Of a stretch of 64,000 nucleotides of DNA, positions 1 through 64,000 are shown one piece after another (within the stretch, counting starts at the first letter, position 1; each line of letters starts with the position of its first letter). This stretch comes from an uncultured bacterium (GTDB lineage: Bacteria; Bacillota; Clostridia; Oscillospirales; Acutalibacteraceae). The translations under genes and the position numbers were made by a program. The notes under the pieces are model-generated. The model did not search any database. It was not told the origin of the DNA and saw only the letters and a list, made by a program, of their open reading frames with translations. Location of the stretch: the NCBI GenBank assembly GCA_949283655.1, contig CASDTH010000003.1, forward strand, positions 62,001-126,000. The letters are read 5' to 3'.

Positions 1-982
1 GGCAATTGATTTTTTAATCGCGCATTCTGCCAACCGGCATAACTTGGAGCTGGATTTCTTTGGCGGAGAGCCATTGATGAACTTCGATGTGGTTAAGCAA
101 GTGGTGGATTACGCCCGTTCAATCGAAAAGGCACACAACAAAAATTTCCGCTTTACCATCACGACCAATGGTCTTCTCTTGACAGAGGACAAAATCGATT
201 ATATCAATCGGGAGATGTCAAACGTCGTTTTATCTATCGACGGCCGAAAAGAGATCAACGATTCCCTGCGCTTTCGCGTGGATGGCAGCGGCAGCTATGA
301 TGCGATCGTTCCCCAATATCAGCATTTGGTAGAAAAACGGCGCGGCGGAAAATTCGATCAATATTATGTTCGCGGCACATTTACAAAGCGAAACCTTGAT
401 TTTACAAAAGACGTTGTCCATATGCGAGAGCTGGGGTTTGACCAGATTTCGATCGAGCCCGTGGTGGCCGATCCGAATTTGCTGCCTGTTGCCCTGACAG
501 AAGAGGATCTGCAGCGCATCTGTGAGGAATATGAAACACTCGCAAAAGAAATTATCCGCAGAAAAAGGGGAGGGGACAGCTTCAATTTCTTCCACTTTAT
601 GCTAGATCTTGATCAAGGTCCCTGCGCGATCAAGCGGCTGCGCGGTTGTAGCTGTGGGAATGAATACATCGCTGTAACGCCCGAGGGCGATATCTATCCA
701 TGCCACCAATTCGTTGGTATGGAGGAGTGGAAGATGGGCAGTGTTTTGGATGGCAGCCTGGATCAAACCAAGAAGCAGATGTTTTCAAAGACCAATGTTT
801 ATGAAAAGCCGGAATGCCGGAACTGTTGGGCCAAATTTTATTGTAGCGGTGGTTGCAATGCAAATAACCTGCAATATGCCGGAGACATTTTAAAACCACA
901 CCAGCTTTCCTGCGCTTTGGAAAAAAAGCGATTGGAATGTGCGATTATGATAAAGGCCGCATTGGCCAGCAACGCCGAGTAA
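1..982 (+). CDS. scfB: SCIFF peptide maturase, radical SAM/SPASM (5' partial)
   Basis: The frame is open to the left edge, so the N-terminus with the radical SAM CxxxCxxC cluster lies outside the window. The visible part starts with LELDFFGGEPL, the radical SAM GGEP strand. It ends in a SPASM region rich in cysteines (GCSCGNE, YPCHQF, CRNCWAKFYCSGGC, then a final SC), which binds auxiliary Fe-S clusters. By family this enzyme forms thioether crosslinks in the small six-cysteine SCIFF peptide, whose gene scfA normally lies just upstream. A strong hairpin terminator follows. Naming rests on the motif spacing and overall sequence; another SPASM peptide maturase is the main alternative. Confidence 0.85.
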   Translation, partial: AIDFLIAHSANRHNLELDFFGGEPLMNFDVVKQVVDYARSIEKAHNKNFRFTITTNGLLLTEDKIDYINREMSNVVLSIDGRKEINDSLRFRVDGSGSYDAIVPQYQHLVEKRRGGKFDQYYVRGTFTKRNLDFTKDVVHMRELGFDQISIEPVVADPNLLPVALTEEDLQRICEEYETLAKEIIRRKRGGDSFNFFHFMLDLDQGPCAIKRLRGCSCGNEYIAVTPEGDIYPCHQFVGMEEWKMGSVLDGSLDQTKKQMFSKTNVYEKPECRNCWAKFYCSGGCNANNLQYAGDILKPHQLSCALEKKRLECAIMIKAALASNAE

Positions 983-1017
983 CTGTTAAGTTTAAAATAA
1001 AAAATTGATTGATAAAC

Positions 1018-1076
1018 AAAAGCCACTTTCTTCCTTTTCCGCTTTTCAACGAATCGAAGAAAGTGGCTTTTCTTCT
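1018..1076 (+). terminator. Rho-independent terminator of scfB
   Basis: A perfect 16-bp stem (1018-1033 with 1056-1071) encloses a 22-nt loop and ends in TTTTCTTC. It lies 35 nt after the scfB stop and before spoIIM. Confidence 0.85.
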
Positions 1077-1153
1077 TTATAAAAGCAGTTCTATTCTGCG
1101 GAGCAAGGCCATAGGATTGATCTAGAGGCTCTGTGCAAAAAGGAGGAAGCAAA

Positions 1154-1801
1154 ATGGGGACAAGACAGATGCGCCTGCAAAGAAGGCAGCCGCTGCCCGG
1201 TGGCGTTTTGGCGGAGCGTATCCTATCTGGCTGGAAGTTGATTTTGTTAACTGCATTTTTTACCGCTGGCATGGCCTTTGGCGCGGTATTGGTGAAGAGC
1301 AGCGCTGACCATGAATGGCTTGAACATCTGCTGGACTTGCTGCGAGAATATAGCCTACTGCGCAGCACACAGTCCCTCTTTACTACTATGTGCAATTCTA
1401 TGTTGGCAAACCTACTCTATTTGGTTATTGCATTTGCTGCGGGGCTTTGTGCAGTCGGGCTGCCGCTGCTCATGCTGTTGCCTTTTATCCGTGGCCTTGG
1501 GCTCGGTGCCGTATTCGGCTATCTTTATAGTGTGCAGGCGCTTGCAGGGGTGGGTTACTGCCTCTTAATTCTACTGCCGGGAGCCATCCTCTCCACTGCT
1601 ACGCTCCTCATTGGCTGCCGGGAGGGGATTACGATGTCCTTTGACGTGTTTGCTGTGATGAACGGCAAAAAAATGCCAGATCATTACCACAACCTTCGCC
1701 TCTATTGTGTCCGGTTTGGTATTCTACTCGTGCTGCTGCTATGCGCTTCCTTAGCAGATGCACTGTTTGCTAAAGCGTTTTCCGGATTCTTTCACTTTTG
1801 A
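1154..1801 (+). CDS. spoIIM: Stage II sporulation protein M (SpoIIM/DUF95)
   Basis: A 215-residue membrane protein with about five hydrophobic segments. In Bacillus, SpoIIM works with SpoIID and SpoIIP in septal peptidoglycan degradation during engulfment. Family features seen are the N-terminal segment around SGWKLILLTAFFTAG, the conserved FIRGLGLGAVFGYL stretch and the LLPGAILSTATLLIGCREG stretch. A GTG at 1133 is in frame, but AAGGAGG at 1140-1146 has the right spacing for the ATG at 1154, which I chose. The 3' end overlaps the convergent recombinase gene by 10 bp; spoIIM also neighbours a xer gene in Bacillus. Confidence 0.88.
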   Translation: MGTRQMRLQRRQPLPGGVLAERILSGWKLILLTAFFTAGMAFGAVLVKSSADHEWLEHLLDLLREYSLLRSTQSLFTTMCNSMLANLLYLVIAFAAGLCAVGLPLLMLLPFIRGLGLGAVFGYLYSVQALAGVGYCLLILLPGAILSTATLLIGCREGITMSFDVFAVMNGKKMPDHYHNLRLYCVRFGILLVLLLCASLADALFAKAFSGFFHF

Positions 1802-2796
1802 GACGTTTTGGACGGTTTTTGTGTATGAAGCGGATTTGCATCAATTGCAGATTTGATTTGATCATCCATGATATGGGTATATATTTCCGTCGTTCCTAAA
1901 TTTTCGTGGCCTAAAATTTCTTTTAAGACCAAAACATCAACCTTGCCATGCTGATACATCAGTGTAGCGGCCGTATGCCGCAGCTTGTGCACGGATAATC
2001 CCTGCCCGGAGAGACCTGCCTTCTCTAAAAAAGTGTATACAATATGCTGCACCGTTTTCGGGCTAATCCGCTGCATTCGGTTGCTAAGGAAAAGCGCGTT
2101 TTTATCCCGCACGCCATCAACCGGACGCACCTTTAAATAGGCCCTCAGGGCATCCCTGCAGGCCTGATTCAGATATAAAATGCGCTCCTTATCGCCTTTG
2201 CCAGTGACACGCATCGTTTCCTCATCCTGGATATCGCTCAAATTCAGACCGACAAGCTCGGAAAGACGCATTCCGCAATTGAGAAAAAAAGTGATGATGC
2301 AAAAGTCACGCTCCTTATTTTTCCCATCAATGTGATTTAAAAGCGTGATACTCTGATCCAGCGTGAGGTATTTGGGAAGGGACTTTTTTTGTTTAGGAGT
2401 ATCCAGCTCCTGCATCGGATTTTCTTCCAGAAGCTTTTTTTGAACAGTTAAATATTTGAAAAAGCCTCGAATGCTGGAAACTTTACGGGAACGGGTTTTG
2501 GCATTGTTGTGGCGTTCATTTTTACAATATGATAAAAATGCATAAGCATCGCTAATTGAGACTGTGCGGAAAAAAGCAATCTCTAAATCGGTAATATCGA
2601 TCTGATCAAAAGGTGTTGCTGGCGGTGCCAGGTTACGCGACATCTTTAAAAACCGCAAAAATGTGCGAAGATCCGTGGCATATTCTTGCACAGTTAATGG
2701 AGATTTATTTTTGATAACATCCAGATAGCGCAAAAAATCAACAACAATCGCTGGATATTCCGCATAATCAATCGTTGTGTGTGAGGTGTTCGGCAT
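1792..2796 (-). CDS. Xer-type tyrosine recombinase
   Basis: 334 residues: an N-terminal SAM-like core-binding domain (about 15-125) and a C-terminal catalytic domain. All six catalytic positions are visible: R177 in CGMRLSEL, K203 in GKGDKERI, H270 and R273 in HKLRHTAAT, H297 in LGHENLG and the nucleophile Y306 in EIYTHI. Length and composition fit XerC/XerD/RipX, which resolve chromosome dimers at dif, more than a phage integrase, and the spoIIM neighbour supports a housekeeping role. No clear ribosome binding site precedes the ATG. A perfect 30-bp palindrome lies 80 bp upstream. I cannot choose between XerC and XerD. Confidence 0.88.
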   Translation of the reverse strand: MPNTSHTTIDYAEYPAIVVDFLRYLDVIKNKSPLTVQEYATDLRTFLRFLKMSRNLAPPATPFDQIDITDLEIAFFRTVSISDAYAFLSYCKNERHNNAKTRSRKVSSIRGFFKYLTVQKKLLEENPMQELDTPKQKKSLPKYLTLDQSITLLNHIDGKNKERDFCIITFFLNCGMRLSELVGLNLSDIQDEETMRVTGKGDKERILYLNQACRDALRAYLKVRPVDGVRDKNALFLSNRMQRISPKTVQHIVYTFLEKAGLSGQGLSVHKLRHTAATLMYQHGKVDVLVLKEILGHENLGTTEIYTHIMDDQIKSAIDANPLHTQKPSKTSQK

Positions 2797-3152
2797 AGCG
2801 ATTCATACTCGAATACAGGATAAAATCTGCAATATCGGCTTAAGCATTGGCCCTGGGTTGTTGTTTTTACCCCCTAAATTATACAAAATATTTATTTTGT
2901 ATAATTCTTTACCAAATGTTCGCCCTGTATCCCAAGCTTCCTCCTTCCGGCTTGTATTTATTATATCATCATTTCCCCCAACGTTCCAGCTGAGTTTTTT
3001 TAACGACCTAAAGCAAAAGCGTCCCGATAAAGCAACACCGGAACGCTTACAAACCGTTTTACAAAGCAGTGGTTGCACAGTAATATCAAGTTGCCATTGC
3101 CGGCCTTGCAAACGCCCTGCAATTAGACGCTTGAAAACCGCTGCCGCTCTGT
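2797..3152. other. Intergenic region upstream of the recombinase
   Basis: No convincing gene. It holds the palindrome at 2877-2906 and, on the minus strand, a TATAAT within TGATATAATAAATA near 2960 with only a poor -35. A short minus-strand frame at 2803-3111 has no protein-like features or start signal. Confidence 0.5.
2877..2906. promoter_or_regulatory. Perfect 14-2-14 AT-rich palindrome (operator or dif-like site)
   Basis: The left arm 2877-2890 (AATTATACAAAATA) is the exact reverse complement of 2893-2906, separated by TT. Read as 11-6-11 it becomes ATTATACAAAA, TATTTA, TTTTGTATAAT, whose right arm resembles the XerD arm of dif sites (TTATGTTAAAT, as I recall it). It has no GC core, so it is not a terminator. 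It may be a recombination site or a repressor operator for the adjacent xer gene. Confidence 0.5.
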
Positions 3153-3893
3153 TTATGCATCGAAATCCATTTGAGCGGCGCGCATCAGCTTATGCACCTC
3201 ATCTGGCGTCAACTCCCGCCATTTTCCCGGAGCCAGCATGCCGAGCTTTACCGGGCCTACAGCAATCCGCTTTAACCGCGCTACCTCTAAGCCAAGCGCT
3301 TCACACATCCTTCGGATTTGTCGGTTTCTGCCCTCATACAGGACGATCTCCAACACGATTCTGCCCTCTTCCCTGCGGATTACACGGACATCAGCAGGCG
3401 ATGTCATACGCCCATCCAGAAACATGCCTGATGCCATCTGCTCCAATTGCTCTTGTGCAATATCCGGCCGGATGGTAACGCGGTAGGTTTTAGAGACATG
3501 ACGCTTCGGATGCATCATTGCGTTAGCAAAATCCCCGTCATTTGTCATCAGTAACAGGCCCTCAGACTCCCGATCCAACCGGCCGATCGGATAAACGCGT
3601 TTTTTATAATCCCGCACCAGTTCTGCAACACACTTGCGCTCCATTTCATCGCTCATAGTGGTGATAAACCCGCGTGGTTTATGTAGCATGAGGTAACAGA
3701 GTGTCTTTTCCCGTATTACCTTGTGGCCGTTTACGGACACAGAATCTCGCTTGGGATCAATTTTATCGCCAATTTTTGCACGGGTACCGTTGACCTTGAC
3801 ATGCCCCTGCTCAATCAATTGTTCGCTTTTGCGGCGCGAGGCGACGCCGCATTCTGATAAATATTTTTGCAGCCTGATTTTTGCATCAGCCAT
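3153..3893 (-). CDS. rluB: 23S rRNA pseudouridine synthase, RsuA/RluB family
   Basis: 246 residues. An N-terminal S4 RNA-binding domain (RLQKYLSECGVASRRKSEQL, about 5-60) is followed by the synthase domain with the catalytic Asp in PIGRLDRESEGLLLMTNDGD and the C-terminal GRNRQIRRMCEALG motif. It converts a specific uridine of 23S rRNA to pseudouridine. The start overlaps the 3' end of the upstream carboxypeptidase gene by 8 nt, and the same dacB-rluB vicinity is known in Bacillus. The RluB assignment within the RsuA/RluB/RluE/RluF group rests on this context. Confidence 0.9.
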   Translation of the reverse strand: MADAKIRLQKYLSECGVASRRKSEQLIEQGHVKVNGTRAKIGDKIDPKRDSVSVNGHKVIREKTLCYLMLHKPRGFITTMSDEMERKCVAELVRDYKKRVYPIGRLDRESEGLLLMTNDGDFANAMMHPKRHVSKTYRVTIRPDIAQEQLEQMASGMFLDGRMTSPADVRVIRREEGRIVLEIVLYEGRNRQIRRMCEALGLEVARLKRIAVGPVKLGMLAPGKWRELTPDEVHKLMRAAQMDFDA

Positions 3894-5100
3894 CTTGCAC
3901 TTCTCTCCTCATAATATGGGTTAAAAACCATTCCTTTATTTTTTCCCAAAGACCCTGCTCTTTTTGCGGTGCTTCGTGCTGGATGGGAACCTTAATATTC
4001 TCCACAGCACAAGCCGTTTCCAGTGGCACGCAGGCAATCAGATGATCCCCTTGATAGTAACGTGCCTCCCCTACTAACTGCCCCTGATCGACGGGTGCAT
4101 AGAGAAAGGGCTCCAGCAAAATTTCCCGCCGGATTTCGGATGGCGTAGAGGTGGCCGGATAGTTCGGCGTAATTGCACACTCCACTGGAACTTGGCTGCT
4201 TACGCCCCCTACAACGGGCAGCTGGAAGCCGGAAAAACGATCGTCCAACTGGATACTTTCTACTATCGAAAATCCATAATCAAATAGATTTTTGTGATCC
4301 GCCCAATCGTTGGGCGCATTGAGCGTCACCGCAATCAGTGTCACGCCGTCCCGTTTTGCGGCTGAAACCAAACAGCGTCCGCTTTTTTTCGTAAAGCCTG
4401 TTTTGATACCAATACAACCATCATAAGCGGATAACAAGCGATTATGGTTGGATAAAGTGCGTAAATATTCCGGATTGCCATAAGCCACACGGATGCTTTT
4501 GGTCGCGCAAATAGAAGCAAATTCTGGATTTTGAATTGCTTCTGCACCCAAGAGGGCCATATCGTGCGCACAGGAATAATGTTCCGCATGATCTAAGCCA
4601 GAGGGGGTGACGAAATGCGTGTTTTTCATCCCGATTTCCCGGGCACGCAGGTTCATGCGCTGCGCAAATTCATTCACGGAGCCGGCAATCGCAATTGCCG
4701 TGGCATTTGCCGCATCATTGCCGGATTCAAGCAGCATTCCATAAACCAGGTTGCGCAGCGTGATGCGGTCGCCTGCCCGTAGGCCAATTGAGGTGCCTTC
4801 CACTCGAACCATAGCATCTGTCGCGGTGATCACCCGGTTGGGAGTACCCTCCTCAATTGCCAGCAGGGAGGTCATGATCTTGGTTGTGCTTGCCATCCCC
4901 TGTTGCTGATATGCGTTCTTTTCAAACAGGAACTCACCCGTATCAGCAACCAGCAACGCAGCCGATTGGGCTGATACAGAGGGCGGGCTCGCCGCCTGTG
5001 CGCGCGCACTGCCGCACCACAGACATCCACATAAAAGGCACACAGCCAGATACTTGTAACTTTGAAATCGCTGTTTCTTTTGGTTTAACAAAGCCACCAC
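3886..5100 (-). CDS. dacB: D-alanyl-D-alanine carboxypeptidase (DacB/DacF type, S11)
   Basis: 404 residues. A signal peptide (KYLAVCLLCGCLWCG, cleavage after ARAQA) is followed by the penicillin-binding fold with SxxK in MASTTKIMTSL, SxN in SGNDAANA and KTG in IKTGFTKKSG, then a C-terminal beta domain and a hydrophobic tail near WEKIKEWFLTHIM. It trims the terminal D-Ala of stem peptides. Neighbours scpA, scpB, ytfJ and rluB match the region of the Bacillus spore-cortex enzyme DacB, but DacF is equally possible by sequence. The start is GTG (5100 or 5097) and lies inside a strong hairpin. Confidence 0.85.
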   Translation of the reverse strand: MVALLNQKKQRFQSYKYLAVCLLCGCLWCGSARAQAASPPSVSAQSAALLVADTGEFLFEKNAYQQQGMASTTKIMTSLLAIEEGTPNRVITATDAMVRVEGTSIGLRAGDRITLRNLVYGMLLESGNDAANATAIAIAGSVNEFAQRMNLRAREIGMKNTHFVTPSGLDHAEHYSCAHDMALLGAEAIQNPEFASICATKSIRVAYGNPEYLRTLSNHNRLLSAYDGCIGIKTGFTKKSGRCLVSAAKRDGVTLIAVTLNAPNDWADHKNLFDYGFSIVESIQLDDRFSGFQLPVVGGVSSQVPVECAITPNYPATSTPSEIRREILLEPFLYAPVDQGQLVGEARYYQGDHLIACVPLETACAVENIKVPIQHEAPQKEQGLWEKIKEWFLTHIMRREVQDG

Positions 5101-5132
5101 CTGCCATGGTTTATACGTATGCAGGCGGTGGC
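5093..5132 (-). other. Hairpin overlapping the dacB start
   Basis: Segments 5093-5104 and 5121-5132 pair over 12 bp (one G-U in the minus-strand RNA) around a 16-nt loop. The 3' arm contains the GTG start codons and the GCAGG Shine-Dalgarno-like sequence of dacB. No T-run follows, so it is not a terminator; it could limit translation initiation. Confidence 0.5.
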
Positions 5133-5200
5133 AAAAAAATCAATTCATTTTTTGGAAAGTTCTGTGGGGATAAAGCGTGCGACCAAGCCCTTTAAAACGT

Positions 5201-5638
5201 TTATTTCGTCTCCGGCTCAGCAGCGTCCGCTGCAAACTGACCGGCCGGGCTTGCCTGTGCCTCTTTTTTCTTCATGGTTTTGTTGACAACGCTCGTCACC
5301 TTATCGAACATCTCCGGCACAAGGTTGACGACACGCTCTGCGGCATTGTCATAGGCTGTGATATGCTTAAGCGTAACCTCGCCGTCGCTGACAATCAGGA
5401 AAGCGACTGGCGTAATCGTGACGCCTGCCCCGCCGCCGCCGCCAAAAAGCTGCGCATTCGTCTTGGAGGGAAAATCCGAGCCACCAGAGGCAAAGCCATA
5501 GGTAACCTTGGAGATCGGGATAATCGTAATTCCGCCCTCAAGATACATAGGGTCGCCAATGATTGTGCTTACATCGACAAGATCGCGGATTTTTTCAATT
5601 GTCGTACCCAAAATTCCTGCTGCTGACTGCTCTTTCAT
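5201..5638 (-). CDS. ytfJ: Spore protein YtfJ (GerW family)
   Basis: 145 residues, soluble. It shows the family hallmarks: a conserved start GTTIEKIRDLVDVSTIIGDP, ITIIPISKVTYGFASGGSDF, then a glycine run (FGGGGGAGVTITPVAFLIV). In Bacillus, GerW is a sigma-G-dependent spore-core protein needed for cortex degradation during germination; its biochemistry is not settled. The ATG overlaps the TGA of the upstream DUF2953 gene by 4 nt, so the pair is probably translationally coupled. DUF2953 next to ytfJ is a common clostridial arrangement. Confidence 0.88.
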   Translation of the reverse strand: MKEQSAAGILGTTIEKIRDLVDVSTIIGDPMYLEGGITIIPISKVTYGFASGGSDFPSKTNAQLFGGGGGAGVTITPVAFLIVSDGEVTLKHITAYDNAAERVVNLVPEMFDKVTSVVNKTMKKKEAQASPAGQFAADAAEPETK

Positions 5639-6336
5639 AAAGAAGCACCACCTTGTTGTTTTATTTCAATTCTATTTTCATTGCTTTTATCTGGTTTTGA
5701 AAAAAGCAGTTTGAAAACAACCTGGAACAAAAGCCTTATCACCATCACAACCGCCGCATTGGTCACAAAAATTGGGCGCAGGGTAAGCACAGCATGCAGC
5801 TCTGTTTCATTTTGATTTGCCAAAAAATCCGGAGAAATATCCACATCATATTTTCGCACTTTCATTACAGAACAGATGGTACCCAGCGCCGGGAATACCT
5901 CTGCGCAGGTTTTTCCATAGTCCGTTGCCGTCTGTGCCGCATCCCCCGAACCAATATACATTTGTAAAAAGAACTTGTCAAGAACGATATGCCGGAAAAC
6001 ACCGCGAAACATACCGGAAAGAATCGATGCGGTCTTTTTCAGCAAGGCAATAACGCCATCTATCCCCTCGTTATCCCAAAAAGTTTTCAGTGGATTTTGC
6101 TTCGCAGAGCCTTTTTTCTTTTTGGGAGATTCCTTTTGAGGCTCTTCCGGAGCAGGTGCCGGAGCTTCCTTCGGCTTTTTTTCCTTCTGCTCCCAGGGCA
6201 GAAGCTTAAATTTCAGGAATAGATAGCGGATCTCCAGCTCCACCACGTCGCGATAATCCAGCTGAACGGTCAACCGAAAGCTAAATGCCAGCACGATCAG
6301 CGCGATGATTGCAAGCAGGATATAAAGGGCAATCAT
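5635..6336 (-). CDS. DUF2953 membrane-anchored protein
   Basis: 233 residues. An N-terminal transmembrane segment (IALYILLAIIALIVLAFSF) is followed by beta-rich sequence, a charged Lys/Pro/Glu linker (about 55-85) and a C-terminal hydrophobic stretch near AAVVMVIRLLFQVVFKLLF. It matches the DUF2953 family that precedes ytfJ in spore formers. Function is unknown; constant linkage to ytfJ suggests a sporulation role. It is joined by 4-nt overlaps to scpB upstream and ytfJ downstream. Confidence 0.78.
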   Translation of the reverse strand: MIALYILLAIIALIVLAFSFRLTVQLDYRDVVELEIRYLFLKFKLLPWEQKEKKPKEAPAPAPEEPQKESPKKKKGSAKQNPLKTFWDNEGIDGVIALLKKTASILSGMFRGVFRHIVLDKFFLQMYIGSGDAAQTATDYGKTCAEVFPALGTICSVMKVRKYDVDISPDFLANQNETELHAVLTLRPIFVTNAAVVMVIRLLFQVVFKLLFSKPDKSNENRIEIKQQGGASL

Positions 6337-6923
6337 ACACCCGCCTCCTCTTCTGAGCGTGATATGAGGGAATGCCCCTCATCCAATGATGCTTCCTGCT
6401 GCTCTGCCGCTTGGCGCTCAGGGAGCGGCGGCAAATCCTCTAAAGAGGAGAAGCTGAAACACCGAAGGAATTCAGCGGTTGTGCCATACAAAAGCGGCCG
6501 GCCAGGGAGCTCAAGCCGCCCCTTTTCCTCCAACAGGCCCTTCTGGCACAGGGTGTTGACAACACCAGAGCAATCCACGCCGCGCACCTGCTCCACAAAG
6601 GCTTTGGTAACGGGCTGATTATAGGCGATAACCGCCAGCACCTCAAACGCCGCTTGGGAAAGCGGCGCGTTGCGTTTGATCTCCAGTGCCTGACGGACGC
6701 TGGGAGCAAACTCTGTGCGTGTGCACAGCTGGTACCGGCTGCCCAAACGCAATAGGCACAAGCCGCTGCCCCGTTCATCAAGCTGTGCCTCCAGATTCTT
6801 TAAAATCTGCTCCATCAGCCCCTCATTGATCTCCAACGCCTGCGCCAGGCGGGATAGCTCCAATGGCTCGCCGGAGGCAAACAGCACCGCCTCGGCGGCA
6901 GCCTGTATTTGCTTTGCATTCAA
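6333..6923 (-). CDS. scpB: Segregation and condensation protein B
   Basis: 196 residues with two winged-helix regions. Recognisable family segments are AAAEAVLFASGEPLELSRLA at the N-terminus and AAFEVLAVIAYNQPVTK in the middle, followed by RGVDCSGVVNTLCQKGLLEE. ScpB dimers bind the ScpA kleisin of the SMC condensin complex, which organises and segregates the chromosome. It overlaps scpA by 4 nt. The last 30 residues are acidic and low complexity, as is common in this protein. Confidence 0.93.
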   Translation of the reverse strand: MNAKQIQAAAEAVLFASGEPLELSRLAQALEINEGLMEQILKNLEAQLDERGSGLCLLRLGSRYQLCTRTEFAPSVRQALEIKRNAPLSQAAFEVLAVIAYNQPVTKAFVEQVRGVDCSGVVNTLCQKGLLEEKGRLELPGRPLLYGTTAEFLRCFSFSSLEDLPPLPERQAAEQQEASLDEGHSLISRSEEEAGV

Positions 6924-7672
6924 GAATGATTCGCCTCCCCGGCCCGAAAATCGATTGACTGTTTCAAGGAATCTCGCATCAGGAGCACCTGAGAGGCATC
7001 CCCCTCCCCTTCTACACGAACCCGCCTGGCCTTCATAAGCTCCAGCATGGCCAAAAAGGTGGCCACCATGTCAGAACGTGAGGTGGCGGCCTCAAAAAAT
7101 GAGCTGAGCCGCTGCCTCTGGCCTCGGATAAGCCGGCGAAGGATGAAGGCAACTTTGGAGCCGACGGAAACGATTTTATGGGATACGATTGCTGTGAAGG
7201 AATCAACGGGAGGCGGCAGTTTCCGCCTGCCCTTCCCTATAGCAGAGAGGTAGGCCTGCAAAAGCTCCTCTGGCTCGTGCAGCCGAGTGTAAGTTGGGTC
7301 CGACTCAAAGATCTGAGGCTCCCGCACATAGTGGTCAAACCCCTGCGTGCGTTCAGAAAGCTTTTGCGCCATAAGCTGGCAATCCCGATATTCTAAAAGT
7401 TCGCCGGTAAGCTCTTTTTTGAGCTGCTCCGCCTCTTCATGCACCGGCAAGAGGGATACCGTTTTAATATACACCAATCGCGCAGCCATCTCCAGAAATT
7501 CACTGGCCACGTCCATATCCTCACGCTGCATCTGACGGACTGCCTCTATATATTGCTCGACAAGCTCGAGAATTGGAACATCATAAATATTCAGCTTATG
7601 CTTGCTGATGAGATGGAGCAGCAAATCCATCGGGCCCTCAAACACAGAGAGCTTATAAGAAATTTTTTCCAT
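6920..7672 (-). CDS. scpA: Segregation and condensation protein A (kleisin)
   Basis: 250 residues. The N-terminus YKLSVFEGPMDLLLHLISKH is the ScpA signature, and the C-terminal winged-helix segment contains MVATFLAMLELMKARRVRV. ScpA bridges the SMC heads in the condensin complex. The ribosome binding site GGGAGG sits 6 nt before the ATG. Only 14 nt separate it from the upstream protease gene, and it overlaps scpB by ATGA, so transcription and translation are likely coupled. Confidence 0.93.
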   Translation of the reverse strand: MEKISYKLSVFEGPMDLLLHLISKHKLNIYDVPILELVEQYIEAVRQMQREDMDVASEFLEMAARLVYIKTVSLLPVHEEAEQLKKELTGELLEYRDCQLMAQKLSERTQGFDHYVREPQIFESDPTYTRLHEPEELLQAYLSAIGKGRRKLPPPVDSFTAIVSHKIVSVGSKVAFILRRLIRGQRQRLSSFFEAATSRSDMVATFLAMLELMKARRVRVEGEGDASQVLLMRDSLKQSIDFRAGEANHS

Positions 7673-7686
7673 TTGTTTCCTCCCTA

Positions 7687-8358
7687 TTAATAAAAGGGCA
7701 GGAAAGGCAGCGCAGCCACAAATGAAAGCCCCTTCATCACGAGCGAACTGAGCAAATTCAGGGGCCAGCTGAGCACGCCGAAAAACAGGAGAGCCAACAC
7801 CACAATCATGATAATCCGCTCATATTGCATAACCTTGTAATACGCGCGGTCCGGCAGAATCAGGCCAAGAATTCGAGAGCCATCCAGCGGCGGGATCGGC
7901 AGCAGGTTGAAAACAGCAAGGTTTACATTAATCATGGCTGCCAGCCGGAAAAACACCCCAGCGATCACGAGGATATGGCTGCCTACAGATACGAAGCTGA
8001 ACAAATTGTAAACGATCAAAAAAAACAGCGCCATCAGTAAATTGGAGACAGGGCCTGCCACCGCCGTAAAGGCCATATCCCGTTTGGGATTTCTAAAATT
8101 GCGCATATTAACCGGCACAGGCTTTGCGTAGCCAAACCCCAGTAGCAAAATCATGAGCGCACCGATGGGATCAATATGCGCCATGGGATTGAGTGTCAGC
8201 CTACCGCTCAGGCGCGCGGTATTATCCCCCAGGCGAGTGGACATCCATGCATGGGCATATTCGTGAATTGGGAGCGTGCAAAAAACAACGAAGATGGAAA
8301 CACATACGCCGATGATTGTGCTCGTCCAGTCGCCGCTGCGAATATAGCTCAGTATCAT
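7687..8358 (-). CDS. Site-2-type zinc metalloprotease (M50)
   Basis: 223 residues, five or six transmembrane segments. The zinc motif HEYAH (HExxH) lies in the first helix block, and the second metal motif NLLPIPPLDGSRIL supplies the conserved Asp. Proteases of this short class cleave membrane-spanning substrates; SpoIVFB is the best-known relative but is longer and has a CBS domain, absent here. Between prmC and scpA, as in many Clostridia. The substrate is unknown. Confidence 0.85.
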   Translation of the reverse strand: MILSYIRSGDWTSTIIGVCVSIFVVFCTLPIHEYAHAWMSTRLGDNTARLSGRLTLNPMAHIDPIGALMILLLGFGYAKPVPVNMRNFRNPKRDMAFTAVAGPVSNLLMALFFLIVYNLFSFVSVGSHILVIAGVFFRLAAMINVNLAVFNLLPIPPLDGSRILGLILPDRAYYKVMQYERIIMIVVLALLFFGVLSWPLNLLSSLVMKGLSFVAALPFLPFY

Positions 8359-8441
8359 GTGCTCAACCTCTCAAATTGGAATGATTTGTTACTAAGCGTA
8401 GCGGAAAATAAGAAGCGCGTCAACGGATAAAATGTAAATTT

Positions 8442-9296
8442 TTATTCCGACGCTTTCCTGCCCGCCACAATTCGTGGAATTCCATTGTAATCCTCAAAAG
8501 TCTGCGCCTGTATATGCTGAGTACAAAAAATGGATTGAATTTTTTTTGCCTGGCCTTCTCCACACTCTACGGCAATTAGTCCACCGGCCGGCAGAAAAGG
8601 CAGCCATTTCCGCGCGAGCGCTCTATAAAATAGCAGCCCATCCGCCCCGCCATCCAGAGCCATACGCGGCTCCCACAGCACCTCGCGCTGCAAGCCTGCA
8701 ATTTCCCCCGCTTCAATATAGGGCGGATTGGAAACGATCACATGCGGAGTGGGAAACCCGGAAAGCGTAAAGCCCTCCAACACATCCCCCGATTGCCAAT
8801 GCGCATTGTGCAGGGCCAAACGCGCCCCGTTGCGGCAAAGGTATTCGTATGCCGCCGGGGATTTCTCCAGCAAATAGACCTGCGCATCCGGCCGGCGCTT
8901 GGCCAGGCTTAGGCCTATACAACCGCTACCTGCACAGAGGTCAAAAACGACCGGCTGTTCCAACTGCTCCATCAGGTGTAACGCCGTTTGCACCAGCAGT
9001 TCTGTTTCAGGCCGTGGAATCAACACACCGGGGCCAATTTCATAACTTTCATCCAGAAAGGGCCATTCCCCCAGCAGGTATTGGAGCGGTTCTCCGGAGG
9101 CCCTGCGACGTAGCAGCGAGAAAAAGCGGTCTCTTTTTTCCCTTGTGGGTGCCTCTTCGCCATGCAGAGCAAGAGCTGTGCGGTCCATACCAAACGCTTT
9201 CTCCACCAGACAGCGCGCGTCAAAGGGGGCATCCAGATTCCCTGCCAACCGAAGTGCCGACACCGCCTCTTGATATAGGGAGCGGTAGGTAGTCAA
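8442..9296 (-). CDS. prmC: Release factor glutamine N5-methyltransferase PrmC
   Basis: 284 residues. An N-terminal helical domain (about 1-75) is followed by a Rossmann methyltransferase domain with the SAM motif VFDLCAGSGCIGLSLAK and the NPPY motif in VSNPPYIEAGEI. It methylates the GGQ glutamine of release factors RF1 and RF2, raising termination efficiency. The start overlaps the stop of yqhQ by 4 nt; yqhQ-prmC is a common pairing in Firmicutes, often followed by prfA, which is absent here. Confidence 0.92.
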   Translation of the reverse strand: MTTYRSLYQEAVSALRLAGNLDAPFDARCLVEKAFGMDRTALALHGEEAPTREKRDRFFSLLRRRASGEPLQYLLGEWPFLDESYEIGPGVLIPRPETELLVQTALHLMEQLEQPVVFDLCAGSGCIGLSLAKRRPDAQVYLLEKSPAAYEYLCRNGARLALHNAHWQSGDVLEGFTLSGFPTPHVIVSNPPYIEAGEIAGLQREVLWEPRMALDGGADGLLFYRALARKWLPFLPAGGLIAVECGEGQAKKIQSIFCTQHIQAQTFEDYNGIPRIVAGRKASE

Positions 9297-10282
9297 ATTG
9301 CGTCATCCTCCGGATTATCTGTAATAACCGCCTGGAAAGCCGTAATGCCGACCTCAATCATACTGTCATCCGGCTCTGCAGTGGTCAGCCGCTGCATCCA
9401 AAGGCCAGGCGCAGAGAGGATTTTGGTCAACCAATTCTCATGCCGGCCGGCATAGCGGATAAACTCATAGCCAACCCCCATGGTGACCGGCAGCGTCAAA
9501 ATCTTAATGCACATCCAGAGAATGCGATTCTCCGGATTCCCGAGCGACGGAAAGAAAAAGATCAACAGGGAGGAAACCAGAATGCTGATAATCAGAATTA
9601 CAAAGATAAAGCTCGTGCCACAGCGGGGGTGAAACCTGCTCTGCTTACGCACATTTTCCACCGTCAGCTCCTCGCCATGCTCATAGCAGAAAATCGTCTT
9701 ATGTTCCGCGCCATGGTAGCGGAAAACACGCTTGATATCTTTCATCTGGGAAACCACCGCAATATATGCAATAAAGATCAGAATCCGCATCGCGCCCTCA
9801 ATCAAACCCTTCAAGGCAACCATCTCTCCCCTTGCCAGAGCATTGAGACCGTCAAAAATGAGGGCGGGCAGGTAAAAAAACAACGCAAAGGCAAGCAAAA
9901 GACCCAATACCATTGCCACGGCAGAGATGACGCCCATCAGCTTCGGCCCGAAATGATCGGAAATCCAGCGGTCAAGCTTGGACATATCCTCCTGCGCCGT
10001 CTCCTCAGTTTCCAAGCCAGATTTCTCCGCCGACTCCATCAGGCATTTGTAACCCAGAATCATGGATTCTATAAAGCTAACCACACCCCGTATAAGCGGC
10101 CAACCGAGGAATTTGACCTTCTCTTTGATCTGTTTGAAATCCTTATATTCCGTATCAATAGAACCATCCGGCAAACGAACGGACATTGCAGCGCCTCTCG
10201 GCCCCCGCATCATAATCCCCTCAATCAGGGCTTGGCCGCCCACGGAGGTTTTGTGCGGGGCTTTCTTTTTGACCTCACTCAT
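9293..10282 (-). CDS. yqhQ: DUF1385 membrane protein (YqhQ)
   Basis: 329 residues from the chosen ATG at 10282, which has AAAGGAG at a good distance; an upstream in-frame ATG has none. Family motifs are VGGQALIEGIMMRGP at the N-terminus and YHGAEHKTIFCYEHGEELTV, followed by RFHPRCGTSFIF, with about four transmembrane segments. The His, Glu and Cys pattern suggests metal binding, but no activity is established. Next to prmC, as in Bacillus and Clostridia. It overlaps the kinase gene by 8 nt. Confidence 0.85.
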   Translation of the reverse strand: MSEVKKKAPHKTSVGGQALIEGIMMRGPRGAAMSVRLPDGSIDTEYKDFKQIKEKVKFLGWPLIRGVVSFIESMILGYKCLMESAEKSGLETEETAQEDMSKLDRWISDHFGPKLMGVISAVAMVLGLLLAFALFFYLPALIFDGLNALARGEMVALKGLIEGAMRILIFIAYIAVVSQMKDIKRVFRYHGAEHKTIFCYEHGEELTVENVRKQSRFHPRCGTSFIFVILIISILVSSLLIFFFPSLGNPENRILWMCIKILTLPVTMGVGYEFIRYAGRHENWLTKILSAPGLWMQRLTTAEPDDSMIEVGITAFQAVITDNPEDDAI

Positions 10283-11717
10283 TGTGTGAACTCCTTTCAT
10301 CAGGCAGCAAGACCGGTTCAATCGGCAAAATGACCGAAACCGTCGTCCCCTCCCCTACTATGCTGTTAATTTTTAAAGTGCCGTGGTGCAGCTTGATGAT
10401 CTCATCTACCACGGCAAGCCCGATTCCGGAGCCGCGAGCCGATACGCTGGATCGATAAAATTTCTCCGTTACATGGGGAAGATCCGCTTCCGGGATACCG
10501 CATCCAGTATCGCCCACCATAATCTCCAGCGTGGTTTGCTGCACGATATTGGCGACGACAATCACCCTGCCGCCCTGCTCAGTATATTTGAAGGCATTGT
10601 CTAAAATATTAACAAACACCTGCTTGATCCGGTTGGCATCGCCATTCATCGGCGCAGGCAAGTGGGGGGCGTTATAAATTAACTCGATCCCCTCCCGCAA
10701 AGCGCGCTCTCGAAAGACAAAAACGGCGTCATCCAACTCGGCGAGAACATCTATTTTTTCCAGACACATACTGAGTTTCCCATTTTGCATTCGTGAAAAA
10801 TCAAGGAGCTCTTCCACAATCCCCGTCAGGCGCGTCGATTCGTCAATGATGACCTGCATGCCTTTCGAAAGCAGCGTGGGATCTGTATCTCCCACCTGCA
10901 GCAGGGTTTCGCCCCAACCCTTGATTGCGGTCAGCGGAGTGCGCAACTCATGCGAAATGGTGGAGATAAAATCATTTTTGACGCGGTCAGCCTCGCTCAG
11001 CTCAGAAGCCATATAGTTGACGGTTTCTCCCAACTCACTGATCTCGTCATTATAGCGGGAGCTATCGATCCGGCTGGTAAAATCCCCGTGGGCAAATTTT
11101 CTGGCCGCATCGTTAATTTGCATCACCGGCTTAACAATCGACTGGATAAAGAAAGAACCAGACAACGCCACCAGCGCAATGGCCAGCAAACAGACGAAGA
11201 AGATCAGTAAAATAAAGGTGGAGATTTGATTATCCACATCCTCCAGAGAGATCAAATACCGTACGGCGCCACTGTCATCTCCCAGCATCTGTGTCAATGC
11301 CATGACCTTTTCTCCGGATGGCAGCTTGCCAGTCCAGCGTGCCGTATCGCTGGTCGCTTCCGGTTGGCTTGCCTGCTCATAATCCGGCATATCAGGCCGT
11401 GTATCCACTGGGAAGCCGCTGGAGGATAGGAGCACATTTCCATACCGGTCAATCACCCAAACCTCCATCATATCCTTCGCTTTAAAATTTTCAATAAACT
11501 CGCGGGCACGGCTTTCAAACTGCTCGTCCGTATTATTATAAAGGCTGAAGAAGGTGGAAACAGAATCATCCGCACGGGAATTCAGTGTCATTTCAACATA
11601 TTCATAGTAATAAAAATGGATGGCGAACGAAGCGATGATCGCGACCAACAAAAGCAGGGCGGAAATCGCACCCAGCGTATTTAGAATCCATCGCTTTGTA
11701 ATGCCGTTGAAATGCAC
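10275..11717 (-). CDS. Membrane sensor histidine kinase
   Basis: 480 residues: TM1 (about 12-35), an extracytoplasmic domain of about 130 residues, TM2 (about 167-190), a HAMP segment, HisKA with the phospho-acceptor H256 in SHELRTPLTAI, and HATPase_c with N, G1 (VGDTGCGIPE) and G2 (GSGIGLAVV) boxes. It pairs with the OmpR-type regulator encoded 41 nt upstream. The architecture resembles WalK/ResE/PhoR kinases, but there is no PAS domain and the signal is unknown. Its place below cdaA-cdaR suggests envelope sensing. Confidence 0.9.
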   Translation of the reverse strand: MHFNGITKRWILNTLGAISALLLLVAIIASFAIHFYYYEYVEMTLNSRADDSVSTFFSLYNNTDEQFESRAREFIENFKAKDMMEVWVIDRYGNVLLSSSGFPVDTRPDMPDYEQASQPEATSDTARWTGKLPSGEKVMALTQMLGDDSGAVRYLISLEDVDNQISTFILLIFFVCLLAIALVALSGSFFIQSIVKPVMQINDAARKFAHGDFTSRIDSSRYNDEISELGETVNYMASELSEADRVKNDFISTISHELRTPLTAIKGWGETLLQVGDTDPTLLSKGMQVIIDESTRLTGIVEELLDFSRMQNGKLSMCLEKIDVLAELDDAVFVFRERALREGIELIYNAPHLPAPMNGDANRIKQVFVNILDNAFKYTEQGGRVIVVANIVQQTTLEIMVGDTGCGIPEADLPHVTEKFYRSSVSARGSGIGLAVVDEIIKLHHGTLKINSIVGEGTTVSVILPIEPVLLPDERSSHNE

Positions 11718-11758
11718 GCCGCTTTGCCCCTTTCCGTGGTTTTATGCACAGTTCTGCT

Positions 11759-12463
11759 TTAAACCACCCACTTGTATCCGATCCCCCAAATTGTTACCAG
11801 GTGCTTCGGGCTAGAGGGTTCCTCCTCAATTTTCATCCGCAGACGGCGAATGTTCACGTCAACAATCTTCTCTTCGCCAAAATAAGAGTCTCCCCATACG
11901 CGGTTGAGGATATCCGTCCGGTCCAAGGCGGCGCCGGGATTCTGAAAGAAATACTCCATAATTTGAAATTCCACCTGTGTCAGATCGATCAAAGCGCCTT
12001 TTTTCGTCAACGTCCGATTGCGGGAATTCAACACAAATTCCCCCAGCGTGATCGTATCCTCCGGCGCTTTGTCAGCCGATGACGTCTTGCTCATCATAAC
12101 ACGTCGGTAGATTACGTCAACCCGTGCCATCAGCTCGGAAGGGGAAAACGGCTTTGTGACATAGTCGTCGGCGCCGACCAGCAGGCCCGTGACCTTATCC
12201 ATCTCCTGTGTGCGGGCGGTTAACATAATAATTCCCAAGAAAGGGCTACGTGCGCGAAGCTGTTTACAGCACTCCAGGCCATCCATCTGAGGCATCATGA
12301 TATCCAGCAGTGCTACATCGACATCGCCATTGCGTTCGTCATAAATTTTCAGGGCTTCTACGCCATCCCCTGCCTCCAGCACCTCGTAGCCGCTGCGGCG
12401 CAGGTTGATTACGATAAAATCGCGGATGGATACTTCGTCTTCTGCGACAAGAACTGTTTTCAT
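11759..12463 (-). CDS. OmpR-family response regulator
   Basis: 234 residues from the ATG at 12463, which has AAGGAGGG 9 nt upstream; a longer frame to 12496 lacks a good start. The receiver domain carries the acidic pocket (AEDE), the phospho-acceptor D54 in LLDIMMPQMDG, T82 and K104. The C-terminal winged helix (about 135-232) has the typical RRLRMKIEEE recognition helix region. It should act with the kinase just downstream. Target genes cannot be inferred. Confidence 0.92.
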   Translation of the reverse strand: MKTVLVAEDEVSIRDFIVINLRRSGYEVLEAGDGVEALKIYDERNGDVDVALLDIMMPQMDGLECCKQLRARSPFLGIIMLTARTQEMDKVTGLLVGADDYVTKPFSPSELMARVDVIYRRVMMSKTSSADKAPEDTITLGEFVLNSRNRTLTKKGALIDLTQVEFQIMEYFFQNPGAALDRTDILNRVWGDSYFGEEKIVDVNIRRLRMKIEEEPSSPKHLVTIWGIGYKWVV

Positions 12464-12492
12464 CGCGCTACTCCCTCCTTCTATACTATACA

Positions 12493-13920
12493 TCATTCAA
12501 TGACGGAAATACTGGATTCTAACAGATCAAAATGAATATCGTAAGAGGAAGCTGCATCCAATAACCGCCCGATGTAAACGACGCTCCCGTTTTCTTTTAG
12601 CAACGTATAATCGGCAGGGGGATTTTTCTCCCACTGATCTGCTGGAAGCGTCATAATAGAAAACAGTTCATCGCCAATTTGCCCGTCCGTCCGAACAAAA
12701 AAGGACCATTGACGCTCCGTTGGATTGCTGATGATAGTCACCCTAGGATCCTCATCCTTTCCAATCCATGCCTCAGGGAAATAAAACAGGTAACCATCAG
12801 AATAATTGATGGCGCTATAAGCGACCACTTTTGTCTCCTGTGGGCCGTTGCCCTGAAATTGCAGCCATTTGGTCAGATAAATCTGCTGCGTGGCGCTATT
12901 TGACGCCTGCCCGCTTGATGGCGCATTTGTTACGCTTTCAGAGAGCTCTTCTGAGGCGGTGTAACCGCTATCCGGCAATACGCTCTGCACAGGTATTTCA
13001 ATAATTGCGTCGTTGTTGATATCATTTGAGGCAATCGCTTCATACCGAAGGGTTGCCACATTAGCGCCTTTCTCTGCCTCATAAAGAGGCGCGGTCATGC
13101 GCTTTGTTCCGCTATCCCAATAGACCATTTCTGTGATCATAGAGGAGGAGCCGGCGTTTGCATCTATATAAATTCTGACAGGGCTTTGCGTGCCGAGCTT
13201 TTCTGTTTTTAAGGAGACATAGTTAGCAGTTCTTGGGTCAAGCGTTACCTCACTCGTCACGGAGACAACGCTTTTTTCCATCTTAAGCAGTCTGCCCGAC
13301 ATACCACGCCCCGGTTCTGTGGTATCCGGCGCGAGCACAAAAAGCTCCTCACAGCCATCGGCATCCATATCGACCGGCATCATAGCAGTAAAGGCCTCGC
13401 GCGCAAGCGTATTAATAGAAGGGCCGTTCTCGGACGTTGCGTACTGATAGATCGTCAGCACTTTACTGCCCTGGCTGCCAAACAGACGCCAGCCCACAAT
13501 CAACTCAGCCTGATTATCTCCATTCATATCAGCAAAATGGACAGAATAAATTTCGCTGCCTTCCCCCGGGAAATCATAGTGAAGTGTCCATTTTCCTCCT
13601 TTACGATCCATAAAATGAATACGGGCAGTAGATTGATCCTTGTTTTCCGTATAAAAAACAAATGCCTCCTCTTCTCCATCACAATCTATATCGTACATAA
13701 TAAAAGAAGAGTGATACTCGCCGGCACTCGGCGTTTTCAGCAAAAAGTTTTTCCCTACCGCATCCTCGAAAGCGTCTTGCACCTCTTCGTTGCCACCCGT
13801 CAGCTTGGGTGGGCGTAGCAAGTTCGGCAGGGCGGTAAAGCGCAGGGAGCAGCCGCTGAATAAAAACAGAAATGCAAGAGCCAATGCCACACAGGCAAAT
13901 AACTGTTTTTTCATTTTCAT
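12493..13920 (-). CDS. Lipoprotein with VCBS/FG-GAP-like repeats
   Basis: 475 residues. A lipoprotein signal (LAFLFLFSGC, lipobox Cys) is followed by repeats with calcium-type loops: DIDCDGEEEAFVFY, DMNGDNQAELIVG, DMDADGCEELFVL and NDINNDAIIEIPV. These resemble VCBS/FG-GAP propeller blades. The ATG at 13920 is chosen because AGGGGAGGG sits directly against the alternative ATG at 13929. Between cdaR and a two-component system, it could be an accessory sensor for that system; this is inference. I do not recognise a named family. Confidence 0.75.
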   Translation of the reverse strand: MKMKKQLFACVALALAFLFLFSGCSLRFTALPNLLRPPKLTGGNEEVQDAFEDAVGKNFLLKTPSAGEYHSSFIMYDIDCDGEEEAFVFYTENKDQSTARIHFMDRKGGKWTLHYDFPGEGSEIYSVHFADMNGDNQAELIVGWRLFGSQGSKVLTIYQYATSENGPSINTLAREAFTAMMPVDMDADGCEELFVLAPDTTEPGRGMSGRLLKMEKSVVSVTSEVTLDPRTANYVSLKTEKLGTQSPVRIYIDANAGSSSMITEMVYWDSGTKRMTAPLYEAEKGANVATLRYEAIASNDINNDAIIEIPVQSVLPDSGYTASEELSESVTNAPSSGQASNSATQQIYLTKWLQFQGNGPQETKVVAYSAINYSDGYLFYFPEAWIGKDEDPRVTIISNPTERQWSFFVRTDGQIGDELFSIMTLPADQWEKNPPADYTLLKENGSVVYIGRLLDAASSYDIHFDLLESSISVIE

Positions 13921-13977
13921 CAGGCACATCCCTCCCCTGTACGTTCATGTGACAGATTTATGAAAGGGCATAGCAAA

Positions 13978-15279
13978 TCATCCAGATTTTGCTGTGATCT
14001 GAACTTGGACTGGATAGGTGTGATATGCCCAGCAGTCATTTAGCGAGCGAACATATACACGGGCTGTCACCTCTTGGGTCCCCTCACGGAAGGAAATGGT
14101 GCTCATATCCACCTCAGCGTATAAGTTCGATGCGTTTAGCGCGGCGATCGATTCGCTCGGGCCAACAATCGTTACCCCTTCAATATCCTCCAGAGCAGAC
14201 ACTTCAAATGCGTCAGGCACATTCAGCAAGGTAATATTCTCCCTCGATACTGTATAAGTGGAGGATACCATATTGCTCGCATTGATTTCTACCGTAAAGC
14301 GGGAAATAGTTTCGTCAACTACCTTAACCTCTTGAATCGAATCGGCAGAAAAGGTAAAGGTATTGCGAATGGTGCCGATTTCATTAAAATCAATCGTGCC
14401 GACAGAGAAGGACTCCATCGCATCAATGTCGGACTCTTCCGCTGCTACTGTAACACGTGCAGGTGTAATTGTTGTAGGAAGAGGATCATTTACATAAGCC
14501 AGCGGAACATTGAGATAGGAAACGGTAACAGGTAACTCCTTGAGCTTTAAAACCTGAATCGTCAGCGTTGCATTTGCCTGGCCGTGGTTGATTTCCAGAT
14601 ATTGCGGCGTACCGCCATATTCACTAATCGGAACAATCTGCGCCTCCAGCGTGGTGGTTGTAGTCAGCGGTTCAGAGATCGATACGCGCGCGACTACACG
14701 GCTGATTTTGTTGACCTCCGTCGTAGGGCCGGAGACAGTGACATTGCTGATAGAGGGATAGGTGGACTCCTGAATATACCCCTCCTCTGGAATGACGCGC
14801 TCTGCTACAATATCCGGCTCTAAGGGATAAGAGACCTCCTTATATGTGTCAAAATAAACTTGCACCTTTGTTTGTGATAGGGACATCACGGTAAACTCCG
14901 CATCATCGCTGGCCGGTTGCGCCACAAGCGTTACGTCATTTTTACCGGAGGAGCTGACATAGCTCAAATCCGGTGTGACCCGAATATCCTCCGGCTCAAG
15001 ATTGGAGACGATATACCGCTTACCGTAGACGACCACATCCACCGTATACTCCGTGTCTCCAAACGCCTGAAGCCCCAGCTGCTCCGGCAGGCTGCCGCTC
15101 AGGCTGAAATCTACAGGGACATTTTCCACCGTGTAGGATTCCTCAGGGCTTGCCGTCATAGAAATCGCTACCCAAATTACAAAAGCCAGCGCAATAGAAA
15201 ATAGGAGCACGAACCGGTTGTTGCTGAAGAGCTCACGAAAATTAATTGGCTTTTTCATTTTCTTTATGATTTTTTTCAT
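13978..15279 (-). CDS. cdaR: CdaA regulator, YbbR-domain protein
   Basis: 433 residues. A short cytoplasmic N-terminus and one transmembrane segment (about 22-45, FVLLFSIALAFVIWVAI) are followed by about four extracytoplasmic YbbR beta domains, each with the VENVPVDF or LPVTVSYLNVPLA type pattern. In Bacillus and Listeria, CdaR binds and modulates the diadenylate cyclase CdaA. The start at 15279 (GGGAGG upstream) lies 38 nt inside the 3' end of cdaA, so the two are likely translationally coupled. Confidence 0.9.
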   Translation of the reverse strand: MKKIIKKMKKPINFRELFSNNRFVLLFSIALAFVIWVAISMTASPEESYTVENVPVDFSLSGSLPEQLGLQAFGDTEYTVDVVVYGKRYIVSNLEPEDIRVTPDLSYVSSSGKNDVTLVAQPASDDAEFTVMSLSQTKVQVYFDTYKEVSYPLEPDIVAERVIPEEGYIQESTYPSISNVTVSGPTTEVNKISRVVARVSISEPLTTTTTLEAQIVPISEYGGTPQYLEINHGQANATLTIQVLKLKELPVTVSYLNVPLAYVNDPLPTTITPARVTVAAEESDIDAMESFSVGTIDFNEIGTIRNTFTFSADSIQEVKVVDETISRFTVEINASNMVSSTYTVSRENITLLNVPDAFEVSALEDIEGVTIVGPSESIAALNASNLYAEVDMSTISFREGTQEVTARVYVRSLNDCWAYHTYPVQVQITAKSG

Positions 15280-16180
15280 GCTTGATCCTCCCGGCAAGGC
15301 GTTTAAAGGTGCGGCTAATTTCGCCTGGCTCTTCCGGCTCGGTAATCAGATATTTTTGCAGCTTCTCCCGCAGGTCGCCATCGGAAATGTCTTGCGTCAG
15401 AACACCGTCGTGGGCAATAGAGATGCTTCCCCGTTCTTCGGAAACCACGACGACGATCGCATCGCTTTGCTCGCTCATGCCGAGCGCCGCGCGGTGGCGC
15501 GTGCCCAACTCACTGCTGACTGCATTATTTTGAGTTAAAGGTAGAATACACCCAGCCGCGCAAACGCGCCCATCGCGGATAATGGCGCCGCCATCATGCA
15601 GCGGAGCCTTGGGATAAAAAATATTGCCAATCAGCTCAGGGGAAACCAAAGCATCTACTGTGGTGCCTGTTTTTGCAATTTCACCGAGCATCGTAACACG
15701 CTCAAAAATAATGAGCGCTCCAATTTTTTTATCGCTCATATCGGCACAGGCACGGCAAACACCGTCAATCCCAGCCTGCACCAGTTCGCGGCGGCGAAAT
15801 TCCTGCCCGCCCTTAGCGGAAAACAGGTTAAACGCGCCAAACTTACTGCGGCCCATACTCTCCAGGGCATGGCGCAGCTCTGGCTGAAACAGAATCAACA
15901 GGCCAATCACTGCGAATTCAAACACTTTTTGCAGCAGGAACATCATGGCTTCCATCTTCAGCAAATTGACCGCCACATAGAGCACAGCCAGCAAAAGGAT
16001 GCCTTTGAGCAACTGGATTGCGCGCGTTTCCCGGATCAGCTTAACCGCATGGTAAACGATAAACGCCACCAAAAGGATGTCCAAAATATTGGAGCACAGC
16101 TTTAGAAAGCCCGAGTTCCAAAAGGTGGAAATAACACTCCACAGCTGTGTAAAAAAAGTTTTAATTTGCTCTAACTCCAT
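15242..16180 (-). CDS. cdaA: Diadenylate cyclase CdaA (DisA_N domain)
   Basis: 312 residues: three N-terminal transmembrane helices (about 30-100), then the DAC domain making c-di-AMP from two ATP. Active-site motifs are LHDGGAII (196-198) and GTRHRAALG (R228-H229-R230). The first is usually DGA; here the third residue is Gly, a mild change that may be tolerated. The start at 16180 has only a weak upstream GGAAGGG; longer in-frame starts reach into the structured leader. Followed by cdaR as in Firmicutes generally; the usual glmM is not adjacent. Confidence 0.92.
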   Translation of the reverse strand: MELEQIKTFFTQLWSVISTFWNSGFLKLCSNILDILLVAFIVYHAVKLIRETRAIQLLKGILLLAVLYVAVNLLKMEAMMFLLQKVFEFAVIGLLILFQPELRHALESMGRSKFGAFNLFSAKGGQEFRRRELVQAGIDGVCRACADMSDKKIGALIIFERVTMLGEIAKTGTTVDALVSPELIGNIFYPKAPLHDGGAIIRDGRVCAAGCILPLTQNNAVSSELGTRHRAALGMSEQSDAIVVVVSEERGSISIAHDGVLTQDISDGDLREKLQKYLITEPEEPGEISRTFKRLAGRIKHEKNHKENEKAN

Positions 16181-16392
16181 TGGCTTGATCCGCACCCTTC
16201 CGTGCAAGATAAAACAGCTTGGTCCCCCGGCTGGAACAGCCGGAAAGAAAGGCTGCATAGCTCCTTTGCCGCAAGGGCGCATAGGGCTACACAAAGCAAC
16301 GGTGCGTCAAGGAGGGAAACGACGCCGCCTGCCGAGCCTACCCGAAGGGGAAAAAGCCGCCGCTCCCTTCCTTGCACCGATGCAGCCTATTC
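16181..16392 (-). other. Structured 5' leader of the cdaA operon
   Basis: About 210 nt of untranslated RNA. Segments 16250-16258 and 16380-16388 form a perfect 9-bp long-range stem (AGGCTGCAT with ATGCAGCCT). Inside it, GGTGCAAGGAAGGGA pairs with TCCCTCCTTGACGCACC, with one bulged base on each side, and nearer the gene CCGGCTG-TTC-CAGCCGG forms a hairpin. No known riboswitch class was recognised. Confidence 0.55.
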
Positions 16393-16398
16393 TTTTTT

Positions 16399-16427
16399 AT
16401 CATATCACGTTTACGGCTGTTTTGCAA
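16399..16427 (-). promoter_or_regulatory. Sigma-A-type promoter for cdaA
   Basis: On the minus strand TTGCAA (16422-16427), 17 nt, TATGAT (16399-16404). The -35 lies inside the 3' end of the desulfurase gene. Confidence 0.6.
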
Positions 16428-17559
16428 TTTTTTGAATAGATTTTATCAGCCCATACAAGTCTTTTTTGCTGGTAAAGTAAGAGGGTGCTACACGAACTGT
16501 GCCCGTCTCAAAGGTGTGATAGGCCTTGTGGGCACACGGCGCGCAATGTAGGCCAGCACGCACTGCAACGCCGTCTTCATTTAACAGGCTGGCCGCCTGT
16601 TCGCTGTGCAGGCCAAAAATATTAAAAGAGAGTAGCGGCGCATGCTTTCCCTCCTCCGGCCTGTGCGTATACAACAGTACCTTCTCTATCTGCGCAAGCG
16701 CATCGTAAAGCTGCTGCATCAGGCGCAGCTCGTGCTCCCGGATGTCTTGCTGCTCTGCCTGCCGGATAAAATCAAACCCGGCGGACAGGCCTAAAATACC
16801 AGGGGTGTTTCCCGTGCCGCTTTCCATCTTATCCGGCAGAATGGGTGGCTGCGCAAGGTGCGCCGAGAGGCTTCCGGTGCCGCCCTCCACCAGTGGGCGG
16901 ATCCCTTCCCCATCCATACACAACAGCAGCCCGGTGCCCATCGGGCCATAAAGCCCCTTATGGCCAGGTAGACATAAAAAGTCGATGCCCATCTTTTGCA
17001 TATCAACTGGTAAAATGCCCGCTGTTTGTGCTGCATCCACCACAAACAGTGCATCATGCGCATGTGCAAGCGCTGCAAGCGGTTCAATAGGCAGCACGGC
17101 GCCGAACACATTGGAGGCGTGCGTGCAGATCAACATGTGGGTGTTCGCCCCCATCAGCGCTTGAAAATTCGCCACTGTCTGCTCTACATTGCCCTCGCAC
17201 ACGTGCGCTGTACTGTAGGTGATGATTCCCTCCTCTGCCATCTGATAAAGGGGGCGCATAACCGCATTATGCTCCAGATCAGAGGTCACCACATGATCGC
17301 CCCGACGCAAAACGCCGTGCAAAACGGTGTTGACCGCATGCGTACAATTGAGCGTAAAAATCACGTTTTCGGGATCCGGCAGCCCAAACAGCTCGGCAGC
17401 CTGCTCCCGGCAATGGTAGACACGCTCTGCTGTGCGCAGAGACATCGTATGCCCGGATCGCCCGGGATTTGCGCCGAATTCGGTAAGTGCACGTGCCATC
17501 GCCTCACGCACCATGCGTGGTTTGGGATAGGTTGTCGCAGCGTTATCGAAATACATCAT
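16411..17559 (-). CDS. Cysteine desulfurase-like aminotransferase class V
   Basis: 382 residues from the ATG at 17559 (AGGAGG 12 nt upstream). It is a PLP enzyme with YFDNAATTYPKP at the start, the PLP-contact NCTHAVN, DAAQTAG and the lysine motif in LPGHKGLYGPMGTGLL; a cysteine in LHCAPCAHK near the C-terminus fits the SufS/CsdA active-site position. It removes sulfur or selenium from cysteine or selenocysteine. The start overlaps the DUF3343 gene (ATGA), a pair linked to selenium/sulfur handling; the InterPro description of DUF3343 as a Se/S carrier supports this. No isc or suf scaffold gene is nearby. Confidence 0.87.
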   Translation of the reverse strand: MMYFDNAATTYPKPRMVREAMARALTEFGANPGRSGHTMSLRTAERVYHCREQAAELFGLPDPENVIFTLNCTHAVNTVLHGVLRRGDHVVTSDLEHNAVMRPLYQMAEEGIITYSTAHVCEGNVEQTVANFQALMGANTHMLICTHASNVFGAVLPIEPLAALAHAHDALFVVDAAQTAGILPVDMQKMGIDFLCLPGHKGLYGPMGTGLLLCMDGEGIRPLVEGGTGSLSAHLAQPPILPDKMESGTGNTPGILGLSAGFDFIRQAEQQDIREHELRLMQQLYDALAQIEKVLLYTHRPEEGKHAPLLSFNIFGLHSEQAASLLNEDGVAVRAGLHCAPCAHKAYHTFETGTVRVAPSYFTSKKDLYGLIKSIQKIAKQP

Positions 17560-17789
17560 GGCTTTCGATCGCCTCCTGGTTCCCCTGTCAGCCTGACATG
17601 GCCCGCATGAAGGATCGAAAGCGCTTCGGAAGCGTTTCCTTTTGTTACATAAATCGTATAGCAGCACCCATCCGCAGAATCCGGATCAGGCGTTTTTTTA
17701 TAGATTGCATGGAATCCGTTCTCATTTAACAAGCGGATTCCCTTTTCTGCATGCGTAATTGAACAAACCTTAAAATTTGGCTGTCCCAT
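17556..17789 (-). CDS. DUF3343 protein, putative Se/S carrier
   Basis: 77 residues, a small ferredoxin-like fold family. It includes the typical start FKVCSITHAEKGIRLLNENG and the cysteine pair in DGCCYTIYV. Family members are proposed to carry selenium or sulfur from a desulfurase. It overlaps the desulfurase by 4 nt, consistent with partners. No selA, selB or selD is in the window, so a selenium role is inference only. Confidence 0.75.
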   Translation of the reverse strand: MGQPNFKVCSITHAEKGIRLLNENGFHAIYKKTPDPDSADGCCYTIYVTKGNASEALSILHAGHVRLTGEPGGDRKP

Positions 17790-17856
17790 AAGCAGTCACC
17801 TCGCTTCGTATCATCCTATGCGAGAGGCCCGCTTCGTGTCCAACCAAAGGCCTTTC

Positions 17857-18330
17857 TTATTGCGCTTCAATTAGGCAAACGGCATGTGCCGCTATCCCCT
17901 CTCCTGCGCCGGTAAATCCGAGCTTTTCCTCTGTGGTTGCCTTGACGCTAACCCTATTCACTGGGATGCCGCAGGCGGCCGCAATATTCTGCCGCATTTC
18001 GGGGATAAAGGGCTTCAGCTTCGGCGCCTGTGCCAACACGGTCGCGTCAATATTAGCAACGGCAAAGCGCGCGTCCGCAAGCGCTTTGGCAACTCGAGCG
18101 AGCAGCTTCAGGCTGTCGGCCCCTTCATATTGTGGGTCCGTATCCGGAAACAGCGTGCCAATATCCCCCAGCGCCGCCGCGCCGAGCAATGCATCGGAAA
18201 CCGCGTGCAGCAGCACGTCAGCGTCGGAATGCCCCAACAGGCCGGTTTCATAAGGGATATGTACGCCGCCTAGAATCAGCTTTCGGCCGGCAACAAGCCG
18301 GTGTACGTCATAACCATGCCCGATTCTCAT
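17857..18330 (-). CDS. ispF: 2-C-methyl-D-erythritol 2,4-cyclodiphosphate synthase
   Basis: 157 residues. IspF signatures: the zinc motif [11 protein letters not shown] (D and H), the [19 protein letters not shown] helix and [13 protein letters not shown]-terminal [15 protein letters not shown]. It makes the cyclic diphosphate in the MEP isoprenoid pathway. An ATG at 18330 with GGAAG 9 nt upstream is preferred to a TTG at 18339. It lies 47 nt after ispD; both are separate, not fused. Confidence 0.95.
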
Positions 18331-18377
18331 TTTTATCAACTTCCTTTCCTCAAAAACCTACTCAGTGGACGGATGTC

Positions 18378-19127
18378 TCACGCATAAAAATCCTCCTGGG
18401 ATTTTAAAATCCCTTCCGCCGCATACACATCCTCCGGCGTTGTCAGCTTGAGATTGGCGTAGCTGCCCTGCACCAGATAGACCGGTTCGCCAAGCTGCTC
18501 CACCAGCTGGCAGTCATCCGTCAGGTTAGCGGCGGATGCCCCCGCCTGATCCACTGCACGCTGGTACAGGGCGCGCGTAAATACTTGCGGCGTTTGAACG
18601 GCCCAGAGCGTGCTTCGCTCCGGTGTCTCCAGAATTTTACCGGTTGCGTCAATCCGTTTTACAGTATCCTTCACAGGAACACCTAGTGCAGCCGCGCCAT
18701 GCTCGACTGCGGCCCGTACCGCTAGGTCGATCTCCTGCGGGCGGACGAGAGGCCGCGCCCCATCGTGAATGGCAAGGTACTCTGCCTGTGTATCCACCTG
18801 TGCAATCGCGTGGAACACGCTCTCCTGCCGGGTTTCTCCTCCTGGGACAATTTGCCGGACCTTTGTGATTTCATACGATTGGATGAGCGAATACATCTGC
18901 GGAATATCCTCCTGCCGCGCAGCGATTACCACCTCACGGATGCTATTGGCCAGCTCAAAAGCCTTCAGTGTGCGCACAATGACGGGCACGCCGTCAAGCA
19001 GCAGGAACTGCTTGCTGACCTCGCCGCCCATGCGCGTTGAGCGGCCCGCTGCCACGATAACCGCGCTGGTAAACGGTGCAGGAAGTGCCTGCTCCTCCTG
19101 TGCTTTTTTGCGTGAAAATAAGCCCAT
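18378..19127 (-). CDS. ispD: 2-C-methyl-D-erythritol 4-phosphate cytidylyltransferase
   Basis: 249 residues. A 15-residue extra N-terminus precedes the nucleotide-binding motif SAVIVAAGRSTRMGG, then HDGARPLVRP and the C-terminal LKLTTPEDVYAAE motif of IspD. It couples MEP to CTP in the MEP pathway. It shares an operon with ispF and is preceded by a clear promoter at 19226-19254. Confidence 0.94.
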   Translation of the reverse strand: MGLFSRKKAQEEQALPAPFTSAVIVAAGRSTRMGGEVSKQFLLLDGVPVIVRTLKAFELANSIREVVIAARQEDIPQMYSLIQSYEITKVRQIVPGGETRQESVFHAIAQVDTQAEYLAIHDGARPLVRPQEIDLAVRAAVEHGAAALGVPVKDTVKRIDATGKILETPERSTLWAVQTPQVFTRALYQRAVDQAGASAANLTDDCQLVEQLGEPVYLVQGSYANLKLTTPEDVYAAEGILKSQEDFYA

Positions 19128-19225
19128 TTTCTCACGGCCTCCTTCTGTTTATTTTTTGTACGAATGTATCAATAGCATCAGTGTACAAGGGTACACATCG
19201 GTTTTCAGTGCCGTACTCCAATTCT

Positions 19226-19254
19226 ATTATACAAGCTTTGGAAATGCGATTCAA
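19226..19254 (-). promoter_or_regulatory. Promoter for ispD-ispF
   Basis: Minus strand TTGAAT (19249-19254), 17 nt, TATAAT (19226-19231). Confidence 0.7.
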
Positions 19255-19351
19255 GCAACTCCGTAAAGGGCGTTACACCGTCAAAATCACTAGGGATCAG
19301 GGCTCTATCTTGTACAAAAGGCCAAAAATAAAAAAGCCGGTATCTTTTTTA

Positions 19352-19380
19352 TTGACTTTTTGAAGGCTTTGCAGTAAAGT
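19352..19380 (+). promoter_or_regulatory. Promoter for the ABC exporter operon
   Basis: TTGACT (19352-19357), 17 nt, TAAAGT (19375-19380). Confidence 0.6.
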
Positions 19381-19400
19381 GATATCCCACATTTCACCGC

Positions 19401-19470
19401 CTTCCCGTCTTATCACCCGGAGTGCGGGAAGCTACGCAACGTGTATCCCATAACGGATACGCGCTTTTTG
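19401..19470 (+). terminator. Leader hairpins with Rho-independent terminator (attenuator candidate)
   Basis: A 7-bp stem (19401-19407 with 19425-19431) is followed by a 9-bp stem (19440-19448 with 19455-19463) and CTTTTTG. The terminator lies between promoter and start codon of the ABC ATPase, so it probably acts as a conditional terminator. The ligand or sensor class was not recognised. Confidence 0.6.
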
Positions 19471-19508
19471 TGTTGCCATTGCTAAATGAGAAGGGAGTGT
19501 TCGGAACA

Positions 19509-20504
19509 ATGATTGAACTGCATAACATTTGCAAAACCTTTCGCGTTGCCCGGCGGGGCGGTGGCATGAAATCGGCGGCTAGGGCGCTGTTTCACCGCGA
19601 ATATGACACCATACAGGCTCTGGATCATATTAGCTTTACCATCCAGGATGGCGAAATGGTTGGGTATATCGGCCCAAATGGCGCGGGCAAAAGCAGCAGC
19701 ATTAAAATTATGAGCGGTATCCTCACACCAGACAGTGGCGAATGCGTAATCAACGGGAGAATCCCCTGGAAGCAGCGCAAGGAGCACGTGCGAGAGATCG
19801 GCGTGGTGTTCGGGCAGCGCTCGCAGCTCTGGTGGGATGTGCCTGTGATTGACTCCTTTGAGCTGATTCGCGATATCTATTCTGTGGAGCCATCGCGCTA
19901 CCGCAAGAATCTGGATACGCTGGCCTCCATGCTCTCTCTGGAGACAATTCTTAAAACGCCGGCGCGCCAGCTTTCGCTTGGGCAGCGCATGCGGTGCGAA
20001 ATCGCAGCCTCCCTGCTGCATGATCCCAAGGTGCTGTTTTTAGATGAACCAACCATCGGATTGGACGCCGTATCCAAAATCGCAGTACGCGATTTTATCA
20101 AAGCGCTCAATCGAGAGCGGGGAACAACCGTCATCCTGACAACACACGATATGCAGGATATAGAGGCGCTGACCGAACGAATCCTTCTCATCGGTAAAGG
20201 GCAAATTCTGCTGGATGGCTCTCTGGCGGAGCTGCGTCAACGGCGCTGCGGCAAACGAGATATCACCGTCAGCTTCAGCCGCACACAGGCATCCGGCCTG
20301 GAGACGTTTCAAAACCCGCCAAAAGGATTATCGCTCAGGGAACTGCTCAACGGGCGCGCCGTTTGGGAGGCAGAAATGGACTCGTGCCCGGTTTCAGAAG
20401 CGATTGCATGGCTCTCCACCCAGGTGGAGGTGACGGACCTCTCCGTCAGCCAGCCGAGTGCAGAGGAGCTGGTTGTTGGGCTTTACCGCGAATTTGGCGT
20501 TTGA
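19509..20504 (+). CDS. ABC transporter ATP-binding protein (COG4586-like)
   Basis: 331 residues from ATG 19509, where homologues begin (IELHNICKTFRV). It has Walker A GPNGAGKSSSIK, the Q-loop region FGQRSQLWWDVP, signature LSLGQRMRCEIAASL, Walker B VLFLDEPTIGLD and the switch His in TTHDMQD. The QRSQLWWDVP segment and the two following permeases match a three-component exporter family of unknown substrate (COG4586/4587/3694). Confidence 0.88.
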   Translation: MIELHNICKTFRVARRGGGMKSAARALFHREYDTIQALDHISFTIQDGEMVGYIGPNGAGKSSSIKIMSGILTPDSGECVINGRIPWKQRKEHVREIGVVFGQRSQLWWDVPVIDSFELIRDIYSVEPSRYRKNLDTLASMLSLETILKTPARQLSLGQRMRCEIAASLLHDPKVLFLDEPTIGLDAVSKIAVRDFIKALNRERGTTVILTTHDMQDIEALTERILLIGKGQILLDGSLAELRQRRCGKRDITVSFSRTQASGLETFQNPPKGLSLRELLNGRAVWEAEMDSCPVSEAIAWLSTQVEVTDLSVSQPSAEELVVGLYREFGV

Positions 20505-20516
20505 GGAGGGATCATC

Positions 20517-21329
20517 GTGGCTGTGATACGAAAGTACCTCTCCATATTACGTGTGCGCTTTACCAATGGGATGCAGTATCGCGCAGCGGCGTTGGCGGGG
20601 ATTGTCACCCAATTTGCCTGGGGGTTTTTATACCTTTTGCTGTATCGCGCTTTTTATCAATCGGATGCCGGCGCGTTCCCGATGGACCAGCAATCGCTCG
20701 CCGCTTACATTTGGCTGCAGCAGGCTTTCCTCGCGCTGTTTGCCGTGTGGACGCTGGATAACGACATCTTTGAGTTGATCTCCTCCGGCAATATTGCCTA
20801 TGAGCTATGCCGCCCCTGTGATTTATACAGCATGCTCTTTTTTCGGACATTGGGGAGCCGCCTCGCCAGAGCAGCGCTGCGTTGCGGCCCCATCCTGCTC
20901 GTGGCGGCTCTTCTGCCGGCGCCCTATGGGATGCGCCTGCCGGCCTCCTGGGCGGCAGCTGGGCTGTTTGTGCTGTCGTTTTGCCTGGGTGCGCTGGTGG
21001 TTGCGGCGTTTGGAATGCTGATTTACATCTCCGCGTTTTTCACCATCTCCCCGATGGGGGTACGCTTGATCGCCGTATCCCTTGTCGATTTTCTCTCCGG
21101 CTCTATTATCCCGATCCCATTCTTCCCCAAAGCGCTGCAACTCATTTTTTCCATTTTGCCGTTCGGTGCAATGCAGAATGTGCCGTTCCGAATCTATGGC
21201 GGCGATCTAAACGGTATCGAAGCAACCGTCAGTATTCTCCTGCAAGCTTTTTGGCTGGCTGTTTTGATTTGGATTGGGCGAATGATGATGAAAAAGGCGC
21301 TCCATCGCGTTGTCATACAAGGAGGGTAA
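20517..21329 (+). CDS. ABC-2-type permease subunit (COG4587-like)
   Basis: 270 residues, six predicted transmembrane segments, starting with GTG after GGAGGG. Family-like features are FTNGMQYRAAALAGIVTQFAWG, the first helix, and LSGSIIPIPFFPKALQ near the fifth helix. It should pair with the next permease as a heterodimer driven by the upstream ATPase. Only 12 nt follow the ATPase gene. Substrate unknown. Confidence 0.85.
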   Translation: MAVIRKYLSILRVRFTNGMQYRAAALAGIVTQFAWGFLYLLLYRAFYQSDAGAFPMDQQSLAAYIWLQQAFLALFAVWTLDNDIFELISSGNIAYELCRPCDLYSMLFFRTLGSRLARAALRCGPILLVAALLPAPYGMRLPASWAAAGLFVLSFCLGALVVAAFGMLIYISAFFTISPMGVRLIAVSLVDFLSGSIIPIPFFPKALQLIFSILPFGAMQNVPFRIYGGDLNGIEATVSILLQAFWLAVLIWIGRMMMKKALHRVVIQGG

Positions 21330-21331
21330 CG

Positions 21332-22108
21332 ATGCGGCTTTATAGAAAATATCTCTCCATTCATGTAAAAAGCATGATGCAGTTTAAAACATCGTTTTTT
21401 CTGACGGCGCTCGGTCAGTTTCTGGTGTCGTTCACTGCGATTCTGGGCGTCTATTTCCTGCTCGACCGGTTTCATGCTGTAAAAGGCTATCGCTTTACGG
21501 ATATTCTGCTCTGTTCCGCCGTGATTTTGATGTCGTTTTCTTTGGCTGAATGCTTCGCTCGAGGCTTCGACCAATTCCCCAAGGCGATCTCCAATGGGGA
21601 GTTTGACCGGATGCTCGTGCGCCCACGCAGCGAAATCTTTCAAATTCTAGCCTCCAAATTTGAGCTGACACGTATTGGGAGAATGCTGCAGGGTATTTTG
21701 ATGTTAGCCATCGCCTTCTGGCAAAGCGGCGTGCAATGGTCGTTTGCCAAGATTCTGACGCTTGTTTTTATGATCCTTGGCGGGACGGCAGTATTCTCCT
21801 GCCTTTTCTTGTTATATGCGGCGTTCAGTTTCTTTACGCTGGAGGGGCTGGAATTTATGAACGTTTTAACAGATGGCGGTAAGGAATTTGGGCAATACCC
21901 TGTTTCTGTTTACGGGAAGGCTGTGCTTGCTTTCTGCACGGCGGTAGTACCCTACGCATGGTTTCAGCAGATCCCACTGGAGTATCTCACCGGGCATTCC
22001 ACAAACCCTCTGCGGATCGCTGCGCCGCTCGTTTGCTTTGCCTTCCTCATCCCCTGCTATGCGGTCTGGCGGATTGGACTGAGGCATTATAAATCAACCG
22101 GCTCCTGA
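21332..22108 (+). CDS. ABC-2-type permease subunit (COG3694-like)
   Basis: 258 residues from ATG 21332, set by GGAGGG at 21321-21326; the frame is open far upstream inside the previous gene, which is coincidental. About six transmembrane helices; SLAECFARGFDQFPKAISNG and RPRSEIFQILASKFEL resemble the family. It is the last gene of the exporter operon and is followed by a strong terminator. Confidence 0.85.
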   Translation: MRLYRKYLSIHVKSMMQFKTSFFLTALGQFLVSFTAILGVYFLLDRFHAVKGYRFTDILLCSAVILMSFSLAECFARGFDQFPKAISNGEFDRMLVRPRSEIFQILASKFELTRIGRMLQGILMLAIAFWQSGVQWSFAKILTLVFMILGGTAVFSCLFLLYAAFSFFTLEGLEFMNVLTDGGKEFGQYPVSVYGKAVLAFCTAVVPYAWFQQIPLEYLTGHSTNPLRIAAPLVCFAFLIPCYAVWRIGLRHYKSTGS

Positions 22109-22110
22109 TA

Positions 22111-22145
22111 AAAACGGCGGGCATGCACGGCCCGCCGTTTTTATA
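22111..22145. terminator. Bidirectional terminator between the ABC operon and tyrS
   Basis: A perfect 12-bp stem (22111-22122 with 22130-22141) with a 7-nt loop, A-run on one side and T-run on the other, serving both convergent genes. Confidence 0.9.
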
Positions 22146-22181
22146 TTTTGAATGACTTGTACCTTTCGAGCTTTTACGGAT

Positions 22182-23414
22182 TTATTCCAGCACGATCTTA
22201 TGGAAGACCTTTTTCCCCTTCTTCACAAGCACATGGCCCTTTGCAAAATCCTCTGCGGAAACCGTCTTGCCGATATCCGTCACTCGCTCATCATCTACGG
22301 TGATACCGCCCTGCTCGATCAGCCTGCGTGCCTCGCCCTTCGACTTGGCGAGCGCAGAGGCCACCAGAATATCAATCACCGGAATCGCGCCGTCTGTAAA
22401 CTGCTCCGCTTTGAGGGCTGTCGTCGGCATATGCTCGGTATCTGTGCTGCTGCCAAATAGCGCCTTTGCAGTGCTCTGCGCTTTCTGCGCCTCTTCTTCG
22501 CCGTGGATGAGCTTGGTCACCTCAAAGGCAAGCCGTTCCTTCGCCTGATTGAGCGCACTACCCTCCAGCTTTGCATATTCCGCAATTTCTTCGAGCGGAA
22601 TAAAGGTGAGCATCTTCATGCAGTTGACCACATCCGCATCGTCGACATTGCGCCAGTATTGATAAAACTCATAGGGGCTTGTCTTCTCCGGGTCAAGCCA
22701 AACAGCGCCCTTTTCCGTTTTGCCCATCTTACGGCCGTCGCTTGTTTGCAGCAGGTTGAAGGTCATGCCGCAGACCTCGCGTCCATCCATGCGGCGGTTG
22801 AGTTCTACGCCGCCGATGATATTGCTCCACTGGTCGTCCCCGCCAAATTCAAGCTGACAATCATATTTACGGCTGAGCACGAGGAAGTCATAGCTTTGCA
22901 TAATCATATAGTTGAGTTCAAAGAAAGAGAGCCCACGCTCCAGCCGTTGCTTGTAGCACTCGGCTGCCAACATCCGGTTGACGGAGAAGTGCACGCCCAC
23001 CTCGCGCAAGAAGTCGATATAATTCAGATTCAACAGCCAATCCGCATTGTTGACCATGAGCGCTTTGCCATCTGAAAAATCGACGAGCTTTGACATTTGC
23101 TTCTGGAAGCAGTCGATATTGTGTTGGATGGTCTCCCTCGTCAGCATTTTACGCATATCCGTCTTCCCGGAGGGGTCGCCGATCATGCCGGTGCCGCCGC
23201 CGAATAAGGCAATCGGCACATGGCCTGCGCGCTGCATGTGCGCCATGACCATGATCTGCACAAAATGGCCAACATGCAAGCTGTCCGCCGTGGGGTCGAA
23301 GCCGATGTAGAATTTAATCTTCTGTGTGTCCATCAGCTCACGGATCTTTTCCTCATTCGTCATCTGCGCGATCATACCGCGCGCCTTGAGCTCCTCAAAT
23401 ACACTCCTGCTCAT
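22182..23414 (-). CDS. tyrS: Tyrosyl-tRNA synthetase
   Basis: 410 residues. Class I synthetase with HIGH variant HVGH (in [15 protein letters not shown]), tyrosine-pocket FYIGFDP and the KMSKS variant KMGKT in [15 protein letters not shown]; a C-terminal S4 domain ([18 protein letters not shown]). It charges tRNA-Tyr. The ATG at 23414 has AGGAGG 7 nt upstream. Expression is controlled by the T-box leader directly upstream. Confidence 0.97.
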
Positions 23415-23447
23415 TTTGATACCTCCTGATTTTTTGTGCAGACGGCA

Positions 23448-23727
23448 TAAAAACGCCCTCTGCAACCATTCAGATTACAGAGGGCGGGAAATCCGCGGTA
23501 CCACCTCTATTTACCGTTCCCTCGCGAAAACGGCCTCACCGGGTACATTTGCAAAGCAATCAATACCCTCGCGCTGTAACGGGCGCTGCCGGCGCGGCCT
23601 ACTGGGGAAAAACCCGTTCCGCCTTGCGGCTCAAAGAGGTATTTCACGGCGCGCCCACATCCCCTTCCACCACCCGGGGACTCTCTGTGCCGGACGGATG
23701 CCGCTACTTCTTCTTCTCACTGCCATT
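23448..23727 (-). promoter_or_regulatory. Tyrosine T-box riboswitch of tyrS
   Basis: The minus-strand leader contains the T-box sequence AGAGGTGGTACCGCGG (rc near 23491-23506), whose UGGN bulge pairs with uncharged tRNA-NCCA. The terminator stem is 23454-23462 with 23478-23486, followed by TTTTTA. A UAC codon at 23639-23641 in the Stem I region (GAAATACCTC) fits a Tyr specifier. The upstream GTCCCCGGGTGGTGG portion looks like Stem I. Uncharged tRNA-Tyr would favour the antiterminator. Confidence 0.93.
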
Positions 23728-23733
23728 GGTTGG

Positions 23734-23762
23734 ATTATACCTGCCGTTTGACGAAAAGTCAA
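23734..23762 (-). promoter_or_regulatory. Promoter of the tyrS T-box transcript
   Basis: Minus strand TTGACT (23757-23762), 17 nt, TATAAT (23734-23739): near-consensus sigma-A. Confidence 0.85.
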
Positions 23763-23821
23763 GGCATTTTGATTAATTTTTATGCGTACCGTCTAGGCCC
23801 CATGCCCTGGAAAGGGAATTC

Positions 23822-26800
23822 CTAGAAGTATTTTAAAATCCCCTTCCCTTTTCGGGCTATTTTACGGTCTGATTCCGCCAGGAGTTCTGAATTGTGTGCA
23901 ATTGCAACCGTTTCGCTCTGCGTTCCACCGCCAAATGCATCTACTGCAGTGACGGTATACCGGTAGGTGTTGCCAAACGATACCGACCGGTCACGGTAAG
24001 TGCAGAGATATGCGTTTTCTGTCTCGCCGATTTGCTGCCCATCCCGATAAATCCGATAGCATACACTCCCCAGAACCGGCGTCCAATATAGATCAATCCG
24101 CTGTTTTTCACGGGGGATAACGCCTAAAATCGGTTTTTCCAGTGCACGGCTACACGGCGCCTCGCCTGCAGCGGATTGAATCTCAATCCGATCAGAGAAC
24201 GGCCCCTTTTCCCCGCTTCCACACGCTCGAACCATGTATTGATACCGCCCGCTCAGCTGTGCTGGCACCTGTGTATCGAACCACTCTGTTTTTTCAGTAG
24301 CCGTGAGGAACTGGGGCGGCGCGCCGTCCCGCATGCGGAACACTTCATAGTAAAGGGCGTTTCTAACGCCATCCCAGGACACTTGCGTGCCGTTTTTCTT
24401 CCCACCACAGGAAACCGCCCGGCAGCCGCTCACCGCTGGTAACACCTGTGGCGTGCAGATTCGGAAGGTCTTGAGCCCATAGGGTGGAACGTCAAAGGTA
24501 ATTACATTCCCGCTCTGAGAGTCCTCCACGTCGTTTTCAATCACGTCCGTCTCGTTGTACGATACAATAGCACGCGGTAAGGTGACGCGCACACCGGCGG
24601 CTGCCTGACCGGATATTTCGCAGAAGCGGACAATCATCCCCCCACCGTTGGCTTCAGCTGCTTTCAGCGTAGTGAGCATAAGGTTAGAATGAGAGACGGT
24701 AAGATACTGCCCGCTGGCCGGCCCATCCGCATCCTGCGGCCCGTCGATCACAACGGCCTGTAGCGGGGCCGAATAGGCTCGGGCGAATCGGTTTATTCTG
24801 CCAATATCTTCACCGTGCCCTGTGGATAGCGCGTATTGAAAGCAGGCATACCCGGGCTGATCGCCCTGAAAATTGGTTTGCCACATATTGTTAAAGATAT
24901 AGCTGTAAATGCGAGGCTTTTCCGAATGATAATCAAAAGACCAGCGCCCCGTTCTCCGCTCGCCAAACTGTAAAAGAGCCGTGTTGGGGATCGCGAGCGT
25001 CATGCTGTAATCATCCGACTGATCGTGGACATTAACCCATTGATTCGCTGTGTACCAATCTGTTGAGGTACCATAGACCTGCTCGCCCTCGGCCGCGTTG
25101 CCGATGGGCAAATCATAGCGGATGGTATAGCCCTTACCTGCGGCAAAGGGAAACACATAAAAGGCCTCCTCCTTCGATTTCAGAGAGGGGAGCGGAGATT
25201 TTACAACCTCGTTGACGATCTCAATCCGCGGAATATCCCTGTATAGCCTGACCTGCTGCCGGATGCCGCCTGCGCGGAAGGTGCCGGTGTTTAAAACGGC
25301 CGCAATGTAGACGGCATTCTGCTCAATTTGCAGCTTGGCTTGCTGCGCCTGAGGAGTGTACATAGCCCATCTGTGTTTGGAAAACTTCTTGCCCATATTG
25401 CTGAACGGGATGCCGAAGTCGTCAAAGTATTGGTACTGATTGAATTTTTGTGCGGATTCCACCACTTCCCTATTGCCATTTTGTTTATCGCGGATGCTCC
25501 GAATTGTGCCGTCGGGATAAAAAGCGACCTTGTAAAAAGCGTTTTCAATAAAATCTGAACCAGAGTTAAATTCTATTTTAAATTGGGCCGAGCGGCCCGT
25601 TTCCCGGATGGAAAAGACTTTATATCCCAGAGCGGGGATACGCTGCGCAACAAAGGTGAGCTGTTCCCCCTCCAATACATATGGGATGGAGGTTTCTCCA
25701 TCGATGATCTCAAAGCATTGCGGAAATGCGGAAGCGTTTTTAATGGCAACTGTATCATTGCGCTCCCAATTCATAGGGTTATAAACAAAGATCGCTTTCG
25801 ATTCGGTTTTCACCTGGGCGGCCAATGCTTTTAACGATTGGTTTAGCACCTTTTCCCCCAGTGCCTTTGCCCCAAAGGCATTGCTGCGCTTCCACTCAAA
25901 CTGCCGGTGATACATCTCATCGCCTGTGTAGCTGTGATACCCCCAGGTATGCTCATCATAGGTGAGATTCCGCTCAACAGCCTCTTTTAGATCATCTCGC
26001 GGATATTTTTCCCCGTATAAAAGTGAAGACAGGCCCGCAGCGGTTTCCGCCAGGGGGACGGTAACGCCCGCCTGTTTGTTTACCCCTGATTCAAAGGCAG
26101 TGGTGCCCCAACCGTCGTTCCACCAATTCTCCTCCGTTCCGTGCTCCACGGGGATCATGTCTTTATATTCCCGCTCGACCTCCTCGAAGAAGGACTCCGG
26201 GAAAGCGGTGGTGATATGCGGATAGAGATACCCTGCATCTGTCCAACGGCGGTTGACCTCATTGGCCACTTTGATCGGAAGCTCCATGGGCTGCTTGTTA
26301 TCTCCGTAAGGGATCAGTGGGAGCGGGAACTTGTCGTAGGGATAGCTCCTACGGCCTGTGCGGGCCTCCAACTCCGCAATCAGGCTGAGCAAATTCTTTT
26401 GCGCGAGACTAGCGCCTCCATTGTCGGGATTCCAATGGTCGCCTCCGAAGCCGTAATTTTCTCCGTAGGTTTTTCCGTTAAAAATGAGCAGGCGATGGGA
26501 TGGATCCATCCCATCCATATAAAACAGATCATACAACTTTTTCTTGTGATAGGGGGAGCGATCCGGGTTCATGGAGTGAATCCCATACCGAATACCGGCA
26601 GAAGCAGCGACATCTACATAGCTCTTGCTGAAGGCAGGGTTATCAAACATGCGCTGTGTAGTGCTCGGCGGGATGCCCAACTGATCGACCAGATAGCGGT
26701 TGGTATAATAGGCGGCACGCGCCGCCTCCTCCGTGCTGAAGCATTCCATGGTGTAGTTGAACCGGCCTGCTCCAACGGTCATCCTGCCCCGTTCAATCAG

Positions 26801-27370
26801 CTCCACAATTTCCTGAATCTGATCCGCATTGCGTTGGGTGAAGTATCCCTCCCCCAGCACCCAGCCGGATTCAATGGCATATTTATATTTTTGCAGGTCA
26901 CTGTCCCGTCCGTCGGAATTTTTCATGTATTCCTTCACTGTGTCCAGAAACCGGGAGAATAGCGGGCGTAGGTCCTCTTGGTAATCGGTATACCCGAGAT
27001 CCGTGTGCATGGTCTGTGAGAGGTAAAACTCCCAGTGGCGTGTACGGCTCCAGCAATCGTTTACGTAAACCGCTTCCGGTTCCCCGCGATAAGCCTTATT
27101 TCGGAACAGTTCGATCCGCAGGCGAATGACCTCCCCAGGGCGGAGTAGCTCATGCGTATCTTTTAGCAGGATTTTTACCTGACGGTTTCCGCGCTTGAGT
27201 GCCCCCAAAGGGAACGTGTAGGGTGGCAGTTCCCCAAACGTTACACGATACCAACCGCTGAAATCTGTGCGCAAGCGTAGGGTGAGCAGCGCCTCCTGAA
27301 ATCCCTCCTTTGTAATAAAGGGGGACGGCTCTACTTTGGAAATGACAACAGGAGCCCTCTTCTGTTTCAT
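23822..27370 (-). CDS. Glycoside hydrolase family 38-like alpha-mannosidase with FnIII domains
   Basis: 1182 residues with no signal peptide. After a 100-residue beta-rich N-terminus comes a GH38-type catalytic region with the metal-site motif MHTDLGYTDYQ; RMFDNPAFSKSY is a candidate for the nucleophile strand. Then come a middle helical domain (YHSYTGDEMYHRQ) and a large beta domain. The last 180 residues look like two fibronectin type III domains (QVSWDGVRNALYYEVFR; LYWTPVLGSVCYRIYRDG). It would cleave alpha-mannosides. It is the last gene of the GntR-controlled operon. Activity on another alpha-linked sugar is possible. Confidence 0.78.
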   Translation of the reverse strand: MKQKRAPVVISKVEPSPFITKEGFQEALLTLRLRTDFSGWYRVTFGELPPYTFPLGALKRGNRQVKILLKDTHELLRPGEVIRLRIELFRNKAYRGEPEAVYVNDCWSRTRHWEFYLSQTMHTDLGYTDYQEDLRPLFSRFLDTVKEYMKNSDGRDSDLQKYKYAIESGWVLGEGYFTQRNADQIQEIVELIERGRMTVGAGRFNYTMECFSTEEAARAAYYTNRYLVDQLGIPPSTTQRMFDNPAFSKSYVDVAASAGIRYGIHSMNPDRSPYHKKKLYDLFYMDGMDPSHRLLIFNGKTYGENYGFGGDHWNPDNGGASLAQKNLLSLIAELEARTGRRSYPYDKFPLPLIPYGDNKQPMELPIKVANEVNRRWTDAGYLYPHITTAFPESFFEEVEREYKDMIPVEHGTEENWWNDGWGTTAFESGVNKQAGVTVPLAETAAGLSSLLYGEKYPRDDLKEAVERNLTYDEHTWGYHSYTGDEMYHRQFEWKRSNAFGAKALGEKVLNQSLKALAAQVKTESKAIFVYNPMNWERNDTVAIKNASAFPQCFEIIDGETSIPYVLEGEQLTFVAQRIPALGYKVFSIRETGRSAQFKIEFNSGSDFIENAFYKVAFYPDGTIRSIRDKQNGNREVVESAQKFNQYQYFDDFGIPFSNMGKKFSKHRWAMYTPQAQQAKLQIEQNAVYIAAVLNTGTFRAGGIRQQVRLYRDIPRIEIVNEVVKSPLPSLKSKEEAFYVFPFAAGKGYTIRYDLPIGNAAEGEQVYGTSTDWYTANQWVNVHDQSDDYSMTLAIPNTALLQFGERRTGRWSFDYHSEKPRIYSYIFNNMWQTNFQGDQPGYACFQYALSTGHGEDIGRINRFARAYSAPLQAVVIDGPQDADGPASGQYLTVSHSNLMLTTLKAAEANGGGMIVRFCEISGQAAAGVRVTLPRAIVSYNETDVIENDVEDSQSGNVITFDVPPYGLKTFRICTPQVLPAVSGCRAVSCGGKKNGTQVSWDGVRNALYYEVFRMRDGAPPQFLTATEKTEWFDTQVPAQLSGRYQYMVRACGSGEKGPFSDRIEIQSAAGEAPCSRALEKPILGVIPREKQRIDLYWTPVLGSVCYRIYRDGQQIGETENAYLCTYRDRSVSFGNTYRYTVTAVDAFGGGTQSETVAIAHNSELLAESDRKIARKGKGILKYF

Positions 27371-27472
27371 AATACCTCCTTCGGTGCCGGACGAAAAGCG
27401 CCCGATTCCTATCTTATTTTATTTTTCTAGCGGAGCTTTCAAAAATAAAGGCGGCGCCTGAGCCCGCATGGC

Positions 27473-28318
27473 TCACACAATGCCCTGCACCAGTGCCGCA
27501 CCGATCAGGTTGCTATCTTCACCGAAGGCTGTTCTGACAACTGGGATATCGTCCGGCTCGTCAATAATCGTCAGCAGCCCACGATATTCCTCTAAAATAT
27601 CAGACAGGATCGCGTCGCTATTGGCGATACCACCGCCCAGCACGATCCGCTCCGGGTCATAGGTAAGGCGCGCGTACAGCAGCTTTTGTGCCACTGCACA
27701 CGCATACTGTTTCAGAATATTTTGGGCCGCAGCCTCCCCACTGCGCGCCTGTTCCTCAATAAATCGCATATTACAGTCAGGCAACGCAAACTGTTCCTGG
27801 TAAAGCCGCGCCTGTCGAACGGTATTTGCAGCCTGTTCATAGGTATATGGCTCCGTGCGTTCGGGCATTTTAAAAAACATGCCGGATTTTTTGTGCGCTC
27901 CCTCGTACAGAGTTCCATTTACCAACACGGCGCTGCCTACCGATGACCCGAGGACAAACAGAGCCGCATTGCGAATGCTCCGGAGCGTCCCGTATGCCCT
28001 TTCACACAGCAGAGCGCAGCGGGCATCGTTTTGAATGGTCACAGGCAGTGCATATTTCTTTTTCATTGTTTGAACCAAATTATGAGAGCGCATTTCCCCA
28101 ATGGTCTCGTATCCCCGACAGATGCCGTCCGGCTCCCAAAAGCCACCGCTGGAAATGGCGATCCGATCCACATCACCGCGCATGAGGCACTCTATTTTCT
28201 CAACGAGCTGTTCAAAGGAGAAGATCGTATCCCATTTTCCCTTGTCATATATCTCACTGCCGCGCACATAGCCGTATTTGGTATAAGTGCCTCCAATATC
28301 AATGGCCAATATCATCAT
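27473..28318 (-). CDS. ROK-family sugar kinase
   Basis: 281 residues. It has the phosphate motif LAIDIGGTYTKYGYV, the catalytic region TIQNDARCALLCE (Asp base) and VLGSSVGSAVLVNGTLYEG. The ROK zinc motif CxCGxxGC is absent, as in several short ROK kinases. It probably phosphorylates the hexose released by the mannosidase. ATGA overlaps the preceding isomerase gene. Substrate (mannose, glucose or other) is inferred from context only. Confidence 0.82.
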   Translation of the reverse strand: MMILAIDIGGTYTKYGYVRGSEIYDKGKWDTIFSFEQLVEKIECLMRGDVDRIAISSGGFWEPDGICRGYETIGEMRSHNLVQTMKKKYALPVTIQNDARCALLCERAYGTLRSIRNAALFVLGSSVGSAVLVNGTLYEGAHKKSGMFFKMPERTEPYTYEQAANTVRQARLYQEQFALPDCNMRFIEEQARSGEAAAQNILKQYACAVAQKLLYARLTYDPERIVLGGGIANSDAILSDILEEYRGLLTIIDEPDDIPVVRTAFGEDSNLIGAALVQGIV

Positions 28319-30039
28319 GCTCTCACCGCCGCTTTCATCGTGGCAAGGCGCATCCCACGGCTCTTTTTTGTAGGACGGACAATATACTCGCCTACGCTTG
28401 CGGGGACGATAAACGTCTCCGCATAGTGTACGGTAAACGGCTTAAAACGCCCCTCGGGGCTGACAACCTCCGCCTCCGGACCCTCCACCAGATTCAGCAC
28501 GTTGACGCTGCCGCCTGTGTGGTGCAGAACCTCTTTGGTAAACCAGTGGCGGCGGGTTTCAATGAACTCTCGCTCATGGAGGCCTGTGCGCTCCTCCTGC
28601 CATCCATCCCCCTCGCCAACACACGCAACGCGGTTGATTAAATTCTGCTGGACCCATTGCGTATCGCGGCCAAAATCAATCACATGCCCTCCGTGTACAA
28701 TATTGATCGGGCGCGGCTTGCCGTCTAAGCCTACCCTGCCCCAGTCCCACAGCTTAAAAGTGAAAATATAGGGCGTGCTGCTGATCTCCAGCACCATTGC
28801 ATTCCTGCCGGAACAGTGGATTGTCCCCGCCGGTATCAGGAAATGATCGTGCTTTTTGGCGGGGAACTTGTTTACATATTTTTCTGCATCAAACCGCCCC
28901 GTCTGCTGTGCATCGTTGAGCGCCCGAATCAGTTCCGGCGGCCTTGTATTTTTCTGAACACCGAGATACACGCTTGCATCCTCCCCGCAGGTATCCAGGA
29001 TGTAATAGCTCTCATCCTGCGTGTAACGCATGTTGAAATACTCCGCGATATATTCCGTGGTGGGGTGCACCTGAAGCGAAAGATTCCCGCCGCCGATGGT
29101 ATCTAAAAAATCAAAACGGATTGGGAACTCATTGCCGAAACGCGCTTGCACACGATCCCCCAGCAGGGGGATGCTGCGGAAGAAAACGAGATCAATGGAT
29201 GGCATCTCCAGTACGCCGCCTCCAAAATCGTATAAAACACTATTTTCCTCCGGGACGCAATCAAAACACCAGGCAAAGTTCTTTTCATCCCGGTTCAGAT
29301 CACAAACCTCTTTCATCCACTGGCCACCCCAGACCCCGGGGTCAAAGTAGGGAACAACGCGGAACGGCCGGCTTACCGCTACCGACAGGGCAGCGTTGTA
29401 ATCTGCGGCGGAGACGAGCTTAGGGTACTCCACCTGATTGGTATCCATAAAAAAGTCGAACTCCGGAAAATAGCGCTGCTTATGCTTATCCGCAAGCCGC
29501 CACTCGACAAAGTATCCGCGTTTGAACTTTGTTAGAGGATCCATACCGCTGTTATCGCAGTTCCAGTTACAAGCGCCGTGGCGGAAGCGCTGCTGCGTTT
29601 CCCAGCGCGCAATGCTTAGATGGATATTGATATCCCCCCGGGTGATGAGCATCGCGCCTACGCCGATCACAAGGGTGCGGCCCCGGCACCGCCCAAGCTC
29701 CCTGCGCATCTCATCGATTTTCTCTGGGATAAAAAAATCCTCCAGATGGTCGGTTGTTAGGATGCCGAACACACGGTCCTCCGTCAAAAAGCGCTGCATG
29801 CGTTCGGTCAACTCCTCATACTGATAGGCACAATCATCGCTGATGAAGATATTATCAAAATAGCGGCCAAAATGCCGGAGGATCTCTGCGCGATCTACGA
29901 TGACGTAGCAATCCATCACGACTGTCTGATTGTGCAGCTGCCCTAGGCCCAGCCGCTGGGCGATTGCCTCATAGCCGCAGGAGATCTCTCCGCTTACTTT
30001 AATTTTGGGGAATTTATCGTAGTTTTGATATCCGTACAT
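28315..30039 (-). CDS. Mannose-6-phosphate isomerase-like protein with N-terminal extension
   Basis: 574 residues; the ATG at 30039 follows GAGGT, while the GTG at 30051 lacks a site. The C-terminal part (from about 226) is type I phosphomannose isomerase-like: zinc ligands in LQVHP (Q323, H325) and PAGTIHCSG (about H408), with the usual PYFDPGVWGG start. The first 225 residues are extra, without a Walker A motif but with a segment (IHLSIARWETQQRFRHG, FKRGYFVEWRLADKHK) that resembles part of a P-loop kinase fold. It should interconvert mannose-6-P and fructose-6-P. Confidence 0.75.
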   Translation of the reverse strand: MYGYQNYDKFPKIKVSGEISCGYEAIAQRLGLGQLHNQTVVMDCYVIVDRAEILRHFGRYFDNIFISDDCAYQYEELTERMQRFLTEDRVFGILTTDHLEDFFIPEKIDEMRRELGRCRGRTLVIGVGAMLITRGDINIHLSIARWETQQRFRHGACNWNCDNSGMDPLTKFKRGYFVEWRLADKHKQRYFPEFDFFMDTNQVEYPKLVSAADYNAALSVAVSRPFRVVPYFDPGVWGGQWMKEVCDLNRDEKNFAWCFDCVPEENSVLYDFGGGVLEMPSIDLVFFRSIPLLGDRVQARFGNEFPIRFDFLDTIGGGNLSLQVHPTTEYIAEYFNMRYTQDESYYILDTCGEDASVYLGVQKNTRPPELIRALNDAQQTGRFDAEKYVNKFPAKKHDHFLIPAGTIHCSGRNAMVLEISSTPYIFTFKLWDWGRVGLDGKPRPINIVHGGHVIDFGRDTQWVQQNLINRVACVGEGDGWQEERTGLHEREFIETRRHWFTKEVLHHTGGSVNVLNLVEGPEAEVVSPEGRFKPFTVHYAETFIVPASVGEYIVRPTKKSRGMRLATMKAAVRA

Positions 30040-30047
30040 AATCGACC

Positions 30048-31730
30048 TCACGATTGATATTGCAATTCTTTCTCAGGCTTTGCAACTGGCGCATTTACCT
30101 GTTCTTCCTTTTCGGCCCGCACCTTCAACTCCTCAATAATCCGGCGGTGCTTTTCAGTGGACAGATCATAGAAAAAGTATGGGATTGCAGTGAGCACAAC
30201 CGCGACAGCAGCCACCAGAATGGTGATATTGATGACCTCATTACGGAGCGCCGATTCATAAAGAATGTCCCAATCGCTTGTAAAGCCTACCTCTGAATAC
30301 AAAAACGGGATCAGCATAGCCGCTACGGTCGTGACGGGAGTGAGCAGCATGCTGAAAATCCCGGCAAACCCATCCAGGCGCTCGCCGGTAAGGTACTGCT
30401 GATAATCCCAGATATCGGCGCCCATAGCGGTTGCGGCAATGGCGGAGGGTGTAGAGAGCAGAGTGGTTATGTAGGAAAAGACGATGAACAACACGACGTT
30501 GTTCACCCGTAGCGAATAATACTGAGCTGCAAGAGAGAGCAACGAGATTAGCTTGGAAAACAGCACCAAATTTCGTTTGTCAAATTTTTTAATCAAGTAA
30601 CTTGCGATCAGCATGCCGGGGACATAAGCCGTCCCAATGATGCCTGAATAGACGCCCATCAGCCAGTCCTCCCGCAGGCTATAAACAAAGATGATATTTG
30701 CTAGCACAATGGAACCGGTGGTGATGGCGTTACCCGCTGAGGAGAGGTTCACAAGCCAGTGATACTTGTTTTTAAGCACTGATTTGGTGCCAACCCAAAA
30801 GCTGATGCTGGGCTTGTGGCTTTTGGCTACGATGACCTTTTCTCGCGTGCCAAAAAAGAGCGTCAGTGTCAGCAGAGAGAATGCGATGAGCATGATCGGG
30901 ATAATCACACGGTAGGTGCGGATGTTATTCATGCCACCTGTTCCGGCAAAAATGGGTAACAGGATGTTCACCAACGACGGGAACGCACTGTATAGAATCG
31001 CACCGATGGACATCATCCGGACGCGCTCATCACTGTTGGGCGAGATAACATTTTGCAGGTTCCCGAGCTGCCCACAAAATGAGGAAAAAACGCTCGCAAT
31101 GCAGAACAGAAGATTGAGCACCCACAGCCTAGTGTGGTATGGCATAGAGGTAAATGGAAGATACACGATCAGCAGGTAGGCCGCTATGGTCGGAAAAACG
31201 CCGACAATAATCCACGGCCTGTATTTCCCGTACTTAGGGGCGAGCTTTTTTAAGACAAATATACGGTAGAAAATGTTAAAAACATTGATGCAGATTATGC
31301 CGCCCACAATCTGAGGGAGCGCGGGCATAAATTTTTCCGTGAGCGTCTGCGGTACGAAAAACAACCCTAAGCCAATAAAGAACAGTGGGATAAAAAGAAT
31401 CTTGAACGTGCGATAACTTTTGTCCGGGAGTTCGCCCAGATTATCCGTAACCATCATATTGGCAAAATTCCAAATATAGGAGAATGGTAGGCCAATCAGG
31501 CTGATTTTGTAAATATCATCAAAGGCGATCCCGTAAATAGCCCCCACCAGGAAGCAGGAAGCGGTAAACGTGATATATGTGAGCACGGCGGCCGCGCTGT
31601 TGTTGCCTGACGCGCCCACACAAAACCATAAAAATTCCTTATTAGAGACATATTCGCCTGGGCGGGGAACCTTCCAGTATGTTTTTAGATCGTTCAAAAA
31701 ACTGATCGCCACCGTTTTGATTTTACGCAT
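30048..31730 (-). CDS. GPH-type (melibiose-like) sugar:cation symporter
   Basis: 560 residues, about twelve transmembrane helices, with the GPH pattern: the loop-2 segment MMVTDNLGELPDKSYRTFK, a large central loop and ATAMGADIWDYQQYLTGERLDGF in the eighth to ninth helix region. It probably imports the glycoside used by the operon. The start overlaps the lipoprotein gene by 8 nt. Both long termini are charged; the C-terminus is rich in Glu/Lys. Confidence 0.82.
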   Translation of the reverse strand: MRKIKTVAISFLNDLKTYWKVPRPGEYVSNKEFLWFCVGASGNNSAAAVLTYITFTASCFLVGAIYGIAFDDIYKISLIGLPFSYIWNFANMMVTDNLGELPDKSYRTFKILFIPLFFIGLGLFFVPQTLTEKFMPALPQIVGGIICINVFNIFYRIFVLKKLAPKYGKYRPWIIVGVFPTIAAYLLIVYLPFTSMPYHTRLWVLNLLFCIASVFSSFCGQLGNLQNVISPNSDERVRMMSIGAILYSAFPSLVNILLPIFAGTGGMNNIRTYRVIIPIMLIAFSLLTLTLFFGTREKVIVAKSHKPSISFWVGTKSVLKNKYHWLVNLSSAGNAITTGSIVLANIIFVYSLREDWLMGVYSGIIGTAYVPGMLIASYLIKKFDKRNLVLFSKLISLLSLAAQYYSLRVNNVVLFIVFSYITTLLSTPSAIAATAMGADIWDYQQYLTGERLDGFAGIFSMLLTPVTTVAAMLIPFLYSEVGFTSDWDILYESALRNEVINITILVAAVAVVLTAIPYFFYDLSTEKHRRIIEELKVRAEKEEQVNAPVAKPEKELQYQS

Positions 31731-32586
31731 GCTGATCCCTCCCTACGCCCCATTCAACAGGTGTTTTCTCATTCATCAGGCTCGATTCCTTCTGCTTGAC
31801 AGGGAGCCAAGTCGAGCTGAGAGACATGCCGCTTTCGTCAACGCGCTCCATTTGAAATTTTTTAATGGCATTCGCACCAAAAAAGGCGTAATCCTCGATC
31901 GTTTCCACCGACGCTGGAATATACATCTTCGTCAGTTTGGCGCAGAAGGAAAACGCATCCTCACCGATGCGAACCAATGTACTAGGCAGCTCAAAATCCG
32001 TCAGATTTTCGCAGCGGGTAAAGGCGCGAACTCCTATTTCCCGCAGATTAGCCGAGAACGTAATTTCCCCAATCCCGGTACATTTGTAAAAGGCACGGTC
32101 ATTGATCATTTCAACAGAGTCCGGCACCGTATACTGCCCGAAGGTGGCATATGCTCCGGTCCAATCGTATGTAACCCCATGAGAACTGTTGGGATATACC
32201 AGCAGCGTTTTCATGTCCTTTGTGAATAAAACGCCGTCTACCGAGCAGAAGTAGGGGTTCTCCTCATCCACATAAATGGCTTTGAGTTTTGGACAGTTCG
32301 CTAGCGCCCAAGAATCGATCCGACTAATATTTTTTCCAATGTGGATTTCTTCTAGATATTCTGCGTTAGCAATTGAAAACTGCAGCAACTCTGTGACAGG
32401 GATACCATCCACTGTATCCTTCACGGTAAAAGACGCCATCGTGCTGGGGCCCTCAAAGCGTTTGAGAGCATATCCATTTTCTGTATGTACATATTTCTCT
32501 GTGATCTCCTGTTGCTCATAGCTGCACGAGGCCAGCCCCAGCAGAAGAAAAACCGCCATTACCAGGGCAGCGCATTTTTTGAGCAT
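31723..32586 (-). CDS. Lipoprotein with BspA-type leucine-rich repeats
   Basis: 287 residues. A lipoprotein signal (MAVFLLLGLASC) is followed by LRR_5/BspA-like repeats: NAEYLEEIHIGKNISRIDSWALANC, split across repeats with PKLKAIYVDEENPYF, FYKCTGIGEITFSANLREIG and FSFCAKLTKMYIPASVETI. Such repeats bind glycans or proteins at the cell surface. In this operon it may serve as a surface binding factor for the imported glycoside. Overlap with the symporter gene supports co-expression. Confidence 0.8.
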   Translation of the reverse strand: MLKKCAALVMAVFLLLGLASCSYEQQEITEKYVHTENGYALKRFEGPSTMASFTVKDTVDGIPVTELLQFSIANAEYLEEIHIGKNISRIDSWALANCPKLKAIYVDEENPYFCSVDGVLFTKDMKTLLVYPNSSHGVTYDWTGAYATFGQYTVPDSVEMINDRAFYKCTGIGEITFSANLREIGVRAFTRCENLTDFELPSTLVRIGEDAFSFCAKLTKMYIPASVETIEDYAFFGANAIKKFQMERVDESGMSLSSTWLPVKQKESSLMNEKTPVEWGVGRDQHA

Positions 32587-32599
32587 TTTCTTCGCCCCC

Positions 32600-33473
32600 C
32601 TATATCTTCTTGTTTGATGCGATAAAAGTGATCAAATCTTCGGGCCTGCGCGTTCCGTGGCGGTACATGTGCCCGCCGTGATCAGTGACGATCATAAACA
32701 GCCAGTCATCCTCCGGAAAGGTCTCCCTGGCAGTCTGGATGAGTGAATAGGCATATCTGTCGCTGTCCACCACCGCCTTGACATAGGCATGGTTTTGATT
32801 CCTAAAAATATAGCGGTGGCCATTATTGTCAGGGTTTTCAAAGATACCGAAGATGACATCATCTCCCTGAAGGATGGCTTGTTTGATATTGATAAATGTT
32901 TCGCTGTCCTTTTTACTCTGTTGAAACCGGTAATTCTCCAGCTGCATATCCTTTTCCCGTTTCAAGAGGCAGTCAAAAAAATGCATCCCACGCAGCGTTG
33001 AAGGACACTTTTTTGCCTGCTTTTGCACAGCGAAGCAAAAATGTATCCGCACAAAATGCAAACCCGTCGTTATTTGTGCGAACATGATGCCCGGTGCACC
33101 ACTCTCCGGAGAGGATGGTTGCAAACCCTGGGATTGTACTACTCTCCTGCCAGGTTTCTTTCCGCTCCGGGTCTCCGCCCGTATAACAGAAATACAATCC
33201 ACCCTCCTCCTTGATCAGTCCGATTCCACTGCCGGGCACAGTTTCTGAATACGGATACTTTTCTGTGTCGCTGCTTGTCACAATATTCAGCAGCACATCG
33301 GGGCGGACGGCGTCAAAGGCGATCAATAGCACTTTACTGTGTTCCCCTTTGCCGGCATGTGTCTCACAGATCTTGGCAATTTCGGTCTGTGAAATCTTTT
33401 CACGGTAGGTGTTGTCAAAAATTTTTGCCTGTTCCAACCTGCCGGCATACTTTCTCTCCCTCACGCAGCTCAT
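32600..33473 (-). pseudogene. Type I phosphodiesterase/nucleotide pyrophosphatase-like, frameshifted
   Basis: Two frames together make one alkaline-phosphatase-superfamily protein. The first half (33473 to 32973) carries the first metal motif KVLLIAFDAVRPD and, by position, a nucleophile-like Ser/Thr in ESSTIPGFATIL. It stops at a TGA directly after seven T (32975-32981, minus strand). The next frame continues with DCLLKREKDMQLENY and ends with the last metal motif MIVTDHGGHMYRHG. One T fewer restores a single frame of about 290 residues. A real mutation, RNA-polymerase slippage or a sequencing error are all possible. A GTG at 33464 is an alternative start. Confidence 0.75.
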
Positions 33474-33483
33474 TCCTTTCTTG

Positions 33484-34215
33484 TTATAAATCAATAGAAT
33501 ATTTGTATTTATCGCCCGCATAGTAACAAATCGTGAATTCAATCACACGGTTGTGCTGGTCAAAGGTTCTGCGCGTCCGCTTGATGAGCGGCATGCCCCG
33601 CTGGACCCCCAGCATCTCCTCACTCGTCCGATCCGCCAGCACAGCCTCAAAGGTATCCCGCCCACGGGTTATCAGAATACCGAGCTCGCGATTGAGGTAT
33701 TTATAGAGGGAGTCTTTGTATGCTTCAGGGTCAAGAGACAAATTTCGATCCCCACTGATATATGTAACCGAATAGACAATCGGCGTTGCATCTGCACAGC
33801 GGACACGAGTAAGCTTGAAAACCGGCGCATCCTTGGGGATGTTTAGCTGTGCCGCGATCCGCTCCGGGGCAGAAATCGTTGAAACTTCGCAAAATTTTGT
33901 AGACATTACAATGTGATGCCGCACCATTTCCTCGGAAAAGCTGACTACCTGCTTTAACTGCTCATCGATCTTAGGAAAGATCACCTTGGTGCCAATTCCG
34001 CGCGCACACTCCAAATACCCCTCATTTGTAAGCAGCGCTATGGCGTTGCGCACGGTGATCCGGCTGACCTGATACTCCTGCTGTAGTTGCAGCTCAGTGG
34101 GAAACGTATCGCCCACCGTATATTCTCCGCTTTCGATCTTTTCCTTCAAAATAGCCGCAAGCTGATGGTAAAGGGGTGCGGCCCCCGGTTTTCTATTCAG
34201 CTGAAAATAGCTCAT
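33484..34215 (-). CDS. GntR-family regulator with UTRA domain
   Basis: 243 residues. An N-terminal winged helix (PLYHQLAAILKEKIESGEY to GYLECARGIGTKV, about 9-78) is followed by a UTRA effector domain (about 90-240). HutC/PhnF/NagR-type regulators of this class bind phosphorylated sugars or amino acids. As first gene of the operon it probably represses it until a mannoside-derived ligand appears. ATG 34215 has AAAGGAG 8 nt upstream. Confidence 0.9.
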   Translation of the reverse strand: MSYFQLNRKPGAAPLYHQLAAILKEKIESGEYTVGDTFPTELQLQQEYQVSRITVRNAIALLTNEGYLECARGIGTKVIFPKIDEQLKQVVSFSEEMVRHHIVMSTKFCEVSTISAPERIAAQLNIPKDAPVFKLTRVRCADATPIVYSVTYISGDRNLSLDPEAYKDSLYKYLNRELGILITRGRDTFEAVLADRTSEEMLGVQRGMPLIKRTRRTFDQHNRVIEFTICYYAGDKYKYSIDL

Positions 34216-34807
34216 CAAAAGCTCTCCTTTTCTCAATCTATTGAAACAAATGCATCTGGTTACCGTTGCCTTCTGGATGCAGGCCCTTCTGCTTATCCAC
34301 TAGCGTGACAAAGTAATAAAGTAATATAGAAACACTATTATTATAACATTATAACCTTTAAATATATATAAGTCAACCATTTTAAAAATAGGGATTTCTA
34401 TTTTAATGTTCACTTGGATCAGCAAGCAAAACCGAATAGCGCAATAGACATTGGTCCATAAATGGCAACAGCTGTTTCTGCGATACGGCCACATCTTTAG
34501 ATGGGCTGTCACCAGCTTATTTTCCGATGTGTATCCATCTTGCTCTATAACTCAAAACAGCCAATCTCCCCTCGCATCCAATGCTTGCCGGCAAATAAAT
34601 TATGCTAAAAAGTCCCTGTGCGTTTTTCATTGCGCGCGTGGCATAGATGACATGGATACAAAATGCTTTTATTTAATAAAAATGATAACAACGCAGAGGT
34701 GTTGTGTGCGTACTTACAAGCAAGAAGCCGTAGTAAGCGTGACTTTCTTGTTGGCATAGCGGTTACTTCTCGCCCACTGGGCACGCTCGGCCTTTCTCTC
34801 ATTCCAA
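34216..34807. other. Long AT-rich intergenic region
   Basis: Contains the gntR promoter and, between promoter and gene, the direct repeat TTACTTTA/TTACTTTG (rc near 34307-34326), a candidate regulator site. From 34380 to 34807 I see no protein-like frame and no recognisable RNA. Confidence 0.55.
34348..34376 (-). promoter_or_regulatory. Promoter of the gntR-mannoside operon
   Basis: Minus strand TTGACT (34371-34376), 17 nt, TATAAT (34348-34353); a second TATAAT follows at 34340-34345. Confidence 0.8.
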
Positions 34808-34848
34808 CAAAAAACAGGAGAGACAGGCCATGTGCCTGTCTTTCCTGT
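34808..34848 (-). terminator. Strong minus-strand terminator
   Basis: A 15-bp stem with one mismatch (34814-34828 with 34834-34848), loop of 5, followed on the minus strand by TTTTTT (34809-34814). Confidence 0.75.
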
Positions 34849-34873
34849 CTGTCTATCGGCTATAAAAAAGATA

Positions 34874-34926
34874 TTTTAGCGGTTTCGGTTGAGAGATTCG
34901 AACTCTCGTATCAAGTTTTGCTAAAA
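34874..34926 (-). other. T-arm-like hairpin enclosed by a 7-bp stem
   Basis: The minus-strand RNA has GAGAG-TTCGAAT-CTCTC (34891-34907), identical in form to a tRNA T-arm, enclosed by TTTTAGC (34920-34926) pairing with GCTAAAA (34874-34880). D- and anticodon arms are absent and the spacing is wrong for a tRNA. It may be a tRNA remnant or a regulatory hairpin. Confidence 0.4.
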
Positions 34927-34934
34927 GGTAGTTG

Positions 34935-35204
34935 TTATATTTCTTCTAAATCTTCTTGCCCAATGGATAAAAGGAGATTTTTGTGTCTTGATTCTTGAAA
35001 CTGAATGAAATCACAAACAGACATTTCCCAACCGGTATAATTTTTACTCACCTTTACGGTATAAACGCCGGTAATTCCATTTCCAACCATCATTTGATAA
35101 TCATCAGAGTCTGTTAAGCAATACACAATCCAACTATCGTCATAAATCCGACCGGTGAAAGGGTTTATTTCACTTTCAACATAATGGTCTATTCTATATA
35201 GCAT
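34935..35204 (-). CDS. Small hypothetical protein
   Basis: 89 residues, acidic, soluble, rich in Tyr and Asp, no recognised domain. Evidence for a real gene: a promoter-like sequence just upstream (35234-35262), AGAGG before the ATG and a strong terminator 90 nt downstream. Codon use is more AT-rich than neighbours, so it may be acquired DNA. Function unknown. Confidence 0.5.
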   Translation of the reverse strand: MLYRIDHYVESEINPFTGRIYDDSWIVYCLTDSDDYQMMVGNGITGVYTVKVSKNYTGWEMSVCDFIQFQESRHKNLLLSIGQEDLEEI

Positions 35205-35233
35205 CCTCTTACATCCCGACGATACATGGTTAC

Positions 35234-35262
35234 ATTGTAGCGTATCAAATAAAAAACGACAA
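35234..35262 (-). promoter_or_regulatory. Possible promoter of the 89-residue gene
   Basis: Minus strand TTGTCG (35257-35262), 17 nt, TACAAT (35234-35239). The -35 lies within the tRNA-Ser terminator stem. Confidence 0.4.
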
Positions 35263-35281
35263 GCCGAAACTTGTCGTTTTC
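35247..35281 (-). terminator. Terminator of tRNA-Ser
   Basis: A 9-bp stem AACGACAAG/CTTGTCGTT (35255-35263 with 35270-35278) followed on the minus strand by TTTTTTATTT, 5 nt after the CCA end. Confidence 0.85.
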
Positions 35282-35282
35282 T

Positions 35283-35375
35283 TGGCGGAGAGCAAGGGAT
35301 TCGAACCCTCGAAACGGCGTTGACCGTTTACACGATTTCCAGTCGTGCTCCTTCGACCAGCTCGGACAACTCTCC
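35283..35375 (-). tRNA. tRNA-Ser (anticodon GGA)
   Basis: 93 nt including an encoded CCA. Acceptor stem GGAGAGT/GCTCTCC, anticodon loop CTGGAAA giving GGA (reads UCC/UCU), a long variable arm (AAACGGTCAACGCCGTTT) typical of class II tRNA, and T-arm GAGGG-TTCGAAT-CCCTT. A terminator follows directly. Confidence 0.96.
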
Positions 35376-35503
35376 AAAACAAAACACCGGTTGGTCATTT
35401 CCAGTGCTTTGTTATTATATCGAACTGCTGTGAAAAAATCAAGGGGTAAACCAAATATTTTTGGGGCGTATCTTGAAAAAGTAGAAATGGAATCATCGGG
35501 CAG

Positions 35504-36724
35504 TTAAAAAAGCCGTAAAACTTGCCCCTTATAAATCAAATTTGGATTTTTTAGCCGGTTCAGTTTTGCAAGCGTAGCGGTTGAAGTGCCGAATCGTCTG
35601 GCAATTGACCAAAGGGTATCCCCTTTTTTCACTGTATACGTCCTAGCTAATGACGGAGCTATGCGGCGAATCCACAGGCGCTCCCCTGCATAAATCAAAT
35701 CAGGGTTTGGGAGTGCGTTCATTGCTACAATGGAATCAACCGTTGTTCCAAACCGGCAGGCAATTGCAAACAATGTATCGCCTGGTTGGATTGTATATTC
35801 TGATATGCTAACCCCCGGCTCCTCGCGTAATGGCACACGCACGCGCAGCACCTCCCCGGTAAAAATCAGATTGGGGTTTTCCAGCTGGTTCAGCTTTAAA
35901 AGATCAGTAACGGTTGTGTGATACCGCTGCGCAATCCTCCACAACGTATCGCCCGTACGGACAGTAACCAGAATGATTTTCGTCTGCTTGGGCGGAGCGG
36001 GCTGGAGCGGCGTAGGGAGAGAGGATGGCGTTTCTAAAAAAATATCCTCTGTGAACCAATCCAGATCAACGCTACCGCTGATTCCTTCGATCTGACCCGC
36101 AGAAGTATACTGAAAACCAATCCAGTTATTCCATTTGCCGTTTTCGCTAGGCATATCAACGCCATACTGCGCCACCCAAAGCGGGTAGGTATCTGCAATC
36201 CGTTGGTCAAACACAGAGCGCGCGTTGGCAGTATCGCTGTATACTACCAGCTCTTTTCCGGTCAGGCGGCCGAGTTCCTGCAAAAACGACCACGCAATTT
36301 TATTGATTTGTGCAATAGGTAAGCCGTTTAAATATTCGAAATCCATGGCCAGCCTGCAATCCGACTGTGTTCCGGCGATTGTCGAGGCAAAAAAATGCGC
36401 CTCCTGCTGCGCCTGTGCTGTTGTTCGGGCCGTCACATAGTGATAAAATCCTATCCGGAGGCCCTGCGCTTTCGCGCCTGCGTAATTCTTTCTGAAAGTG
36501 GGGTCCACATAATCGCTCCCCAAACTGGAACGAATATAGACCACTTGAATCCCGCTGCGCTTTACTCGCGCGTAGTCAACCATCCCCTGATATTCGCTGA
36601 CATCTATTCCACGATAGAGCTGTGAGCCGGATGGGGTAAGCGCTGAGCTTGCGCCGTTCAAGAATACGCACAGCAGCACAGCGCTCATCAGCGCACAAAG
36701 GCTCTTATGCCATCTTTTTTTCAT
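35504..36724 (-). CDS. Secreted GH25 lysozyme with three LysM domains
   Basis: 406 residues. A signal peptide ([17 protein letters not shown]) is followed by a GH25 muramidase domain (about 35-235) with [10 protein letters not shown], the catalytic DxE in [10 protein letters not shown] and FYHYVTA. A Pro-rich linker leads to three LysM modules ([42 protein letters not shown]) that bind peptidoglycan. It should cut the glycan strand during wall turnover or sporulation. It has a long structured 5' region. Confidence 0.93.
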
Positions 36725-36937
36725 AGTGTTCCTCCCAGAAGGGCTTTAAACTGGCCGCCGAGCTGCGGTCCTCCCTTCGGGATATTCTATGATACAAAGG
36801 GAGCAACCGTGCTCAGTAGAAACAGTAGCGTCAGGGCGTACCCGGATGGCTGCCGCCGGTCGAGCTCGAGAACGCAATCAACGTGCGTTTGGGCACACCC
36901 TGACGGCACTGTTCCCCGCGTACACGGATGCTCGGAG
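36725..36937 (-). other. Structured 5' region of the lysozyme gene
   Basis: On the minus strand TCAGGGTGTGCCC (36891-36903) pairs with GGGTACGCCCTGA (36831-36843) over 13 bp with two G-U pairs, enclosing a 47-nt region with AACGCA/TGCGTT (36871-36876 with 36884-36889) and further short hairpins. Closer to the gene CTCCCTT pairs with AAGGGAG (36771-36777 with 36797-36803). No known riboswitch recognised and no clear promoter found. Confidence 0.5.
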
Positions 36938-36976
36938 ATAAAAAGAGCAGGGCTTCTTGCTTTGCCCTGCTCTTAA
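36938..36976 (-). terminator. Terminator after the sulfatase gene
   Basis: An 11-bp stem (36943-36953 with 36964-36974) followed on the minus strand by TTTTTATC. Confidence 0.85.
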
Positions 36977-36988
36977 ATCCGAAAGAAG

Positions 36989-38314
36989 CTATTTTTTTCT
37001 GGCGTGAAGAGCGGGCAAGATCAACGGCCGCCTCTCCCCTACGCGTGCCATCTCCTGCAGCAGCATCTCCCGCAGTTGCTTGCGCACCGCGGCATACGGG
37101 ACGCTTCGAGCCAAATTATGCTGCTCCAGCGGATCCTTTTGCAAGTCGTATAGATAATCCTCCACATAGAGCCGAGAAGCATGTGCAGTAAGGCCGGAGA
37201 CAAACGGCGCGCGCACAGAATATTTATACTGCCTGGTCCGCACGGCCCGGCCGCACTGGCTTTCACTGATCTGGATAAACACACCGTCCCGCTCTGGCGC
37301 CTCTCCGCTCAGCTCCTTTACCAGAGAGCGGCCCATATAGCTCGCTGGGACCGGGATACCAGCCAAATCCAACAGCGTTGGTGGCAGATCGATCAGGCTG
37401 ACCAGCCGGCGATCATGCTTCCCACCCGCAAATGGGCCTCCGCAAATGATCAAAGGCGTATGAATCGCAGAATCATGGCAGCTGCGCTTATACTCCATAT
37501 TTCGCGTTTTAAAATGCGAACCATGGTCGCTTGTATAGATTAGAATCGTGTTTTCATAGAGCCCTTTTTCTTTCAGCTTTTGTACGAGGCGCCCCACATT
37601 TTCATCTAGCCGGTTGATCGCCGCGATATAATCCGGATACATCTTCTCATAATCGCCCTTCAAAAAGGACAGATCGGGTGGGATCGGATAATCCCGGTAA
37701 TGTGCGACCGTTTCCCTGGGCCCCTCATAACAGGAATGATCGTTTTGATGGTGAGGCTCCAGCTGGGAAACAAACAGGAAAAACGGCTTGTCCGATGTTT
37801 TTTGATCGAGATATTCCAGCGCAAAATCATTGATGCAATCCGCACGGTATCCCTTAAAATCGATCTGATTCCCATCCGCGTCAAACACATAGCCGTCGTA
37901 GCCGTGCGAAGTAAATTCCAGCACATCCGCCGCGCGCCACCAATCCCGATAGCCACCCTGCTTCTCCTTTGGCACGGCGCTTCTTTCACAATGAAAGCCG
38001 ACGCCCGGCAGACGGTCGGAGGCCAGGTGCCACTTGCCAACATAAGCGGTCTCATACCCTGCCTCATTGAAATATTCCGCCAACGGCTTGATCTCCTGCG
38101 GCAGGGGCACGCCGTTCCAATAGCAGCCGCATTGCGTCGCATAAACGCCCGTTTGCAGGCAGGCGCGCGCAGGGCCACACACCGGCTGACAGGTGTAGGA
38201 ATTCTCAAACAGAACGCCCTCCTGTGCAAGCTGCATCAGGTTAGGCGTTATCTCCTCGTTAACAGTATCCCATCGCTGCTGGTCGCTAAAATAAAAAATG
38301 ATATTTGGCCTCAT
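36989..38314 (-). CDS. Sulfatase (arylsulfatase A family, Cys-type)
   Basis: 441 residues, no signal peptide. The metal site begins NIIFYFSDQQRWD. The sulfatase signature CxPxR is CGPAR with C46, the residue oxidised to formylglycine by an anSME enzyme; none is in the window. Further motifs: YETAYVGKWHLA and IYTSDHGSHF. It probably hydrolyses a sulfate ester of a small sugar in the cytoplasm. The ATG overlaps the TauE gene's TGA by 4 nt, tying it to that transporter. Confidence 0.9.
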   Translation of the reverse strand: MRPNIIFYFSDQQRWDTVNEEITPNLMQLAQEGVLFENSYTCQPVCGPARACLQTGVYATQCGCYWNGVPLPQEIKPLAEYFNEAGYETAYVGKWHLASDRLPGVGFHCERSAVPKEKQGGYRDWWRAADVLEFTSHGYDGYVFDADGNQIDFKGYRADCINDFALEYLDQKTSDKPFFLFVSQLEPHHQNDHSCYEGPRETVAHYRDYPIPPDLSFLKGDYEKMYPDYIAAINRLDENVGRLVQKLKEKGLYENTILIYTSDHGSHFKTRNMEYKRSCHDSAIHTPLIICGGPFAGGKHDRRLVSLIDLPPTLLDLAGIPVPASYMGRSLVKELSGEAPERDGVFIQISESQCGRAVRTRQYKYSVRAPFVSGLTAHASRLYVEDYLYDLQKDPLEQHNLARSVPYAAVRKQLREMLLQEMARVGERRPLILPALHARKK

Positions 38315-39111
38315 ACTGCACCTCCAAAAGCTGCTGTGAAAGCGACAATTGCATTATACAGAGAAAGGCAGGCAACTGCGGAAACAGCCGCCACAAACAC
38401 TCTGCGAACAGCGGTTTCTTCGCACTTTCGATTGAGAATAGACCCCAAAAGGCCGCCCGCTACCGCGCATGGGAGCACAACCAGCAGGATTTTGAGATCA
38501 TAGCCTGCAAACCCCGTCTTGACTGCCGTCGTGATCAGATTAGAGCACTGCGAGAAGAAGATCACAGCCACGGAATACACGGCCGCATCCCGCATGGAAA
38601 AGGAGAAAAACAGCGTCAAAAACGCCACGTTGATCGGCCCTCCGCCGACACCCAAAAAAGAGGCTGCTGTACCCAGAAGAAAACCGGCTGATACTATCGC
38701 GGCTGGGTGGTGCAGATGGAACGTGCGGTGCTTTATGAGCACAGACAGCACTACCACGAGCAACAGCGCCGCCAGAAAAGCGGATTGGAGCCCCTTGACA
38801 ACCTCCGGCATAGCGGCAGCCGACATTGCTGTGGAAAATAAAGCGTTCCCCAAAACTCCGCCAGCCACCGAACCTGTCGCCACAAGCAGCACAATGGATG
38901 TTTTGACCGGCGTTTTATTTTTTAAGTGCTTTCCCATGGAGGTAACAGACATTGCAAACACTGCACAAGAGGAAAAAAAGCTCACCTGCTCCAAAGGATG
39001 CGCGCCAATCACGTCCAACACTGGCTTAATCACCACACCGCCGCCCAAACCCACAAATGCCCCCAGCAGTGTGGCCACCAGCACCACAACGCCATAGACT
39101 ACAGGGATCAC
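38311..39111 (-). CDS. TauE/SafE (TSUP) family transporter
   Basis: 266 residues, eight predicted helices in two related halves: GAFVGLGGGVVIKPVLDVIGA and TAASFLGVGGGPINVAFL each carry the family's GxGGG motif. TSUP proteins move sulfite, sulfoacetate or other organosulfur anions. Direct coupling to the sulfatase suggests export of sulfate or a sulfonated by-product, or import of the substrate. Confidence 0.87.
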   Translation of the reverse strand: MIPVVYGVVVLVATLLGAFVGLGGGVVIKPVLDVIGAHPLEQVSFFSSCAVFAMSVTSMGKHLKNKTPVKTSIVLLVATGSVAGGVLGNALFSTAMSAAAMPEVVKGLQSAFLAALLLVVVLSVLIKHRTFHLHHPAAIVSAGFLLGTAASFLGVGGGPINVAFLTLFFSFSMRDAAVYSVAVIFFSQCSNLITTAVKTGFAGYDLKILLVVLPCAVAGGLLGSILNRKCEETAVRRVFVAAVSAVACLSLYNAIVAFTAAFGGAV

Positions 39112-39149
39112 AGCATCCGCCCTCCTCGAAACTCAGCTTCTGGAAAAGG

Positions 39150-39185
39150 AGAAAAGCGCTGCCGGGAAACGGTCAGCGCTTTTCT
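39150..39185 (-). terminator. Hairpin after galK
   Basis: Stem AGAAAAGCGCTG with CAGCGCTTTTCT (39174-39185 with 39150-39161 in plus coordinates), loop 12, followed by CCTTTTCC on the minus strand; a moderate terminator between galK and tauE. Confidence 0.6.
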
Positions 39186-39201
39186 GCGCGATTGCTTGAG
39201 A

Positions 39202-40491
39202 TTACTCAGCAGCGATTTGTACGCCGCCCACGGGGCGGATAGAGAGTACATAACAGGAATTTACGCCAAAAATACGCTCCATTTCCGCCCGATAAGCCTC
39301 TAGGCAGTCGTTTGGCACAAAGGCCTGGATTGTGCCCGCAAAGCCGCCGCCATGCACCCGCCATGCGCCTTTCCCGCGCAGCATACGCTCTGTCAGCTGT
39401 AGAGCCAGCGCAACCGGTTGCTCATTGGGCAGCCGGGGCGTGAAAACATTCTGGTTATACATAAAGGAGGATTGGCCGCTTTCAATGACGTTTTGCTTAA
39501 AGGCTTCAAAATCGCCGCTGCGCAGGGCCTCTACCTCGCGCAGAACACGCTGATTCTCCTCATAAAAATGCATGGCGCGCAGGATTGCGCGATCCCCCAC
39601 GCGGTTGCGTAGCGTAGGAATTTCCCGCAGAAAATCCGCTTCGGCCACCTCGCGCAGAACCGGCTTTTGGAATTCGGCAGCGACCGCCTCCATTTCTTTG
39701 CGTACCGCCGCATATTCATCGGTAAGGTCGGAATGATTGCCGCCTGTATCCACAATGCAAAGGGAATGCCCACAGGAGGCAAAATCAAAATCTACCTTTT
39801 CAATCACCGGTGAGGATGGGTCTTTAAAATCAATCATGACAAATCCGCTGACCGCGCTCGCCATCTGATCGAGCAGGCCGCACGGCTTACCGAAATACAC
39901 GTTCTCTGCATACTGTGCGATCTGTGCAATTTCCACAGGATCGATTTTGCCATCATTGAATAAGTAATTCAGCATCGTGCCGAGCAACACCTCAAACGCC
40001 GCAGAGGAAGAAAGCCCCGATCCGCTGAGCACACGGGAAGCTGTGGTGGCATCAAAGCCTCCGATGCGATAGCCGAGCTGTTGGAACCGTGCGCATACGC
40101 CCCGCACCAGGGAGGCAGAATGGCTAGTCTCCTTCTCCTGTATACTCAAATCGGAGAGATCGATCACATCCATACGATAGCCCTCTGATTTGACGCGCAC
40201 AATATTTTCTGTGTTTTTGGAGGCAACCGCTATTGCATCTAAATCAATCCCAGCAGCAAGCACGCGGCCATGGTTGTGATCTGTGTGATTGCCGCCGATT
40301 TCCGAGCGGCCAGGGGCACTGAATAGGCCGCCAATACGCTCCGCTCCAAACAGGCTGATGAAGCTATCAATCACAGCAGCATAGCGCTGGCGTTGCAGCT
40401 CGATCTGGCCCTCATCCAAATAGACCGCCTGTAACGCGCTGTCATACCCGCCGTTGAGTAGGGTTTCCTTCAAGGTCTTCATATCAGACAT
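39202..40491 (-). CDS. galK: Galactokinase-family GHMP kinase
   Basis: 429 residues. Signature GRSEIGGNHTDHNHG (variant of GRVNLIGEHTDY), the ATP motif LSGSGLSSSAAFEVLLG, the catalytic Asp region GLLDQMASA and the C-terminal VHGGGFAGTIQAFVP. It phosphorylates galactose or a related sugar. No galT or galE is adjacent, so use of another hexose such as N-acetylgalactosamine is possible. RBS AGGGAG is 12 nt upstream of the ATG. Confidence 0.87.
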   Translation of the reverse strand: MSDMKTLKETLLNGGYDSALQAVYLDEGQIELQRQRYAAVIDSFISLFGAERIGGLFSAPGRSEIGGNHTDHNHGRVLAAGIDLDAIAVASKNTENIVRVKSEGYRMDVIDLSDLSIQEKETSHSASLVRGVCARFQQLGYRIGGFDATTASRVLSGSGLSSSAAFEVLLGTMLNYLFNDGKIDPVEIAQIAQYAENVYFGKPCGLLDQMASAVSGFVMIDFKDPSSPVIEKVDFDFASCGHSLCIVDTGGNHSDLTDEYAAVRKEMEAVAAEFQKPVLREVAEADFLREIPTLRNRVGDRAILRAMHFYEENQRVLREVEALRSGDFEAFKQNVIESGQSSFMYNQNVFTPRLPNEQPVALALQLTERMLRGKGAWRVHGGGFAGTIQAFVPNDCLEAYRAEMERIFGVNSCYVLSIRPVGGVQIAAE

Positions 40492-40555
40492 TTTTCAAAT
40501 CGACTCCCTTTTTCTATTTCGTCGCGTAAATGGCAGCGGGCAGCATCTCTCCCAC

Positions 40556-41332
40556 TTACCTCCGCGCTACTCCCCCATTTGCTGGCCCATCTTGCTGTGA
40601 TTGCTCTAAACGATCGCGCCGCTGCTCGATCAGGTTGAGAAATGCGTTAAGCAGTAAAACGGAAATTCCGGATAGCACCAGCAGAATCACAATTGGCAGG
40701 ATAAAGCTCCACGACAGCGGATCATAAACATTGCGCCCGATGAACGTGTAAGAGAGCAGCTTTGGCGCAAAGCCTGCCAGAGAGATCAAGATATATTTCC
40801 AATATTCATAATCCATAGAGCCATAGAGCTGGCTAATGGTATTGATCGGAAAGCTTGGAACCAGCCGGAAAACAAATAGAAGCACTGGGCTGAGCGAGCC
40901 TTTTTCCTCCAGAATTTCCCGCACGGACGGATACCGCCGGAGCACCTTCTGGATATTAGAGGGGCCGATATGCAGCCCTACCAGATAGCGCGCGGACATT
41001 AGCAAAACAATCCCGCCAGCATTGAGCACAAACGCCACCGGCACAGAAAACACCATACCGGAAATCACGCTGATGGCAGAAAGCGGGATTACAGGCACCC
41101 ACGCCTTGGCAAGAAAAAGCAGCTCGATCACAAACGGAATTAGCCACCGGTAGGGGATCGACGCCACCGCCTGCTCAAACTCCACCAATCTTAGCTGAAA
41201 CTCATCATACCATTTCTGCACCGATTTTGTGTGCATCAGCAGCGTCAAAACCACCAGCGCTACGGCGGCAATTAACAGCAGGCAGGCGCAAATATTGAAA
41301 AGCTTCCGCCGGGTTAACGCTTTTGGTTTCAA
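40556..41332 (-). CDS. TVP38/TMEM64 family (VTT domain) membrane protein
   Basis: 258 residues, five or six helices. The VTT core shows VPVIPLSAISVISGMVFSVP, then the Gly/Arg segment SARYLVGLHIGPSNIQ and VPSFPINTISQLYGSMDY. Relatives are DedA-like membrane proteins implicated in lipid handling; the precise role is unknown. The C-terminus is charged (RRDRLEQSQQDG). 64 nt upstream of galK on the same strand, so co-transcription is possible. Confidence 0.82.
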   Translation of the reverse strand: MKPKALTRRKLFNICACLLLIAAVALVVLTLLMHTKSVQKWYDEFQLRLVEFEQAVASIPYRWLIPFVIELLFLAKAWVPVIPLSAISVISGMVFSVPVAFVLNAGGIVLLMSARYLVGLHIGPSNIQKVLRRYPSVREILEEKGSLSPVLLFVFRLVPSFPINTISQLYGSMDYEYWKYILISLAGFAPKLLSYTFIGRNVYDPLSWSFILPIVILLVLSGISVLLLNAFLNLIEQRRDRLEQSQQDGPANGGVARR

Positions 41333-41686
41333 TCGATCGCTCCTCCTCTAGCCTCCATCATTCTGATGTCAATGGTCTTTTCAAGCCCCGAGCCTCTCTA
41401 AAAGCAGCTTACGCGCGCTGCCCCGATATCATGCATCCGGCAAAGCGATTCCGCACAAAAATGCAGTGAAACGATGGCCGAAAAGCCTGTAACATATTTT
41501 AGCTCATATCTGATGTGCCGTCAACAGCAAGTTGGGCTGCAAGCCATGTGCCTCCACTGTCCGGTCGTCCAATTGTCCATGCGATTTGCCGCCGCCCGCA
41601 TAAAATCATATCTGGCATCTGAACGGGAATGTGGTATACTATAAATATTCACACGGCTGCCAAAGATGAAACAGGGGGATGATACT
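41333..41686. other. Intergenic region before the patatin gene
   Basis: No gene seen. The only recognised signal is a plus-strand promoter candidate, CTGGCA (41612-41617), 17 nt, TATACT (41635-41640). Confidence 0.5.
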
Positions 41687-43057
41687 GTGGCACCAGTCAA
41701 GCGCGCAGTTGTTTTTAGCGGAGGAGGTGCCAAGGGCGGCTATCAGATCGGCGCCTGGACGGCTCTGCGGGAGATCGGCTATACACCTGAGATCGTAACC
41801 GGCACCTCGGTTGGAGCGCTCAACGGCGCATTGATGGCGCTGGGCAAATATGAGGATGCACTTTCTGTATGGGAGAATATGAGTGCAGCGCGCGTATTCG
41901 CCCAGTTTGTGGAGGATACGCATGCGCAGAGCCTGGCACCGGAAATACTCTTTAAACGCTTGGCCAAGGAGGTTATCCGCAACGGCGGAGCAGATTTTAC
42001 ACCGCTGCAGGAGCTTGTAAAATCCTTGATGGATGAGGATGCGCTCCGGCACTCCCCGATCCGTTTTGGGTTAGTGACCACCCAGTTTTCACCGCTTCAA
42101 GCCGTCGAGCTTTTCATTGAGGACATCCCGCAGGGGGAAGCGGCGGATTATGTGCTAGCCAGCGCCGCCTGTTTCCCGTTTATGAAATCCTATCAGATCG
42201 GCAACGCTAAATTTGTAGACGGCGGTTACTCTGATAATATGCCAGTGCGCATGGCGGTAAATGCGGGCGCTACAGAGGTGGTGGTGATCGATATTAGCGG
42301 AGGCCTTTCCCATCAGCCAAATTTGCGTGACAGCCGTGCGCTGATCCACTACATTCACAATAAACGCCCCTTCAATAACGGGAAACCAGGCGCAATGTTT
42401 CTGTTTGATCAGGAGATTTCCCGTCAGAATATGCGGCAGGGCTATCTGGACACCTGTAAATGCTTTGGCCTGCTGGATGGCGACTACTATGCCTTTCATA
42501 AAAACGAAGCGTATCAAGCCAGGCAGCAGGAGGCGCTGTGCCGCCGGAAGTTTGCGCAGCTGTTTTCAAACCTCCCCTCTGCCGCGCGGTTTGAGCGCTC
42601 TGGCAGGCAGAGCGTGATCTCCCACCTTGATCAAATCAGTGGCGGCCCTTTCGCCGGCCGTGCCGATGTGCTCTCTTGCGCGGAATGTGCAGCGGAGCTT
42701 TTCGGGCTGGACCCCAGGCGGGTTTATTCCTTCTCTGAAATGACCGATGAGGTCATTGATTGCGTCCACGATAGCCTGATGGAAGAGCATGCGAATGAGA
42801 TTCGGAAATTTGGCCGGGTGCTCGACCGTGGCCTCAGCCTGGAGCTGCTCAAAACGGCTATCAACGGTTGGGATAAACAGATTTTAACGGTATATGCCAT
42901 GCAGATCCTTCTGGAAGAACAGATTACAGAGCAGCAGCGGCTACGCATTTGGTTAATTGCCACATTGATGCCGGAGGTATTCTGCGCGGCGCTATTCTGC
43001 TGGGTTTCCATCATCTGTGAACAGGAAAAGGGCCGCCTGGAAACCTCATTTATGTAA
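41687..43057 (+). CDS. Patatin-like phospholipase
   Basis: 456 residues from GTG 41687, which has AGGGGG 8 nt upstream; an in-frame ATG at 41666 has none. Patatin fold: oxyanion loop SGGGAKGGYQ, nucleophile S41 in GTSVG and catalytic D178 in VDGGYSDNMP. The C-terminal 200 residues are helical and lack a known domain. It should hydrolyse acyl lipids in the cytoplasm or at the membrane. Confidence 0.88.
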   Translation: MAPVKRAVVFSGGGAKGGYQIGAWTALREIGYTPEIVTGTSVGALNGALMALGKYEDALSVWENMSAARVFAQFVEDTHAQSLAPEILFKRLAKEVIRNGGADFTPLQELVKSLMDEDALRHSPIRFGLVTTQFSPLQAVELFIEDIPQGEAADYVLASAACFPFMKSYQIGNAKFVDGGYSDNMPVRMAVNAGATEVVVIDISGGLSHQPNLRDSRALIHYIHNKRPFNNGKPGAMFLFDQEISRQNMRQGYLDTCKCFGLLDGDYYAFHKNEAYQARQQEALCRRKFAQLFSNLPSAARFERSGRQSVISHLDQISGGPFAGRADVLSCAECAAELFGLDPRRVYSFSEMTDEVIDCVHDSLMEEHANEIRKFGRVLDRGLSLELLKTAINGWDKQILTVYAMQILLEEQITEQQRLRIWLIATLMPEVFCAALFCWVSIICEQEKGRLETSFM

Positions 43058-43132
43058 GAATGATCCCACTACTGAAATTAGTCCTTTTGAAGCAATGACA
43101 GCATATATCTCGTTACGGTTGGAGGCGTTATT

Positions 43133-43408
43133 ATGAAACAATGTATGGATGCGGAGAATCTACACCGCCGGTTGAAAAAAATTATCGGGCAGGTACAGGC
43201 AATCGACCGGATGGTGGATGAGGACATTCCCTGCGAGGACGTACTTTCTCAAATCAATGCTGCGAAGTCCGCGCTGCATCGAGTTGGGCAGGTCGTCCTG
43301 GAGGGGCATATCAAGCACTGCGTACGTGATGGCATCGAGCACGGAGATGCCGACAAAACCATTGAAAGCTTCACAAAAGCGGTGGAGCGGTTTTCCAACA
43401 TGAAGTAA
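43133..43408 (+). CDS. csoR: CsoR-family metal-sensing repressor
   Basis: 91 residues, all-helical DUF156 fold. The Cu(I) triad of CsoR is present: C34 (IPCEDVL), H59 and C63 (GHIKHC). RLKKIIGQVQAIDRMVDED is the conserved first helix. It should repress the downstream P1B ATPase until copper binds; a CsoR-like operator overlaps that gene's start region. RBS GGAGG precedes ATG by 8 nt. Confidence 0.9.
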   Translation: MKQCMDAENLHRRLKKIIGQVQAIDRMVDEDIPCEDVLSQINAAKSALHRVGQVVLEGHIKHCVRDGIEHGDADKTIESFTKAVERFSNMK

Positions 43409-43604
43409 GCATTCGCATGGGGAAAACTAACGTCTCTTGGCGGCTTGAGTTGGCGCTCTCTGCACGCGCAGAGATGGCAGAGCGGTATTCTCTTCCTCTC
43501 CCGGATACCTCCGCAACTAATCCTGAAAGCGGATGGAAGCGGCCCAGCAAACCAAACCGCTGTTTCCCTCTGTGCGCCGATACAGCTCCACTATCATTTT
43601 ACGC
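43409..43604. other. Non-coding region after csoR
   Basis: About 200 nt without a protein-like frame, with small hairpins such as CTCTCTGC/GCAGAGAT near 43459-43478. It may be csoR 3' UTR; no known RNA recognised. Confidence 0.4.
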
Positions 43605-43634
43605 AAACAGCCGTTCCCTACGGCTGTTTTTTTC
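43605..43634 (+). terminator. Terminator of csoR transcript
   Basis: Stem AAACAGCCG/CGGCTGTTT (43605-43613 with 43621-43629), 7-nt loop, then TTTTC. Confidence 0.85.
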
Positions 43635-43663
43635 TTGACAGAGGACGTGTTTACATGTATTAT
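43635..43663 (+). promoter_or_regulatory. Promoter of the P1B ATPase
   Basis: TTGACA (43635-43640), 17 nt, TATTAT (43658-43663): near-consensus. Confidence 0.85.
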
Positions 43664-43669
43664 ATACAT

Positions 43670-43685
43670 ATACCCCTATAGGTAT
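43670..43685. promoter_or_regulatory. CsoR-like operator
   Basis: Inverted repeat ATACC-CCTATA-GGTAT, with the TACCC core seen in CsoR operators, 6 nt after the -10 and so covering the start of transcription. Confidence 0.7.
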
Positions 43686-43702
43686 AAAAGAGAGGGATAT
43701 TT

Positions 43703-45574
43703 ATGCACATAATAGCGCGCCTTCTAGAGTGGGGCGGTGTAAAAAAAGAAATTGCTCTTCTGCTCATTTCCGGCATCTCGTTACTGCTCAGCTTATTTAA
43801 GCTATTTTCGCTTCCGTTCGATATCGCATGGGTCGCAATCCTTCTGTGTGGGATTCCGATCCTTTTGGAGGCCGCCATTGGCCTGATCACTGCCTTTGAT
43901 ATCAAGGCCGATGTGCTGGTTTCCATTGCGCTGATCGCTTCCATTCTGATCGGGGAAGATTTTGCAGCGGGTGAAATCGCCTTTATCATGCAGCTTGGCG
44001 CCCTGCTGGAGGATTTGACGGTTGCGCGGGCACGCTCCGGCATCGAAAAGCTGGTGCGCCTGACGCCTCAAACCGCCCGCAGGCTACGCGGCAACACAGA
44101 GGAGATCATCCCTGCGGAGCGCGTGCTGGTGGGCGATACACTGCGCGTTCTACCCGGCGAGGTCGTTCCAGTGGATGGAAAAATTCTTTCTGGAGAAACC
44201 TCCATTAATCAGGCTGTTGTGACCGGAGAAGCCATGCCGGTGGATAAGGGGCCTGGGGATCCTGTATTTAGCGGCACAGTCAACCAATTTGGGCCGTTCC
44301 TTATGAGAGCTTCCAAGGTCGGAGAAAACAGCTCCATTCAGCGCATGATCCGCCTAGTGCAATCTGCCGATGCCGGCAAGGCGAAAATTGTCGGTATCGC
44401 CGACCGATGGGCTACCTGGATTGTTGTGATTGCGCTGAGCGCTGCCGCTTTGACCTGGCTGATAACAGGGGAAATCATTCGTGCGGTAACAATACTGGTT
44501 GTCTTTTGCCCTTGCGCACTGGTTCTTGCCACGCCCACGGCAATTATGGCCGCCATCGGCAACGCCACAAAGCACGGCTTTCTGGTGCGAGAAGGCGGCG
44601 CATTGGAGCGCCTTGCAACCGTTTCCAAAATTGCGTTTGATAAAACAGGGACGCTTACTTACGGCAAACCGGAGATAACGGAAATTCGCTGTTTCTCACA
44701 GGCATTTTCAAAGGAACAGCTGCTCCGCCTTGCGGCGGGCGCCGAAGCTCTTTCAGAGCATCCGCTGGGCAAAGCAGTTGCCGAAGGCGCCAGATTGGCA
44801 GGCCTCCAGCCCCTGCCGCAGGCAGAACAGTTTCAGATGCTGCCAGGGCGCGGCGTGAAAGCTCTGATAGAGGGGCAGACCGTACGAGCAGGCAACCTTA
44901 CCTGGATGCAGGAGGAGGAAATTCCCTTTTCGCAAAATGAGCTCAACGCTGCCGGGCACTATTTGGCACAAGGGTGTACCGTTATCTATCTGGCCGTTGG
45001 GCAAGCAGCAGCCGGTTTTTTGGCGCTTTCGGATACGCTGCGCCCGGACGCCTCCCACATGATTACCGCCCTCAGGCGGTTGGGGCGTGAGCCCGTCCTG
45101 CTGACCGGGGACCATGAAAACGCGGCGCGCCATATTTCAGAGCAGCTCAGCATCCGTGAAGTGCACGCAGGCTGCCTGCCGGAGGGGAAGCTTAATTGGA
45201 TTGATACCTGCCAAAAGGCAGGCATCAACGTTTGTATGATCGGGGATGGAATGAACGATGCGCCTGCACTGAAAAAAGCCTTTGTAGGCATCGCAATGGG
45301 CGGCATTGGCAGCGATATTGCAGTGGAGGCTGCAGATATCGCGCTTGTGAACGATGAGATTTGCGAGCTTCCCCATCTGTTATCCCTTGCCAAGCGGATG
45401 ATGACCACTATTAAATGCAATTTGAGCTTTTCCATGCTTCTGAATTTTTTAGCAATTCTTCTGGCGATGACCGGGATTTTGAACCCCGTCGTAGGCGCAC
45501 TGGTCCACAATGCCGGCTCTGTCCTCGTCATCTTAAACTCCGCGATGCTGCTCAAATGGAGAAAAAAGCGCTGA
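43703..45574 (+). CDS. Heavy-metal P1B-type ATPase
   Basis: 623 residues without an N-terminal HMA metal-binding domain. Seen: actuator motif VTGEAMPVD, the transport site CPC (C269-P270-C271) in FCPCALVLATPTA, phosphorylation D313 in DKTGTLT, SEHPLGKAV and GDGMNDAPALKKA. The last helices contain GALVHNAGSVLVILNSA. The CPC and CsoR control point to Cu(I), but the final-helix residues differ from typical CopA (YN...MxxSS), so Zn or Cd cannot be excluded. Confidence 0.85.
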   Translation: MHIIARLLEWGGVKKEIALLLISGISLLLSLFKLFSLPFDIAWVAILLCGIPILLEAAIGLITAFDIKADVLVSIALIASILIGEDFAAGEIAFIMQLGALLEDLTVARARSGIEKLVRLTPQTARRLRGNTEEIIPAERVLVGDTLRVLPGEVVPVDGKILSGETSINQAVVTGEAMPVDKGPGDPVFSGTVNQFGPFLMRASKVGENSSIQRMIRLVQSADAGKAKIVGIADRWATWIVVIALSAAALTWLITGEIIRAVTILVVFCPCALVLATPTAIMAAIGNATKHGFLVREGGALERLATVSKIAFDKTGTLTYGKPEITEIRCFSQAFSKEQLLRLAAGAEALSEHPLGKAVAEGARLAGLQPLPQAEQFQMLPGRGVKALIEGQTVRAGNLTWMQEEEIPFSQNELNAAGHYLAQGCTVIYLAVGQAAAGFLALSDTLRPDASHMITALRRLGREPVLLTGDHENAARHISEQLSIREVHAGCLPEGKLNWIDTCQKAGINVCMIGDGMNDAPALKKAFVGIAMGGIGSDIAVEAADIALVNDEICELPHLLSLAKRMMTTIKCNLSFSMLLNFLAILLAMTGILNPVVGALVHNAGSVLVILNSAMLLKWRKKR

Positions 45575-45703
45575 CTACCCATTTGGCAAGAACACAACTT
45601 CCAAAAAAATTGCCCTAATGAAGCCCCTCAGCCTCTGATCCCAGAGTAATTGTCTCCGCAAAAGGCACACTAAGCTTAATCGTTCATACTCGGAGGCTTT
45701 CGC

Positions 45704-46057
45704 ATGATAAAAAAATGGCACACTGCCCTGGGCGGTTTCGCGGTGGGGATTGTCAACAGCATGTTAGGTGCGGGCGGCGGTATGCTGGCCGTACCGCTGC
45801 TGCAAAAATCCGGGCTGAATCAGACACAGGCACACGCCAGCTCCATTGCCGTCATTTTCCCGCTTTCCCTGCTCAGTGCAACGCTTTATATCACATCAGG
45901 CAAGGTTGGCTTTTCGCAGGCGCTCCCCTACTATCCTGTGGCCGTGATTGGAGCCGTTGCCGGATCCCTGCTTTTGCCGCATATCCCGGAAAAATGGCTA
46001 CGGCGCATCTTTGGCATTTTTATGCTCTGGGCGGGCGTCAGGATGGTGATGCGATGA
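45704..46057 (+). CDS. Half-size TauE/SafE (TSUP) protein, N-terminal-type
   Basis: 117 residues, about four helices. FAVGIVNSMLGAGGGMLAVPLLQKSG, split here, carries the TSUP GxGGG motif; the end (WLRRIFGIFMLWAGVRMVM) matches a domain end. It is half the usual 250 residues. Its TGA overlaps the ATG of the next half, so the pair likely forms a heterodimeric TSUP transporter. Confidence 0.85.
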   Translation: MIKKWHTALGGFAVGIVNSMLGAGGGMLAVPLLQKSGLNQTQAHASSIAVIFPLSLLSATLYITSGKVGFSQALPYYPVAVIGAVAGSLLLPHIPEKWLRRIFGIFMLWAGVRMVMR

Positions 46058-46440
46058 ACTGGATAGATCAGATCGCAGGCCTTTTTTCTGCAATTGCCGG
46101 AGCGCTTGGGCTAGGCGGAGGCGGTGTGCTGGTGCTCTACCTCACACTCGGCGCCCAAGTGCCACAGCTCCGGGCGCAGGGCATCAACCTGCTGTTTTTT
46201 CTCCCCTGTGCGCTGGTTTCTATTTTAATGAACTGGAAGAAAAATTTGATCGACTGGAAAAACGTGATTCCAATGGCGTTGGGCGGGCTGGCCGGCGTTG
46301 GCCTTGGCACCTGGTTGGCCGGGATACTGAAAAACGAATGGCTCGGGAAACTATTCGGAGGGTTTCTGTTGATCGTCGGGCTCATCGAATTATTCGGAAA
46401 ATCCCCAAAAGACAAAAAGAGAAACGCACGCCGTCACTGA
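46054..46440 (+). CDS. Half-size TauE/SafE (TSUP) protein, second half
   Basis: 128 residues, about four helices, with the second GxGGG motif in GALGLGGGGVLVLYLTLGA and GGFLLIVGLIELFGK at the end; a basic C-terminal tail. Start ATG overlaps the previous stop (ATGA). Both halves have natural starts and ends, so this is a split gene and not a frameshift. Confidence 0.85.
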   Translation: MNWIDQIAGLFSAIAGALGLGGGGVLVLYLTLGAQVPQLRAQGINLLFFLPCALVSILMNWKKNLIDWKNVIPMALGGLAGVGLGTWLAGILKNEWLGKLFGGFLLIVGLIELFGKSPKDKKRNARRH

Positions 46441-46462
46441 TCTGACGAAGCGTGCGTTTTTC
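46422..46462. terminator. Bidirectional terminator between tauE half and ruvX
   Basis: Stem AAACGCACG/CGTGCGTTT (46422-46430 with 46451-46459) extended by CGTCA/TGACG, followed by TTTTTC; it overlaps both convergent gene ends. Confidence 0.75.
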
Positions 46463-46865
46463 GGTAATCGATATAATCCTGCAAAATCATCACAGCCGCT
46501 ACGGCGTCCACCACCGCCTTGCGCTTTTTCCCGCGCGTATTGGTTAGGTTGAGTGCCCGATGAGCCTGCACGGTCGTGAGTCTTTCATCCCACAGGCGGA
46601 CGGGCACCCCACAGGTTTGCTCCAAAAGCGCGGCGAAATCCCGGCATTTTTCTGCACGCGGCCCTTCACTTCCATCCATATTGCGCGGAAGCCCCACCAC
46701 AATTTCCTCTGCACCGCGCCGCTGCGTCTCCTCCTGGATTCTACCTGCCAGCTTAGGCGCGTAGCCCTCCTGAAAAACAGCGACGGGGGAAGCGAGCAGC
46801 TCCAACTGGTCGCACACCGCTATACCTGTGCGCACATCCCCATAATCCACAGCAAGAATCACCAT
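46434..46865 (-). CDS. ruvX: Putative Holliday junction resolvase / pre-16S rRNA nuclease YqgF
   Basis: 143 residues, RNase H fold. Motifs LAVDYGDVRTGIAVCDQ, VVGLPRNMDGSEGPRA and LWDERLTTVQAHRAL supply the acidic residues. E. coli YqgF processes the 5' end of 16S rRNA. 15 nt after the histidine phosphatase gene, at the end of the pyr operon run. Confidence 0.92.
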   Translation of the reverse strand: MVILAVDYGDVRTGIAVCDQLELLASPVAVFQEGYAPKLAGRIQEETQRRGAEEIVVGLPRNMDGSEGPRAEKCRDFAALLEQTCGVPVRLWDERLTTVQAHRALNLTNTRGKKRKAVVDAVAAVMILQDYIDYRKTHASSDQ

Positions 46866-46880
46866 AAGTTCCAGCCTCTT

Positions 46881-47576
46881 TTACTCAAACTGCATCGCAT
46901 CGCGGTTTTCCCTGCGCCACCAGCTCTGCTTGGCAAAAGTGGACAGCTGCTCCGACAGGTGGGAACTGTCATTCTCCAGCAGAATGTGCGGATTCAGCTC
47001 CCGGTCAAATGCGATCACGCTGATCGCAGTGTTATCACACCATTCCACATCATTGAGCCGCTCAATCTCCCAGCCGTGCGCATGGCAAAGGAGATTACGG
47101 ATGGCGCAGCCGTGGGAGGCCACCAGCACGGACTGACCAAAATGACGGGAGGCAATCTCTGTGGCCACTGCCCAAACACGGTCATATACCTCCCGCATTG
47201 CCTCTCCGCCCTCCGGGTGGAAGCGCCAGGGCTCATTATTCCAAGCATAGCTATCTTCCGGGTAGAGAGAGGGAAAGTCCGCCCACTTTTTGCCCTCCCA
47301 ACAGCCGCCATGGATTTCCGCCAAGCGCTTATCTACCGCAATCGGAAGGCCATAATAACGGTCTGCCGCCTGCGCCGTTTTATAAGCGCGCAACAGCGGG
47401 CTGGAATAGGCTGCCTGAAAGGGGAACTCACGCATCCGATCAGCCAGCGCATCCAGCTGGCGTGCGCCGTTCTCCGTAATGTCGCAATCCGTGCTGCCCT
47501 GAAAAATGCGCAGATGGTTGCCCATTGCCTCACAGTGGCGCACAACAATCAGCCGGGCCTGCTCCTGCTCTACCAT
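46881..47576 (-). CDS. Histidine phosphatase family protein
   Basis: 231 residues. The catalytic motif is LIVVRHCEAMGN (Arg-His with Cys where Gly is usual), with the second His in VLVASHGCAIRNLL and AYSSPLLRAYKTAQ. It is a phosphoglycerate-mutase-like phosphatase of unknown substrate. It overlaps pyrD by 7 nt, so it is translated together with the pyrimidine genes; a nucleotide-related substrate is possible. Confidence 0.85.
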   Translation of the reverse strand: MVEQEQARLIVVRHCEAMGNHLRIFQGSTDCDITENGARQLDALADRMREFPFQAAYSSPLLRAYKTAQAADRYYGLPIAVDKRLAEIHGGCWEGKKWADFPSLYPEDSYAWNNEPWRFHPEGGEAMREVYDRVWAVATEIASRHFGQSVLVASHGCAIRNLLCHAHGWEIERLNDVEWCDNTAISVIAFDRELNPHILLENDSSHLSEQLSTFAKQSWWRRENRDAMQFE

Positions 47577-48487
47577 ATCTCAACCTTCCCCGTCAGCTCT
47601 GTAACCGATTGTATCTGATTTGCCTCTAGATAACACGCCAAGCCCTCAATGATCTTCAGCGGTGCAAAGGCATCCGCAAACATGGCGGTGCCAATCTGGA
47701 TGGCCGATGCACCCGCAAGCAGCACCTCCACCGCGTCTTCCCAGGTAGCGATGCCGCCCATCCCAATCACAGGGATATGCACGCGCCTGGCTGTTTCCCA
47801 CACCATACGCACCGCCACAGGGAACACTGCAGGGCCGGAGAGCCCACCCGTATTATTGCGCAGGATCGGCCGGCGGGAGTGGATATCGATCCGCATGCCC
47901 GTCAGGGTGTTGATCAGAGAAACCGCATCCGCGCCCGCAGCCTCTACGGCGGCGGCAATTTCGGAAATGCTGGTCACATTCGGCGTCAGCTTGACGATCA
48001 GCGGTTTACGCGTCGCCTTACGGACAGCTTCCGTGATCTCCTGCGCAGAGGCGCAGGAGGTGCCAAAGGAAGCGCCCCCCTGCCGGACATTCGGGCAGGA
48101 GATATTCAGCTCAATCATATCGACATCCGTCTCGTCCAGCCGGGCGGCCGCCTCGCAATAATCGGAAACCGCGCTGCCTGCCAGATTGGCGATCACCACT
48201 GTACCTTGCTCCTTAAGCCATGGCAGATCTTCCTGGATGAAGGTATCCACGCCCGGATTTTGCAGGCCGACGCTGTTGAGAATCCCGGAGGGGGTTTCCG
48301 CAATGCGCGGCGGCGGATTTCCCGGGCGCTCGTGCAGCGTTGTACCCTTGCAAGAAACTCCGCCCAAGCGGGAGATCGGATAAAGCGCGTTATACTCCCT
48401 GCCAAATCCAAAAGTGCCCGAAGCGGTAATGACCGGATTTTTTAGCTCCACACCGGCAATCTTCACGCGTAAATCTGCCATTACCAC
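47570..48487 (-). CDS. pyrD: Dihydroorotate dehydrogenase B, catalytic subunit
   Basis: 305 residues, FMN TIM barrel of the class 1B type. Seen: NPVITASGTFGFGREY, LNISCPNVRQGGASFG with the Cys region typical of 1B, PLIVKLTPNV and the phosphate-binding IGMGGIATWEDAVE. It oxidises dihydroorotate, passing electrons to PyrK. The start overlaps pyrK's stop by 7 nt. Confidence 0.95.
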   Translation of the reverse strand: MVMADLRVKIAGVELKNPVITASGTFGFGREYNALYPISRLGGVSCKGTTLHERPGNPPPRIAETPSGILNSVGLQNPGVDTFIQEDLPWLKEQGTVVIANLAGSAVSDYCEAAARLDETDVDMIELNISCPNVRQGGASFGTSCASAQEITEAVRKATRKPLIVKLTPNVTSISEIAAAVEAAGADAVSLINTLTGMRIDIHSRRPILRNNTGGLSGPAVFPVAVRMVWETARRVHIPVIGMGGIATWEDAVEVLLAGASAIQIGTAMFADAFAPLKIIEGLACYLEANQIQSVTELTGKVEIW

Positions 48488-49254
48488 ACAACCTCCCTCG
48501 CGTCAAACACCGGCCCATCCTTACACACATGGCGGTAGTGCTCGCCATCCGCCTCCCGTGTTTTACAGGCACAGACAAGGCATGCGCCAATACCACAGCC
48601 CATGCGCTCCTCCAGGGAAACCTGGCAGGAAATCCTATGCTCCAGCGCAATCGCTGAAACAGCCTTCAGCATTGGCGTAGGTCCGCACGCGAGGATGGCG
48701 TTGCACGGCTGCTCACTGTCCAACCGTTCTTTCAGCACATCCGTCACCAGCCCATGGTAGCCAAGGGAGCCGTCCTCTGTTGCAAGCTGCACGTTAGCGC
48801 AGGCAAGGGCAAAATCCTTTGCCAAAATGCTGGCCTGTGCATCTCGAAAGCCGAGAATTGCCTCCGCCCTGCCGGGCGCCGCCTGCGCGACCCCCAAAAG
48901 TGGCGGCGTACCGATTCCGCCGCCAATGAGGAGAATCCCTTCCCTCTCCTCCGGCAGGGAAAAGCCATTGCCCAGAGGACCTAGCACATCGAGCGTTTCA
49001 CCAGCCTTCTGGGCGGCAAGCCATGCCGTTCCCTCTCCGCGCACCTCAAAGACAAGGCGTAGCGCGCCGTTTGCCCGGTCGATTGCACAAATGGAGATTG
49101 GCCTGCGCAGCGGCTTTTCACCGCAGCGCAGGTGCACAAACTGGCCCGGCGCAGCCGCCTCGGCTATCTCGGGCAAGAAAAGCGTCATATCATATGCGGC
49201 CGGGCTCAGGCGCCGTATTGCGGCGACGCGCCCCTCCGCCTGCATATATGCCAT
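48481..49254 (-). CDS. pyrK: Dihydroorotate dehydrogenase electron-transfer subunit
   Basis: 257 residues: FAD domain (RPISICAID), NAD domain (ILLIGGGIGTPPLLGVA) and C-terminal [2Fe-2S] site with four Cys in MGCGIGACLVCACKT and RHVCKDGPVF. It moves electrons from PyrD to NAD. It sits 48 nt after carB. Confidence 0.94.
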   Translation of the reverse strand: MAYMQAEGRVAAIRRLSPAAYDMTLFLPEIAEAAAPGQFVHLRCGEKPLRRPISICAIDRANGALRLVFEVRGEGTAWLAAQKAGETLDVLGPLGNGFSLPEEREGILLIGGGIGTPPLLGVAQAAPGRAEAILGFRDAQASILAKDFALACANVQLATEDGSLGYHGLVTDVLKERLDSEQPCNAILACGPTPMLKAVSAIALEHRISCQVSLEERMGCGIGACLVCACKTREADGEHYRHVCKDGPVFDAREVVW

Positions 49255-49302
49255 TGGTTTTTCCTCCTGTTTTACGGTATCCGGCTGCCGGTCAGAAGCA
49301 GA

Positions 49303-52300
49303 TCAGGCAAGATCGATCAATTCAATATCCTCCAGCGTGCGCTTGTTCGCCAGGCAGCGCGTCAGCGCATAGGCAGTATCCAGCGAGGTGAAGGTAGGTA
49401 TCTGCCGTTCAAGCGCCCGGCGGCGAATGCGCACATCGTCCTGAATAGACCGGCGGCCCTTTTGCGAGGTGGAAACCACATAGACAATCTTATTGCTCTC
49501 CAGCAAATCCATCGTATTCGGCGAGCCCTCATGGATTTTGCGCACTACGCTGGCAGCTATAAAATTCTCGTTGAGCATCTTACAGGTTCCCGCAGTGGCA
49601 TAAAGGTCAAAGCCAAGCTGCGAAAAACGGTCGGCCAGCGCAATAGCCTCCTGCTTATCCGAATCCCGCACGGAAATAAACACGCCGCCCTTGCGCTTGA
49701 GACGCATGCCAGAAGCCGCCAGGCCCTTGAGCAGAGCATCCTCAAAGGTGTGCGCAATGCCAAAAGCTTCTCCCGTTGATTTCATTTCAAGGCCCAGCTG
49801 TGTATCCAGCCCTCCGATCTGGCCAAAACTGAACACTGGCACACGGACAGCACAATATTCTACCGGCTCTACAAGGCCAGTGCCATAGCCCATATCCCGC
49901 AGCTTTTCGCCCAGCATACAACGCATAGCCACCGCAGCGGCAGAAATACCGGTAGCCTTGGTCAGGAAAGGCACGCTATGGCTCTGTGTCACGCTGGCAT
50001 GGAACAAATACACCTGGTGATCATAAAACACAAACCGGACGTTCACCATACACGGTACGTGTAGCGCCAAAGCCAGCTTACCGGCATATTCCACTGCGCG
50101 CTGCTTCTCTTTGGCGGGGAGGGTCTGCGTTGGGCAAACAGAGATGGAATCTGCCGTGTGAATACCAGAACGCTCAATCTGCTCCGCGATACCTGGGATG
50201 AGATAATCCTCTCCGTCTGTGACCACATTGAGCTCCATGCCAACGCCGATATAATATTTTTGCAGCATGAGCGGAGCATTCTCCGTCAGCCCCTCCTGCT
50301 CCAGAAAGAGGGCAAGATCTGCGCCGGTGTAGGCGATCGAGCTGTGTTCCCCTGTGGTCAACCGCACAGGAAAGCCCAGCTCCCGCGCTGTTTGCTCTGC
50401 ATTCCCCGCCGCCGTAACACGGAAGGCCGGGTGCGGAATTTCCAACTCCTCGAGCAGGCGGGCAAACAGATGGCGGTCGCCAAGCTGCTGCGCCTGCTTC
50501 TCCCGCGCGCCAAGCACACGCACGCCGGCATCCTCCATCTGCTGCGACATGCGCACGGCACAGCGGCCGCCGAATTGCAGCACCGTACCCCAAGGCTGCT
50601 CCGTGGCCAAAATATTGGCGATATCTTCAGGTGTGACAGGGTCAAAATACAGCCGGTCAGCCACCTGAAAATCCGTAGACACCGCATCCGGATTATTATT
50701 GGCCATAATGGATTCATAGCCCTTTTCCCGCAGTGTACCAGCACAGTGGACAGCGCAATAATCCTGCTCAATCCCATAGCCGATGGTGACCGGCCCCGGC
50801 CCTAAAATAAGCACCTTTTTACGCCCATCCGGCCGCGCAATGCTCGTGAAAAGCGCCTCGTTATCATCATCCCACGCGGAATAGAAATAGGGATGCTGCG
50901 CATCAAACTCCGCCGCGCAGGTATCCACCATTTTGTAGGTGGAGTGAGAGACCTGCGCAAGCTTCCTGCCAGAGAGACGCTCAATTGTCTCGTCCAGAAA
51001 GCCCATCCCCTTAGCGCGCAGGAGCTTATCCTCATCCAGTCCGGCGGCCAGCTCCGCCTCCATATCTGCAATATTTTTTAGCTTGGCAAGAAACCATGGA
51101 TCGATCGCCGTCAGGCGGGATATCGTCTCGAATGCGATGCCGCGCTTAATGGCGGCGTATACTGCAAAAATTCGCTCATCGTTTGAGTGCTCCACCAGCT
51201 CCAGAATCTCCGCCTCAGAGAATGTGGAAAGCTTGGGCAGATTGGGGGTATCCAGCTGCATATTCAGGCTACGAACGGCCTTCATGAATGCCAGCTCAAA
51301 GCTTGTGCCAATGGCCATGATCTCGCCGGTCGCTTTCATGGAATCATCCAACCGCCGCTCTGCCTCATCGAAACGGTCAAAGGACCATTTCGGGATTTTT
51401 ACCACGCAATAGTCGATTGCCGGCTCACAGCAGGCTGTGGTGCAGCCGGTGATCGGATTGGGGATTTCATCAAGTGTATAGCCCATGGCGATCTTAGCCG
51501 CCACCTGGGCAACCGGATACCCGGTCGCCTTAGAGACCAGTGCCGACGTCCGGCTGATGCGGGGATCTGCCTCCAGCACAGCGTATTCCTTTCCATCCGG
51601 ACGAACGGCAAACCGCACGCTGCAATTGCCCTCAATGCCCAGGGAATCTACCAGCTGAATGGCACAGGCGCGCAGGGTTTCCGCTTCGCTGTCCGTCAAC
51701 GTCTGTGCGGGTGCGGCGACGATGCTGTCACCCGTGTGGATACCGGCCGGATCCAGATTTTCCATGCTGCAAACATTGATGCAGTTTCCGGCGCGGTCAC
51801 GCATGATTTCAAACTCAATTTCTTTCCAACCGGAGATACACTTTTCCACTAAAATTTGACGGATCAGAGACGTATGCAACTCTTTATCCGCCATTTCCAG
51901 CAATGTCTCCTCATCCGGGCAGGTATCAACCGTACTTCCTCCCAGCGTATAGGCCGGGCGGACGCGCACCGGATACCCCGCCTGCTTAGCAAACGCAGCG
52001 GCATCCTGCACTGTACCGACCACCTTGGCCGCCACACCGGGCAAGCCGGCACGCTCCAAGCTCTCAGCAAAGGATTGACGATCCTGCACGCTGTGAATAA
52101 CCGCTGGACTGACGCCGAGCAGACGCACCTGATGCTCCTCCAGAAATCCATTCATAGAAAGGCTGAGCCCCAGCTCCAAAGCTGGATCGCCGCCTACTGT
52201 AGGGAGAATACTATCCGGCCTTTCCTGCTCAATAATTCGCTTGACAATATCGATGTGGAGCGGCTCAATATAGATTCGATCAGCAAGGCCCTGATCCGTC

Positions 52301-52461
52301 ATCACCGCAGAAGGATTGGAGTTCAGTAGAACAGTCTCAATCCCCTCCTCTTTCAGCGTGCGCAGCGCCTGTGTGCCGGCATAATCAAACTCTGCCGAGC
52401 GGCCAATCACCGCAGGGCCGGAGCCGATCACCAAAACCTTCTTAATTTCTTCACGCTTCAT
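49303..52461 (-). CDS. carB: Carbamoyl-phosphate synthase large-chain homologue, degenerate active sites
   Basis: 1052 residues, full length and collinear with CarB: two ATP-grasp halves plus a C-terminal MGS domain. Start 52461 (GGGGGA upstream) overlaps carA by 11 nt. Key residues are altered: in the first half Gln-Arg (R283) and Asn-Asp (D299) at metal-ligand positions while Glu297 stays, and GGSGGG becomes GGSTVD. In the second half the glycine loop is gone (RLTTGEHSS), and the Gln/Glu/Asn ligands are Arg809, His821 and Ser823. GGQT motifs are GGDP and GGRC. The MGS domain keeps Lys, two Thr and Lys of the nucleotide site (SDKQE, YATAGT, VRKIHEG). Probably unable to make carbamoyl phosphate. 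Confidence 0.9.
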   Translation of the reverse strand: MKREEIKKVLVIGSGPAVIGRSAEFDYAGTQALRTLKEEGIETVLLNSNPSAVMTDQGLADRIYIEPLHIDIVKRIIEQERPDSILPTVGGDPALELGLSLSMNGFLEEHQVRLLGVSPAVIHSVQDRQSFAESLERAGLPGVAAKVVGTVQDAAAFAKQAGYPVRVRPAYTLGGSTVDTCPDEETLLEMADKELHTSLIRQILVEKCISGWKEIEFEIMRDRAGNCINVCSMENLDPAGIHTGDSIVAAPAQTLTDSEAETLRACAIQLVDSLGIEGNCSVRFAVRPDGKEYAVLEADPRISRTSALVSKATGYPVAQVAAKIAMGYTLDEIPNPITGCTTACCEPAIDYCVVKIPKWSFDRFDEAERRLDDSMKATGEIMAIGTSFELAFMKAVRSLNMQLDTPNLPKLSTFSEAEILELVEHSNDERIFAVYAAIKRGIAFETISRLTAIDPWFLAKLKNIADMEAELAAGLDEDKLLRAKGMGFLDETIERLSGRKLAQVSHSTYKMVDTCAAEFDAQHPYFYSAWDDDNEALFTSIARPDGRKKVLILGPGPVTIGYGIEQDYCAVHCAGTLREKGYESIMANNNPDAVSTDFQVADRLYFDPVTPEDIANILATEQPWGTVLQFGGRCAVRMSQQMEDAGVRVLGAREKQAQQLGDRHLFARLLEELEIPHPAFRVTAAGNAEQTARELGFPVRLTTGEHSSIAYTGADLALFLEQEGLTENAPLMLQKYYIGVGMELNVVTDGEDYLIPGIAEQIERSGIHTADSISVCPTQTLPAKEKQRAVEYAGKLALALHVPCMVNVRFVFYDHQVYLFHASVTQSHSVPFLTKATGISAAAVAMRCMLGEKLRDMGYGTGLVEPVEYCAVRVPVFSFGQIGGLDTQLGLEMKSTGEAFGIAHTFEDALLKGLAASGMRLKRKGGVFISVRDSDKQEAIALADRFSQLGFDLYATAGTCKMLNENFIAASVVRKIHEGSPNTMDLLESNKIVYVVSTSQKGRRSIQDDVRIRRRALERQIPTFTSLDTAYALTRCLANKRTLEDIELIDLA

Positions 52462-53551
52462 TGCGGCGTCCCCCATTCATCCGTTCGATAAAGGCATCAT
52501 AAATCCAAGCTGTATCCTGCCGCCCAATGCCGTCGGACGGTGTAAACTCCACGGAAAGCGCAGGAGATTCACAGTAGGCAAGCCCCTCTACCGCACCATC
52601 GTTTACATTCACCATCGTAATGGATGCGGCCTGCGTTGGGATGCTCTGCGCCGCAACGGAATAACCGTGGTTTTGATTGGTCACCATAATCCGGCCGGTT
52701 TTCAGCACACGGACCGGCTGGTTGGAGCCGCGATGCCCCTTGGGCATTTTGACAACGGCGCCTCCAGCGGCGAGCGCCATAATCTGATGCCCAAGCCCAA
52801 TGCCGAAAAGCGGTAACCTCGCCTGCAACAGCTCCCTTGCACAGTCAATCAGGCTGGGCGCATCGTCCGGATCGCCAGGCCCGTCTGAGAAAAGAACGCC
52901 ATCCGGCTTGCCGGCAAGAATCTCCTGCGCGTTTGTAAAGGCAGGCACCAGCGTTAAGTCACAGCCGCGGCGCGTCAGTGCATCCAATACATAGCGTGGG
53001 AAGCCGCAATCCAGCACGGTTACCCGGTAAAGCGGCTGCTCTGCTGGGATGTGCTCCTTCTCCCGGATGGTAACAGCCTCCACAGCGCCAGAGATCGTGT
53101 AGGCTCGAATTCGCTCAAGCAGGGCATCAAAATCCTCAAGGGAACCTGTAATCGCCCCGTTAAAATAGCCTTTATCCCGCAGTGCGCGCGTCAATCTACG
53201 GGTATCGATCCCACAGATCCCAACGATGCCACGCCTGCGCAGATATTCATCCAGCGTCATTCCGCCTTCCGAGAGGGCGCGTGTATCGCACCATTCCCGC
53301 ACAATATATCCATTGGCCATAATGCCGGAGGAGGCGCTTCCCTCCACGCCGCGGTTCCCGACCAGAGGATAGGTCTGCGCAACAATTTGCCCGTAGTAGG
53401 TTGGATCGCTAAGAAGGGATTGATAGGAGGCCATGCAGGTATTAAAAACAACCTCGCCGATTGTTTCCCCCTCCGCTCCCATAGAATAGCCTTGGAAAAC
53501 CGTCCCATCCGCGAGCACTAGATAGGCCCGCTTTGCCTCTTTGCCTGCCAT
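52451..53551 (-). CDS. carA: Carbamoyl-phosphate synthase small-chain homologue lacking the glutaminase triad
   Basis: 366 residues from the ATG at 53551 (GGGGGG 7 nt upstream). The N-terminal CarA domain and class I amidotransferase domain are both present (LFSDGPGDPDD, GHRGSNQPV, TNQNHGYSV). The nucleophile elbow normally GICLGHQ is GIGLGHQ (Gly252 for Cys); the normal HPE is TPS (Thr337, Ser339). I re-read all three codons in the DNA. The protein should bind CarB but not hydrolyse glutamine. It lies between pyrF and carB in the pyr operon. Confidence 0.92.
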   Translation of the reverse strand: MAGKEAKRAYLVLADGTVFQGYSMGAEGETIGEVVFNTCMASYQSLLSDPTYYGQIVAQTYPLVGNRGVEGSASSGIMANGYIVREWCDTRALSEGGMTLDEYLRRRGIVGICGIDTRRLTRALRDKGYFNGAITGSLEDFDALLERIRAYTISGAVEAVTIREKEHIPAEQPLYRVTVLDCGFPRYVLDALTRRGCDLTLVPAFTNAQEILAGKPDGVLFSDGPGDPDDAPSLIDCARELLQARLPLFGIGLGHQIMALAAGGAVVKMPKGHRGSNQPVRVLKTGRIMVTNQNHGYSVAAQSIPTQAASITMVNVNDGAVEGLAYCESPALSVEFTPSDGIGRQDTAWIYDAFIERMNGGRRNEA

Positions 53552-53568
53552 ATGCATGCCCCCCGTTT

Positions 53569-54501
53569 TTATTTGATCGAAATCGCAGGTATGCTGGCTG
53601 TGATTTCATCCCGCATACGGATTGCTTCACGCCGGGCGGCGCCCGCATAATCCCGCTCATCACAGGCCTCTTTCTGCCAAGCGCACATCAATGCGCGGGA
53701 GGAATTGATAATTGCCCCCAGCCCGTTTTGGTCAAAGGCGGGGCGCACGCTCTCCGCGCTCCCACCCTGCGCTCCGTAGCCGGGCACAAGGAAAAACGTA
53801 TGCGGCAATGCGGTGCGCAATTCCTCCAGCTGATCCGGGTAGGTCGCGCCAACCACTGCCCCTACGCCGGAATAGCCGTGATGCCCTGGCAGCTCGCGGC
53901 CCCACCGCTCGCAAAGATCCCCCATCATGCGGTAAAGCGGCCGGGCGCCTATCTGCTGATCCTGCACCTCTCCGGAAGAGGGGTTCGACGTTTTCACAAG
54001 CACGAAAATGCCCATATCCTCCTTGCGGCAAATATCCAAAAGCGGGAGAATCCCGTCGCTGCCCAGGTAACCGTTGACCGTCAGAGCGTCCGCTCCAAAG
54101 GGGGAAAACGTACTGCCGCCGACAGAGACCTTCCCAAGATGAGCAGCCGCATAGGCCTCCATAGTAGAGCCGATATCATTGCGCTTGCCATCCGTGATGA
54201 CAAACATCCCTTTTCCCTGCGCATAGCGGATGGTTTCGTACAAAACGCGTACGCCGGGCCAGCCATACATCTCATAATAAGCGCACTGTGGCTTGACAGC
54301 CGGAATAACATCACACAGTGCATCGATCAGGCCGCAATTAAACTGCAAAAGCGCCTGTGCCGCACCCTCCAGCGTTTCTCCAAAGTGAGCGAATGCTTCT
54401 TCTAAAATATAGGGAGGGATATAGCTGAGCTTTGGATCAAGGCCCGCAACCGTCGGGTTTTTCATAGCAGCAATTTTTTCGATTAAACGATCCAGCGACA
54501 T
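53569..54501 (-). CDS. pyrF: Orotidine-5'-phosphate decarboxylase (long type)
   Basis: 310 residues, the long PyrF class. The catalytic stretch is ITDGKRNDIGSTMEAYA (Asp-x-Lys-x-x-Asp present), with AGLDPKLSYIP at the N-terminus and FLVPGYGAQGGSAE for phosphate binding. It makes UMP from OMP. The ATG at 54501 has AAAGAGGTGG; the open frame upstream to 54645 is inside the spacer and pyrC. Confidence 0.94.
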   Translation of the reverse strand: MSLDRLIEKIAAMKNPTVAGLDPKLSYIPPYILEEAFAHFGETLEGAAQALLQFNCGLIDALCDVIPAVKPQCAYYEMYGWPGVRVLYETIRYAQGKGMFVITDGKRNDIGSTMEAYAAAHLGKVSVGGSTFSPFGADALTVNGYLGSDGILPLLDICRKEDMGIFVLVKTSNPSSGEVQDQQIGARPLYRMMGDLCERWGRELPGHHGYSGVGAVVGATYPDQLEELRTALPHTFFLVPGYGAQGGSAESVRPAFDQNGLGAIINSSRALMCAWQKEACDERDYAGAARREAIRMRDEITASIPAISIK

Positions 54502-54547
54502 AACGCAAACCACCTCTTTTTGAAAATCTCCCAAAGGGAATCCCACA

Positions 54548-55822
54548 TCATGCTCTTTGATAAACCAGCTCGCCCCGGCAGAAGGTGTATTGCACACGCC
54601 CTTGCAGCCGTAGGCCCTTAAATGCGCTGTTGCGGGATTTCCCATGGAACCGGGCGGGCTCTACCACCCAGCTTTCCTGCGGGTCAAACAGCATTATGTC
54701 CGCAATCCCGCCCTCACGCAGAGTGCCGCATGGGGCTTTGAGAATTCGCGCCGGCACGGACGACATCCGATACAACAACTCCGGCAGGCTCATAACCCCC
54801 TGCCCTACCAGGCAGGTGATTCCGGCTCCAAGCGAAGTCTCCAGGCCGATTACGCCGTTAGGCGCTTTGACAAAATCTGCTTTTTCCTCCGCCGTATGCG
54901 GCGCGTGATCGGTGGCGATCGCATCGATCGTCCCATCTTGCAGACCCTCTAAAATGGCCAAACGATCCCGCTCCGGGCGCAGGGGCGGGCTCATGCGGTA
55001 ATCCGCATCGCAGGCAAGCAGCTTTTCATCCGTCATCATAAAATAATGCGGGCAGGTTTCCGCCGTGACTTTAGCCCCCATCTTCTTGGCTGCGCGAATC
55101 ATCTGCACACTCACCGCTGTACTTACATGGCAGATGTGGACGGGAGCTCCAGTTGATAGAGAGAGCGAAAGCTCACGCGCCGTGCCCACATCCTCGGCGG
55201 CGGCTGGGACGCCCGGCACGCCGAGCGCTTGCGACACCGCACCCTCATGGATCAGGCCGTTGCGCGTGAGCGTTTTATCCTCACAATGCGCCAGCACCGG
55301 CACACCCATGCTGGCGGCCCGCCGCATGGCTTCTGCCATAAAATAGGCCGTGGATACCGGACATCCGTCATCCGAAAAAGCAACGGCGCCAGCCCTTTTC
55401 AACGCCTCAAAATCCGTCAGTTCCTTCCCGGTAAGGCCCTTTGTAATCGCCGCCACCGGCAGCACACGCGCCTTTGCATGGGAAGCTTTCTCCAAAATAT
55501 AGCGAATGGTCTCCGGTGAATCGGCTGCCGGAGCAGTATTTGGCATCGCCGCAACGCTGGTTACCCCTCCAGCGGCGGCAGCCTCACAGCCGCTTTCAAT
55601 ATCCTCCTTATGTGTTAGGCCAGGATCCCGGAGATGCACATGCATATCCACAAGGCCTGGGGCGAGGCAGAGACCGTCCGCATCCAACGTGCGGCAGCCC
55701 CGCCTGGAGAGAAACGGCCCGATTTGAGCAATGCAGCCGTTTTCCAACAGGATATCGCCGGTATAATCCACGCCTGCGGAGAGATCCAGCATATGCGCAT
55801 GACGAATCAGCCATTCAGACAT
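54548..55822 (-). CDS. pyrC: Dihydroorotase
   Basis: 424 residues, type I amidohydrolase. Zinc ligands lie in DMHVHLRDPGLTHKED, AHCED and CHVSTA; SDDGCPV and ATDHAPHT carry the catalytic acids. It closes carbamoyl-aspartate to dihydroorotate. First pyr gene here, 67 nt after the PBP gene; pyrB and pyrE are not in the window and no PyrR attenuator was seen. AGGAGG precedes the ATG. Confidence 0.94.
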   Translation of the reverse strand: MSEWLIRHAHMLDLSAGVDYTGDILLENGCIAQIGPFLSRRGCRTLDADGLCLAPGLVDMHVHLRDPGLTHKEDIESGCEAAAAGGVTSVAAMPNTAPAADSPETIRYILEKASHAKARVLPVAAITKGLTGKELTDFEALKRAGAVAFSDDGCPVSTAYFMAEAMRRAASMGVPVLAHCEDKTLTRNGLIHEGAVSQALGVPGVPAAAEDVGTARELSLSLSTGAPVHICHVSTAVSVQMIRAAKKMGAKVTAETCPHYFMMTDEKLLACDADYRMSPPLRPERDRLAILEGLQDGTIDAIATDHAPHTAEEKADFVKAPNGVIGLETSLGAGITCLVGQGVMSLPELLYRMSSVPARILKAPCGTLREGGIADIMLFDPQESWVVEPARFHGKSRNSAFKGLRLQGRVQYTFCRGELVYQRA

Positions 55823-55889
55823 AGCACACCTCCTATTTCATTCCACATTCCAGTATTACAAGCTGCAAAACCCCAAATACACACTCATT

Positions 55890-58193
55890 TTATGGATTCA
55901 AACCACCAAGGGCATTTTCAATCACCTGACCGGCATGCCCCAGCGCATTGGAAACCGCTTCGCCTGCCTGACCAAGTGCATCCGAAACATTGCCTGCGAT
56001 ATCGCCTAACAGCCCAGCTGCGCCGCACGAGGTGCACTCCTCCGGCAGATCGGTAATCTTATACCAGCCCTTTGCCTTGGAGGTGCAGCCTGCGGAAGCA
56101 AGTAGGCCAGTCTTCGTGCAATATTCTTTTTCCACGGTAAGGCCGCTCTTTTCAAACTCCTTGGCAGGTAGGTCCTCATGGATACGCTCAAAAACCTTAT
56201 TGAATAAAATCGCAGAGGGATTGACATCCTCCGAAACAGAAATATAAGCCGGTGTATCATAGCCATACCACGTGGCAGAGATATAATAAGGCGTGCCAGC
56301 GACAAACCAACGATCCTTCTGATCTGTTGTCGTACCGGTTTTCGCGATCGTTTGGAATCCACTGACCGCATTCGCCTTTGTCGTACCATACCAGGTATTG
56401 GCCTGCAAAAGCTCACACATCAGGTCAGCCGTATCCGGCTCCAGTGCCTTTTCACCCTTGACCGAGGTTTGCAAAAGCGTCTCCGAGCCCGAGCTGTTGG
56501 TCACCTTATAGTAGCAAAACGGCTCATAATAGGTACCGCCGTTGCCGAACGCCGCAAAGGCAGCCGCCATATCCAGCGTAGTGACGCCCTGCGTAAACGC
56601 GCCGGTAACGAGAGGGGCCCAATCCTCGTCCGCATCTTCCAGTGTGGAAATGTGGAAGCGGTCGCGCAGGTATTCAAAAGATGTCTTCACCGTTACCTTC
56701 TCCAGAATGCGGGCAGGCACTGTGTTTAAAGAACGCATCAGAGCATATTGCAATGGGTGCAGCTGGCCGTCGCCTGGATCATTGCCGTAGTTCACAGGCC
56801 AGGGCTTTCCATCGACATAACGGGAGGCGGAATCCTCAATCATCGAGGACCAGTTAAACAGGTTATTTTCAATTGCCGGGGCATAGATGCTCAGCGGCTT
56901 GATCGAGGAACCAGGCTGGCGCTTGGAGGAAACCGCGCGGTTGAGCCCACGGTTCTGCGTCTTTTCGCCTGCGCCGCCTACAATTCCTACAATGCGGCCC
57001 TTATAATCCATCACCGTCATAGCGGCTTGAATATTTTTATTCATCATATTATTACGGTTGGTAAAGATAGCCTCCATATCCTCCTGAACCTCTGGCACCA
57101 TTGCGGTGTAGATTTTCAGGCCGCCGTAATAAACGCGCTGGGTCGCCTGCTGCTCCGTCAGGCCATATTGCTCCATCAGATCGTCAATCACCTGGTCGAC
57201 CACATAGTCCACATAATAGCTTTGGATTGTAACCTCCGTCTGCGCAGGCTCTTCTTCCTCATCCTCGTGCGCCGCCTTGTATTCCTCGCTATTGGTGAAC
57301 ACGAGCTTATAGTTGAGGGCTTCGTTATATTCCTCCTGCGAGATTTCTCCCTCCTCCAGCAGCACGTCAAGGCCATATTTTTGGCGAGCCTTATTATCCT
57401 CTGGATTGATAAGAGGGTTATAGGCATATGGGTACTGCGTAATCCCAAGCAGTGCCGTGCACTCCGCAAGGTTCAACTCACTGACATCCTTGCCGAAATA
57501 TTTTTCAGCCGCCGTTTTCACGCCATAGCAGCCCTCGCCGAGATAAATGGTATTGAGATACGCTTCCAGAATTTCATCTTTGGAATAGTGGCGTTCCAGA
57601 TTCAGCGCATAAAGGATCTCGTTAAATTTGCGGACGATGGTAACCTCTTTATCACCCGTCAGGTTTTTAATCAATTGTTGGGTAATCGTAGAACCGCCCT
57701 GCGACATGCCGTGCTTTACAATCGCGGAAGCTGTCCGGAACCAGTCGACGCCGTTGTGCTTTTCAAACCGTTTATCCTCAATGGCAATTGCAGCCTGTTT
57801 CATCTCCTCCGGCATTTCGGAAAGGCTAACCCAAATACGGTTTTCCGAGCCATGCAGGCGTGTTACCTCCACTGGCTCCTGCTTTTCGTTATAGGCATAC
57901 ACAATGGTGGTCTGATTCTGATTCGCTTTGTAATCATCCAAATCAATCGCAGGATCACCATAGGTAAACGTGATCATATAAATCAGCACCGTCGAACCGA
58001 CAATCAGGCAGGTTAGGCCCAGCGTTGCCAAAATGCCGAGCAGCACCCTCACAGGGGTAGAAAGATGCCTTCCCTTCCCCCTCCGTCTGCCGGGCTTCTG
58101 CGCACGGGAGGCCTGTCCCCTTTTTTTATGGGCTGATCCGGCATTGCCGGCCGGCCTTTTCACAGGCTGAGAATTTCGTGGATCATGATTCAT
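55890..58193 (-). CDS. Class A penicillin-binding protein (PBP1A-like)
   Basis: 767 residues. A basic cytoplasmic N-terminus and one transmembrane helix (about 48-75) precede a GT51 glycosyltransferase domain with EDKRFEKHNGVDWF and QGGSTITQQLIKNLTG, then a transpeptidase domain with SxxK in PGSSIKPLS, SxN in RSLNTVPA and KTG in AKTGTTTDQ. The C-terminus has Cys pairs (CTSCGAAG) and a Gly/Ala/Asn-rich tail. It polymerises and crosslinks peptidoglycan. Confidence 0.94.
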   Translation of the reverse strand: MNHDPRNSQPVKRPAGNAGSAHKKRGQASRAQKPGRRRGKGRHLSTPVRVLLGILATLGLTCLIVGSTVLIYMITFTYGDPAIDLDDYKANQNQTTIVYAYNEKQEPVEVTRLHGSENRIWVSLSEMPEEMKQAAIAIEDKRFEKHNGVDWFRTASAIVKHGMSQGGSTITQQLIKNLTGDKEVTIVRKFNEILYALNLERHYSKDEILEAYLNTIYLGEGCYGVKTAAEKYFGKDVSELNLAECTALLGITQYPYAYNPLINPEDNKARQKYGLDVLLEEGEISQEEYNEALNYKLVFTNSEEYKAAHEDEEEEPAQTEVTIQSYYVDYVVDQVIDDLMEQYGLTEQQATQRVYYGGLKIYTAMVPEVQEDMEAIFTNRNNMMNKNIQAAMTVMDYKGRIVGIVGGAGEKTQNRGLNRAVSSKRQPGSSIKPLSIYAPAIENNLFNWSSMIEDSASRYVDGKPWPVNYGNDPGDGQLHPLQYALMRSLNTVPARILEKVTVKTSFEYLRDRFHISTLEDADEDWAPLVTGAFTQGVTTLDMAAAFAAFGNGGTYYEPFCYYKVTNSSGSETLLQTSVKGEKALEPDTADLMCELLQANTWYGTTKANAVSGFQTIAKTGTTTDQKDRWFVAGTPYYISATWYGYDTPAYISVSEDVNPSAILFNKVFERIHEDLPAKEFEKSGLTVEKEYCTKTGLLASAGCTSKAKGWYKITDLPEECTSCGAAGLLGDIAGNVSDALGQAGEAVSNALGHAGQVIENALGGLNP

Positions 58194-58511
58194 AAAATTC
58201 GCTGCCTCCTTTTCTATTCCGTTATTATAGCATACTTTCCCGGAAAAGTTTAGTTGTTTTTAAAATTCTAAATTCACATAAATTGTCATCTTGCTTGCAT
58301 CCCCGTATAAAAGATGCAGGAAACGTACACAATGATACCAATGGACGGAGTACATCAGGCTTTCAAACGACTGTGCCTGTTTCATCTCGCTCCCCGATGG
58401 CAAAGCTTGACCGTCACCCATGCGGCCAGCAGCAAGCACTTCAGCATCATGTATTTACCGGCCGCTGCCCGCGAGGTGGCAAGCCTATAATAATGCAAAA
58501 GGAGGCTGGAT
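58194..58511. other. Divergent region between PBP1A and the BofC-like gene
   Basis: Holds the PBP extended -10 promoter (minus) and the leader of the plus-strand gene. No -35/-10 pair of good quality was found for the latter; a TATAAT at 58482-58487 stands alone. No other gene seen. Confidence 0.5.
58224..58234 (-). promoter_or_regulatory. Extended -10 promoter of PBP1A
   Basis: Minus strand TATGCTATAAT (TGn extended -10, TATAAT at 58224-58229) without a clear -35. Confidence 0.6.
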
Positions 58512-58832
58512 ATGATTCAAAAGGGAATCCGTTTTTTCTGTGTGATTTGCCTGGCGTTTTCTGCCGCATTTCTGGCAACGGATGCAATCCGCACCTCTGT
58601 GGCAGACGCCGGTCTTTCCGGCACGCCGCAGTCGGCCACCCAAGCGCCCTACTGGCTGGGCGTTTATCAAGGAAAGGTTGCCGCCTTTCAGGCCGGGCAG
58701 GAAGAGCCTATTGAGGTTTTTGACCTCTACCTATCCAGTTTGCCAGAGATCAATCAGCAGGAGCTTCTGCGAGGCCTTCCCGCACAAAACAAGAGGGAAT
58801 TGCAGGCTTTCATTGAGGATTACACCAGTTAA
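58512..58832 (+). CDS. Secreted BofC C-terminal-domain-like protein
   Basis: 106 residues: signal peptide (FFCVICLAFSAAFLATDA) then a small domain YWLGVYQGKVAAFQAG with FDLYLSSLPEINQQELLRG and ELQAFIEDYTS, typical of proteins annotated as BofC C-terminal domain. In Bacillus BofC restrains SpoIVB signalling in the forespore; this short protein has only the C-terminal domain. GGAGG sits 6 nt before the ATG. Confidence 0.75.
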   Translation: MIQKGIRFFCVICLAFSAAFLATDAIRTSVADAGLSGTPQSATQAPYWLGVYQGKVAAFQAGQEEPIEVFDLYLSSLPEINQQELLRGLPAQNKRELQAFIEDYTS

Positions 58833-58835
58833 AAA

Positions 58836-58880
58836 GAAACCGGCCGCCGCATGACACCTTCCTGCATCATACGGCGGCCT
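58836..58880 (-). terminator. Hairpin terminator of the small-multidrug-export gene
   Basis: Stem GGCCGCCG/CGGCGGCC (58842-58849 with 58872-58879), loop 22, followed on the minus strand by GGTTTCTTTTT. Confidence 0.65.
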
Positions 58881-58906
58881 GCAAAAGCATGCTTTGAACG
58901 CCGGGA

Positions 58907-59419
58907 TTAGGCAAATAGACGGGCAAGCCCGCCAAACATGCCATACACCACCAGCGACATAATCACCCCCGCTAGAAAAACGCCCAGCGCGATGATCGGC
59001 AGGGATTTTTTGATGCGTAAATCCAAAAGCGCGGCAATCAGTGCGCCCGTCCACCCGCCAGTCCCCGGCAGGGGAATTGCGACAAAAATCAGCAGGCCCC
59101 ATTCCTTATATTTTTCGATTTTATCGCTCTTATTCATGGAGCGCGTTTCTAGTTTATCAATGATTTTTGACCAGCGTGGAAACCGACGCAGCCAGGCAAA
59201 GATTTTTTTAATAAACAACAGAATAAACGGGATTGGCACCATGTTGCCGATAAAGGAGATGACAAATGCTGAAAGAAAGGGAACATCAAGCAGCTTTGCC
59301 ACAATCATGCCGCCTCTCAGCTCTAAAACCGGGAACAGGGACACAATAAAAACGATCAATTCGTTTGGAATTTTATTTTGAAAAAAATCGACAAAATACT
59401 GCGCCAGCGTTTCCGCCAT
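58907..59419 (-). CDS. Small multi-drug export protein family (Sm_multidrug_ex)
   Basis: 170 residues, about four or five helices. Family features: FPVLELRGGMIVA, FIGNMVPIPFILLFI and IPLPGTGGWTGALIAALL. The family name rests on a weak historical annotation; the fold is VTT/DedA-like and substrate is unknown. Monocistronic, with its own terminator. Confidence 0.8.
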   Translation of the reverse strand: MAETLAQYFVDFFQNKIPNELIVFIVSLFPVLELRGGMIVAKLLDVPFLSAFVISFIGNMVPIPFILLFIKKIFAWLRRFPRWSKIIDKLETRSMNKSDKIEKYKEWGLLIFVAIPLPGTGGWTGALIAALLDLRIKKSLPIIALGVFLAGVIMSLVVYGMFGGLARLFA

Positions 59420-59453
59420 TCTACAACCTCATTTCACAAATTCATTCCGCCGC

Positions 59454-60185
59454 TTACAGCTGATGCTCCAGTAAAAAACGGTTTGCCTTGACAAGCGTTG
59501 CTTTATCATTTTCATAATTCAAAAGCTTTAGCGCTTTTTCATAGGGCAGCCAAACGGAATCCTCAATCTCTTCCTGCTGGATTACTGTCCTTCGCTCCTG
59601 TGTGCTCGCCAAAAAAATAACTACGGACTTTTCCACTTTGCCTTGTATGGTGTATTCCGATTGAGAAGAAAATTCGGGCAGAAGCTGGATGTGAATCCCG
59701 GTTTCCTCTAAGACCTCGCGCTTAGCGGTATCCTCTTGGGTTTCGCCCTTCTCCATATGGCCCTTGGGAAAGCCCCAATGTGCGCTTCTCTTATTTTTAA
59801 TCAGCAGGTACAGGCTGCGCCCGGCCTCGGTGCGGTATACGACAGCACCGCAGGAACGCTCATAAAGGCATTCCATTGTATATCCGTAATACCCCTCGGC
59901 AAAATCAATTGCCTCCCGAATCTCAGTGTCGATAAAACGCTTGCTTTTTGGCGCAGCAACCCAGACGAATCCCTTCTGCTGCTCCCGCCGTACGATTGCA
60001 ATGACACGGCCATCAAACTCCTTGACCGGATGATCGATGCCCATCACATAAACGCCCTGCGCTTCCCCGTTCACCCCTGTTACGCCTTGTGCGTATCCAA
60101 AATTCACCCGGTAGGTAAAGGAAAAGCGGGGATGCCTTACCCCAACGGGACGCACAATTTTCACTCTGACATATTTTCCTAACAT
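59454..60185 (-). CDS. NUDIX hydrolase with N-terminal inorganic-pyrophosphatase-like domain
   Basis: 243 residues. The first 100 (GKYVRVKIVRPVGVRHP, FGYAQGVTGVNGEAQGVYV) resemble the small clostridial inorganic-pyrophosphatase-like domain. The rest is NUDIX with box GHMEKGETQEDTAKREVLEE, complete in Gly, Arg and Glu positions; GFPKGH resembles diadenosine polyphosphate hydrolases. It would cleave a nucleoside diphosphate linked to another group. It has a strong promoter and a 150-nt leader. Confidence 0.8.
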   Translation of the reverse strand: MLGKYVRVKIVRPVGVRHPRFSFTYRVNFGYAQGVTGVNGEAQGVYVMGIDHPVKEFDGRVIAIVRREQQKGFVWVAAPKSKRFIDTEIREAIDFAEGYYGYTMECLYERSCGAVVYRTEAGRSLYLLIKNKRSAHWGFPKGHMEKGETQEDTAKREVLEETGIHIQLLPEFSSQSEYTIQGKVEKSVVIFLASTQERRTVIQQEEIEDSVWLPYEKALKLLNYENDKATLVKANRFLLEHQL

Positions 60186-60340
60186 CCGTGGTTGCTCCTG
60201 CCCTCCCTTGAAAACAAATCCGCCCTTCTGTGAGCACAGGGCGCCGGGCTTTTGAGCCTGGTTCCCAAGCGTGTATCCACACGATAATCGCTTGAACGCC
60301 CTGGCAGGCGGCGGAGGATTCCCCTAAAAACTCAAGCGAT
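60186..60340 (-). other. Structured leader of the NUDIX gene
   Basis: Minus-strand ATCGCTTGA (60332-60340) pairs with TCAAGCGAT (60287-60295), enclosing GGGGAATCCTCC; further hairpins follow (GCCCTGTGCTCACAGAAGGGC). No known class recognised. Confidence 0.45.
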
Positions 60341-60347
60341 ATTTTTT

Positions 60348-60376
60348 ATTATACTGGTTTCTTTTGCGTGTGGCAA
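60348..60376 (-). promoter_or_regulatory. Promoter of the NUDIX gene
   Basis: Minus strand TTGCCA (60371-60376), 17 nt, TATAAT (60348-60353). Confidence 0.8.
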
Positions 60377-60542
60377 GTAGTTTTCGCCATTAACTTTTCA
60401 CCTGTGTCCCGCTTGCCCTTTCGCAGAAAACAAGGTAAAATACAATTTTGTATTATATAAGCCGTGCCGGCTACCACCATTTTCGTCGATGGAGCAACCG
60501 CGGCGCAACTGCCTGATTCGCGAAAGGAAGGATGGATTCGCC

Positions 60543-61370
60543 TTGCAAACACTATATATCAGCGATCTGGATGGAACGCTGCTTACTCCGCAATGCACGC
60601 TTTCCGATCAGAGCGCCCGGGTCCTGAATCAGCTGATGGAAGAGGGGCTGCTTTTCTCCATCGCCACTGCCAGGAGCGCAAGCAGTGCGATCCCCCTGCT
60701 TGCAAAGCTACAGCTGCGCCTGCCTATGATTTTGATGAACGGTGCGGTTTTATATGACCCGGTGAAAAAGCAGGTAGATTCCGTCGCTTCGATTGCTCCG
60801 CACGCCGCAGAAAAAGCGCTGGAGATTTTTGCACGGCATGGCCAGCACCCTTTTTTCACCCGCCTGCACGACGGCGTGCTGGAGGTTTGCTTCACAGAGC
60901 TGAAACCGGGCCGAAACCGGGAATACTATGAAGAACGAAAAAACGCGCCGGATAAAAAATTCTGCGCCGTAACGCAGCTGGAACTCACGCCCTTATCAGA
61001 GCCCGTTTACTTTGCTCTGTTTGGCAGCCGCAATGCGCTTGCCCCCATCGCGCAGGAACTCGGCGGGATTGTAGGCCTGTCCCACGTATTTTACAAGGAT
61101 ACCTACTCAGACGACTGGTTGATTGAAGCCTTTAGCTGTGCGGCCAGCAAACCGGCGGGTGCTGCCCGCCTGCTCAGGCAGACCGGCGCGCAGCGGTTGG
61201 TCGCTTTCGGCGATAACCTCAACGATCTGCCGTTGTTTGAAGCCTCCGACCGCTGCTATGCCGTTTCAAACGCGCACCAGGATGTCCGCCGCGCCGCGTC
61301 GGCAGTGATCGGCTCCAACGCTCACGATGCCGTGGCCCGCTTTCTTTTGGAAAACAGAAGCATTTTGTGA
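60543..61370 (+). CDS. HAD-IIB (Cof-type) hydrolase
   Basis: 275 residues from a TTG start at 60543 (AAGGAAGG upstream), matching where homologues begin (QTLYISDLDGTLL). HAD motif I DLDGTLL, motif II ATARS, motif III Lys in SKPAGAARLL and motif IV FGDNLNDLPLF. The IIB cap domain lies in the middle. It dephosphorylates a sugar phosphate or flavin nucleotide; substrate unknown. An ATG at 60489 is possible but has no site. Confidence 0.87.
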   Translation: MQTLYISDLDGTLLTPQCTLSDQSARVLNQLMEEGLLFSIATARSASSAIPLLAKLQLRLPMILMNGAVLYDPVKKQVDSVASIAPHAAEKALEIFARHGQHPFFTRLHDGVLEVCFTELKPGRNREYYEERKNAPDKKFCAVTQLELTPLSEPVYFALFGSRNALAPIAQELGGIVGLSHVFYKDTYSDDWLIEAFSCAASKPAGAARLLRQTGAQRLVAFGDNLNDLPLFEASDRCYAVSNAHQDVRRAASAVIGSNAHDAVARFLLENRSIL

Positions 61371-61419
61371 ACAGAAAGTAAAAAATTGGGGCAATCGAGC
61401 AGCAACACGGCACAAAGCC

Positions 61420-61448
61420 TTGGCTTTTTCCCGCCAGTATAGTATACT
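61420..61448 (+). promoter_or_regulatory. Promoter of the HD-domain gene
   Basis: TTGGCT (61420-61425), 17 nt, TATACT (61443-61448). Confidence 0.6.
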
Positions 61449-61481
61449 AAATTGACTTATTGTATATAAGTAAGCCTTGAC

Positions 61482-62054
61482 ATGAAATTCGAAATGAAGA
61501 AAGTGAGCGCACCACGTATGACCAAACTACATGAAGCCTATATTTGTTCCTTCTTGGGCCGCGAGCAGATGAGCCCGGCTTTTTTTGAATGTATCGAGGA
61601 TTTATATGACCGCCCGGAGGTGCAGGGGCTCTCTATTTATGAGCAGCATCTTGATATTGACCGCTTGCAGCATATCACAAGCGTCGCCTATCTCAGTTTT
61701 TTGGCCTGCCGGCGCTTGGGTCTGGATTACCGGACTGCCTCCAGAGGCGCTATCCTGCACGACTTATTCTATTATGATTGGCGGGAAAAGGATGCAAGTC
61801 ACCGGCTGCATGGATACCGGCACCCGGGCTTCGCCCTGAAAAACGCTCGTGAGCTATGCGCTCTGAGCAAAAAGGAAGAGGATATTATCATCAAGCACAT
61901 GTGGCCTCTGACGCCTCTCCTCCCCCGTTATCCGGAATCCTTCGTCGTCAGTATGGCCGATAAATACTGCGCTGCCTGGGAGCTTATTCTCTCCCTGATT
62001 CCGAAACAGGCGAACCGGCATCAAGAGCTGCTCCGCCGGAAGCGGAACGCCTAA
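61482..62054 (+). CDS. HD-domain protein
   Basis: 190 residues. Metal-dependent phosphohydrolase-type residues: His in RLQHITSVAYLSFL, HD in GAILHDLFYYDW and a later His in IIKHMWPLTP and Asp in SMADKY. HD domains of this length often act on nucleotides, but the substrate is unknown. The start is uncertain (61482, 61494 or 61518; none has a strong site). Followed after 20 nt by a membrane protein gene. Confidence 0.8.
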   Translation: MKFEMKKVSAPRMTKLHEAYICSFLGREQMSPAFFECIEDLYDRPEVQGLSIYEQHLDIDRLQHITSVAYLSFLACRRLGLDYRTASRGAILHDLFYYDWREKDASHRLHGYRHPGFALKNARELCALSKKEEDIIIKHMWPLTPLLPRYPESFVVSMADKYCAAWELILSLIPKQANRHQELLRRKRNA

Positions 62055-62074
62055 GCGGAAAGGGGGGATTATCC

Positions 62075-62917
62075 GTGGCGCCGACAGTCTCAATTTATAT
62101 CCTTTATTTTTTCTTCTACAGTGCCGCCGGCTGGTTGATGGAGTCGCTTTACTGCTCGCTGGCAAAGCATAAGTGGATCAACCGCGGCTTTTTGACCGGC
62201 CCTATGTGCCCGATTTACGGTACGGGTGCCGTTGCGTTCCTCATTTGCTTATCCCCAATCAAAGACAGCTTCGTGATTCCCTCCCTTCTTAAGCCGCCCA
62301 TTCTGTTTATCGCGGGCATGGTAGTCGCCGATATTGTAGAATTTATCACCAGCGTGCTGATGGAAAAGCTCTTCCACGCCCGTTGGTGGGATTATTCCGA
62401 TCGTAAATTTAATATCCAGGGCCGCATCTGCCTGCGCAACTCTCTGTATTGGGGGATCGCTACGCTCGTCTTCCTCTACATGGTGCACCCGCCAGTGGAG
62501 GAAATCATCCTGATGATTCCAGAGAACATCGTCTATATCATTCTGGGGCTGATTTTCGCCGTTTTCCTAGCGGATCTCATTAACGCGGTGCGCACGGCGC
62601 TCGATATCCGCAAGCTGATGGATAAAATGCGCTCCCTGCGGGAGGCTCTGGAGCAGAAGATGACGGAATTTCAGCAATCCGTCAGCAAGCGCACAGATCC
62701 TGCCTCCTGGGCGGGCGATTTTTCTGCTCGCCTGATGGAGATGCGGGAGCAGCTGGATAGCTACCGGAAAATAAAACGCCCAGGGACGCATAAAACCGGG
62801 CGAATGTTTCGTGGCTCCCAGCTCTCCAAATCCACCGACAGCACCATGCGCGCCATTGAGGAGGCGCTTGAGGAGCTCAAACGCAAGCTTACAAACGATG
62901 ATGAAGAAATGTATTGA
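62075..62917 (+). CDS. CmpB-like putative ABC transporter permease
   Basis: 280 residues, GTG start after GGGGGG. Five helices; FFYSAAGWLMESLYCSL, NRGFLTGPMCPIYGTGAV and FNIQGRICLRNSLYWGI are hallmarks of PF06541 (ABC_trans_CmpB). The C-terminal 110 residues are charged and coiled-coil-like (MRSLREALEQKMTEFQQS). No ATPase is adjacent, so transport is not proven. Confidence 0.85.
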   Translation: MAPTVSIYILYFFFYSAAGWLMESLYCSLAKHKWINRGFLTGPMCPIYGTGAVAFLICLSPIKDSFVIPSLLKPPILFIAGMVVADIVEFITSVLMEKLFHARWWDYSDRKFNIQGRICLRNSLYWGIATLVFLYMVHPPVEEIILMIPENIVYIILGLIFAVFLADLINAVRTALDIRKLMDKMRSLREALEQKMTEFQQSVSKRTDPASWAGDFSARLMEMREQLDSYRKIKRPGTHKTGRMFRGSQLSKSTDSTMRAIEEALEELKRKLTNDDEEMY

Positions 62918-62941
62918 CATAGCTGGAAGGAGGATTACACC

Positions 62942-63541
62942 ATGACAGTAAAGGAACGGATGCAAAGCGGCAAGCTCTATTTCTGCACGGATGAAGAGCT
63001 GGCAGAGGAGCAGATGCAATGCTTGGAAATCCTGTATGATTATAATCACACCCGTCCCTCGGAAGGGAAAAAGAGGGAAGAAATTTTAAATCGTCTGCTG
63101 GCTGAAGTAGGCGAAGGCTGTTACATCGAGCCTCCCCTGCACGCCAACTGGGGCAAGCATTCCCACTTTGGCAATAACGTTTATGCCAATTTCAATCTGA
63201 CGCTTGTAGACGACACAGATATTTACATTGGGGACAATGTAATGTTTGGGCCAAATGTTGTCGTTGCGACGGCGGGCCATCCGATTGACCCATCGCTCCG
63301 GCGTAAGGTGGCTCAGTTCAATATCCCTGTACGCATCGGTAGCAATGTCTGGATTGGTGCAGGTGCGATTCTTTTGCCCGGCGTAGAGATTGGTGATAAC
63401 TCCGTTATCGGCGCAGGGAGCGTGGTCACCAAGAATATCCCTGCCAACGTCGTCGCTGTAGGGAACCCCTGCCGTGTGTTGCGTGAAATCGGGCCGAGGG
63501 ATCGGGAATTCTACTATAAGGATTTAAAAATTGATTTGTGA
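62942..63541 (+). CDS. Sugar O-acetyltransferase (LacA/Maa/NodL type)
   Basis: 199 residues. N-terminal maltose acetyltransferase segment (LYFCTDEELAEEQMQCLEIL) and left-handed beta-helix hexapeptide repeats (HSHFGNNVYANFNLTLVDD, GDNVMFGPNVVV) with the catalytic His in ATAGHPID. It transfers acetyl from acetyl-CoA to a sugar hydroxyl. GGAGG 10 nt upstream. Confidence 0.93.
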   Translation: MTVKERMQSGKLYFCTDEELAEEQMQCLEILYDYNHTRPSEGKKREEILNRLLAEVGEGCYIEPPLHANWGKHSHFGNNVYANFNLTLVDDTDIYIGDNVMFGPNVVVATAGHPIDPSLRRKVAQFNIPVRIGSNVWIGAGAILLPGVEIGDNSVIGAGSVVTKNIPANVVAVGNPCRVLREIGPRDREFYYKDLKIDL

Positions 63542-63780
63542 GCGCCCTGTCAATACCAGCAAACAAGCCTTCGGAAGCAGCAGGCAGTGCATACAGGCCT
63601 CAGCTCGTTTCAGCTGAGTGGATTGAAATGAAGGCTACGGGCAGGACAACCCCGGCGCAAAGAGCCACAGCGTTTACGGTGCATTTTCTGCGGTTTCATG
63701 CCACAGGATGCGCCGTAACCTTTTGGCGTGCGCCTGCGTGAGGTTTTTTCATTCATGCGCGGTTGTATGGCTAAATTTCC
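63542..63780 (+). other. Non-coding region with hairpins
   Basis: No protein-like frame. CTCAGCT-CGTTTC-AGCTGAG is a perfect 7-bp hairpin (63600-63619). Further possible pairings and a terminator at the end could mark a small RNA or a long 3' UTR. Confidence 0.4.
63716..63752 (+). terminator. Probable terminator
   Basis: AACCT...AGGTT and inner GGCG/CGCC form a hairpin ending in TTTTTTC. Confidence 0.5.
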
Positions 63781-63809
63781 TTGAAAGGCAGTTTGATTTA
63801 TGATACACT
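63781..63809 (+). promoter_or_regulatory. Promoter of the yfhO-like gene
   Basis: TTGAAA (63781-63786), 17 nt, TACACT (63804-63809). Confidence 0.6.
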
Positions 63810-63855
63810 ATTTCCGTTTAATTTGCGGCCCTATGGCTCAGAAAGAAGGATGACG

Positions 63856-64000
63856 ATGGAACAAACGCACAGCAGGCTCAAACGTCAGGCGCTGTCCCAA
63901 CGTTTTTACAACAACCGGTATGTATGGATTGCCTTTGCCGCCTCCGCGCTGGTGATGCTCCTTGTCTATATCTGCTTTGAGCTGATCCCCTTTGGCGGGC
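63856..64000 (+). CDS. YfhO-family membrane protein (3' partial)
   Basis: The first 48 residues are visible: a basic start (HSRLKRQALSQRF), then YNNRYVWIAFAASALVMLL and CFELIPFGG, the usual beginning of YfhO-family large multi-helix proteins, which are GT-C-like and linked to glycolipid or lipoteichoic acid glycosylation in Gram-positives. The gene runs off the right edge. AAGAAGGA precedes the ATG by 6 nt. Confidence 0.75.
   Translation, partial: MEQTHSRLKRQALSQRFYNNRYVWIAFAASALVMLLVYICFELIPFGG

What the first reader, a model, noticed from the sequence alone, without database searches (positions are those of the whole stretch)
49303..52461. CarB with a dead second ATP-grasp site but a preserved allosteric domain
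Ungapped alignment by eye to remembered E. coli CarB puts Arg, His and Ser at the second-half metal ligands (Gln, Glu, Asn), removes the glycine loop and changes both GGQT motifs. The first half also loses Gln and the GGG loop. The MGS domain keeps Lys, Thr, Thr, Lys and one Thr of the nucleotide-contact set. A 1052-residue open frame with this selective loss suggests retention for binding UMP, IMP or PRPP and not for catalysis.
Basis: partly seen in the sequence, partly recalled or inferred. Interest (0 to 1): 0.85.

Follow-up and report, generated by a model that had tools for sequence, protein, structure and literature searches.

The report
Dead carbamoyl-phosphate synthetase kept as sensor
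Some gut bacteria carry, in their pyrimidine operon, a second copy of the enzyme that makes carbamoyl phosphate; this copy lacks catalytic residues at all three active sites but is kept by selection with its regulatory domain unusually well conserved, so it is likely a sensor that would control the working copy.

Summary
The gene is on the minus strand (49303-52461), in a pyrC-pyrF-carA*-carB*-pyrK-pyrD operon. Against E. coli, CarB* has Arg/His/Ser at the site-2 metal ligands, lost the site-1 Gln and Asn, and has both GGQT motifs and both glycine loops changed. Its partner CarA* (52451-53557) is dead too: Cys269Gly, His353Thr, Glu355Ser. The genome holds one further CarA-CarB with every catalytic residue. 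Of 398 family genomes, 17 carry the CarA* clade, all with Gly269; 10 of the 17 also have a dead CarB* (one read in part). Each genus lost different residues; four lack about 50 residues of ATP-grasp 2. Yet frames stay open, dN/dS is 0.05-0.07, and the regulatory (MGS) domain, least conserved in active enzymes, here exceeds ATP-grasp 2 in 28 of 36 pairs (active controls: 0 of 307). Nucleotide-site residues Lys954, Thr974, Thr977 and Lys993 are kept in 8 of 9 full genome copies and 23 of 23 dead protein clusters; the glutamine pocket is kept without its triad. I read it as a pseudoenzyme pair, likely a nucleotide-sensing partner of the active synthetase. Binding and partner are untested.

The parts
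49303..52461 (-). carB*: CarB paralogue of 1052 aa with both ATP-grasp sites lacking metal ligands
   Evidence: ORF; Pfam/NCBIfam CarB domains; residue table
52451..53557 (-). carA*: CarA paralogue of 368 aa lacking the Cys-His-Glu triad (C269G, H353T, E355S), glutamine pocket residues kept
   Evidence: ORF; NCBIfam; residue table
51925..51933 (-). codons for E. coli Gly178-180 (first glycine loop), here Thr-Val-Asp
51565..51615 (-). site-1 metal-ligand stretch: Gln285 to Arg, Glu299 kept, Asn301 to Asp
49993..50037 (-). site-2 metal-ligand stretch: Gln829 to Arg, Glu841 to His, Asn843 to Ser
49303..49707 (-). MGS (regulatory) domain of carB*, from the codon aligned to E. coli 937; Lys954, Thr974, Thr977, Lys993 kept
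52796..52798 (-). codon of the lost CarA nucleophile (E. coli Cys269), here Gly
54548..55822 (-). pyrC (dihydroorotase), operon context
53569..54645 (-). pyrF (orotidine-5'-phosphate decarboxylase), operon context
48481..49254 (-). pyrK (dihydroorotate dehydrogenase electron transfer subunit; best NCBIfam models match below their cut-offs), operon context
47570..48487 (-). pyrD (dihydroorotate dehydrogenase), operon context

Best explanation
A paralogous carbamoyl-phosphate synthetase in the pyrimidine operon lacks catalytic residues at all three active centres (the CarA glutaminase and both CarB ATP-grasp sites), is nevertheless held by purifying selection, and likely works as a nucleotide-sensing regulatory partner of the cell's other, catalytically complete CarA-CarB. 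Proposed working: CarA*-CarB* would fold and pair like a normal CarAB heterodimer; its MGS domain would bind UMP (or IMP or PRPP); and, since in E. coli dimers form through the regulatory domains and tetramers through the oligomerization domains (PMC6245113, passages seen), it would form mixed oligomers with the active CarA-CarB and set carbamoyl-phosphate output by the pyrimidine pool. CarA*, which keeps the glutamine pocket without the triad, may add glutamine sensing without hydrolysis. Shown: residue losses, the complete second copy, operon context, purifying selection, the shift of constraint towards MGS. Inferred: absence of activity (from the established roles of these residues), ligand binding, mixed oligomers, direction of control.
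For: Catalytic residues lost in CarA* and at both CarB* sites, with about 50 residues of ATP-grasp 2 missing in G166, G293, G349 and G125. A second copy with all CarB ligands in 17 of 17 CarA* genomes and a full CarA triad in 15 of 17. Window/G001 dN/dS: carB* 0.053, carA* 0.076, against pyrC 0.077, pyrK 0.109, pyrF 0.117, ruvX 0.134; MGS domain lowest at 0.027. MGS identity exceeds ATP-grasp 2 in 28 of 36 dead pairs, 0 of 28 second-copy pairs and 0 of 307 divergence-matched active pairs. K954, T974, T977, K993, D1025 in 23 of 23 dead clusters. In 119 of 119 CarA* clusters with a residue there, position 269 is Gly while Gln273 and Asn311 are kept, and position 353 takes 11 different residues. 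Canonical invariant positions of the oligomerization domain retained at 0.89 on average, n=19. PyrI nucleotide domain absent in 9 of 10 dead-CarB* genomes.
Against: No binding, oligomer or activity data. The MGS domain is the single most conserved domain in only 16 of 36 dead pairs; all 8 pairs where it does not exceed ATP-grasp 2 involve G293 or G349. G349 lost Lys993 and Asp1025. The intact outlier P0133 also seems to show MGS above ATP-grasp 2. In G003/G160 carB* (dN/dS 0.070) is less constrained than pyrD (0.034) and pyrK (0.026). The MGS residues are also common in intact CarB (81 of 96). Absence of PyrI is not specific: 5 of 7 sister genomes with intact CarB lack it too. Gly at 269 is also the commonest replacement in unrelated dead CarA copies (8 of 15), so it may reflect relief of strain.
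Confidence: 0.4

Rival explanations
1. Non-catalytic scaffold: the dead pair holds pyrimidine enzymes together (for instance PyrB or PyrC, as the CAD protein does in animals) or takes part in handing carbamoyl phosphate to PyrB; ligand sensing is secondary.
For: The pair stays between pyrF and pyrK in most CarA* genomes and the oligomerization-domain invariants are kept (0.89, n=19).
Against: In G349 the pair persists alone after its pyr neighbours are gone; conservation rises in the MGS domain with its nucleotide-site residues, not evenly.
Confidence: 0.2
2. Regulator with another target: the MGS domain senses a nucleotide, but the pair acts on PyrB, a transporter or gene expression and not on the active CarA-CarB.
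For: Same sequence evidence for a kept sensor domain; PyrB here has only the PyrI_C zinc-domain match and no PyrI nucleotide domain, so it could need an outside sensor.
Against: The simplest partner of a CarB oligomerization and MGS surface is another CarB; no other candidate partner was seen.
Confidence: 0.2
3. New chemistry: one altered ATP-grasp site (site 1, which keeps E299, R303, H243, R129, R169, E215 in the window) still binds ATP or metal and catalyses another reaction.
For: Site 1 is the less degraded site in the window, and ATP-grasp 1 is on average the best conserved domain in the full dead set (0.56 against MGS 0.54).
Against: The site-1 ligands differ between genera (RED, QGS, KGD, RGY, REE, RGD, HNE), so no common new site is visible; even within the window's close group P0132 has R-A-P.
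Confidence: 0.08
4. Decaying pseudogenes on the way to loss.
For: Long branches of dead members and deletions in four of them.
Against: dN/dS 0.05-0.08 over both genes in two species pairs; long open frames in 9 of 9 fully read genome copies; 23 dead clusters.
Confidence: 0.04
5. Still a working, ammonia-fed carbamoyl-phosphate synthetase with neighbouring residues replacing the ligands.
For: Sister genomes with dead CarA but intact CarB (G035, G179, G076, G271, G194, G297) would be just that.
Against: Arg and His at ligand positions, lost glycine loops, and deletion of part of ATP-grasp 2 in four relatives.
Confidence: 0.03

Closest known systems
Escherichia coli carbamoyl-phosphate synthetase CarA-CarB (1a9x, 1c30, 1ce8)
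   Different: Catalytic residues at all three centres lost; sits in a pyr operon beside a complete second copy
Separate pyrimidine- and arginine-linked carbamoyl-phosphate synthetases of Gram-positive bacteria (recalled, from no call)
   Same: Two CarAB copies, one of them in the pyr operon
   Different: In those bacteria both copies are recalled to be active; here the pyr-operon copy lacks catalytic residues
Human CPS1 (5dot, 5dou; PMC4655335, passages seen)
   Same: Amidotransferase-like part inactive through loss of the catalytic Cys
   Different: CPS1 keeps both phosphorylation domains and makes carbamoyl phosphate from ammonia; CarB* has lost both sites
Trypanosome prozyme, dead paralogue of AdoMetDC (PMC5201418, abstract and outline seen)
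   Same: A catalytically dead paralogue encoded beside its active counterpart in one genome; proposed control through mixed oligomers
   Different: Eukaryotic single-subunit enzyme of another pathway; activation was measured there, not here
Trypanosomatid deoxyhypusine synthase dead paralogue (PMC3663545, start of abstract seen in listings)
   Same: Dead and active paralogues form one complex
   Different: Unrelated enzyme; tested experimentally

Membership tests
Glutamine-hydrolysing carbamoyl-phosphate synthase, by sequence | NCBIfam equivalog models for large and small subunit above curated cut-off | tested here: met
   TIGR01369 1134.8 bits (cut-off 1027) and TIGR01368 349.2 bits (cut-off 307.35)
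Glutamine-hydrolysing carbamoyl-phosphate synthase, as an enzyme | Glutaminase triad Cys269-His353-Glu355 in CarA | tested here: not met
   G, T, S in the window; no Cys, His or Glu at these places in 17 of 17 clade genomes
Glutamine-hydrolysing carbamoyl-phosphate synthase, as an enzyme | Metal ligands Gln-Glu-Asn at both ATP-grasp sites | tested here: not met
   R-E-D and R-H-S in the window
Ammonia-dependent carbamoyl-phosphate synthetase (CPS1 type) | Dead glutaminase with two complete ATP-grasp sites | tested here: not met
   Both ATP-grasp sites lack ligands here; met by sequence in G035, G179, G076, G271, G194, G297
Pseudoenzyme | Fold of an enzyme family with catalytic motifs lost | tested here: met
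   Models of mean pLDDT 84.7 and 85.5 matching CarB and CarA; motifs lost
Pseudoenzyme | Kept under purifying selection | tested here: met
   dN/dS 0.053 and 0.076 (window/G001), 0.070 and 0.071 (G003/G160) for carB* and carA*; dS is high
Regulatory dead paralogue (prozyme-like) | Active paralogue in the same genome | tested here: met
   Second CarB with all ligands in 17 of 17 genomes; second CarA triad complete in 15 of 17; activity itself not tested
Regulatory dead paralogue (prozyme-like) | Physical complex with, and change in activity of, the active paralogue | not testable with these tools
   Needs purified proteins
UMP/IMP-binding MGS domain | Contact residues K954, T974, T977, K993 | tested here: met
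   Kept in the window and in 8 of 9 full dead genome copies and 23 of 23 dead clusters; T977 and K993 roles from PMC6245113, the others recalled
UMP/IMP-binding MGS domain | Measured nucleotide binding | not testable with these tools
   Needs an assay

The most novel reading that the evidence does not exclude
A whole metabolic enzyme complex, both subunits and three active centres, was stripped of catalysis stepwise (glutaminase first, then both ATP sites) and turned into a two-input sensor that reads a pyrimidine nucleotide at its MGS domain and glutamine at its emptied amidotransferase pocket and sets the activity of the one working carbamoyl-phosphate synthetase through mixed oligomers, taking the role that PyrI plays elsewhere.
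Probability: 0.22. Interest if true: 0.85.

Novelty: new variant of a known kind. Interest (0 to 1): 0.68.

Why it matters
Carbamoyl-phosphate synthetase is a textbook enzyme for allostery and channelling, and my searches of the held paper library listed no report of a natural form dead at all three centres. The clade offers a natural series: relatives with a dead glutaminase only, relatives with every centre dead, and one genome that has PyrI and has lost Lys993 in the dead copy. That makes it testable whether an allosteric domain can outlive its own enzyme and regulate a paralogue. Practically, standard models still score both genes above their enzyme cut-offs, so automatic pathway reconstructions would count a synthetase that likely does not work.

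Tried and rejected
Considered and rejected: alignment slip (the genome's second copy and 96 intact clusters align with all ligands in the same alignments); sequencing error (same losses in congener G001/L032 and in the close clusters); pseudogene. An Rfam search of the window at gathering thresholds gave a T-box and a tRNA and no leader at the operon. Ornithine-site residues recalled from memory were tabulated; they are mostly alike in dead and active copies and decide nothing. Tunnel positions, partly recalled, are altered in dead members but were not used as main evidence. The CarB and CarA trees are the quick kind with SH-aLRT only, and dead members have long branches, so a single origin of CarB death is likely, not proven.

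Results against the reading. My first count of domain identity left out G349 and held a near-copy pair (P0142 with G007): MGS above ATP-grasp 2 in 31 of 36 pairs. Recounted with G349 in and the near-copy out it is 28 of 36, MGS is the highest of the six domains in 16 of 36, and ATP-grasp 1 is on average slightly higher (0.56 against 0.54); all 8 exceptions involve G293 or G349. A further count of 178 of 178 pairs among dead clusters under 80% identity rests on clusters found with the window as query and is biased to its close kin. A control of intact clusters at 40-60% identity went the other way (79 of 94 pairs); I infer from mean identities that these are mostly pairs with one outlier, P0133. 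G303's active copy has Arg at 993 although that genome lacks PyrI, so change at 993 in active copies does not follow PyrI alone.

Literature: searches listed no paper; nothing on a dead bacterial synthetase; papers outside the held library were not searched. Limits: dN/dS is Nei-Gojobori with dS from 0.5 to 2.8 (infinite for ruvX of G003/G160). Roles of CarA 47, 241, 243, 273, 311, 313, 314 and of the CarB ligand positions are recalled from the E. coli structures; T977, K993, S948, T1042 are from PMC6245113. Genus and family labels are the tool's numbers.
Full report
What is there. The frame named in the finding lies on the minus strand, 52461 to 49303. Pfam and NCBIfam place it as CarB with pre-ATP-grasp, ATP-grasp, oligomerization and MGS domains, and the overlapping gene 52451-53557 as CarA. 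Upstream are pyrF and pyrC, downstream pyrK and pyrD, all on the minus strand. The genome is a 2.59-Mb assembly in 50 contigs. A near relative (L032, 87% identical CarB, MAG UBA1691) and a UniRef name on a relative (P0125) point to Candidatus Fimivicinus, which a paper gives as the name of GTDB genus UBA1691, Oscillospirales, Acutalibacteraceae (one passage seen).

Catalysis. Aligned with E. coli CarB, site 2 has Q829R, E841H, N843S, R845T, R848H, D753Q, E761G; site 1 has Q285R and N301D with E299 kept; the GGG loop is TVD; GGQT is GGDP and GGRC. CarA has C269G, H353T, E355S. The genome search found one further CarB and one further CarA, with complete ligands and triad.

Distribution. A search of 398 genomes of the family with CarA* found 298 with some match; 17 stand apart (417 bits or more, next 343). 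All 17 have Gly at 269, and none has His at 353 or Glu at 355. In seven of them CarB keeps its ligands (six read in full; G227's contig ends after site 1). In ten CarB is dead (nine read in full; G303's contig ends after a dead site 1). Ligand triplets at sites 1 / 2 are RED/RHS (window, G001), RED/RRS (G003, G160), QGS/EHQ (G007), RGY/QER (G166), REE/QSS (G293), RGD/QKS (G349), HNE/EGS (G125), KGD/unread (G303). G166, G293, G349 and G125 lack about 50 residues around the second glycine loop. Among the 120 CarB clusters listed (of 3964 matches; scored on residues 560-1052), 23 are dead at both sites, 96 intact, one lacks a site-1 ligand only. Each of the 17 genomes has two CarB genes; the second has all ligands in 17 of 17, and the second CarA triad is complete in 15 of 17 (dead in G007, His353Tyr in G166).

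History. CarA* rows form one clade (27 of 27 rows, SH-aLRT 100) and dead CarB* rows another (21 of 21, SH-aLRT 100), next to intact P0136 and P0155 (support 80). P0022, a dead CarA* whose cluster shares the longest-contig length of P0136, falls inside the CarA* subgroup of dead-CarB* genomes.

Selection. Between the window and G001, dN/dS is 0.053 for carB* and 0.076 for carA*, against pyrC 0.077, pyrK 0.109, pyrF 0.117, ruvX 0.134; within carB* the MGS domain is lowest, 0.027. The second-copy carB gives 0.036. In G003/G160 carB* is 0.070 (MGS 0.035), with pyrD 0.034 and pyrK 0.026, so there it is less constrained than its neighbours. Domain identities for nine dead CarB* without near-copies (36 pairs) are 0.49 (pre-ATP-grasp 1), 0.56 (ATP-grasp 1), 0.46 (oligomerization), 0.42 (pre-ATP-grasp 2), 0.46 (ATP-grasp 2) and 0.54 (MGS); MGS exceeds ATP-grasp 2 in 28 of 36, and the eight exceptions all involve G293 or G349. 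In second copies (28 pairs) ATP-grasp 2 is 0.74 and MGS 0.53; in 307 pairs of active loci with total identity 0.45-0.60, ATP-grasp 2 is 0.61 and MGS 0.35; MGS exceeds ATP-grasp 2 in none of either set. Pairs share branches and are not independent. Positions invariant in 21 active and sister CarB rows are retained in nine dead copies at 0.51 in ATP-grasp 2 (n=62), 0.72 in ATP-grasp 1 (n=91), 0.89 in the oligomerization domain (n=19) and 0.94 in MGS (n=7).

Ligand sites. K954, T974, T977 and K993 are kept in 8 of 9 full dead genome copies; G349 lacks K993. With D1025 they are kept in 23 of 23 dead clusters and 81 of 96 intact ones; D1025 is Glu in G125 and Asn in G349. A review names Thr977 and Lys993 as crucial for UMP inhibition and binding, ties Ser948 to UMP and IMP response, and says that dimers form through regulatory domains and tetramers through oligomerization domains (PMC6245113, passages). 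In CarA*, position 269 is Gly in 119 of 119 clusters with a residue there, while 353 takes 11 different residues; Q273 and N311 are kept in 119 of 119 and Thr or Ser at 47 in 120 of 120 (these are the best 120 of 7998 matches). A fixed glycine beside a freely varying triad partner is not what simple drift gives, but relief of strain is an alternative: of 15 other copies with lost Cys269, 8 have Gly, 4 Arg, 2 Asp and 1 Ser.

Pathway context. PyrB of the window genome is one 382-aa frame whose end carries a PyrI_C zinc-domain match. The PyrI nucleotide domain is absent from 9 of 10 genomes with dead CarB* and from 5 of 7 with intact CarB. The exception, G349, has a separate operon of pyrC, pyrK, pyrD, an OMP decarboxylase, a phosphoribosyltransferase, pyrB and pyrI, without carAB, while its dead pair lies between the penicillin-binding-protein gene and ruvX with no pyrC, pyrF, pyrK or pyrD match beside it. 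There K993 and D1025 are lost in the dead copy and K993 is Ser in the active copy. That is one event, and it is what a sensor model would predict once PyrI takes over; against it, G303's active copy has Arg at 993 without PyrI.

Verdict. Residue losses, the complete second copy, purifying selection and the shift of constraint towards MGS are shown. That the pair is inactive follows from the established roles of these residues. That it senses UMP-type nucleotides and perhaps glutamine, and acts on the active synthetase, is inference, at about 0.40. Known kind: regulatory pseudoenzyme paralogues such as prozyme (PMC5201418, abstract). New, as far as my searches go: a form of carbamoyl-phosphate synthetase dead in both subunits, kept in a pyrimidine operon.

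Noticed in passing
L123:8612-12700 (G035); second CarB frames of G002, G179, G076, G271, G227, G297: Single open frames of about 1340-1370 aa: in L123 Pfam finds CarB followed by diaminopimelate epimerase (DapF); frames of like length in the others were not domain-checked. In the window genome dapF lies near the second carAB as a separate gene.
   Followed up: partly
L092, L081, L106, L029, L102, L104, L011, L015, L018, L024, L111, L059, L063; second copy of G007; G018: CarA copies outside the CarA* clade that lost Cys269, beside CarB with intact ligands in the rows tabulated: loss of glutaminase seems to have happened repeatedly in these Clostridia.
   Followed up: partly
L160 and L238 (G349): The dead pair stands without pyr neighbours while a separate pyr operon with pyrI and without carAB lies elsewhere.
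   Followed up: partly
L236:7937-9085 (-), window genome C13: PyrB frame of 382 aa whose end matches the PyrI_C zinc domain, with no PyrI nucleotide domain found in the genome.
   Followed up: partly
L239 (G222): A pyr operon with carB directly after pyrC and no CarA match between them.
   Followed up: no
window 23477-23729 (-) and 35286-35375 (-): T-box leader and tRNA found by Rfam.
   Followed up: no
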